From a virus, in IMG/VR virus record IMGVR_UViG_3300042895_000395, positions 1-29,595 of that record: DNA of 29,595 bases. One strand, written 5' to 3'. Below, one piece after another: positions 1 to 29,595 of the stretch (positions are counted from its first letter, which is position 1; each line of letters starts with the position of its first letter). The notes under the pieces were generated by a model. It saw only the letters and a program-made list of their open reading frames with translations, made no database searches and was not told the origin of the DNA. The translations under genes were made by a program, and so were the position numbers.

Positions 1-1
1 C

Positions 2-73
2 CGAGTAGACATAAGCTGCGGTAAGTGTATATACAAGTATAGCGTAAAGCTATTTGATAAATATTTAAAATGA
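2..73 (+). CDS. 3' end of an unidentified gene (partial)
   Basis: An open frame enters from the left edge and stops with TGA at 71-73, overlapping the next start as ATGA, the coupling used throughout this genome. Only 23 residues are visible. They contain a CGKC pair followed by a basic/hydrophobic tail (LFDKYLK at the end). A CxxC near the C-terminus would fit a metal- or Fe-S-binding enzyme, for instance a phage PAPS-reductase-like protein, but too little is present to assign one. Confidence 0.6.
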   Translation, partial: RVDISCGKCIYKYSVKLFDKYLK

Positions 74-594
74 AATTAAGCGAAATAAAATCTAACCCTA
101 ATAACCCGAGAGTTATTAAAGACCATAAGTTCGAGAAGCTAAAAAAATCAATTAGCGAGTTCCCTAAAATGATGGAGCTTAGACCTATGGTTATAAACGA
201 GGATAATATAGTCTTAGGCGGTAATATGCGTTTAAAGGCATTAAAAGACTTAGGATATAAAGAAGTACCTGAAGAATGGGTAAAGCGAGCCAGCGACCTT
301 ACAGAGGATGAAACAAGGCGTTTCATAATTGCGGACAATGTAGGCTTTGGAGAACACGACTGGGAGATGCTTGCTAATGAATGGAATGTTGAGGAGTTAG
401 AAGATTGGGGATTAGATGGCTTTCCTTTTGAGGAAGTAACAGAGTTAAAGTCAGAAGATGATTTAAAAGATTTATCAAGTAGTATAAATAATTTATATAG
501 AATAGAAGTTATTTGCTCAGACGAAGAAGAACAAGAAAATACTTATAATAAACTTTTAGAGCAAGGATTTGAATGCCGACTTTTGACATTATAA
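70..594 (+). CDS. ParB/sulfiredoxin-like domain protein
   Basis: A 174-residue protein with a ParB N-terminal-type fold. It shows NPNNPR at residues 9-14, the nucleotide-binding-type motif GGNMRLKAL at 50-58 (the GGHRR-like box of ParB) and FIIADN at 85-90. No ParB-type helix-turn-helix follows. From about residue 120 there is an acidic linker and a small beta-alpha-beta-like tail ending ECRLLTL. Phage ParB-like proteins of this size usually sit beside DNA methylases or other DNA-modification genes and may act as nucleases or CTP/ATP-dependent DNA-binding proteins; which applies here cannot be read from sequence. The last 22 nt overlap the next gene. From about position 440 the DNA becomes more A/T-rich, like that next gene, so the C-terminal tail may have arrived with it. 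Confidence 0.75.
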   Translation: MKLSEIKSNPNNPRVIKDHKFEKLKKSISEFPKMMELRPMVINEDNIVLGGNMRLKALKDLGYKEVPEEWVKRASDLTEDETRRFIIADNVGFGEHDWEMLANEWNVEELEDWGLDGFPFEEVTELKSEDDLKDLSSSINNLYRIEVICSDEEEQENTYNKLLEQGFECRLLTL

Positions 595-1661
595 AAGAAG
601 TAAAGCCAAAGCAAACTTTTAGAGTTGCTTCAGTGATTGGTAAATTCGATTTACAATCAGAACACATTATAGAACATTTTAAAGGTAATATTGATATTCC
701 AGAAAAATGGCAGATAGGTTTAATAGTAGGTAAAAGCGGTACTGGTAAAACTACAATAGCAAAGCAATTATTTGAAGATGCTTACATAACTTCGTATAAT
801 TACGATAAAGAAACTATTTTGGATGATATGCCAAAAGAATGTAGTTTAGAAGATATAACTTCCGCTTTTAATTCCGTTGGTTTTTCAAGTCCACCAAGCT
901 GGTTAAAGCCTTATTCTGTTTTATCTAATGGACAAAAAATGAGAGTAGATTTAGCGAGAGCTATATTAGAAAAAAACGATTTATTTGTCTTTGATGAATT
1001 TACAAGCGTAGTAGATAGAAATGTAGCTCAAATAGGTTCTTTTGCGATGCAAAAAGCAATAAGAAAAACCAAAAAACAATTTATAGCAGTTACTTGTCAT
1101 TCAGATGTTGAAGATTGGCTTTTACCTGATTGGATATTTAATACTGATACTATGACCTTTCATTTGCTTGAAGGGCAAAAAAAAAATAGACCAAAAATTA
1201 ATTTTGAAATATACCAAACAAGAGATAAGTCAATATGGAAAATGTTTGCTAAACATCACTATTTAAGTCATACTCATAATAACGCAGCAAATGTTTTTAT
1301 AGCAATGATAAACGGAGAGATAGCTGGGTTTTTAAGTGTGTTACATTTCCCTCATCCTAAAGTTAAAAATATGAAAAAAGTTCATAGATTAGTTATTTTA
1401 CCCGATTATCAAGGAGCAGGAATAGGGTTAAAATTATTGAATGAAGTAGGTACATTTTACAAAAAAGATAAATGGAGATTTAATATAGTTACATCAGCAC
1501 CAAGTTTAATTTATGCTTTAAAAAAATCAAATGAATGGGCGTGTACACATTATGGAAGAAATACTCCACATAAAGGAGATTTAAAAAGTAATGTTGAAAA
1601 TTTAACAAGTGGCTCTGAAAATAGAATAACCGCATCTTTTGAATTAAAAGAAATAAAATGA
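573..1661 (+). CDS. ABC-type ATPase fused to GNAT acetyltransferase-like domain
   Basis: A 362-residue two-domain protein. The N-terminal ABC ATPase has Walker A GKSGTGKT (53-60), signature LSNGQ (117-121), Walker B DLFVFDE (136-142) and an H-loop histidine in TCHSD (176). It has no membrane segment, so it is not a transporter. The C-terminal domain (about 210-362) is GNAT-like: HHYL at 228-231 and the acyl-CoA loop LPDYQGAGIG at 276-285. The Mu Mom DNA-modification enzyme belongs to the GNAT superfamily, so a role in modifying phage DNA, with the ATPase acting on DNA or the reaction, is an inference from fold and from the ParB-like neighbour. Base composition is clearly more A/T-rich than the terminase and tail genes (GAA, AGA, TTT codons prevail), suggesting separate acquisition. 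It starts inside the ParB-like gene and ends ATGA with terminase. Confidence 0.85.
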   Translation: MPTFDIIKEVKPKQTFRVASVIGKFDLQSEHIIEHFKGNIDIPEKWQIGLIVGKSGTGKTTIAKQLFEDAYITSYNYDKETILDDMPKECSLEDITSAFNSVGFSSPPSWLKPYSVLSNGQKMRVDLARAILEKNDLFVFDEFTSVVDRNVAQIGSFAMQKAIRKTKKQFIAVTCHSDVEDWLLPDWIFNTDTMTFHLLEGQKKNRPKINFEIYQTRDKSIWKMFAKHHYLSHTHNNAANVFIAMINGEIAGFLSVLHFPHPKVKNMKKVHRLVILPDYQGAGIGLKLLNEVGTFYKKDKWRFNIVTSAPSLIYALKKSNEWACTHYGRNTPHKGDLKSNVENLTSGSENRITASFELKEIK

Positions 1662-2038
1662 ACCAACAAAATCCAACATTAAAAAGGGCTATGATAGAGG
1701 CTTTAGAAAAGTCACTCGGTATAGTTACCTCAGCTTGTAAATCAGTTGGGATAAATAGGTCTACTCACTACGACTGGCTAAAGACTGACGAGGACTATAA
1801 AGCCGAGGTAGAAAGTATAGAAGATATTGCGATAGACTTTGCAGAGAGTCAACTTCATAAACAGATAAAAGACGGCAACCCTACAAGCACTATTTTCTAC
1901 TTAAAGACTAAAGCTAAAAAGAGAGGTTATATTGAGCGTCAAGAGATACACCAAGAGACAACCTACAAGAGCCTCGATATTAATATAATTGATACTGGCA
2001 TACCTTTAGCATCAAGCGAGAAAGATATACTTGATTAA
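1658..2038 (+). CDS. terS: terminase small subunit
   Basis: A 126-residue protein with an N-terminal helix-turn-helix (about 21-50: GIVTSACKSVGINRSTHYDW) followed by an amphipathic segment, AIDFAESQLHKQIKDGNP, and a charged stretch KAKKRGYIERQE. This is the layout of small terminase subunits that recognise the packaging site and form a ring on DNA. Position directly before the large subunit supports the call. It overlaps the ABC/GNAT gene by 4 nt (ATGA), and its stop overlaps the TTG start of the next gene. Confidence 0.85.
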   Translation: MNQQNPTLKRAMIEALEKSLGIVTSACKSVGINRSTHYDWLKTDEDYKAEVESIEDIAIDFAESQLHKQIKDGNPTSTIFYLKTKAKKRGYIERQEIHQETTYKSLDINIIDTGIPLASSEKDILD

Positions 2039-2396
2039 CACCAGCTCAGTATATCGAAGCAATTTTGCAGCTACTGCGGATATCGTAGTTAATCAGGGTG
2101 GAACATCTTGTTTTGCTGGGACTCAATGCGTAGTTACCTCAGAGGGTTCTAAACCGATTAAAGACATAGAGGTAGGAGATTTAGTTAAATGCTATGACGA
2201 GGCTAAAAAGTCTATCGAGTGGCGTAAGGTATTAAATAAGTTTAAGTACGATAATAGCAAAAGAACTATTAAAGTAACGCTAAAAAATGGGCAGACAATT
2301 ATAGCTACTGAAGACCACAAATTTTATTACGAGGGCGGTTGGTATTCTCTAAAATATATACTATCTTTACAAAATGGAACATTGGAAAAAGATTAA
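2031..2396 (+). CDS. terL: terminase large subunit, N-terminal piece fused to N-half of a split intein
   Basis: 121 residues in two parts. Residues 1-26 are the TerL N-extein and end NQGGTS, the first half of a Walker A P-loop. Residues 27-121 are an intein N-half of 95 residues: it begins with the nucleophile Cys27 (CFAGTQCVVTSEG, block A), continues KDIEVGDLV, and has block B with ATEDH (T93, H96) then KFYYEGGWYSL. The frame stops at 2396, just after block B, where endonuclease domains normally sit or where natural split inteins break. The complementary half is encoded at 2888-4090 in another frame. The only plausible start is TTG at 2031, inside the terS stop; an in-frame TAG lies at 2007-2009 and no ATG follows it. 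Joined to the second piece, the extein reads GGTS+SGKT, an intact P-loop. Confidence 0.88.
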   Translation: MINTSSVYRSNFAATADIVVNQGGTSCFAGTQCVVTSEGSKPIKDIEVGDLVKCYDEAKKSIEWRKVLNKFKYDNSKRTIKVTLKNGQTIIATEDHKFYYEGGWYSLKYILSLQNGTLEKD

Positions 2397-2895
2397 AGGT
2401 TTTAGCGATTACGAGGCGAGTACTCTTGGTAGATTAAGAAGTCTAAACTACAAGCGAACTAACAAGGTTAAAGTTTTAAAGCCTTCTATAAGTGGAGGGT
2501 ATTTAAAGACTATGCTAAAAGACGATAGCGGTAAATATAGAAGCTCTTACGTACACAAATTCGTATGCCTTGCTTTCTTAGGCGATAGACCTACTAAGTA
2601 TGAGATAAACCATATAGACGGATTAAAGATAAATAACTCTATTGAAAACTTGGAGTATATTACTAAGTCTGAAAATATAAAACACGCTTACAAACTTGGG
2701 CTAATATCTGTAAAGGTGGGCAGCTCTAATGGAATGGCTAAACTAACCGAGTCAGATGTTTTAGAGATAAGAGAACACGCAGCAAATAGCGGGCGTTATT
2801 ATGGCAGACAAGTGCTTGCAGAAAAATACAAAGTTTCTGAATGCACAATAAAAGAGGTAGTATCTAAAAGAAGAGGCAAGTTCTATAATGTTTGA
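2374..2895 (+). CDS. free-standing HNH homing endonuclease (NUMOD4 + HNH) between the split-intein halves
   Basis: 173 residues. The N-terminus is NUMOD4-like (WKKIKGFSDYEASTLGRLRSL spans residues 4-24), which is where such free-standing enzymes usually start, so ATG 2374 is convincing. The HNH core runs from H61 through INHIDG (78-83) and NN (87-88) to the NLEY..T..EN..HA motif (92-105). The C-terminal part, AKLTESDVLEIREH then a helix-turn-helix-like LAEKYKVSECTIKEVVSKRR, is a typical DNA-binding tail of phage HNH enzymes. It overlaps the upstream intein half by 23 nt and the downstream one by 8 nt (ATGTTTGA), and is in a third reading frame. The expected role is to cut an uninterrupted terL allele so that the split intein and the enzyme gene spread together. 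Confidence 0.9.
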   Translation: MEHWKKIKGFSDYEASTLGRLRSLNYKRTNKVKVLKPSISGGYLKTMLKDDSGKYRSSYVHKFVCLAFLGDRPTKYEINHIDGLKINNSIENLEYITKSENIKHAYKLGLISVKVGSSNGMAKLTESDVLEIREHAANSGRYYGRQVLAEKYKVSECTIKEVVSKRRGKFYNV

Positions 2896-4090
2896 TTTAA
2901 GCCAAGTAGAAAGCTGGGAGTATGTAGAAGAGCAAATAGTCTACGATATAGAAGTAGAGGACTGCCATAACTATTTTTTAGATGTAGGCTTTGATGTCTT
3001 AGTTCATAACTCAGGAAAAACTTACGCTATACTCCAAGTGCTATTCTCAAAAGCAATAGCAGACACTTGCACTATAACCGTAGTAGGTCAAGATATACCT
3101 AACTTAAAAGTAGGAGCTTTAAGAGATGCTATCGACATTCATAATGCAGATGAGGCTATTAAGCAGCAAGTAACTTTCTACAATCGCTCAGATAGGGTAT
3201 TCACTTTTAAGAATGGGTCTATCATAGAGTTCAATTCTTATGATAACGAGCAAGACGCAAAGTCAGGTAAGAGAGATTATCTATTCGTAAACGAGGCAAA
3301 CGGAATACCCTACAATATATTTGAGCAGTTAAGCCTACGTACTCGCAAGCAAGTCTATTTAGACTATAACCCTGATACAAGCTTTTGGGTTCACGACAAA
3401 ATAATACCTATGCCGAACGCTGAGTTAATAATCTCAGACCATAGGCACAATCCTTTTTTAAGTGATAAGATACGCGAAAAGATAGAAGCTCTAAAAGATA
3501 AGGACTTAGACTTATGGAAGGTATACGCTCGAGGTCGTACCGGTAAGATAGAAGGGCTAATCTTAAAAAAGTGGTACGTATTAAACGAGAGCTTTGACGA
3601 TAAAAACTTAATAGGATATGGCATTGACTTTGGTTTCACTAATGACCCTACTACTTTAGTAGAGGTAAGGCTTCAAGACGGCGAGTTATGGGTAAAGGAG
3701 TTAATATATGAGACTGGGCTAACAAATAGAGATATAAGCGATAGAATGGAGGCTTTAGGCATAAGCAAAGGAGCTTTGATAGTGGCAGATAGTGCCGAGC
3801 CTAAAAGTATAGAAGAGCTTAGGCGTTTACGCTGGACTATTGACGGGGTTAAGAAGGGAGCAGATAGTATAATGTTTGGAATTAACTTGCTAAAAGGTTA
3901 TTCAATTAACGTACATTCGTCAAGTAAAAATTTAATAAAAGAATTGGAGCAGTATAAGTGGAAGGTAGACAGAAACGGAGATAGTTTAAACGTTCCGATA
4001 GACGGCTATAATCACGCAATAGACGCACTTAGGTATTTAATAATGCACAAATTTAGTAAGAAAGGATATGGAACATACAAAGTTATCTAA
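2888..4090 (+). CDS. terL: C-half of split intein fused to terminase large subunit (ATPase-nuclease)
   Basis: 400 residues. Residues 1-41 are an intein C-half: block F VYDIEVEDCHNYFL (18-31) and block G VLVHN (37-41), with penultimate His40 and terminal Asn41, followed by Ser42 as the +1 residue. The TerL C-extein then begins SGKTYAILQ. Further TerL motifs are the Walker B-like YLFVNEAN (131-138), LDYNPD (158-163), nuclease acidic residues in GIDFGFTNDPT (D247), IVADSAEP (D301) and NHAIDALRY (D379). After splicing with the 26-residue N-extein the enzyme would be 385 residues, a normal length for this family. The ATG at 2888 overlaps the stop of the HNH gene; an in-frame TAG at 2858-2860 excludes a longer form. 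Confidence 0.92.
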   Translation: MFDLSQVESWEYVEEQIVYDIEVEDCHNYFLDVGFDVLVHNSGKTYAILQVLFSKAIADTCTITVVGQDIPNLKVGALRDAIDIHNADEAIKQQVTFYNRSDRVFTFKNGSIIEFNSYDNEQDAKSGKRDYLFVNEANGIPYNIFEQLSLRTRKQVYLDYNPDTSFWVHDKIIPMPNAELIISDHRHNPFLSDKIREKIEALKDKDLDLWKVYARGRTGKIEGLILKKWYVLNESFDDKNLIGYGIDFGFTNDPTTLVEVRLQDGELWVKELIYETGLTNRDISDRMEALGISKGALIVADSAEPKSIEELRRLRWTIDGVKKGADSIMFGINLLKGYSINVHSSSKNLIKELEQYKWKVDRNGDSLNVPIDGYNHAIDALRYLIMHKFSKKGYGTYKVI

Positions 4091-4664
4091 GATTACCGTA
4101 GGACAATACCAGCTACTTAACGAGATAGATAGCACGCTGCCCGTAATGGAGCAGAACATCTACGCAGTAGCAGCAATAAGGGATATTACTTACGAGGAGG
4201 CAAGTAAGGTTAAGCTAAAAGACTTCGGGTTAATGATGGCAGAGCTTGGGGAGTTTAATATTAAGCAGTTAGAGAAGCTAAAAATTAATAGCAGAGTAAT
4301 ACTTGACGGAAGCGTTTATCATATAGAGCATAAACCCGAAAAGCTAACAAGCGGTCAGCTTCTTGACATAATCAATATTAGAAGTAAGTACTCAGGCGAA
4401 GGCGTTAAGGTTATGGATTTACTCTTAGCAGCTATAAGCAAGCCCGAAGGCAAAAACTACGGAGACGATAACCTCAGCTTAAATGAGCGAGCAGCTTTAA
4501 TACGAGGAACGGAATTAGACAAGGTATGGAATATCTTTGTTTTTTTTTGGAATCTTTGGAACGATTACTTGAACAATACCGAGGACTCTTTGAGCAAGTG
4601 GATGAAGGACACTCTGAAGATGACGCGGGAGATTTTGGACAACGATGGGGACTATTCAGCATAA
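4068..4664 (+). CDS. probable tail assembly chaperone, G-like
   Basis: 198 residues, mostly helical. It begins SKITVGQYQLLNEI and contains a middle segment YEEASKVKLKDFGLMMAELGEF, reminiscent of Bacteroidota phage tail-assembly chaperones. At 4540-4548 lies a run of nine T, and a -1 slip there would continue into a second frame open to 4789. This is the G/GT arrangement known from lambda-type phages, where a minority frameshift product carries an extra domain that binds the tape measure. The unshifted frame ends with 38 further residues after the slip site. The start overlaps the terL end by 23 nt. The position directly after terL and far from the tape measure is unusual for a chaperone, so the call is tentative. 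Confidence 0.55.
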   Translation: MEHTKLSKITVGQYQLLNEIDSTLPVMEQNIYAVAAIRDITYEEASKVKLKDFGLMMAELGEFNIKQLEKLKINSRVILDGSVYHIEHKPEKLTSGQLLDIINIRSKYSGEGVKVMDLLLAAISKPEGKNYGDDNLSLNERAALIRGTELDKVWNIFVFFWNLWNDYLNNTEDSLSKWMKDTLKMTREILDNDGDYSA

Positions 4665-4789
4665 TAGAGGCTATGTCTAAACTCCACAATATAAGCATAA
4701 ATGAAACAACTAAACTTGGAGCGATTGAGTTCCTTAACTGGTGGGCTTATATGGTAGAGAAAGCTAACTACGAAAAGAATGCAAAATAA
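4526..4789 (+). CDS. frameshift (-1) extension of the chaperone, GT-like
   Basis: This frame overlaps the chaperone gene. It probably has no independent start; the internal ATG at 4526 merely lies before the slip site. After a -1 shift at the T run the product would be about 240 residues: the first 160 of the upstream gene plus 80 from here (from TTG at 4547). The added domain has a coiled-coil-like LESLERLLEQYRGLFEQ, an acidic patch, then FGQRWGLFSIIEAMSKL and ETTKLGAIEFLNWWAYM, which resembles the conserved C-terminal part of Bacteroidota phage tail chaperones. A simple sequencing error in the T run would give one continuous gene instead. Its end overlaps the next start at 4779. Confidence 0.5.
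   Translation: MEYLCFFLESLERLLEQYRGLFEQVDEGHSEDDAGDFGQRWGLFSIIEAMSKLHNISINETTKLGAIEFLNWWAYMVEKANYEKNAK
4540..4548 (+). other. candidate -1 ribosomal slippery site (T9)
   Basis: Nine consecutive T between G4539 and G4549. In the chaperone frame the codons are GTT TTT TTT TGG, so tandem TTT codons can re-pair one base back as TTT TTT and continue TTG GAA. Both frames stay open beyond this point (to 4664 and 4789). I did not identify a clear stimulatory hairpin by eye. Confidence 0.45.
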
Positions 4790-5312
4790 ATTATACGCTA
4801 ATTTAGATAAGTATTGGCAAACGGTTGTCGATGACTTAGTACAATCCTTAAAAGACGTAGGCAGATACGCAAGCGGGAATACTGCTCAGGCGATAGGAGA
4901 CGGCAACGCTCAGCCCGTAGTAGTAACCGCAAACGGATTTAAGATTACAATAGCAATGCCTGATTATTATGAGTACTTAGACGAGGGCGTAAGCGGAGCT
5001 AAAAACAATACGGGTATATCGAGGTTCAAATACACTAATAAAATGCCACCTATAAAAGCTATACGGAAGTTTATGCTTAATAGAGGTATAAACGCTCCAA
5101 GAACAAGTAACACTAAATCAGGTAAACGGCAAGACGCTGAGAAGATACGAAACGGTATAGCCTTTGCAATAGCTCGCAGCATATTTAACAACGGAACAAA
5201 GCGAACCAACTTTTATAGCAACGTTATAAACGATAAAAAATTAATAGCTTTCGAGCAGATGCTTTTAACTCAGTATAGTGATTACGTTTTAGAAGTAATT
5301 AAGTTAAAATAA
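4779..5312 (+). CDS. HK97 gp10-like / head-tail or tail completion protein
   Basis: 177 residues. It has an N-terminal helix (NLDKYWQTVVDDLVQSLKDVGRYASG), then a beta-rich middle with MPDYYEYLDEGVSGAKNN, and a basic C-terminal part. The pattern of a small protein with a YxYLDEG turn, a PP.kAIrkFM segment and a positively charged surface recalls gp10-type neck/tail completion proteins of siphoviruses, which join head and tail. I cannot separate this from a tail-terminator role. It overlaps the chaperone extension by 11 nt and is followed by a 43-nt gap, one of few in this operon. Confidence 0.5.
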   Translation: MQNKLYANLDKYWQTVVDDLVQSLKDVGRYASGNTAQAIGDGNAQPVVVTANGFKITIAMPDYYEYLDEGVSGAKNNTGISRFKYTNKMPPIKAIRKFMLNRGINAPRTSNTKSGKRQDAEKIRNGIAFAIARSIFNNGTKRTNFYSNVINDKKLIAFEQMLLTQYSDYVLEVIKLK

Positions 5313-5355
5313 TCTCTTATGAGTCCTTTTTTATTTTAGGGCGTATATATAGAAA

Positions 5356-6597
5356 ATGGCTATTACTATCCAAGACCAACCGAGTACAACTTACATAAGA
5401 CCAGCCTTTGCGCCTATTGAGTATTTATTAAGCTCAACAAGTACCGCACAACCTGGCTTTAAAATAGTATGTAAAGTATATCTAAACCCAAGTGGAGCGA
5501 ATACGCTTATAAGCACTCAGCAAATAAACGTAAGACCTTCCACTACTCAGGCTATACTAAGCATCCAAGACGTAGTTAAATCGTTTGTGCCTATTACCTA
5601 CTCAGTACCTAACGGAGATACGGTAGGGCTTATAACAAATACTTTAAATCAATTTAGGGTAACATTTCAGGAGTATTACAACGGAGCTTTACAAGGCTCG
5701 GTAGTTACCTCTAACACTATAAGCTCTTCGGCTGCTTCTCCTAAGTACATTCAATTTGCTTCTAACGAGTGGCAAGATTACCAATTAGCGACAAGCGCAA
5801 CATTTAAAAACCTACTTAGTAATTTTAGTAATACAATACCGGTTATAAACGCTTTTAGTTCTGCTAATAATTGGCTAAAGGTAAAGACTAACCAAAAGAC
5901 TCAAATACAATGGGTACAAAGTGGAGCGACTGCAAATTTTAGAGTATGGATTAAAACACTAAACGCCTCTTTTACTCAAATCTCACTTAGTCAGTTAGAC
6001 TTAGGCACTACCTCAAAGGGTTACTTTGCTTTAGATATTGGAAGGCAAGAAGCCTCTGCTCACGCTTGGGATACTCCGATAGTTTGGACAAACGCCAAAT
6101 ACTACGCAGTAGCTATATACGATGAGTCTACTTTAGAGCTTGTATCTAATGCTTACCTTTATGAGTTAGATAGCTGCGATACTAACTACACACCTTACGA
6201 ACTGCACTGGTTAAATCGTTGGGGAGGCTTTAATAGCTTTGTCTTTGACGGCAAGAGCAACCAAACTACGCAGATAAATAAAACCTTTGCAAAATACTCT
6301 CCCGATAGAGTTAGCGGTAGTACTTTAGTTTATAAAACCTCAGCACAACGTACAAGGGCTTTTAACACCGCTACAAGCGAGAGTTATAATCTTAATAGTA
6401 GATTACTTGAAGACTTCGAGGTAAGTGGCTTAGAAGACCTTATTTCGTCTCCTGAAGTTTATTGGAGAAGTGACGAGGGCTTTGTAAGCGTAAACGTAAG
6501 CGGCAATACCTACCAGCACGCCAAAAGCGAGAACGGATTAGTGTATAGTTTAGCTTTAGATATGACTATTGAAAACTCAGACGAGAGACAATGGTAA
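5356..6597 (+). CDS. tail tip / baseplate structural protein
   Basis: 413 residues, beta-rich with few charged helices, and with Thr/Ser/Asn-rich strands throughout. The motif YELHWLNRWGGFNSFVFDGK (about 278-297) followed by a segment on SPDRVSGSTLVYKTSAQR and SPEVYW is characteristic of a protein that repeatedly lies next to the large hub-like gene in Bacteroidota phages. I infer a distal-tail or baseplate role from that neighbourhood; there is no enzymatic motif. The 3' end overlaps the next gene by 7 nt. Confidence 0.6.
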   Translation: MAITIQDQPSTTYIRPAFAPIEYLLSSTSTAQPGFKIVCKVYLNPSGANTLISTQQINVRPSTTQAILSIQDVVKSFVPITYSVPNGDTVGLITNTLNQFRVTFQEYYNGALQGSVVTSNTISSSAASPKYIQFASNEWQDYQLATSATFKNLLSNFSNTIPVINAFSSANNWLKVKTNQKTQIQWVQSGATANFRVWIKTLNASFTQISLSQLDLGTTSKGYFALDIGRQEASAHAWDTPIVWTNAKYYAVAIYDESTLELVSNAYLYELDSCDTNYTPYELHWLNRWGGFNSFVFDGKSNQTTQINKTFAKYSPDRVSGSTLVYKTSAQRTRAFNTATSESYNLNSRLLEDFEVSGLEDLISSPEVYWRSDEGFVSVNVSGNTYQHAKSENGLVYSLALDMTIENSDERQW

Positions 6598-9545
6598 TAG
6601 AGCATATTATAGCGGGCTACTCTATACCGCATAACGAAGGGGCTATACCTTTAACAAAAGAGGCTTACGATGTAAATAACCCACAAAAAAGGTTAAGCGA
6701 TTACTCTAAGACTATTACTATTCCTGAGGGCAAGTTAGTAAACCAAATCTTTGAACACGCTTTCGATGTTAACGTAGATTTTTTAACCTTTAATCCTAAC
6801 CTTAAAACAAGCTATCAGATACTACAAGACGGAGTATTAGTAATTGACGGATATTGCCAGCTTTTATCAATCAAAGACATAGACGGCTTAGTAACTTACG
6901 AGATAGCTGCTACGGGTAAGGTAGGTAACCTATTTGAGAAGATAAAGGATAAGTACTTACAAGACTTAGACCTATCCGCTTTAGACCACGCTTGGACTCA
7001 AGCTAATATAGAGGATAGCTGGACGGCTACAATAGGCGAGGGATACGTTTACCCTATGATAGATATAGGAGGGCGTAGTAGGTATACTCTTTGGAAAACT
7101 CAAGAATTTAAACCAGCTATTTACTTAAAGCAATACTTAGACGCTATAATCGAAGAGGCGGGATATACTTACGATAGCACTTTTTTAAACACAACGCTAT
7201 TTAAGAGCTTAATAATTCCTTACGGAAGCGGTAAGATACTTTTAGACAACGCTGCTATATTGTGTAAGGAGTTTAGTGCGGAATGCATAACAAGCGATTT
7301 AGTGCAATGCCAAAGTATAAGCGACCCAGCTAATTTAGCCGATAGTATTTTAGTCTTTGACAAAGCAGATTTTATCTCAGATTATTACGCTCGAGTAACT
7401 GCTAACGGTGGAGTATTAGAAAACCAATCTTGTTTAGAAGCTGAGTTCCCTAATGAATACTTTAATACTTGCGAGGACGAGTATAACGAGATGACGGGTA
7501 TTTATACTGCAGAAGCAGATAACAAAATAAGCCTTCAGGGAGTTTTAAATTTTGATTTAATTTATACGCAAATTGCAGTAAATACTACCGATATTCTTAA
7601 TTTTCTTTCATCTTCTCCAAACTTTAAAGCTTACGTAAGAGCTTTTGTAGTAGAAAAAATAGGTTTAAATTATACTATAAAACAAATACTACAACTTAAT
7701 ATAACGCAAAATGCAATAGACAACTCTTTATCCTCTCCAAGTTCCGTAATACCTAATAATTCAGTTACTTTTAAAACTGGGGAAATAGATACTACTTTGG
7801 GCGGTGAGTATTTTATTTCTATTGGAGAGGTTTATTATGTATCTAATAATTTTGTAGCGGCGGTACATAATGAGTTTGACTTTAAATTAAAAACGGGAAG
7901 TACTTTAGCGTCTAAATATTTAGAGACTGAGCTTGGAGTAGGTGAGACAATTATTACAAATTTAGTTATACCAAAACAAATTAAGCAAATAGATTTATTT
8001 AGTAGTGTTATTAAGCGTTTTAACCTTTATATAGATTATGACCCTTTAGACGATACTAAATTAATAATAGAGACAAGAGACGATTACCTAACCTCTGACA
8101 AAGTAGATATAGAGCAAATGGTAGATAGGTCAAAAGATTACCTTATTAAGCCTTTAGGAGCTTTAGACGCTGGTAGGTTTATCTTTGCAGACCAAGAAGA
8201 CAAAGACTCTTTAAACGATAACTATAAGAATATCTATGACGAGGTTTACGGACAAAAAATAATAAACGTAGACAACGATTTTATAACTTCAGATAAAACG
8301 ATAGGGACAATATTTGCACCTACTCCGCTTTATTCCTCAGACGATAACGATAGAGTTATATCGGCTATGCTATTTGTAAACGAAAATGGACAAGTAACAG
8401 AAGCTACCGCCAAAATTAGGCTTTTATATTGGGGTGGATTATTACCTACTCAAAAGTCTTGGGCGTTTGAAAGTAGCTTGAAAACTTCTTACCCTTACGC
8501 TGGTCATTTAGATAACCCTTACGAACCTACTTTTGATTTGAACTGGGGAGTACCTAAGCAGCTATTTTATAACTTTAACTACGGCAAGGTTTACACCCTT
8601 AACTATCCGAATACTAATTGCTATAATTTCTTTTGGAAAAAATATATAGAGGAGATTACCGACAAGAATAGCAAGATACTCGAATGCTATTTAGCTCTAA
8701 GACCTTACGACTACAACGAGCTTTCCTTCCGTAAGAACTATTACATTGATGGAAGCTATTGGAGATTATTAAGCGTAACAGATTATGACGCTACAAGCGG
8801 ACAGACTACAAAGTGTACCTTTTTAAAGGTAGAGCCTAAAGCAGCGTTTATAGGAGAGATTAAACCAGTATACGGAGGTATCGGAACTTATGAAAACGGA
8901 AACGAGTTACCAATAGGCAACGGACTTGTAAAGCCTAACGGTAATACTGGTCAGACTCAGGACTCTCTACAATTTGGAGAAAGCGTAAAGGGCGGCACTC
9001 GTTCGCTTATTGCTTCGGATAACGTAAGTCAATCCTTAAACTCTGTAAATGCGTTAGTTATTGGGAGTGACTACTCAGATGTAAACGCTGACAACGTAAC
9101 TATAATTAACTCTCCTTACACTAACGCTATAAGACCTGACGAGACTTATATTAACGGTCTATTCGTAGAGAAGTTAGCTTCTATCGTAGTTCCTACCTCA
9201 GTACTTGAAAACTTAACCCAAGGGCTTGAGGTATTACCTACTTTACCAGCCGACGAGTTTTACCAAATAACAAGGGGATATATTAGATTAAACGGAGACC
9301 CAGCTACAACGGGTAAAAAATTAGAGTTTCAAACCTCAGTAGAAGCTCACTCTTTGTATAGCATAAAAGCAGCGTTTTTTAATACCGCAAATAACGTAGG
9401 GTATATAGACGAAGACGCTCACATAGAAGCTGACATACACTTCGGAGAAGCTATAATCTTAAAAAGCCCCAGTACTGATATGACCTTTCCAAGCGGTGAT
9501 ACAACTTTAACAATTAATTTAGTATACAGAATAATAAAACTATAA
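6591..9545 (+). CDS. large tail hub / baseplate protein
   Basis: 984 residues. The N-terminal region (KRLSDYSKTITIPEGKLVNQ, then FNPNLKTSYQILQDG and a GYCQLLSI strand) resembles hub-type proteins that form the tail tip in Bacteroidota siphoviruses. The middle is mixed alpha/beta and the C-terminus (about 760-984) is beta-rich with Gly/Asn runs. No lysozyme or peptidase motif was found. About 7540-7940 (residues 316-450) is more A/T-rich with different codon choice than its flanks and may be an exchanged segment. It begins 7 nt before the previous stop and ends TAATG with the tape measure start. Confidence 0.6.
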   Translation: MVIEHIIAGYSIPHNEGAIPLTKEAYDVNNPQKRLSDYSKTITIPEGKLVNQIFEHAFDVNVDFLTFNPNLKTSYQILQDGVLVIDGYCQLLSIKDIDGLVTYEIAATGKVGNLFEKIKDKYLQDLDLSALDHAWTQANIEDSWTATIGEGYVYPMIDIGGRSRYTLWKTQEFKPAIYLKQYLDAIIEEAGYTYDSTFLNTTLFKSLIIPYGSGKILLDNAAILCKEFSAECITSDLVQCQSISDPANLADSILVFDKADFISDYYARVTANGGVLENQSCLEAEFPNEYFNTCEDEYNEMTGIYTAEADNKISLQGVLNFDLIYTQIAVNTTDILNFLSSSPNFKAYVRAFVVEKIGLNYTIKQILQLNITQNAIDNSLSSPSSVIPNNSVTFKTGEIDTTLGGEYFISIGEVYYVSNNFVAAVHNEFDFKLKTGSTLASKYLETELGVGETIITNLVIPKQIKQIDLFSSVIKRFNLYIDYDPLDDTKLIIETRDDYLTSDKVDIEQMVDRSKDYLIKPLGALDAGRFIFADQEDKDSLNDNYKNIYDEVYGQKIINVDNDFITSDKTIGTIFAPTPLYSSDDNDRVISAMLFVNENGQVTEATAKIRLLYWGGLLPTQKSWAFESSLKTSYPYAGHLDNPYEPTFDLNWGVPKQLFYNFNYGKVYTLNYPNTNCYNFFWKKYIEEITDKNSKILECYLALRPYDYNELSFRKNYYIDGSYWRLLSVTDYDATSGQTTKCTFLKVEPKAAFIGEIKPVYGGIGTYENGNELPIGNGLVKPNGNTGQTQDSLQFGESVKGGTRSLIASDNVSQSLNSVNALVIGSDYSDVNADNVTIINSPYTNAIRPDETYINGLFVEKLASIVVPTSVLENLTQGLEVLPTLPADEFYQITRGYIRLNGDPATTGKKLEFQTSVEAHSLYSIKAAFFNTANNVGYIDEDAHIEADIHFGEAIILKSPSTDMTFPSGDTTLTINLVYRIIKL

Positions 9546-11671
9546 TGGCAGATAAAAAAATAGCCTTAGACTTAGAGGTAAATATAAAAAAGGGTGATAT
9601 GACCCTTGCGGAGTTAAATAAGCAACTTCAAGACTTAGGCACTAATATCCAAGAGCAAAAGGATATATTAATCGAGTTTGAAAAAGAACTACTTGACCTC
9701 GATAAAATACAAGCAAGCACCTCTAAAACTGAGTTAGCAAGGCAAACAGAGTTAAAGGATAAACAAGAGGAGCTAAAAGTAGCTATTAAAGACCAAAGGT
9801 TAGCTATTAGAGACCTAACTAACGAGCAGTCTAAAGCTTCAGGAGAGGTAAACGCCTACAATAAAGAGCTTGAGAATACTAAAAAGGGATTAGATAAAAC
9901 CGCAGAAGCTCAAAAGAAAGCCGCAACTGGAAGCGGTATACTATCGAGAGGAGTAAAAGCCGTAGGGACTGCATTTAAAGCTCTTGGAATAGGCGCAGTA
10001 TTGGCAGCGTTAAAGTTTTTATTTGATGCATTAAGCCAAAACCAAAAAGTAGTAGACGTATTTAGCGTCGCTATGGAGACTATATCTATTGTATTAGGTA
10101 AGGTCGTAGGCGTTATAGTAGGAGTAGTAGAGCAAGTATCTAAAAGCTCTAAAGGATTTGAGGGCTTAAAGAATGTAATGCTGGGACTTTTGCGTTTAGC
10201 AATTACCCCGTTGCAATTAGCTTTCTATGGTATTAAGTTAGGCATACAAGAGGCGCAGCTAATTTGGGAGAAGTCCTTTTTTGGAAGTAAAGACGCTAAG
10301 ACTATAACAGAGCTTACTAAAGGAATAGAAGAAACTAAAGACTCGATAGCTGAGGTAGCAAAAGAAGCCGTAAAAGCTGGAAGCCAAGTAGGAAGTAATT
10401 TAGGTAAAGCTATAAGCGAAGTAGGGCAAGTAGTAACTGCTTCAGTAGACGGTATAAGCAAAATAAGTATAAGCGGAGCAATAGAGCAAGCTAAAACAAA
10501 CGTAGCTTTAAAAAACTCAGCATTATTGGCAGCGGCTCAACAAGGTTTATTGATAGAGCAGTACGATAGACTTGCGGAGAAGCAAAGACAAATAAGAGAT
10601 GACGAAAGTAAAAGCATAAGCGAAAGGATAACCGCTAATAACGAGTTAGGTAAAATCTTAGAGATGCAAGAGAAAGCTATGGTATCTCAGGCAGATTTAC
10701 AAATAGCGGCAGCGCAATCAGAGTTAAACAAAAATAATAATATAGAAAACCAAGTAGCTTTAACCGAAGCTCTTGCAAATAAGGCTGGAGTACTTGCAGC
10801 CGTAGAGGGTTTTAGGTCTGAGCAAATAGTAAATCAAATAGCTTTAAATAAAGAACTACTTGAGCAGAATAAAGCCTTAAGCCAAAGCGAATCAGACTTA
10901 GCTTATGAAAGACAGAAGTTTGACGCTATGCAAATAGAGGACAAATTAAAGTCTTTAATAACTTTAAGAGATATTGAAAAGGAACGCCAAAGAATAGAAG
11001 AGGAGAGATTACAAAAAATAGTAGATGACGCAAAGGCAGAGACTCAAGCAAAGGTAGACGCTCAAATAGCTTTAGACCAGTTTAAAGAAGCAAGCAGACA
11101 AGCTACACTAACTGCGGAGGCTGCGGTACTTGCAGAGATTACCGCTCTAAATAAAAAGGAGCAAGAAAATGCAGTAGCACTACAACAAGGTAAAATAGAC
11201 TTAGCAATAAACACTCTAAACGCAGTTAAAAGTCTTACTGAATCTTTTGCAAGAGAAGACGAGGCAAGCCAAAAGAAAGCGTTTGAGCTAAGTAAAGCAG
11301 TTAGTATAGGTATGAGTGTTATATCTACTTACGAGGCTGCGTTAGCGGCTTTTAAGACTGCTCAAAGTTCGCCAATTACTGCTATATTCCCAGCATATCC
11401 AGCCGTACAAGCTGGTCTTGCTACTGCCTTCGGTTTAGCTCAGGTAAATAATATAAGAAAGTCGCAATTTAAAGGTAGTTCGGTATCTCCTACAAGCCCT
11501 ACTACTTCAAGTTTAGGCGGTGGAGGTGCTGGAGTTAGTCCAATAGGGTTTACTCAAACTGCAAACTCTAACGATACGCCTATGACTAAGGTAATAGTAA
11601 CCGAAACAGACATACGCAGAGCTACAAGAAACATAGACGGAATTTATAGCAAAGCCGTAGTCGTAGAGTAA
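9545..11671 (+). CDS. tape measure protein
   Basis: 708 residues. Long coiled coils dominate (about 10-125 and 340-600, rich in Lys, Glu, Gln, Ala), separated by hydrophobic membrane-like segments near 143-165 and 170-200 (GVKAVGTAFKALGIGAVLAALKF; AISMETISIVLGKVVGVIVGVV-like). A second hydrophobic Ala-rich stretch lies near 600-640 and the tail end is Gly/Ser/Pro-rich. This combination is that of tape measure proteins, which set tail length and are ejected with the DNA. At about 0.15 nm per residue it would match a tail near 100 nm. It ends immediately against the stop of the convergent minus-strand gene. Confidence 0.8.
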   Translation: MADKKIALDLEVNIKKGDMTLAELNKQLQDLGTNIQEQKDILIEFEKELLDLDKIQASTSKTELARQTELKDKQEELKVAIKDQRLAIRDLTNEQSKASGEVNAYNKELENTKKGLDKTAEAQKKAATGSGILSRGVKAVGTAFKALGIGAVLAALKFLFDALSQNQKVVDVFSVAMETISIVLGKVVGVIVGVVEQVSKSSKGFEGLKNVMLGLLRLAITPLQLAFYGIKLGIQEAQLIWEKSFFGSKDAKTITELTKGIEETKDSIAEVAKEAVKAGSQVGSNLGKAISEVGQVVTASVDGISKISISGAIEQAKTNVALKNSALLAAAQQGLLIEQYDRLAEKQRQIRDDESKSISERITANNELGKILEMQEKAMVSQADLQIAAAQSELNKNNNIENQVALTEALANKAGVLAAVEGFRSEQIVNQIALNKELLEQNKALSQSESDLAYERQKFDAMQIEDKLKSLITLRDIEKERQRIEEERLQKIVDDAKAETQAKVDAQIALDQFKEASRQATLTAEAAVLAEITALNKKEQENAVALQQGKIDLAINTLNAVKSLTESFAREDEASQKKAFELSKAVSIGMSVISTYEAALAAFKTAQSSPITAIFPAYPAVQAGLATAFGLAQVNNIRKSQFKGSSVSPTSPTTSSLGGGGAGVSPIGFTQTANSNDTPMTKVIVTETDIRRATRNIDGIYSKAVVVE

Positions 11672-11866
11672 CTAAGCAAATAGCCGAGCTACAAAGTTAT
11701 CGTACTCGGCTTCTATGCTTGTCTTATCGGTTAAAGTAGTTTTGTACTTTTGTTCTTTGTAAGTTATAGTAATCCTTAGACTATCTAAACGCTTTATGTA
11801 CATCTCTACAAAGCAATCCTCGAGAGCTGGTATAAACTCGCTGAGGTTTTTAATCTCTATCTTCAT
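11672..11866 (-). CDS. small unknown protein
   Basis: 64 residues, beta-strand-rich with alternating charges (MKIEIKNLSEFI at the start, LRITITYKEQKYKTTL in the middle). It has no signal peptide or membrane segment and no recognised domain. It is translationally coupled (ATGA) to the lysozyme-like gene upstream, so the pair forms a two-gene minus-strand unit. Its stop abuts the tape measure stop with no room for a terminator between them. Confidence 0.65.
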   Translation of the reverse strand: MKIEIKNLSEFIPALEDCFVEMYIKRLDSLRITITYKEQKYKTTLTDKTSIEAEYDNFVARLFA

Positions 11867-12273
11867 TTTATTTGTTTTCTTACTTTATTCCAGTATTTAA
11901 GCGTTTTAGGGTTATTTTTTCCATTATAGCCTCCGTTCCACACTCTTGCTATTTTTTCGTTACTCGCTTCTTTAATATTAGAGCGTAGTATATTAAACAT
12001 CTGAATGCTTTTAACCTTACTCCACCTATCGTACAAAGTAAAGCTATCCTTACCTACTAACCTATTTACTTCTCTAACCATTATAGGGCGTATTTGCAAG
12101 CAGCCTACTGCATCTTCTTTTGAGTTATAAGCCAACGTATCACCTCCGCTCTCTACTTCTATTATGGCAGCTATTAGAGGGTCTTGCATTGTTTCTTCTT
12201 TTGTTTTATCGTACTGCACTGAGGCGGTGCAAAAAAACATAAAAATCGGGATTATTAAAAGTGTATATTTCAT
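11863..12273 (-). CDS. exported lysozyme / transglycosylase-like protein
   Basis: 136 residues. An N-terminal hydrophobic signal (YTLLIIPIFMFFCTA) suggests export; a cysteine at 15 is present but the residues before it do not form a good lipobox. The mature part has IIEVESGGDTLAYNS (E39 or E41 as candidate catalytic acid), GCLQIRPI (57-64) and a C-terminal WNGG, the pattern of lysozyme-like/SLT-type peptidoglycan-cleaving enzymes. It lies on the strand opposite to all surrounding virion genes and has its own promoter (12291-12320) that matches those of the early genes. It may act from the infected or lysogenised cell rather than as a virion lysin. Confidence 0.65.
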   Translation of the reverse strand: MKYTLLIIPIFMFFCTASVQYDKTKEETMQDPLIAAIIEVESGGDTLAYNSKEDAVGCLQIRPIMVREVNRLVGKDSFTLYDRWSKVKSIQMFNILRSNIKEASNEKIARVWNGGYNGKNNPKTLKYWNKVRKQIK

Positions 12274-12290
12274 ATCTATTAATATATTGG

Positions 12291-12320
12291 CAAATATAGT
12301 ATTTAATTTTAATACGCAAG
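12291..12320 (-). promoter_or_regulatory. promoter with palindromic operator (copy 1)
   Basis: Read on the minus strand: CTTG near -33, then GTATTAAAATTAAATAC (12315-12299), then the -7 box TATATTTG (12298-12291), 17 nt before the ATG of the lysozyme-like gene. The 17-nt element is a near-perfect palindrome and is shared, at exactly the same place against the box, with two early promoters at 26.2 and 26.95 kb. TAnnTTTG is the Bacteroidota -7 consensus. Confidence 0.75.
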
Positions 12321-12378
12321 CTATTTATTTATAAAAGTTTATTGCCCCTTGTTTATTCCTATCGTATATACTTTAAGA

Positions 12379-13509
12379 ATGGATTTGCCTTTTATCGAAT
12401 TTAAGCTAAGCGATGACGTCGAAGGACTGCAAGCGATAGCCTTTGTAGATGCTCCCGCTATTGGATTAAACTATCAGGCTTTTGCCCCGCATAAGTTTGA
12501 AATAATTAACGAGGAAAAAAGAATAGTAATGGGTGCAGCTATGATACCTGACCTACCTATTTATCGTAGAGACGAGAGAGGCGAGTACTATGCTATATTC
12601 CGTAAGGAAACTATAAAGGCGTTGGTACAAAAGCTATTCAAAGAAAACAAACACAACAATTTTAACGAGCAGCACAACGCTTTTAAGATATTAGATGGAG
12701 TATATATCTACCAATCTTTTATTACTGACCAAGAACTCGGCATTTTAGCCCCCAAAGGTTTTGAGAACGTAGCAGACGGTACTTGGTTTATCGCTGCAAA
12801 AGTAGAGAATGACGAGGCTTGGTCTAAAGTTAAAGAAGACGGAATCCTAAAAGGATTTAGCGTTGAGGGTGTTTTCGATTTAGAACCGTACAAATTTAAA
12901 AAAATGAATAAAATCAATTTAGAAAGCGTAATAAATACGCTCAAGTCTGTATTTTCAGACGAAGAGGTAGCGGCTGAGGAAAAAATCTTCGGTGAGGCTG
13001 CTTTAGTAGACGGAACTATTGTAAAATGGGAAGGCGAACTAATGGAAGGTACTGCGATAACCGTAGTATTACCTGAAGGTGAAGTAGCAGCCCCTGACGG
13101 TATCCACGAAGTATCTGACGGAACTATTATCGAGACCGCTGGAGGCTTAGTAGTAAACATCCAACCGATGAGCGAAATTGCAAGTGAAGAAAACGAGTTC
13201 ACTACTGAGATGCTTAACGAAATGGTAGAGAAAGCTCTTGCAAAATATGCTGAGGCTTTTACTGCTACTTTAGAAGGTGTTAAAGCTGAGAACGCTGGTC
13301 TTAAATTAGAGCTTGCAGCTATCGTAGCTGACAAAGAAAGTTTAAAAAAAGAATTTAGCGCAACTTTAAGTAAGGTAGGTACTGAGCTTGAAGAAATCGT
13401 AAAGAGTGAGGCGGCTACCTCTTCAAAGCCACAAGAATTTAAAGCGCAATCAAGAGCCGAAAAAGCGGCTGCTATGGGTGCGGTTATCAGAGCAAACAAA
13501 TTAAAATAA
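12379..13509 (+). CDS. prohead protease-scaffold fusion (XkdF-like)
   Basis: 376 residues from the ATG at 12379; an in-frame TTG at 12349 would add ten residues but is less likely. The N-terminal part (LPFIEFKLSDDVEGLQAIAF, VDAPAIG, GAAMIPDLPIYR) matches XkdF-like phage serine proteases that mature the capsid; LKGFSVEG is a further typical strand. From about residue 175 the protein changes to an acidic, helical scaffold-like region (MNKINLESVINTLKSVF, then an Ala/Glu/Lys coiled coil ending in QSRAEKAAAMGAVIRANK). The major capsid gene follows 10 nt downstream. An in-frame ATG at 12904 probably gives a separate scaffold. Confidence 0.75.
   Translation: MDLPFIEFKLSDDVEGLQAIAFVDAPAIGLNYQAFAPHKFEIINEEKRIVMGAAMIPDLPIYRRDERGEYYAIFRKETIKALVQKLFKENKHNNFNEQHNAFKILDGVYIYQSFITDQELGILAPKGFENVADGTWFIAAKVENDEAWSKVKEDGILKGFSVEGVFDLEPYKFKKMNKINLESVINTLKSVFSDEEVAAEEKIFGEAALVDGTIVKWEGELMEGTAITVVLPEGEVAAPDGIHEVSDGTIIETAGGLVVNIQPMSEIASEENEFTTEMLNEMVEKALAKYAEAFTATLEGVKAENAGLKLELAAIVADKESLKKEFSATLSKVGTELEEIVKSEAATSSKPQEFKAQSRAEKAAAMGAVIRANKLK
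12904..13509 (+). CDS. possible internal scaffold start (nested gene)
   Basis: An ATG at 12904 in the same frame as the protease is preceded by AAATTTAAAAAA, the A-rich leader type that favours initiation in Bacteroidota. It would give a 201-residue acidic, coiled-coil protein without the protease domain, analogous to lambda Nu3 inside gene C. The evidence is only the start context and the domain boundary falling at the same point. Confidence 0.4.
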   Translation: MNKINLESVINTLKSVFSDEEVAAEEKIFGEAALVDGTIVKWEGELMEGTAITVVLPEGEVAAPDGIHEVSDGTIIETAGGLVVNIQPMSEIASEENEFTTEMLNEMVEKALAKYAEAFTATLEGVKAENAGLKLELAAIVADKESLKKEFSATLSKVGTELEEIVKSEAATSSKPQEFKAQSRAEKAAAMGAVIRANKLK

Positions 13510-13519
13510 ATAAACAAAA

Positions 13520-14458
13520 ATGGCATTTAATGTATCGTCGCTTACTAACTACGTAAACGAACAATCAACGGACCTAATCTCGAGATTATACTTCGAGAAA
13601 ACTTCAAGTGATTATTTCACTTTACAATCAGGCGTTAAAAAAACTGACGCTTTACACCTTTTAGCAGTAACTGCTTTTCCTCAGGATGGTAGCGGATGTT
13701 CTCCGACTGCTTCAGGTAGTGTAGTGTTTACTAACAGAGACATCACCGTAGGTCAAATCACTTACTTTGACGGTTTTTGTATGAAAGACCTTATCCCTAA
13801 ATATACTCAAATCTTGCTAAGAGCTGGTAACGCTGAAACTGAGGATATGGCTTTTGAAGCTGAGGTTGCTGATTCTATAATCAAAACTATTATGGAGCAT
13901 AACGAGACTGCTGATTGGCAAGGAGATACTGCTTCAGGTAACGTATTTATCAATAGATATGACGGACTTATCAAAATAATCGGTGCCGCTGGTACTGCTA
14001 TCGCTGGCAATACTTCTGCCGCTACTTCTATCACTTCAGGCGCTTCAGGTAACGTAGATACTATAATCAATAACATCTGTAACGCAAGACCAGCGAAAGT
14101 TAAGTCTGCTCTTAACCAAGTGTTATTCGTAGGTCAAGATACTTTTGACAAATTCGTAGATACTTTAAACGCTAAAAATCTATTTAACGTAGACGCTACT
14201 TCTTGGGCTAACTACTCAGTATCTATCCCAGGTAAAAACGTTACTTTGGTAGGTGTTGTAGGTCTTGACGGTACTAACAGAATGTTCCTTGGAACTTCAG
14301 ATAACTTCTTCTTAGGTTTTGACTTACAAAATGACGAAGAAGAATTTGATATGTGGTACGAAAAACTTGAAGACAAAGTTTACTACAGAGTTAAATTTAA
14401 GAGAGGTTTACAAGTAGCTTACCCTAACGAAATCGTTCAGTTTACCTTATCGGCATAG
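13520..14458 (+). CDS. major capsid protein (HK97 fold)
   Basis: 312 residues. The closing segment GLDGTNRMFLGTSDNFFLGF, DLQNDEEEFDMWYEKLEDKVYYRVKFKRGLQVAYPNEIV (about 251-307) is typical of Bacteroidota phage major capsid proteins. Unlike its neighbours it often uses C-ending codons (ATC, AAC, GAC), as expected for a very highly expressed gene. It follows the protease-scaffold at 10 nt, with an A-rich leader (AATAAATAAACAAAA). No separate delta domain was recognised beyond the first 60 residues. Confidence 0.85.
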   Translation: MAFNVSSLTNYVNEQSTDLISRLYFEKTSSDYFTLQSGVKKTDALHLLAVTAFPQDGSGCSPTASGSVVFTNRDITVGQITYFDGFCMKDLIPKYTQILLRAGNAETEDMAFEAEVADSIIKTIMEHNETADWQGDTASGNVFINRYDGLIKIIGAAGTAIAGNTSAATSITSGASGNVDTIINNICNARPAKVKSALNQVLFVGQDTFDKFVDTLNAKNLFNVDATSWANYSVSIPGKNVTLVGVVGLDGTNRMFLGTSDNFFLGFDLQNDEEEFDMWYEKLEDKVYYRVKFKRGLQVAYPNEIVQFTLSA

Positions 14459-14467
14459 TTTCACATA

Positions 14468-14482
14468 ACAATTTAAAATATA
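14468..14482 (+). repeat. shared leader element, copy 1
   Basis: ACAATTTAAAATATA, identical to 18296-18310. Both copies lie within 25 nt upstream of start codons of small virion genes (14489 and 18319) and probably serve as A/T-rich translation enhancers. Confidence 0.5.
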
Positions 14483-14488
14483 AATATT

Positions 14489-14998
14489 ATGTGTAACTTA
14501 ACTCAAGGATTTTTAGTAGGCTGTAACGATAGTGCTGGAGGTATAGCGGAATTTTGGTTCGCTAATATGCCTACTAACTTCGTAGTAGCTTACAACGCAA
14601 GCGGTCAAGCCTCTTCTGTAACAGGAACGGGACTTGCTTACTACAAATACGAATGTACAAATGCTCAGGGAGCAGCTTCTACTATGAACGATAACCCAAC
14701 GGTTAACGCTCAGAACGGAACAAGCTACTTTGACCAAACTTGTACTTACGTATTAAATAAAATGGACTCGGCAAAACGTAACGAAATTAAGTTGCTTTCA
14801 AGAGCCAAACTATCTATAATCATAAAAGACAACAATGGTCTTTATTGGTTAATGGGTGCTAAAAACGGAGTCAGAATGACCGCTGGAGACAACGGTACTG
14901 GTACTGCTTTAGGAGATAGAAATGGTTATAGCCTTTCTTTCCAAGGTCAAGAGCCTGAGCCAATGGCACTTTACATAGGCACTTTGCCTTTAGCTTAA
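14489..14998 (+). CDS. probable major tail tube protein
   Basis: 169 residues, beta-rich, with cysteines at 2 and 12 in CNLTQGFLVGCNDSAGGIAE and a later LSRAKLSIIIKDNNGLYWLMG strand pair. Bacteroidota phages commonly have such a C...GC.d..GGI protein shortly after the capsid gene, and a tail tube role is likely because no other gene here fits. C-ending codons are frequent, as in the capsid gene, and a strong terminator follows, consistent with high expression. A second virion role, such as a capsid decoration protein, is possible. Confidence 0.5.
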   Translation: MCNLTQGFLVGCNDSAGGIAEFWFANMPTNFVVAYNASGQASSVTGTGLAYYKYECTNAQGAASTMNDNPTVNAQNGTSYFDQTCTYVLNKMDSAKRNEIKLLSRAKLSIIIKDNNGLYWLMGAKNGVRMTAGDNGTGTALGDRNGYSLSFQGQEPEPMALYIGTLPLA

Positions 14999-15000
14999 TA

Positions 15001-15014
15001 AGAGTTTAAACTCT
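15001..15014 (+). repeat. 14-bp perfect palindrome
   Basis: AGAGTTTAAACTCT just after the stop of the tail-tube-like gene and 8 nt before the terminator hairpin. It could form a short hairpin protecting the 3' end or bind a protein. Confidence 0.5.
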
Positions 15015-15022
15015 AACAATAC

Positions 15023-15056
15023 AGCCCACTACTTAGCGGTGGTGGGCTTTTTTTTT
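15023..15056 (+). terminator. rho-independent terminator
   Basis: Stem AGCCCACTAC / GTGGTGGGCT (10 bp, one G-T pair) with the loop TTAGCG, followed directly by nine T. It ends the capsid/tail-tube transcript, probably partially, since the portal and connectors downstream are on the same strand. Confidence 0.85.
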
Positions 15057-15059
15057 ACA

Positions 15060-15422
15060 ATGGACATAATCACAAAAAACACAACCAACTATATTTATAC
15101 TAATATCTCTAACGAGGTTGAGTATTCCTATTTCACTATGACCATTGAAGCGGCTGAGTATAAGGTAAACGCTACTTTAGAAGCACCGCAAGGCATAAAC
15201 GGAAGGTATGTATACTTTATCTTAAAAGACGGAGTACAAGACCTTGCAGATGCCACAATAGACCTCCCAAACAACGGAGACTATCCATATAAGATTATAA
15301 ACGCCACTACTTTGGGCGGAACTACGGGTATTGAGATACACCGAGGTATATTAAGATTAAAACAACCGCAAGAAATAGTATATTCGTATACAAATCAGGA
15401 AACGACCATTATTTATGAATAA
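15060..15422 (+). CDS. small virion-region protein of unknown function
   Basis: 120 residues starting at ATG 15060, three bases after the terminator T run; an in-frame GTG at 15039 lies inside the hairpin and is not credible. The sequence is beta-rich (KVNATLEAPQGINGRYVYFI; a NGDYPYKIINATT strand) without membrane segments, and looks like a small immunoglobulin-like virion protein. It overlaps the portal start by 8 nt. No family was recognised. Confidence 0.6.
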   Translation: MDIITKNTTNYIYTNISNEVEYSYFTMTIEAAEYKVNATLEAPQGINGRYVYFILKDGVQDLADATIDLPNNGDYPYKIINATTLGGTTGIEIHRGILRLKQPQEIVYSYTNQETTIIYE

Positions 15423-17232
15423 TAACGCAATAATAACCGAGTTTGCATCGGCTGAAATACCTAAATTCTTAGAGAAAAAAAATCAAAATATAGTTTATTT
15501 TGGAGTAGATAATATTTACCCCTTTGAGCTGATTGATTTATACAACGATAGCAGCACTCATAACGCTATAATTAACGGTAAAGTAGGTTATACGGTAGGT
15601 AACGGCTTGTATTCTGAAGACTTAGCTACTAAAAAATGGCTTAGTTTTGCTAATATTGACGAGGATTGGACTTCGCTACTCAAAAGAATCTCTTTAGACT
15701 ACGAGATTTTTAACGGATACGCTATCGAAGTTATTAAAACGGGGGTGGGCAACCAGTATCACCACATAGATTTTGCTAATATACGAGTAGGATTAGACGG
15801 AGGCTTGCAATATTCGGACGAATGGATAACCGATAAAGGCTTAAGAAACGGTAAACCTAAAATACAATACTTAGATAGGTACAATCCAAAAGACCAAGAG
15901 CAAAAGAGAGGCGTAATTTACCACGTAGACTACAGACCAAACTTAAAGTATTACCCTTTGCCAGTTTACGTAGGCTCTTTAGCTGAAATTAAGACAGACG
16001 TACAAATAGGCGATTACTGGTTAAACGAGGTTAAGAACGGCTTTGTAGGCGGTACGCTTATTCAGCATAATAACGGAGTACCTGAGACTCAAGCAGAGGC
16101 TAAAGAGTTTGAGGAGACTTTCCAAGAGAAATTCGGCAAAGCTACCGGTACTAAAATAGTTCACCTATTCGCTCCTTCTAAAGAGAACGGTAGTGAGATA
16201 AGTAACCTAAACGGAAACGATTTGCACGAAAGATACTTAGAGATGAGTAATAGAGTTAAGGAGTCTATCTTTATCGGACACCGAGTAACTAACCCTATTT
16301 TATTTGGAGTAAAAGAAGCTGGGCAGTTAGGAGCAAGAAACGAGCTGGACTTAGCATACGAGATATTCACAAATACGTATATCGCTGAGAGACAAAATAC
16401 CTTACTTAGAACGATTAAAAAATTAGCGTTTTACGAGATACAAAAAACGGATATAGAGATTATACCTCTTAAACCTATCGACACCGTAGACCTTACCTCT
16501 GACATTATTTTAGCTAACCTTACTCGTAGCGAGATACGAGAACTAATAAACCAACAGACGGGCTTAGAATTAGCCGAGGAGGTAGCCGCTCCAGTTGCTC
16601 CAGTAGCTTTATGCTCGCACTTTGCGGATGATAGCGATATAAGCCACTTATTTGATAACATAGGAGTAAGCGAAGACGATTACGAAGAGATAGGAGCTTT
16701 CGATATTCACTTTGATAGTGACGGAAGCCCTATGGAGTTTGCTACTACTGGGCAAGGTATAATACAAAGAGTACTAAAAGCTATTTTAACCAATCCTTTA
16801 ATACAAGCAAGCGGCATAAGTAGTGCTTTAGAGTTGACCTTTCCTGAGTTAATTACTTCGATAGGAATACTAAAGGACTCAAAGCTAATCGAGATTACGG
16901 GAGAGGCTATTGAGCTAACCCCAACGGGTAGGAAAGTAGCTGAGGTTATAGACGTTCCTCAAACAGAGGTAAAATACAAATACACTTTAAGAAGTGACGC
17001 TCCAGCTTTGAAAACTGAGTCAAGAGATTTTTGTCGTAAAATGATGAGCAAAAAAAAGCTTTACTCTAAAGCCGAAATAGAGCTTTTAAGAAACGATATG
17101 AAGACGAGTAGTATTACAGACGTTACAGACGTTTGGTTAGCTCGAGGAGGCTGGTATAGAAAACCTGATACAGAGACAAGTATTCCGTATTGCCGTCACA
17201 TTTGGAAACAAGTTATAGTTAGAAAGAAATGA
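15415..17232 (+). CDS. portal protein with C-terminal winged-helix and morphogenesis-like extension
   Basis: 605 residues. Residues 1-390 are portal-like: YFGVDNIYPFELIDLYNDSS, HNAIINGKVGYTVGNG (49-64), then KESIFIGHRVTNPILFGVKE (282-301) and LGARNELDLAYEIF (305-318), a pattern of phage portals that form the dodecameric DNA channel. After a Pro/Ala linker (390-400) come an acidic stretch, a winged-helix-like segment (about 448-512, IQASGISSALELTFPELITS then LTPTGRKVAEV) and a C-terminal module (522-605) with LRSDAPALKTESRDFCRKMM, LARGGWYRKP and PYCRHIW. The last module resembles head-morphogenesis domains that other phages encode as a separate gene after the portal. Starts by overlap with the previous gene and ends ATGA with the next. 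Confidence 0.8.
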   Translation: MNNNAIITEFASAEIPKFLEKKNQNIVYFGVDNIYPFELIDLYNDSSTHNAIINGKVGYTVGNGLYSEDLATKKWLSFANIDEDWTSLLKRISLDYEIFNGYAIEVIKTGVGNQYHHIDFANIRVGLDGGLQYSDEWITDKGLRNGKPKIQYLDRYNPKDQEQKRGVIYHVDYRPNLKYYPLPVYVGSLAEIKTDVQIGDYWLNEVKNGFVGGTLIQHNNGVPETQAEAKEFEETFQEKFGKATGTKIVHLFAPSKENGSEISNLNGNDLHERYLEMSNRVKESIFIGHRVTNPILFGVKEAGQLGARNELDLAYEIFTNTYIAERQNTLLRTIKKLAFYEIQKTDIEIIPLKPIDTVDLTSDIILANLTRSEIRELINQQTGLELAEEVAAPVAPVALCSHFADDSDISHLFDNIGVSEDDYEEIGAFDIHFDSDGSPMEFATTGQGIIQRVLKAILTNPLIQASGISSALELTFPELITSIGILKDSKLIEITGEAIELTPTGRKVAEVIDVPQTEVKYKYTLRSDAPALKTESRDFCRKMMSKKKLYSKAEIELLRNDMKTSSITDVTDVWLARGGWYRKPDTETSIPYCRHIWKQVIVRKK

Positions 17233-17732
17233 TTTTAATAGTAAGCCCAGCCTTTGTCAAAGAAAACACCGTTTTAAACTATAATGTTGATGACGGATAT
17301 TTAAAGCCGCTAATAGATAGCATACAAAATACCTTTGTCAGACCTATTTTAGGAAGTGCTTTATTTGACCAGGTACAAACTCAAATACAAACTAACACCG
17401 TATCTAACCTTAACGAGATACTAATCAAAGAATATTTAAGAGATGCTTTAAAATGGGAGGTTTGCCACAAGTATACAAGAATAGGTACGTACAAGCTAAC
17501 TAATAAAGGAGCGGGTACGCACTCAGGAGACAACTTTAGTACTTTATCTCAGCAAGAGCTTGTAACTGCAAAGAATATCTTTAAGGATAACGCAGATTTT
17601 TACAGACGTAAACTAAAATTATACCTAAAAGCTAACGAGGACTCTTACCCACTTTATAAGACTCCGCCAACTGGAGACGATGTAGTAAGACCTGAGATGG
17701 ACACTCAATGGCGTAGTCAGTTTATCCTATGA
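17229..17732 (+). CDS. head-tail connector (adaptor) protein
   Basis: 167 residues, mostly helical at the ends (YLKPLIDSIQNTFVRPILGS; QQELVTAKNIFKDNADFYRRKLKLYL), like the DUF6712/adaptor-type proteins that follow portal genes in Bacteroidota phages and bind the portal ring. Motif RPILG and a C-terminal DTQWRSQFIL are visible. It is coupled to the portal and to the next gene by ATGA overlaps. Confidence 0.6.
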   Translation: MILIVSPAFVKENTVLNYNVDDGYLKPLIDSIQNTFVRPILGSALFDQVQTQIQTNTVSNLNEILIKEYLRDALKWEVCHKYTRIGTYKLTNKGAGTHSGDNFSTLSQQELVTAKNIFKDNADFYRRKLKLYLKANEDSYPLYKTPPTGDDVVRPEMDTQWRSQFIL

Positions 17733-18286
17733 AAACTTTAACGATAAAAAATATCTTTAGTATAATGCAAGGCATAGCGTCCGAGCATCCGCAAATAAAT
17801 ACTATTTTAAAAGGTAATATTTGGGACGTAGATTTGACTAAAGATGTAACTGGAGTTTACCTAATTTACGACGTAGTAAGTATAGCACCTAACGGCTTTA
17901 ATGGTATTGACTACTCCTTAGACCTTTTTATATGCGATAACGTTACAGAGCTTAATACTGCTACTAACGAGGTGAGCGTACAAAACGAGTGTAGCTTAAT
18001 AGCCTTAGATATTATGGCAATATTTGAGAACTACAATAAAGCAGACTGGGCGGATAAAGACTTAAACGTAGTTTTAAATAAGACTTGGAGTATTCAGCCA
18101 TTCGCTGAGAGGTTCGATAGCTTATACGCTGGAGCTGCGATTAATATGTCCCTTAGTAGCTCGTATTCTTACGCAAGATGCCAGCTACCTGTAGAGCCTT
18201 GGATACCAATTTTAAACGCTTACAAAAAAAGAATAGAGAACGAGGCTTGTTTAATAGAAAATATACAATACCTAATCTCTAATTAG
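17729..18286 (+). CDS. neck / tail-terminator-like protein
   Basis: 185 residues of mixed alpha/beta composition. The stretch YSLDLFICDNVTE followed by QNECSLIALDIMAIFEN suggests the strand-helix layout of small neck or tail-terminator proteins. No diagnostic motif was seen; the role is inferred from its place between connector and small virion genes. It is coupled to the connector gene by ATGA. Confidence 0.5.
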   Translation: MKTLTIKNIFSIMQGIASEHPQINTILKGNIWDVDLTKDVTGVYLIYDVVSIAPNGFNGIDYSLDLFICDNVTELNTATNEVSVQNECSLIALDIMAIFENYNKADWADKDLNVVLNKTWSIQPFAERFDSLYAGAAINMSLSSSYSYARCQLPVEPWIPILNAYKKRIENEACLIENIQYLISN

Positions 18287-18295
18287 CACGATAAC

Positions 18296-18310
18296 ACAAT
18301 TTAAAATATA
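18296..18310 (+). repeat. shared leader element, copy 2
   Basis: ACAATTTAAAATATA, identical to 14468-14482, followed by an A/T stretch and the ATG at 18319. Confidence 0.5.
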
Positions 18311-18318
18311 TATATAAA

Positions 18319-18591
18319 ATGACCACTCAAGAACTTCAAATCTCAAGAAACGGACAATATTACGTAAGCGGTGACGTTACTTTTACGGCTGCTCAGGAAG
18401 TAGCATACTTAGTAGTGAACGAGGCTGCGGTATTCGCTAACCTTACAGACCAAGCAGACGCTAACTTAATAACTCAAAGCAATATAAGCGGAGTAACTTT
18501 ATCGGCTGGTGTAATTATAGCACCTAAAGGAGGCTCTTTTATCAAAAGAGTTAATATGACAAGCGGAAGCGTCTTAGCTATTTTTGCATAA
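18319..18591 (+). CDS. small virion protein, possibly capsid decoration
   Basis: 90 residues, entirely beta-strand-like with many Ala, Val, Ser and Thr (FTAAQEVAYLVVNEAAVFAN; VTLSAGVIIAPKGGSFIKRV). There are no charged helices or signal peptide. Its strong leader, shared with the tail-tube gene, indicates high expression and a virion role. Whether it decorates the head or belongs to the tail cannot be told. The stop overlaps the next start (TAATG). Confidence 0.55.
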   Translation: MTTQELQISRNGQYYVSGDVTFTAAQEVAYLVVNEAAVFANLTDQADANLITQSNISGVTLSAGVIIAPKGGSFIKRVNMTSGSVLAIFA

Positions 18592-18743
18592 TGTACGGAT
18601 ACGGGTACCAATATAGCAACGTATTAATAGGCGGTAGCATAGCACCCGTAATATTTGCTGCGTATAGACAGAGAGTTATTGCCGATAGCGGCATAGTAGA
18701 GAATAGCACTTGTGCAATTAGATTTTTAAATGAAATAATATGA
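18591..18743 (+). CDS. small protein, 50 residues
   Basis: The short frame starts ATG at 18591 (overlapping the previous stop) and ends TGA at 18741-18743, overlapping the next start as ATGA. It opens MYGYGYQYSNVLIGG and continues with a hydrophobic segment, SIAPVIFAAYRQRV. The tight coupling at both ends is the main evidence for translation. It may be a linker or initiator peptide for the receptor-binding protein operon; no family was recognised. Confidence 0.6.
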   Translation: MYGYGYQYSNVLIGGSIAPVIFAAYRQRVIADSGIVENSTCAIRFLNEII

Positions 18744-20548
18744 GTTTTTACGACGACGCCAGCCTCATAATGTACCCTTCGGGCTACAAAGAGGACAAAA
18801 TATATAGTTTAAAGCCAACCGATGGAAGTGGCGATTTAACCTTTACAAGAGCAAGCACCGCAACAAGGGTGAATGCTGAGGGGTTGATTGAGAAGGTGCG
18901 GACAAATTTAGCTTTGCACAGCGAAGATTTGACTAATGCTGTTTATGTTATTCAAAACGCAACAATATCTGGTAACACTACTGCTGCGCCTGATGGAACA
19001 ACTACCGCAGATACTTTTAATGAAGGTAGCATAACAACTGCACATCGTTTTTATCAGCAGTTTACCATAACCGCAAACCAAGATTACGGCTTTAGTTTTT
19101 TTGCTAAAAAAAATACACTTGATATTGTCCGTTTAGTCGTTAACGATTTAAACGAAAACTTTCGATGGTTTGGGGCGCAGTTTAATTTAACAAGCGGAAC
19201 AATCACCGCAACGGCTACTGGTAGTGCTGGTGGGGCAACGTATATTAACGGCTCTATTGTAGATGTTGGAAATGGATGGTATCGTTGTTCTATTAACGGA
19301 ACAATAAACGCCACGACTGCTTTGTGTTTTGTTCATTCAAGCACTTCTACCGCAATCACATCCTCAGATGACAGAGGCGGCATTTCATATACTGGTACAA
19401 GCAGAACATTTTTTGGCTGGGGATTTCAGCTTGAAACGGGCGTTACTACCGAATACATCCCCACCACCACCGCAGCGGTAAGCGTTGGAATGACTGCAGA
19501 CGTACCCCGAATAGACTATACGGGGGGAGGATGCGGCTCTTTACTTTTGGAGAAGCAGAGTACGAATTTGGTTCAATATAGTGAGCAGTTAGATAATGCG
19601 GATTGGTTAAAAGCTGACAATGGTTCAGCAAGTACGCCCGTAGTTACGGCAAATTATACTACTTCGCCCGATGGAACGCAAAATGCGGATAGAGTGCAAT
19701 TTTCAAGAACGGGAACAACAGATAGCGACTATTCATTGGTAACATCAAACCTGTGCAATTTGAACTTAACTGGCACAGCAACAATATATGCCAAAAGTTT
19801 AACATCATCCACACAAAATTTATTATTATATTGGGGCAATGGTGAAGGTAGTGTTTTTCAAGTTACAACACAATGGACAAGAATAACATTAAATAATTTG
19901 TCAGCGGCAACTCAACGCATATTATTTGGAACTCGTGGAGGAACGGGGAATTATTATAATGGTGGCGATTTGTCGCTTGATGTTGCAGTTTGGGGTGGAC
20001 AAGTCGAGCAAAGCAGTTATCCCACTTCCTACATCCCTACCGTTGCAAGTAGCGTGACAAGATTGGCTGATACGGCTTTTAAGACGGGGATAAGTTCGTT
20101 GTTTGGTGCTAACGCTGGCACAATCTACTTTGAAACGATATACTATCCCGAAACAAACACAGGTGGCGGTGAGCGTTTTGTCTTTGCCCAAGAAGATACA
20201 AGTGCTGGTTTTATTCGTTTATGGCAAGATTTAGTGGGTGGCAACCAGCAATTACGTATGTTAGTCAATGATGGCGGCACGCAGCAAGTTAATGCAAGCG
20301 TTAATGTTAGCACTTTTTTAAGCACCACGCAACCTTCGGCAATTAAATGGGCAATGGCTTATGAGGCTAACCGATTTGTAACATACATCAACGGAGTTCA
20401 GAGAATGATTGATACAAGCGGAACTGCGCCTACTATTAGTGAAATTAACTTTAATAATACGTTTCAAACCTTAATGCCTTTGGCTCAAGCATTGGTTTTC
20501 CCTACTGCCTTGAGTGACGCCCAACTTGAAACCCTTACTACAATATAA
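18740..20548 (+). CDS. receptor-binding / tail fibre protein with lectin-like modules
   Basis: 602 residues. It begins with a short attachment region and LTFTRASTATRVNAEGLIE (33-51), the junction seen at the start of many phage carbohydrate-binding tail proteins. Two related jelly-roll modules follow (about 55-245 and 270-440): each begins TNL..(H/Y)SE.L.NA and contains PDGT..AD, and each ends with a GFQLE/GGQVE..YIPT motif. The C-terminal part (about 445-602) looks like a LamG/concanavalin-type domain (GTIYFETIYYPE, NRFVTYINGVQ, ending ALSDAQLETLTTI). Codon choice and GC content differ from the neighbours (more G/C third bases, TTG Leu), which suggests recent exchange, as is usual for host-range genes. 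Confidence 0.75.
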   Translation: MSFYDDASLIMYPSGYKEDKIYSLKPTDGSGDLTFTRASTATRVNAEGLIEKVRTNLALHSEDLTNAVYVIQNATISGNTTAAPDGTTTADTFNEGSITTAHRFYQQFTITANQDYGFSFFAKKNTLDIVRLVVNDLNENFRWFGAQFNLTSGTITATATGSAGGATYINGSIVDVGNGWYRCSINGTINATTALCFVHSSTSTAITSSDDRGGISYTGTSRTFFGWGFQLETGVTTEYIPTTTAAVSVGMTADVPRIDYTGGGCGSLLLEKQSTNLVQYSEQLDNADWLKADNGSASTPVVTANYTTSPDGTQNADRVQFSRTGTTDSDYSLVTSNLCNLNLTGTATIYAKSLTSSTQNLLLYWGNGEGSVFQVTTQWTRITLNNLSAATQRILFGTRGGTGNYYNGGDLSLDVAVWGGQVEQSSYPTSYIPTVASSVTRLADTAFKTGISSLFGANAGTIYFETIYYPETNTGGGERFVFAQEDTSAGFIRLWQDLVGGNQQLRMLVNDGGTQQVNASVNVSTFLSTTQPSAIKWAMAYEANRFVTYINGVQRMIDTSGTAPTISEINFNNTFQTLMPLAQALVFPTALSDAQLETLTTI

Positions 20549-20551
20549 ATT

Positions 20552-20947
20552 ATGACAAAATATTCAAAATACGAATTTACAGACCTTGCAGAATGGTCTA
20601 AATTCCAAATAAAGCTACAAGTAAAGACAACCGATTTAGAAGGTAACGAGGTTTACAATTACAAAGATGTTGCGGTAGTGGAGTTAGGGCATATATGCAA
20701 GGCATACGAAGTAAACGAAGAAGGCTTTCAAGTATGCTCAGACCTTGCCACAACTTGGGCGGTGGATATATTATGGTTTAGAACACCTTTAGTGTCTTTT
20801 AAGCCCTTTGAAGTGTTCCCGAAGCCTACCACACAACTTCACATCATTGGAGGCTATGAGGCGGCTTATTTCAAGTCTTATTGTGAGGCTTATCCAGATA
20901 GTGAACTTTGCGTTATTCCTGAAGTAAATGAAGCTTTACCTGAGTAG
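20552..20947 (+). CDS. small tail-fibre-associated protein
   Basis: 131 residues with a hydrophobic/aromatic strand pattern (TTWAVDILWFRTPLVSFKPF, VFPKPTTQLHIIGGYEAAYF). It follows the receptor-binding protein by 3 nt and overlaps the holin start by 20 nt, so it probably helps assemble or attach the fibre. In Bacteroidota phages a similar acidic protein is often found beside the fibre gene. No enzymatic motif was seen. Confidence 0.55.
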   Translation: MTKYSKYEFTDLAEWSKFQIKLQVKTTDLEGNEVYNYKDVAVVELGHICKAYEVNEEGFQVCSDLATTWAVDILWFRTPLVSFKPFEVFPKPTTQLHIIGGYEAAYFKSYCEAYPDSELCVIPEVNEALPE

Positions 20948-21347
20948 CGTAGCAACGGCTTTGGTATTATTCTTTGCTCCTATAAAGGGCATAATTTTAA
21001 TGGTGGCACTTGCTACTATTATAGACACTTGCTTTGGAGTGTGGAAATCTAAGAAATTAGGAGAGCCTATTACGAGTAAATTGTTTAGGAATGGGCTTGT
21101 ACCTAAACTCGTTAGTTATATAGCAGTAGTGATGCTCGTATATGCCTCTGACGTCTTTATTATAAACGCTTTAACCAAGAGTGTAGTAAGCGTAGAGTTT
21201 ATAGCTACAAAGGTAATCGCCTTAGTATTACTCTCTATCGAGGTTAAGTCTATGGATGAGTCTTGGGTAAAAGTTAAGGGTTATTCGTTTATTGATAAAA
21301 TTAAAGCTATCATTGTAAAGCTAAAAGACGTAAAAAAGGAACTATAA
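20928..21347 (+). CDS. holin
   Basis: 139 residues with at least three hydrophobic segments: about 4-20 (YLSSVATALVLFFAPIKG), 22-34 (IILMVALATIIDT) and 60-100 (two spans around VSYIAVVMLVYASDVFIIN and TKVIALVLLSIE). The motif DTCFGVWKSKKLGEPITSK is typical of phage holins of Bacteroidota and relatives. The C-terminus is Lys-rich and cytoplasmic. Followed by a small gene and the amidase, it forms the lysis cassette. Confidence 0.75.
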   Translation: MKLYLSSVATALVLFFAPIKGIILMVALATIIDTCFGVWKSKKLGEPITSKLFRNGLVPKLVSYIAVVMLVYASDVFIINALTKSVVSVEFIATKVIALVLLSIEVKSMDESWVKVKGYSFIDKIKAIIVKLKDVKKEL

Positions 21348-21499
21348 TGGATTACTCAGTAACTTTCTCTGCTCACTATCCTCACGATAGATTTGCTATT
21401 GGCTGGGAGTATATTGCTCCGCAAAAAGAATACAAATACCATACTTTAACTATTTACCTTTTTATTGTCACCATAAATATAGATTATGCGCCCCATTAA
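21347..21499 (+). CDS. small lysis-cassette protein
   Basis: A 50-residue frame starting ATG at 21347, overlapping the holin stop, and ending TAA at 21497-21499 inside the amidase gene. The sequence begins MDYSVTFSAHYPHDRFAIGW and ends in a hydrophobic stretch, TLTIYLFIVTINIDY. A small gene of this type recurs between holin and amidase in related phages. Coupling at both ends supports translation; the role is unknown. Confidence 0.6.
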   Translation: MDYSVTFSAHYPHDRFAIGWEYIAPQKEYKYHTLTIYLFIVTINIDYAPH

Positions 21500-21890
21500 C
21501 AAAGTTATTATCCATTGCTCCGCTACTCCTGAAGGCAGAGACGTTAAGGTAGATACTATCCGCAAATGGCATACAGATAAAGGCTGGAACGATATAGGAT
21601 ACCACTACGTTATAGAATTAGACGGACAGATACAAGCTGGTAGACCAGTAGAGCTTTTAGGAGCGCATTGCATCGGTCAAAACAAATTTAGTATCGGTAT
21701 ATGCTACGTTGGCGGTATGGATAAGAAAATGACTAAGGCTAAAGATACTCGAACTAAGGAGCAAAAAGAATCTTTGATAAAGCTAATCGCTGATATACGC
21801 AAAAAGTACCCTATACTAAGCGTTAACGGTCACAACGAGTACGCTGCGAAAGCTTGCCCAAGTTTTGACGTATCTAAAGAGGGTTATTAA
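21486..21890 (+). CDS. N-acetylmuramoyl-L-alanine amidase (endolysin)
   Basis: 134 residues, Amidase_2/T7-lysozyme type, cutting the bond between N-acetylmuramic acid and L-alanine of peptidoglycan. Zinc ligands appear as H10 (IIHCSAT), H116 (NGHNEY) and C124 (KACPSFD), with catalytic Tyr41 in GYHY and Lys122. Length is close to T7 lysozyme. It lacks a signal peptide, so the holin must release it. It overlaps the small lysis protein by 14 nt. Confidence 0.85.
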   Translation: MRPINKVIIHCSATPEGRDVKVDTIRKWHTDKGWNDIGYHYVIELDGQIQAGRPVELLGAHCIGQNKFSIGICYVGGMDKKMTKAKDTRTKEQKESLIKLIADIRKKYPILSVNGHNEYAAKACPSFDVSKEGY

Positions 21891-22279
21891 TGCAAGAAAA
21901 TGACCTCTTCGAGTGGTTAGAAGCAAATATCTACTTTGACTTATTAAAGTCTAAAAATCAAATGAGCCGCTGGGATTGTTACTCTCCAGCCGCAAAGCAT
22001 CGAATAGAGCTGAAGTGTAGAAAGACTCATTACGACACCTTACTACTCGAAAAAAAGAAGTATGACGCTATGATAGATGAGACTGCTAAACACTCAGATG
22101 CTGCTATCTATATAAACTCAACTCCTAAAGGTATCTACCTATTTAACCTTCACGATATAACACCTTATTGGACAACTCAATATATCAGAGCTACGACGGA
22201 GTTTGGCAATAGCAACCGAATAGCTAAAGAGGTTATGTACTTAAACGTATTCGACTCTCGGGTACTTACTACCTTTTAA
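21890..22279 (+). CDS. PD-(D/E)XK nuclease-like protein
   Basis: 129 residues. D29 (RWDC) and E40-L41-K42 (HRIELKCRK) give the D-x10-E-x-K pattern of PD-(D/E)XK nucleases. The following helix LLLEKKKYDAMI and strand DAAIYINSTPKGIYLFNL fit the fold. Its place at the end of the late operon suggests a role in packaging or DNA degradation, but this is not known. It overlaps the amidase stop by one base and converges by 4 nt with the minus-strand gene. Confidence 0.55.
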   Translation: MQENDLFEWLEANIYFDLLKSKNQMSRWDCYSPAAKHRIELKCRKTHYDTLLLEKKKYDAMIDETAKHSDAAIYINSTPKGIYLFNLHDITPYWTTQYIRATTEFGNSNRIAKEVMYLNVFDSRVLTTF

Positions 22280-22497
22280 TCTGCCTGAATTTTTCCTAAA
22301 ACTTCATTCACTTGTTTATTTTTAGGAATGTAATTGTATAAACCCAAACCAATAAGTAAACTTTTTTTGTAAAAATCCAAACCAATCTTTAGTTCCAAAT
22401 ATTTGCTAAATAAGTAAACTGCCGTTTTATAGTGCAATTGCGCCCATATTTTAAGCATTGCGCCTATAAATGATACCAAAGCGTGACAAATCTTCAC
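22276..22497 (-). CDS. hypothetical protein (start uncertain)
   Basis: 73 residues from a GTG at 22497, or 60 from the ATG at 22458. The sequence is hydrophobic and basic (ALVSFIGAMLKIWAQLHY, YKKSLLIGLGLYNYIPK) with no recognised domain. It fills the only space between the convergent late gene and the 180-bp intergenic region. It has no clear promoter box, and its coding status is uncertain. Confidence 0.4.
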   Translation of the reverse strand: MKICHALVSFIGAMLKIWAQLHYKTAVYLFSKYLELKIGLDFYKKSLLIGLGLYNYIPKNKQVNEVLGKIQAD

Positions 22498-22679
22498 TAC
22501 TTTGCGTCACAATATTTGCTAAATTTGTGACGTTTACTCCGACATTATCCGAATTAACAGCCTTAATGTGTCATAAATCCTACATTAAAGCATATAAAAG
22601 TACCTTATACTACACTTTAAAGTGCAAATACGTATAATACCGCATAATTACGTATCAAAAGAGCTTTTTACTGCACTTA
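22480..22679. promoter_or_regulatory. intergenic region with inverted repeats, possible control or origin
   Basis: The 26-bp GTCACAA-N12-TTGTGAC at 22506-22531 is nearly symmetrical, with more GTGAC/GTCAC half-sites just beside it (GTGAC 22482-22486). Further right are the 12-bp palindrome CACTTTAAAGTG (22613-22624) and two TACGTA sites flanking GTATTAC-like A/T-rich DNA (about 22628-22653). A plus-strand TAAATTTG box lies at 22520-22527 inside the first repeat, but no plus-strand gene follows. No convincing gene is present in this stretch. Confidence 0.45.
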
Positions 22680-23069
22680 TTAAAAAATAAGTTTACTAAC
22701 ATTCCAAGTTTTACCAATTAAAATTAAAGCTTCTTTTAAGTCTGAGTCTTTAGTTATCCAAACACCTTTATAGTAAGACTTCTCAACTCTGCAAAGCCTT
22801 AAAGGTATATTGGAGTTATCCTCTGTAAAATTATGTACCACTTTTAGTACTATACTTTTATCGGTATGCCAAGAATCACAAAGACGCTCTAATAATAAAC
22901 GCTGCCCAGTTGGTATGTCGTTACCTATACGCTTAACCTCTATTAAAATTAAAACCTGGTTATCGAACTCTAATACTGCGTCAATATCTGAAGGGTGTAT
23001 TTTGCCATTTTGAATACCGCTAAAATCAATAGCTTGCTTTACTTGCTTGCTATTCCTAATTAAGCTCAT
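22680..23069 (-). CDS. PD-(D/E)XK nuclease-like protein
   Basis: 129 residues. The sequence HPSDIDAVLEF (25-35; D28/D30) followed by LIEVKRIG (42-49; E44, K46) and a helix GQRLLLERLCD gives a PD-(D/E)XK-type core, with DxD in place of the usual PD. It is the last gene of the minus-strand early operon and overlaps the preceding gene by 4 nt. A role as a small DNA-processing or junction nuclease is inferred; the family is not identified. Confidence 0.55.
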   Translation of the reverse strand: MSLIRNSKQVKQAIDFSGIQNGKIHPSDIDAVLEFDNQVLILIEVKRIGNDIPTGQRLLLERLCDSWHTDKSIVLKVVHNFTEDNSNIPLRLCRVEKSYYKGVWITKDSDLKEALILIGKTWNVSKLIF

Positions 23070-23446
23070 AAAGCTATAAATAAAAACAGAGTTACAATAG
23101 TAATAAATGATATAGTACGATTAGTTCTTATTTGAGTCTTTTGCTTTTCGTTATCTAAATGCAGACCCATATTCTCAGCGTCAATAGCATATACAAGCGA
23201 TTGTAGAGACTCTATATCTTTTTTGGAACTATCTATTACCTCGTATAGTAAAAGCTCTCTAGCGTGGCTTAAATGAGCTTGTTCTATTAAACTATCCTTT
23301 TGCAGTAGCTCAATATAGACCCTATCCATTTGAGGAATAGTTATGCAGATAGTCGTATCTCCAGCCTCATCGATTAATACGGTCTGCGAATAAGCTAATT
23401 TTGTTAGTAGTAGAAGACTGGCGATAATTGCTAATTTTTGTTTCAT
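23066..23446 (-). CDS. exported coiled-coil protein with C-terminal membrane segment, spanin-like
   Basis: 126 residues. There is a clear signal peptide (MKQKLAIIASLLLLTKLAYS, cleavage before QT), a periplasmic part with DTTICITIPQMDR and a coiled coil (about 45-105), and a C-terminal hydrophobic anchor FITIVTLFLFIAL. No lipobox cysteine is present. An exported coiled coil with a terminal anchor resembles spanins, and the start lies inside the previous gene in another frame, as in Rz/Rz1 pairs. The location in the early rather than the lysis operon is unusual, so another envelope role is possible. Confidence 0.55.
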   Translation of the reverse strand: MKQKLAIIASLLLLTKLAYSQTVLIDEAGDTTICITIPQMDRVYIELLQKDSLIEQAHLSHARELLLYEVIDSSKKDIESLQSLVYAIDAENMGLHLDNEKQKTQIRTNRTISFITIVTLFLFIAL

Positions 23447-23636
23447 ATTTTATTTTAATTGTATCAGATTTTAACTTAATTTTTTCTATTTTTTGGTAGA
23501 TAGTATCGGTGTTACTCAGAATAATAACTCTTGGAGCTGGCAAAGCTTTTTTTTGCTTAGACATATTTACCAAAGTCATAATAAATAGCGTAGCGGATAT
23601 GGCTACTATTAGTGTTAGCTTTATATTTAGTTTCAT
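23367..23636 (-). CDS. membrane-anchored small protein, possible spanin partner
   Basis: 89 residues. An N-terminal uncleaved anchor (LTLIVAISATLFIMTLVNM, about 7-25) is followed by a basic, helical periplasmic part with IYQKIEKIKLKSDTIKIKYE. This is the topology of an Rz-type inner-membrane spanin. Its 3' 80 nt overlap the start of the exported coiled-coil gene in a different frame. It overlaps the upstream gene by 4 nt (ATGA). Confidence 0.55.
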   Translation of the reverse strand: MKLNIKLTLIVAISATLFIMTLVNMSKQKKALPAPRVIILSNTDTIYQKIEKIKLKSDTIKIKYETKISNYRQSSTTNKISLFADRINR

Positions 23637-23902
23637 TTTTCTATGGTTAATTCTCCGATAGGAGTGGCTAAAATATCTAAGTCTATGTTATTGTGAACTA
23701 CATTCCAGTTATGGACTGCAAGCTCATACGCTTTTGAATTTAATAACTCAGCGTTATCGCTATGCTTAACGACAAAAGCCTCAAAAGACCTAATTGCTTT
23801 TTTAAAGCCTTGCTCTTTTTCTAAGCCTATTTTGTCTATTAAGTCTTGGATACTTAATAAGTGCAAATGAAGCTCTGTACCTGGTTTAAGTTTTGCGCTC
23901 AT
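23633..23902 (-). CDS. hypothetical early protein
   Basis: 89 residues, helical and soluble, with no membrane segment. LHLHLLSIQDLIDKIGLEK and FKKAIRSFEAFVVKHSD are amphipathic helices. No domain recognised. It is coupled to both neighbours (start base shared with the previous stop; ATGA with the next) and so belongs to the early operon. Confidence 0.6.
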   Translation of the reverse strand: MSAKLKPGTELHLHLLSIQDLIDKIGLEKEQGFKKAIRSFEAFVVKHSDNAELLNSKAYELAVHNWNVVHNNIDLDILATPIGELTIEK

Positions 23903-24174
23903 TAGTAACCTAATTCTTTTTTAATAGCCTCGCTTATAACCTCTTTGCGGTGTTTACGTTTTTCACCTCTTAGCTCCTCGTTATTTAGCTGGGCTTTACG
24001 ATTTGCTCGTAGGATAGTCTCTACTGCTTTGTAATGCTCTGCTATTATCAGGGCGGATAGTACGTTAATTCCGTAGACCTCTTGCAAGGCTTTGCGTATT
24101 AACTTCTTAAAATTGTCGCGAGTCTCAGGGTAATCCCTCAAGAGCTGCTCTACTTGTTTAGTTGCGTTTTTCAT
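23902..24174 (-). CDS. hypothetical helical protein
   Basis: 90 residues, strongly helical and basic at the C-terminus (NRKAQLNNEELRGEKRKHRK, then EVISEAIKKELGY). The N-terminal segment, KQVEQLLRDYPETRDNFKKL, recalls small phage proteins found next to replication genes. It may bind nucleic acid through the basic tail, but nothing defines it. Coupled by ATGA to the DnaA-like gene. Confidence 0.6.
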   Translation of the reverse strand: MKNATKQVEQLLRDYPETRDNFKKLIRKALQEVYGINVLSALIIAEHYKAVETILRANRKAQLNNEELRGEKRKHRKEVISEAIKKELGY

Positions 24175-24635
24175 TTTATTAATTGAATTATTTTGTTGTA
24201 ATCTCGCTGCATTAATTTATTACTTTGTAAAAGGTCTGTTATTTTATCTATGGCGTGAAGAACGGTAGAGTGGTCTTTACCTCCGATATAAGCTCCTATC
24301 TCTTTTAAAGTTGATGAGGTGTTTTGCTTAGAGAGGTAACAGAACATATGTCGAGCGTCTACAAGGTTGCGAGGTCGTTTAGTACCTCTTATATCCTCTT
24401 TGGTTTCGTTGTAGTACATTGATACTATCTCCATTATCCTCTCAAAGTATAGCGGCTCTCCGTTGCTCATTTGCATCGTAGTACCTAAGCTATGTTTATC
24501 TCGCATTATTTCTATCCTTTCAGCCATATACCCGCACTTTTTTAAAGCCTTCTCGTAGTCAGCTATAAGCATCCCCATCGATATTATAGTCTGCTTGGCT
24601 TCTCCAAGCTCTCTCTTCATTATTCGCTCACTCAT
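24171..24635 (-). CDS. stand-alone DnaA domain IV (DNA-binding) protein
   Basis: 154 residues. Residues 63-150 match the C-terminal DnaA domain: YNETKEDIRGTKR (75-87), VDARHMFCYL (92-101) and the DnaA-box-contacting signature GGKDHSTVLHA (118-128). The AAA+ ATPase domain is absent; the first 60 residues form a coiled-coil-like helix with MLIADYEKALKKCGYM. It probably binds DnaA-box-type sequences in phage or host DNA, as an initiator, or as an inhibitor of host initiation by occupying boxes. I saw no clear TTATNCACA box in the window. Coupled to neighbours by ATGA. Confidence 0.85.
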   Translation of the reverse strand: MSERIMKRELGEAKQTIISMGMLIADYEKALKKCGYMAERIEIMRDKHSLGTTMQMSNGEPLYFERIMEIVSMYYNETKEDIRGTKRPRNLVDARHMFCYLSKQNTSSTLKEIGAYIGGKDHSTVLHAIDKITDLLQSNKLMQRDYNKIIQLIK

Positions 24636-25240
24636 ATTAACGTCTTTATATATTCTCTACTGATTTTTACTCTTTCTATTAATTTTTCTATAACTTCTAT
24701 ATCGTATTCTATATGAAATGTCTTTATCCGATATTTACTCTCTACATCTGAGTAGTCTTGCGGCTCTTCGTAGCTTAAATGCTCGGGAGTATTCATAAGT
24801 ACGTAGCAAAGAGTCGCTTTGCGTTTACCCGTTAAGTGCATATAGACTTGTAATTGGTAGAAATAATCCGAGTTTGGTATCTCATCTTCGAATAGCGGAA
24901 AGGTAAAGCAGTCCCAAGAGCTTTTAATATCTACTATGGTATCCTCGAGTATTACGTCAGGAGTTCCGCAGAAATAGTCATCCTTAAAAAACTCTTCATT
25001 TTTTATCGCAAATAACCATCCAAGCTCTGCGGCTGCGTAGTCTATCGCTGAGTCTTCAACTTGGTTGCCTTTGTCAAGATACTTGCTTTTGATTTGCTTG
25101 CGTATGCCGTATATCTCAGACTTTAACCACTCCTCTAAATGGCTTTTAGTGGTTTGACTTAGCACCTCGCCTTTTGAGCGAGGGTTAGTCATAAGTTTGC
25201 CAGCCGATGAGGCTCTTTGCTTAAATTCCTTTAATTGCAT
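24632..25240 (-). CDS. PD-(D/E)XK exonuclease, YqaJ/lambda-Exo-like
   Basis: 202 residues. Motifs are GNQVED (59-63; E62), GTPDVI (92-97; D95), VDIKS (103-107; D104, K106) and QLQVYM (129-134), the order found in lambda exonuclease/YqaJ-type viral recombinases that resect double-stranded ends 5' to 3'. The neighbouring ERF protein is its expected annealing partner and overlaps it by 20 nt. Substrate and direction follow from the family, not from the sequence itself. Confidence 0.8.
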   Translation of the reverse strand: MQLKEFKQRASSAGKLMTNPRSKGEVLSQTTKSHLEEWLKSEIYGIRKQIKSKYLDKGNQVEDSAIDYAAAELGWLFAIKNEEFFKDDYFCGTPDVILEDTIVDIKSSWDCFTFPLFEDEIPNSDYFYQLQVYMHLTGKRKATLCYVLMNTPEHLSYEEPQDYSDVESKYRIKTFHIEYDIEVIEKLIERVKISREYIKTLI

Positions 25241-25727
25241 CTTCGTATTTAGTTGCGTTTACGTTGCTTATCGAATAATGCTCTCTTAATTTTGCAAGGT
25301 TTATGCCTTTAGCGAGTGCAGCTTTCCAGGTGTTATCTCCTTCGTTAATCCAAGGCTTAGTACTTTTTACCGCTTGGCTTGCGGAGTTAGCGTCATCATC
25401 CTCCGCTTGTAAGCCTAAAAGACTTTGTAGGGTGTATCTTCTATAATAAGTAACCGCAGACCCTAACTTTTGCGGGTCATCCATATTAGGCAAAGAGATT
25501 GAACTTGTAACGCTCTCTCCTGAGTCAGTATCGATAATTTGCGAGGTCACTTCTCCGTTAATTATAGGTTGCAATAGTAGTAGACCGTTCTTTTGTAAAA
25601 GTGGCTCTGTATGTCTTAAAAGCCCGTTTATATCAAAGTACTTAGATTTAAAAAAAGGGTTTGTTTCGTCTTTGGAGATAGCTCCTATCTCTTTTTTAAC
25701 GGCTGCTAATTTGTTGTATATTGTCAT
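25221..25727 (-). CDS. erf: ERF-family single-strand annealing protein
   Basis: 168 residues. The diagnostic region GSAVTYYRRYTLQSLLGL (89-106) followed by the acidic EDDDAN is the ERF core. The N-terminal part (ETNPFFKSKYFDINGLLRHT, PLLQKNGLLL) also fits. ERF proteins anneal complementary single strands made by the exonuclease, allowing recombination or genome circularisation. The C-terminus (about 120-168) is short and holds a separate helical segment. The gene overlaps the exonuclease by 20 nt. Confidence 0.85.
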   Translation of the reverse strand: MTIYNKLAAVKKEIGAISKDETNPFFKSKYFDINGLLRHTEPLLQKNGLLLLQPIINGEVTSQIIDTDSGESVTSSISLPNMDDPQKLGSAVTYYRRYTLQSLLGLQAEDDDANSASQAVKSTKPWINEGDNTWKAALAKGINLAKLREHYSISNVNATKYEDAIKGI

Positions 25728-25753
25728 AATTGTTTATTTTTGCTGAGTTATTG

Positions 25754-26032
25754 TTAATGATTGTTTAGGGAGGTGGCTACGGCTGCCTCTTTTTTTTGGT
25801 AGTAATCGGCTAAGGTCTTGCCGTTATTATTGGCGTTACGTATAGCTACTTTTATTATCTCGGTTAGAGCTGGCTCGTTAAAGTTGGTTATCTTACGCTC
25901 TCCGCTTATAACGGTGTTAAGGGTATGTACACTAATTAAGTGCCTCTCAGATACTACCTGACGCTCATAGCGTGTAGTGTTAGCTTTTATCGCTCTCGTT
26001 AGTTGCTTGCCTAAGTATGGTTCAAATTTCAT
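25754..26032 (-). CDS. small HTH-like early protein
   Basis: 92 residues. The stretch ERHLISVHTLNTVISGERKI (29-48) has the spacing of a helix-turn-helix, followed by a helix LTEIIKVAIRNANNNGKTL. It could be a regulator, possibly of the shared operator, because it is among the first genes of the promoter-2 transcript. This is only a suggestion; no repressor family was recognised. Its start overlaps the preceding stop as ATGA. Confidence 0.55.
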   Translation of the reverse strand: MKFEPYLGKQLTRAIKANTTRYERQVVSERHLISVHTLNTVISGERKITNFNEPALTEIIKVAIRNANNNGKTLADYYQKKEAAVATSLNNH

Positions 26033-26181
26033 AACTTCTTAGTAATTTTGGTTAAAGTCTCTACCTGGTCAGACCAGTAACAATCTTTGGTAGCTTCAAA
26101 GTTTTTTTCTGCTGAGTTAATTTTCTCCTCAAGGCATATCGCTACCCAGCTGCGTTCTTCTAAGTTTAAATCTATTATCAT
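26029..26181 (-). CDS. small acidic protein, first gene after promoter 2
   Basis: 50 residues (MIIDLNLEERSWVAICLEEK at the start, ending TKITKKL). The ATG at 26181 lies 17 nt below the TATATTTG box of promoter 2, the same spacing as at promoter 1. The stop overlaps the next start (ATGA). No domain recognised; it is probably a small helical host-interaction protein. Confidence 0.65.
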   Translation of the reverse strand: MIIDLNLEERSWVAICLEEKINSAEKNFEATKDCYWSDQVETLTKITKKL

Positions 26182-26198
26182 TGTGTTTAATTGTTTGG

Positions 26199-26225
26199 CA
26201 AATATAGTGTTTAGTTTTAATACAA
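26199..26225 (-). promoter_or_regulatory. promoter with palindromic operator (copy 2)
   Basis: Minus strand: TTG, overlapping the element GTATTAAAACTAAACAC (26223-26207), then the box TATATTTG (26206-26199), 17 nt before the ATG at 26181. The distal half GTATTAAA is identical to copies 1 and 3; the proximal half is degenerate, so this operator is the weakest of the three by symmetry. The element lies just inside the intergenic gap below the 55-residue gene. Confidence 0.75.
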
Positions 26226-26227
26226 TA

Positions 26228-26395
26228 TCAACTTGTATGTTTATTTTTTTCTTTTAATTTTAAATCTATAAGTTCAAGAAGACAAGCAAAGCCTATCACA
26301 AAATTGATAGCTGCGTAAACCTTGCAGTCTACTAAAGCTACGGTAAATCCGAGAGGCATTAACATTGTGCCTACTTTTAATATTTCCTTTTTCAT
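26228..26395 (-). CDS. small membrane protein
   Basis: 55 residues. Two hydrophobic stretches (VGTMLMPLGFTVALV, then YAAINFVIGFACLLELI) form one or two membrane spans, followed by a Lys-rich tail. ATG at 26395, TGA at 26228-26230. It is one base from the previous stop. An early small membrane protein could act in exclusion or host takeover; the function is unknown. Confidence 0.6.
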   Translation of the reverse strand: MKKEILKVGTMLMPLGFTVALVDCKVYAAINFVIGFACLLELIDLKLKEKNKHTS

Positions 26396-26396
26396 A

Positions 26397-26582
26397 TTAG
26401 TATAAAGTGTAATTTAATCCTGATAATTCTAACTCTTTTTCTATCGTATATAGCATATCCTCGCTATCGTAAATATCTTGGTACTCGTCATAGCTAAAGC
26501 CGAGCTTTGTGCTATTTTTTTCTAACCACTCAGAGCCAGCGGTAAAGTCTTTAGGTGCAAAGGTTATTTGTAGTCTGTTCAT
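26397..26582 (-). CDS. small acidic protein
   Basis: 61 residues, with a beta start (NRLQITFAPKDFTAG) and an acidic helical C-terminus (SYDEYQDIYDSEDMLYTIEK). No family recognised. Start overlaps the previous stop as ATGA. Acidic small early phage proteins are often inhibitors or DNA mimics, but nothing here proves that. Confidence 0.6.
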   Translation of the reverse strand: MNRLQITFAPKDFTAGSEWLEKNSTKLGFSYDEYQDIYDSEDMLYTIEKELELSGLNYTLY

Positions 26583-26749
26583 TTTACTAAATAATAAGAG
26601 TTAGATGTCGCTAAAAAATTAACCCAGTCTGCGGAGGTGTTATGCTCCAGCTCCTCGAAGGTAGCTTTTGAAAATTGCGAGGTTCGGTACTTGCTCCCGT
26701 TTACTCTAATAGTAAAGGTGCGGTCTTTTTGGTTTGCTTTTACGTTCAT
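26579..26749 (-). CDS. small protein, 56 residues
   Basis: Starts ATG at 26749 with an A/T-rich leader (AATAATAAT) and stops TGA at 26579-26581. Sequence begins MNVKANQKDRTFTIRVNGSK and continues with YRTSQFSKATFEELEHNTSA, a beta-hairpin then helix layout. No family recognised. Coupled to the next gene. Confidence 0.6.
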   Translation of the reverse strand: MNVKANQKDRTFTIRVNGSKYRTSQFSKATFEELEHNTSADWVNFLATSNSYYLVK

Positions 26750-26760
26750 ATTATTATTTA

Positions 26761-26925
26761 TTAAATGTTAAAACAATATTGAGCAGTATCTAAATTAGTA
26801 GTAAACGACTTGCTATCTTTACATACAATAACCGAGTCGCCTCTAAATAAAATATTTACCTCCATACCTATCGTTATTTTTAATCCGTTAGGTGCTTTTA
26901 AGTTTTGTTTTGCAGTTGTTATCAT
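26761..26925 (-). CDS. small protein, first gene after promoter 3
   Basis: 54 residues, ATG at 26925, TAA at 26761-26763. The ATG lies 22 nt below the TATATTTG box. It begins MITTAKQNLKAPNGLKITIG and has strand-rich MEVNILFRGDSVIVCKDSKS. No family recognised. Confidence 0.6.
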   Translation of the reverse strand: MITTAKQNLKAPNGLKITIGMEVNILFRGDSVIVCKDSKSFTTNLDTAQYCFNI

Positions 26926-26947
26926 TTCTTTGTTTGTTATTGTACTG

Positions 26948-26976
26948 CAAATATAGTATTAAACTTTAATACCAAA
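26948..26976 (-). promoter_or_regulatory. promoter with perfect palindromic operator (copy 3)
   Basis: Minus strand: TTTG, then GTATTAAAGTTTAATAC (26972-26956), a perfect 8+1+8 palindrome, then the box TATATTTG (26955-26948). It drives the minus-strand early genes from 26925 down. The same element and box, with fewer symmetric bases, recur at copies 1 and 2. Confidence 0.8.
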
Positions 26977-26997
26977 CAAGAAAAACTTTATTTATTT

Positions 26998-27324
26998 TTA
27001 ATTTATTTTTATTGCTACCATATCCTCAGCTCCTTTGCTACTGGTTATCAATATACTCTTTATTACTTTGTATCCGTCACTCTCAAATATTATGTCCTCT
27101 ATCATCTTGACCATAGCTACGCAATTAGAAGCGTCTAAGGGTCTGCTTTTAAAAGTGAAGTGGTATTCAGTATTATAACTCTCAGAGGCTGGCAGTACAT
27201 CCTTAAACTGACTTTTAACAATTAGAGTATAATTGTCTTTTATTTTTTTACGCTTAGTCCAATGCATACCAGCGTACCACTTGTTAAGACTAATCTTCGG
27301 TAAATCTTTTAAAATTATTTTCAT
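26998..27324 (-). CDS. RusA-like Holliday junction resolvase
   Basis: 108 residues. The N-terminal LPKISLNKWYAGMHWTKRKK, the segment RPLDASNCVAMVKMIEDIIF (D58-N61 region) and ESDGYKVI match RusA-family endodeoxyribonucleases: P..LN near the start and two acidic pairs in LDxxN and D..FxSD. These resolve Holliday junctions or debranch DNA before packaging. The gene lies apart from the other minus-strand genes, upstream of promoter 3, and has its own possible TAAATTTG box (27339-27332). Confidence 0.75.
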   Translation of the reverse strand: MKIILKDLPKISLNKWYAGMHWTKRKKIKDNYTLIVKSQFKDVLPASESYNTEYHFTFKSRPLDASNCVAMVKMIEDIIFESDGYKVIKSILITSSKGAEDMVAIKIN

Positions 27325-27362
27325 TTAAGTACAAATTTATTTTTTTATTCGGATTGTATTAT

Positions 27363-27370
27363 TATATTTG
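27363..27370 (+). promoter_or_regulatory. plus-strand -7 box for the replication operon
   Basis: TATATTTG followed by C, the same box as in promoters 1-3, but on the plus strand and without the GTATTAAA palindrome. It lies 18 nt before the ATG at 27389 and divergent from the resolvase gene. Upstream DNA is T-rich; a clear -33 TTG at the right distance is lacking. Confidence 0.6.
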
Positions 27371-27388
27371 CAAAAGTAAAACACTACA

Positions 27389-27508
27389 ATGCAATTTAAA
27401 AGAACTTACAAAGGGGTAAAAATAGAGGCATCAGCTTTTAGGGTTAGTAGTGTTTCCCACCCCTTTTATATAATTAAAAAACGCTACAATGGCAAAAAAA
27501 CTTACTAA
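27389..27508 (+). CDS. small leader-type protein, 39 residues
   Basis: ATG at 27389, stop TAA at 27506-27508, giving a basic peptide (MQFKRTYKGVKIEASAFRVS at the start). The spacing from the TATATTTG box (18 nt) matches that of first genes after the other promoters, and it overlaps the next gene by 20 nt. Coding status rests on these positions. Confidence 0.45.
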   Translation: MQFKRTYKGVKIEASAFRVSSVSHPFYIIKKRYNGKKTY

Positions 27509-28256
27509 AAGAAAGGCTTTTAACTTCCTGAGAAGTTATTACGACGTACTTAATGAATTAACCGACGACAAAGACAAACTAAGTTATTTGTTGGCTATTA
27601 TGGATAAATCTTTTTTAGATGAAAATCCTGAGGGTTTAAGTTTCTTAGCTAATTTATGTTATGAAAGTCAAAGACACTCAATAGAATCAAGCGTAAACGG
27701 TTGGAAAAGAGCAGAAAAAACAGACCTATTAGGTAACCCAATAACCACCATAGAGACCACCCCAAGGACTACCCCACCGAACACCCCTACGACCACCCCC
27801 AAGGAAGAAGAAGAGAAAGAGAAAGAGAAAGTTATTTATATAAAGAGTATAACGTCACCTCCTGAAGGAGTTGCCCCTCTCTATTTTTATATTGCTAAAG
27901 GTTTTCATAATCTATTTCTTAAAAAAGGAGAAACTAAAACTTTAAATAACGCAAGCCTAAGTAAGTGGGTAGAAGATACTCGCAAAATAATAGAGGTAGA
28001 TAAAGTACCTATAAGCCAACTAATCGCCATTAAAAGATACTGGGAGGAATGCGAGAGCGGAGCAAGGGGAACGGATAACTTTTGGTTTAATACTATAAAC
28101 TCTATGAGCAGCTTTCGTAAGGTAGACAAAGACGGAGTTTACCATTACGACAAAATAACTACCTCAGTAAAGAAATGGCTAAACGCTAACCCTGAATTAC
28201 AAGGAGAGATTTTTAAAATAGAGCAAAACTTAATAGCTAAATCAAATGGAAATTAA
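27489..28256 (+). CDS. replication initiator / helicase-loader-like protein
   Basis: 255 residues. The N-terminal domain (NFLRSYYDVLNELTDDKDKL, LSYLLAIMDKSFL) matches the DUF6291-type domain of Bacteroidota phage replication proteins. A flexible Thr/Pro and Glu/Lys linker (about 88-115) leads to a C-terminal helical region with SQLIAIKRYWEECESGARGT and DNFWFNTINSMSSFRKV. The layout resembles DnaD/initiator proteins that load the helicase, and the following gene encodes a RecA-fold ATPase. The assignment rests on layout and position. Confidence 0.65.
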   Translation: MAKKLTKRKAFNFLRSYYDVLNELTDDKDKLSYLLAIMDKSFLDENPEGLSFLANLCYESQRHSIESSVNGWKRAEKTDLLGNPITTIETTPRTTPPNTPTTTPKEEEEKEKEKVIYIKSITSPPEGVAPLYFYIAKGFHNLFLKKGETKTLNNASLSKWVEDTRKIIEVDKVPISQLIAIKRYWEECESGARGTDNFWFNTINSMSSFRKVDKDGVYHYDKITTSVKKWLNANPELQGEIFKIEQNLIAKSNGN

Positions 28257-29034
28257 TTTAACCAATAAGCTCTACGAGACAAGACTCGACCCTAATAAAA
28301 TTATAGAGCAGCCTCCGACATTACTAAACGTTTGCCAGCGAAGCGGAACAAGTACTATTTTTATACCTATATTCTCTCTTGGCGACCTAAGCTTAATACA
28401 AGGTAGACAAAAATCTAAAAAGACATTTTTTACCTCGAGTATAGCAGTTAGCATATTAAACGAATACGTATTTGAGAAGCTAATGTCTGAGACTCCAAAA
28501 GGAACTACGCTTGCTATATTTGATACTGAGCAAAGCACCTATCACGCTCAAAAAACTAACCAGCGTATTAAAAACCTAAGCGGTACAGATAACTTTTACT
28601 ATTTTGCTTTTAGAGATAGCAGCCCGACAGAGCGTAGAGAGCTTATAGAGCATTTTTTAATAAGCCATAAAGGAAAAATAAGCTATATTTTAATTGACGG
28701 TATAGTAGATTTGCTATATGATTTTAACGACCTTAAAGAATGTAGCGAGCTGGTGCAATGGATTATGAGAATAACTAAAGAGCATAACGTACATTGTAGC
28801 TGCATACTCCACGAGAATGCCTCAGACGGTAAAGCTCGAGGGCATATTGGTACTATGTTAGCTCAGAAAGCTGAGACCGTTTTAAAGATTGAAAAAAATA
28901 AAAACATACATAGCAGAAGTACTATAACTGCAAACGATACAAGGGGCTTGCAGTTCCAGCCTTTTGATATTGAGATAGACGGAAACGGAACTCCTCACCT
29001 GGTAGACGCCTTAGATAATAAAGATATATTTTAA
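28246..29034 (+). CDS. RepA/DnaB-like RecA-fold ATPase (replicative helicase-like)
   Basis: 262 residues. Walker A is degenerate, GRQKSKKTFF (53-62; two lysines before Thr), with FDTEQ (92-96) and Walker B ISYILIDGIVDLL (145-157). The later segments SCILHENASDGKARGHIGTM and ANDTRGLQF match AAA_25/RepA-type ATPases of mobile elements. It probably forms the hexameric replication motor or its loader. The start overlaps the initiator stop by 11 nt. Confidence 0.75.
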   Translation: MEINLTNKLYETRLDPNKIIEQPPTLLNVCQRSGTSTIFIPIFSLGDLSLIQGRQKSKKTFFTSSIAVSILNEYVFEKLMSETPKGTTLAIFDTEQSTYHAQKTNQRIKNLSGTDNFYYFAFRDSSPTERRELIEHFLISHKGKISYILIDGIVDLLYDFNDLKECSELVQWIMRITKEHNVHCSCILHENASDGKARGHIGTMLAQKAETVLKIEKNKNIHSRSTITANDTRGLQFQPFDIEIDGNGTPHLVDALDNKDIF

Positions 29035-29036
29035 TT

Positions 29037-29234
29037 ATGATACAAGCATTTGAATTTGAAGTAGTAATAAATTATAACCAATATCACTACGTAACTAACA
29101 CAATGTCTTCGATAGGTGTAGACGAAGAGGAAGCTCTGCAAGCTCTTAGACAAAAGCTATTAAGTAAGATGCAAAGACTAAGCGACAAAAGAGGTCAATA
29201 CAAAATAGAATCAATTAAAAGAGTAAAATTATGA
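29037..29234 (+). CDS. small protein, 65 residues
   Basis: A beta strand start (MIQAFEFEVVINYNQYHYVT) and an amphipathic helix (EEEALQALRQKLLSKMQRLS). It follows the ATPase by 2 nt and overlaps the next gene by 4 nt (ATGA). No family recognised. Confidence 0.6.
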   Translation: MIQAFEFEVVINYNQYHYVTNTMSSIGVDEEEALQALRQKLLSKMQRLSDKRGQYKIESIKRVKL

Positions 29235-29527
29235 CAGACCAAGAAGCAAAAGAGATATTAAACAAGCCAGCTATTTGCAAAGAGGCTGAGCGTTCGGTGC
29301 GAGATATGAAATTAAAACTCGCTAAATACTCAGGTGATAAGACCGAGCAAACTAAGCATTTGCAAAACTTAGATAATTTGATTAACTTAGCTTATAAGCA
29401 AGCGGTAGACATAGACGCTTACGAGGAGTTGTTAGCTACTTACCTTTTTAAAATGGGAGAGCAGCAATCCAAAATAAGAGAGTTATGCGAGCTAAACGCA
29501 ATGAGTAACAAAATAGTAGAGCTATAA
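29231..29527 (+). CDS. hypothetical helical protein
   Basis: 98 residues, almost all helical and rich in Lys, Glu and Leu (EAKEILNKPAICKEAERSVR; ELLATYLFKMGEQQSKIREL). It may be a coiled coil or small helicase-associated protein. Nothing recognised beyond that. Followed by a 22-nt gap with the palindrome ATTGTTAACAAT (29538-29549) directly before the next start. Confidence 0.6.
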   Translation: MTDQEAKEILNKPAICKEAERSVRDMKLKLAKYSGDKTEQTKHLQNLDNLINLAYKQAVDIDAYEELLATYLFKMGEQQSKIRELCELNAMSNKIVEL

Positions 29528-29549
29528 TTATAAACTAATTGTTAACAAT

Positions 29550-29595
29550 ATGAATCACTTTTATACTTCAGACGAAGAGCGAATAGCTAAGAGTA
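29550..29595 (+). CDS. 5' end of a gene running off the window (partial)
   Basis: ATG at 29550 opens a frame to the right edge (MNHFYTSDEERIAKS). Only 15 residues are visible; too little to identify. The palindrome ATTGTTAACAAT immediately precedes it. Confidence 0.5.
   Translation, partial: MNHFYTSDEERIAKS

What the first reader, a model, noticed from the sequence alone, without database searches (positions are those of the whole stretch)
2031..4090. Terminase large subunit split by a fractured intein inside its P-loop, with an HNH gene between the halves
The sequence shows TerL in two genes. The first ends in a 95-residue intein N-half (Cys1, TEDH block B) and the second begins with a 41-residue C-half (VLVHN, then Ser+1). 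Joining the exteins gives GGTS+SGKT, an exact Walker A motif. A complete NUMOD4-HNH gene lies between, and the three pieces occupy three frames, so no single translation can link them. The size split (about 95/41) matches canonical natural split inteins such as gp41-1. Free-standing endonucleases between split-intein halves ('fractured genes') are known from environmental phage DNA. TerL split inteins are also known, but AceL-TerL is broken at an atypical site near the N-terminus. A canonical split in a Bacteroidota phage TerL with its own HNH gene would be a new variant. It would make DNA packaging depend on protein trans-splicing.
Basis: partly seen in the sequence, partly recalled or inferred. 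Interest (0 to 1): 0.9.

Follow-up and report, generated by a model that had tools for sequence, protein, structure and literature searches.

The report
Split phage packaging motor, nested nuclease gene
A phage's DNA-packaging motor gene is cut in two inside its ATP-binding loop by a split intein with a homing-nuclease gene between the halves, so the motor must be stitched together as protein, and many other environmental phages carry the same invader at the same spot in packaging motors and helicases.

Summary
TerL is encoded in two genes: an N-half (2031-2396) ending in a 95-residue intein N-fragment, and a C-half (2888-4090) starting with a 41-residue intein C-fragment. A NUMOD4-HNH gene (2374-2895) lies between them, with overlaps of 23 and 8 nt, and the three pieces are in three frames. 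It is not an artefact: five other contigs carry the identical 896 bp, two more carry it at 94-95%, and a divergent relative (71% nt) keeps all three ORFs. About 70 close relatives have an uninterrupted GGTS|SGKT. The joined halves match gp41-1 and break at its canonical split site. Synonymous divergence (dS) of the cassette is 0.15-0.32 where the flanking terL has 0.92-0.98, so it moves between alleles. Best explanation: a 'fractured gene', i.e. a split intein that restores TerL by trans-splicing (inferred) plus a homing endonuclease. Following it up, I found 23 fractured loci of one P-loop-targeting intein/HNH family in TerLs and DnaB-type helicases, all at the same Walker A position; C-half searches found none in named phages. 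Seven related loci carry the HNH gene overprinted, out of frame, inside a continuous cis intein (P 0.0017 to <5e-5 each). Classed as a new variant of a known kind.

The parts
1658..2038 (+). terS (terminase small subunit), upstream neighbour; its stop overlaps the TTG start of the terL N-half
   Evidence: PHROG terminase small subunit 6.6e-8; sequence
2031..2108 (+). TerL N-extein, 26 aa, ends ...VVNQGGTS (first half of Walker A)
   Evidence: identical or near-identical continuous N-termini in intein-free relatives
2109..2393 (+). intein N-fragment, 95 aa, Cys1, TEDH block B; stop 2394-2396
   Evidence: Pfam Hint/intein models; gp41-1 match; fold match to Npu DnaE N / gp41-1
2374..2895 (+). 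free-standing NUMOD4-HNH endonuclease gene, 173 aa, +1 frame relative to the N-half, overlaps it by 23 nt
   Evidence: Pfam NUMOD4 and HNH_3; PHROG 59 4.5e-41; purifying selection
2888..3010 (+). intein C-fragment, 41 aa, ends VLVHN; ATG overlaps the HNH stop by 8 nt
   Evidence: Intein_splicing; gp41-1 match; conserved in relatives
3011..4090 (+). TerL C-extein, 359 aa, starts SGKT (second half of Walker A), ATPase and RNase H-like nuclease domains
   Evidence: Terminase_3 1.1e-9, Terminase_3C 3.6e-19

Best explanation
This is a fractured terL gene. TerL is made as two polypeptides. The N-half carries a 95-aa intein N-fragment (Cys1, TxxH); the C-half carries a 41-aa C-fragment (HN, then Ser+1). 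The fragments associate, fold into one Hint domain and trans-splice, joining GGTS to SGKT and so creating the Walker A loop of a 385-aa TerL (inferred from anatomy and conservation; splicing not shown). The middle gene makes a separate NUMOD4-HNH homing endonuclease. It most likely cuts uninterrupted terL near the P-loop codons in co-infecting phages, and repair copies the whole intein-HNH cassette in (mobility is supported by divergence patterns; cleavage and target not shown). Short start/stop overlaps let all three ORFs be translated from one transcript (inferred).
For: Three ORFs with family matches. Joined intein matches gp41-1 with the split at the same place; N-half fold matches split Npu DnaE and gp41-1. 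Precise empty site GGTS|SGKT in about 70 of 80 close relatives. Same three-ORF layout in independent contigs and divergent relatives. All catalytic residues (C1, TxxH, HN, S+1) kept in the aligned HNH-fractured members. dN/dS 0.04-0.17 for the intein fragments and HNH where measurable, and no amino-acid change in the C-fragment among close carriers. Mobility: dS window vs L026/L087 is 0.15-0.32 in the intein and HNH but 0.92-0.98 in the TerL C-extein; against L100 HNH is 72% and intein 67-71% identical while TerL is 47%. Intein and HNH trees broadly agree, so they travel as a unit. No second terL in the record.
Against: No splicing, endonuclease or expression data. The record may be incomplete, so an intact terL elsewhere cannot be formally excluded. 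No host is assigned. The homing target is inferred only; flanks next to the site show no clear co-conversion tract.
Confidence: 0.87

Rival explanations
1. A self-splicing RNA intron (with its usual HNH gene) sits inside a cis intein, so the mRNA is rejoined and one protein is made.
For: NUMOD4-HNH genes often sit in group I introns (general knowledge); a terL intron is known in phage ICP1 (PMC10448857).
Against: No Rfam match in the whole window at gathering score or in 1900-3200 at E up to 5. N-half, HNH and C-half overlap by 23 and 8 nt, leaving no room for intron sequence outside coding regions. Overlapping three-ORF layout conserved across the family.
Confidence: 0.03
2. Programmed frameshifting (two shifts) makes one continuous cis intein containing an in-frame HNH domain.
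For: The ORFs overlap and step by +1 at each junction.
Against: Needs two efficient shifts; each downstream ORF has its own ATG at the junction. Frame steps differ between family members (+1/+1, +1/+2, +2/+2), so no conserved shift is possible; a conserved split at the gp41-1 site needs no shift.
Confidence: 0.03
3. The terL is dead: a decaying intein whose endonuclease region picked up frameshifts, and packaging relies on another terL.
For: Two frame changes within one intein; record not proven complete.
Against: All pieces are under purifying selection; the layout persists at 71% nt identity and across more than 20 loci; catalytic residues intact; no other terL in the record.
Confidence: 0.05
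4. Assembly or sequencing error in a continuous intein.
For: Metagenomic contig.
Against: Identical in five other IMG/VR contigs with different dataset numbers and conserved in divergent ones; 21 stops in the N-half frame across the HNH gene.
Confidence: 0.01

Closest known systems
'Fractured genes' (Dassa et al. 2009, NAR 37:2560; paper not held here, known from citations and general knowledge)
   Same: Conserved phage enzyme gene broken by a split intein with a free-standing endonuclease gene between the halves
   Different: Here the target is the TerL P-loop and the endonuclease is NUMOD4-HNH; from memory, about half of the 2009 loci had Vsr-like nucleases and the list was DNA synthesis/repair enzymes
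vB_PaeM_MIJ3 PolB split intein with HNH gene between (PMC6892783)
   Same: Split intein in a phage gene with an HNH gene between the halves
   Different: DNA polymerase B, not a P-loop; different intein sequence; jumbo Pseudomonas phage
gp41-1 split intein (6qaz)
   Same: Best solved-structure match; same split position
   Different: Low sequence similarity (38 bits); gp41 helicase extein, not TerL
AceL TerL / GOS TerL split inteins (PMC13014065)
   Same: Naturally split inteins in phage TerL
   Different: Atypical break after the first helix (AceL N-fragment 25 aa), not the canonical site; no HNH between halves mentioned in the passages read
Mycobacteriophage TerL1-a/-b inteins (PMC5050341)
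   Same: Inteins in the TerL P-loop
   Different: Reported without any mention of split inteins; TerL1-a lies between Lys and Thr of Walker A, not before S-G-K

Membership tests
fractured gene (split intein + free-standing endonuclease) | one conserved enzyme broken into two ORFs by intein halves | tested here: met
fractured gene (split intein + free-standing endonuclease) | separate endonuclease gene between the halves | tested here: met
   NUMOD4 + HNH_3 ORF 2374-2895, own ATG and frame
fractured gene (split intein + free-standing endonuclease) | halves reconstitute the enzyme by trans-splicing | not testable with these tools
   needs co-expression; exteins join to an exact Walker A as in intein-free relatives
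canonical split intein (gp41-1-like) | Cys/Ser1, TxxH, C-terminal His-Asn, Ser/Thr/Cys+1 | tested here: met
   alignment
canonical split intein (gp41-1-like) | break at the canonical endonuclease site | tested here: met
   alignment; 95/41 aa
canonical split intein (gp41-1-like) | Hint fold | tested here: met
   N-half model (mean pLDDT 67) hits Npu DnaE N 4e-4 and gp41-1 4e-3; sequence match 1.3e-8
homing endonuclease (NUMOD4-HNH) | NUMOD4 and HNH motifs intact | tested here: met
homing endonuclease (NUMOD4-HNH) | cuts the empty terL allele | not testable with these tools
   mobility inferred from dS contrast
AceL/GOS atypical TerL split inteins | short N-fragment, break near the first helix | tested here: not met
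   N-fragment is 95 aa (comparison PMC13014065)
group I intron with HNH gene | catalytic RNA core around the HNH gene | tested here: not met

The most novel reading that the evidence does not exclude
The window element belongs to a previously unrecognised family of phage inteins that always sit at the same Walker A position (x4|S-[G/S]-K-[S/T]) of TerLs and DnaB-type helicases and carry a NUMOD4-HNH gene, usually out of frame. The gene is accommodated in one of two ways: the intein is fractured into a split intein (23 loci, including this one), or the HNH gene is overprinted inside a continuous cis intein (7 loci). Together with HNH-less cis mini-inteins at the same site, they form a natural series showing how an out-of-frame endonuclease insertion creates split inteins.
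Probability: 0.55. Interest if true: 0.82.

Novelty: new variant of a known kind. Interest (0 to 1): 0.68.

Why it matters
An essential, usually single-copy phage motor would depend on two proteins finding each other and splicing inside the ATP-binding loop itself, in phages that co-circulate with nearly identical uninterrupted alleles. The wider family offers natural, canonically split Cys/Ser inteins for protein engineering. Its graded architectures (cis mini, overprinted, fractured, fractured with another gene in the middle) make the origin of split inteins directly testable. A homing gene hidden in a second frame of an intein would be a new way for a selfish gene to live inside a selfish gene.

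Tried and rejected
RNA intron: no Rfam hit. Sequencing error: rejected by independent contigs. Second terL in the record: none. Named isolates: three C-half queries gave no match in 50,697 phage records; the N-half gave only distant inteins and the HNH only generic NUMOD4-HNH relatives below 60% identity. GTDB genomes: the best hits were mostly cis inteins; one Campylobacterales MAG has a P-loop gene fractured around a different homing endonuclease (L353). Co-conversion tract: no clear rise in identity next to the site. Literature on out-of-frame endonuclease genes in inteins: one full-text search with narrow wording, no hits; Dassa 2009 is not held, so novelty against it rests partly on memory.

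Full report
OBSERVATION. The first carries 26 residues of TerL ending GGTS, then Cys and 95 residues with matches to Hint and intein models. The second is NUMOD4 plus HNH_3. The third has 41 residues ending VLVHN, then SGKT and the terminase domains. The overlaps are 23 nt (N-half/HNH) and 8 nt (HNH/C-half); the N-half frame has 21 stops across the HNH gene.

NOT AN ARTEFACT. The 896-bp intein-HNH region is identical in five further IMG/VR contigs from different dataset numbers, 94-95% identical in L026 and L087, and the same three-ORF layout is present in L072 at 71.5% nucleotide identity. Of 80 close TerL relatives, about 70 are uninterrupted and read ...VVNQGGTS|SGKTYAILQV straight through, so the insertion site is exact. 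The record contains no other terL. It is the whole 29,595-base entry, has no exact terminal repeat of 16-200 nt and is otherwise an ordinary phage: TerS, head protease, portal, tail protein, ERF recombinase, amidase.

WHAT IT IS. Joined in silico, the two intein pieces match the gp41-1 intein (6qaz, E 1.3e-8), and the junction between them falls where gp41-1 is naturally split (the gp41-1 break position is from general knowledge). A model of the N-half from 14 family sequences (mean pLDDT 67) has native split Npu DnaE N, Npu DnaE, gp41-1 and NrdJ-1 among its best structural matches. Cys1, TxxH, terminal His-Asn and Ser+1 are present.

SELECTION AND MOBILITY. Against L026 and L087 the N-intein and HNH have dN/dS 0.04-0.10, and the C-fragment has no amino-acid change at all; against L072 the two intein fragments have about 0.15-0.17 with dS near saturation. 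Between the window and L026/L087, dS is 0.15-0.32 in the cassette but 0.92-0.98 in the TerL C-extein. Nucleotide identity is 94-95% versus about 87%, and the carriers' TerL genes are no closer to each other than to intein-free alleles. Against L100, HNH is 72% and the intein 67-71% identical although TerL is only 47%. The cassette therefore moves between terL alleles. No clear co-conversion tract was seen next to the site.

MECHANISM. Shown: split coding, intact intein residues, exact empty site, purifying selection, mobility. Inferred: the three ORFs are translated from one message, helped by overlapping stop and start codons; the halves associate and trans-splice, recreating GGTSSGKT; the HNH protein opens uninterrupted terL and recombination copies the cassette in.

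THE FAMILY. Searches with the C-half, the HNH protein and the DNA pattern for LVHN|SGK[S/T] in IMG/VR, followed by profile-based classification, gave 23 fractured loci with a NUMOD4-HNH gene between intein halves. One search tabulated 22 of them (including the window), and L437 was added. C-exteins tested include terminases (L236, L238, L239) and DnaB-like helicases or primase-helicases (L104, L106, L244, L336); other TerL assignments rest on sequence similarity by eye. In every aligned HNH-fractured member the insertion is at the same Walker A position, GxxX|S[G/S]K[S/T]. In 20 of the 22 tabulated loci the N-half frame has 13-43 stops across the HNH gene; in L238 and L325 the N-half and HNH share a frame but are separated by a stop. 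The HNH stop overlaps the C-half ATG by 8, 16 or 19 nt in most. The intein and HNH trees broadly agree, so the two move together; support is weak at many nodes. L327 is fractured with an unrelated small ORF in place of HNH, and L353 (a Campylobacterales MAG) is fractured around a different homing endonuclease. Three C-half queries found nothing in 50,697 named phage records. Cis mini-inteins without HNH occupy the same position in L103, L317, L334 and L348, with a similar site in L111.

OVERPRINTED FORMS. In seven loci (L164, L245, L337, L441, L449, L451, L452) the intein is one continuous ORF at the P-loop and the HNH gene lies inside it in the +1 frame. Zero stops occur in the intein frame over 160-176 HNH codons, whereas the other alternative frame has 17-20. 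Synonymous shuffles of each HNH gene give means of 5.1-11.1 stops, with P(0 stops) of 0.00165 (L164), <5e-5 (L245), <5e-5 (L337), 0.0009 (L441), <5e-5 (L451), <5e-5 (L452) and 1e-4 (L449) (first three). Across the two sets of HNH segments tested (70 of at least 140 aa; 65), the only ones open in that frame were these. Both reading frames therefore appear to be kept open by selection. One narrow full-text search found no description of this.

KNOWN OR NEW. The arrangement is that of 'fractured genes' (Dassa et al. 2009; not held), with an HNH precedent in phage MIJ3 PolB. Split TerL inteins are known but broken at an atypical site, and cis TerL P-loop inteins are known in mycobacteriophages. 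The window element is therefore a new variant: canonical split, TerL P-loop, NUMOD4-HNH. The family-wide P-loop targeting and the overprinted architecture are the more novel parts.

LIMITS. No wet-lab evidence; host not assigned (nearest named TerL matches include Flavobacterium and Parabacteroides phages at 38-40% identity); collection scans are capped, so counts are lower bounds; the trees are short and weakly supported.

Noticed in passing
L164:2604-4745, L245:3113-4261, L337:7319-9535, L441 (- strand) 3682-5841, L449:3155-5386, L451:3149-4495, L452:348-2588: Continuous cis inteins at the P-loop with the NUMOD4-HNH gene overprinted in the +1 frame inside the intein; zero stops where 5-11 are expected.
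   Followed up: yes
L104, L106, L182, L244, L336, L437: The same fractured intein/HNH arrangement in the P-loop of DnaB-like helicases or primase-helicases rather than TerL (L182 and L437 by similarity only).
   Followed up: partly
L327:1837-3668: TerL fractured by intein halves with an unrelated small Cys-rich ORF (2181-2411) between them instead of an endonuclease.
   Followed up: partly
L353:2792-4900 (Campylobacterales MAG): A Zeta-toxin-like P-loop gene fractured by intein halves around a different, GIY-YIG-like homing endonuclease.
   Followed up: partly
L240, L242, L248: Relatives of the HNH gene stand free, directly upstream of an intact intein-free TerL, as in collaborative homing.
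   Followed up: no
L103:206-2542: TerL with a P-loop cis mini-intein and apparently a second intein further downstream in the same protein.
   Followed up: no
window 70-1661: ParB-like gene and an ABC-ATPase/GNAT acetyltransferase fusion just upstream of terS; different, unrelated-looking ORFs sit there in L072, and a methyltransferase-like ORF directly before terL in L088.
   Followed up: no
window 12349-13526: Long overlapping ORFs on opposite strands: 12349-13509 (+, XkdF-like protease) and 12708-13526 (-, 272 aa).
   Followed up: no
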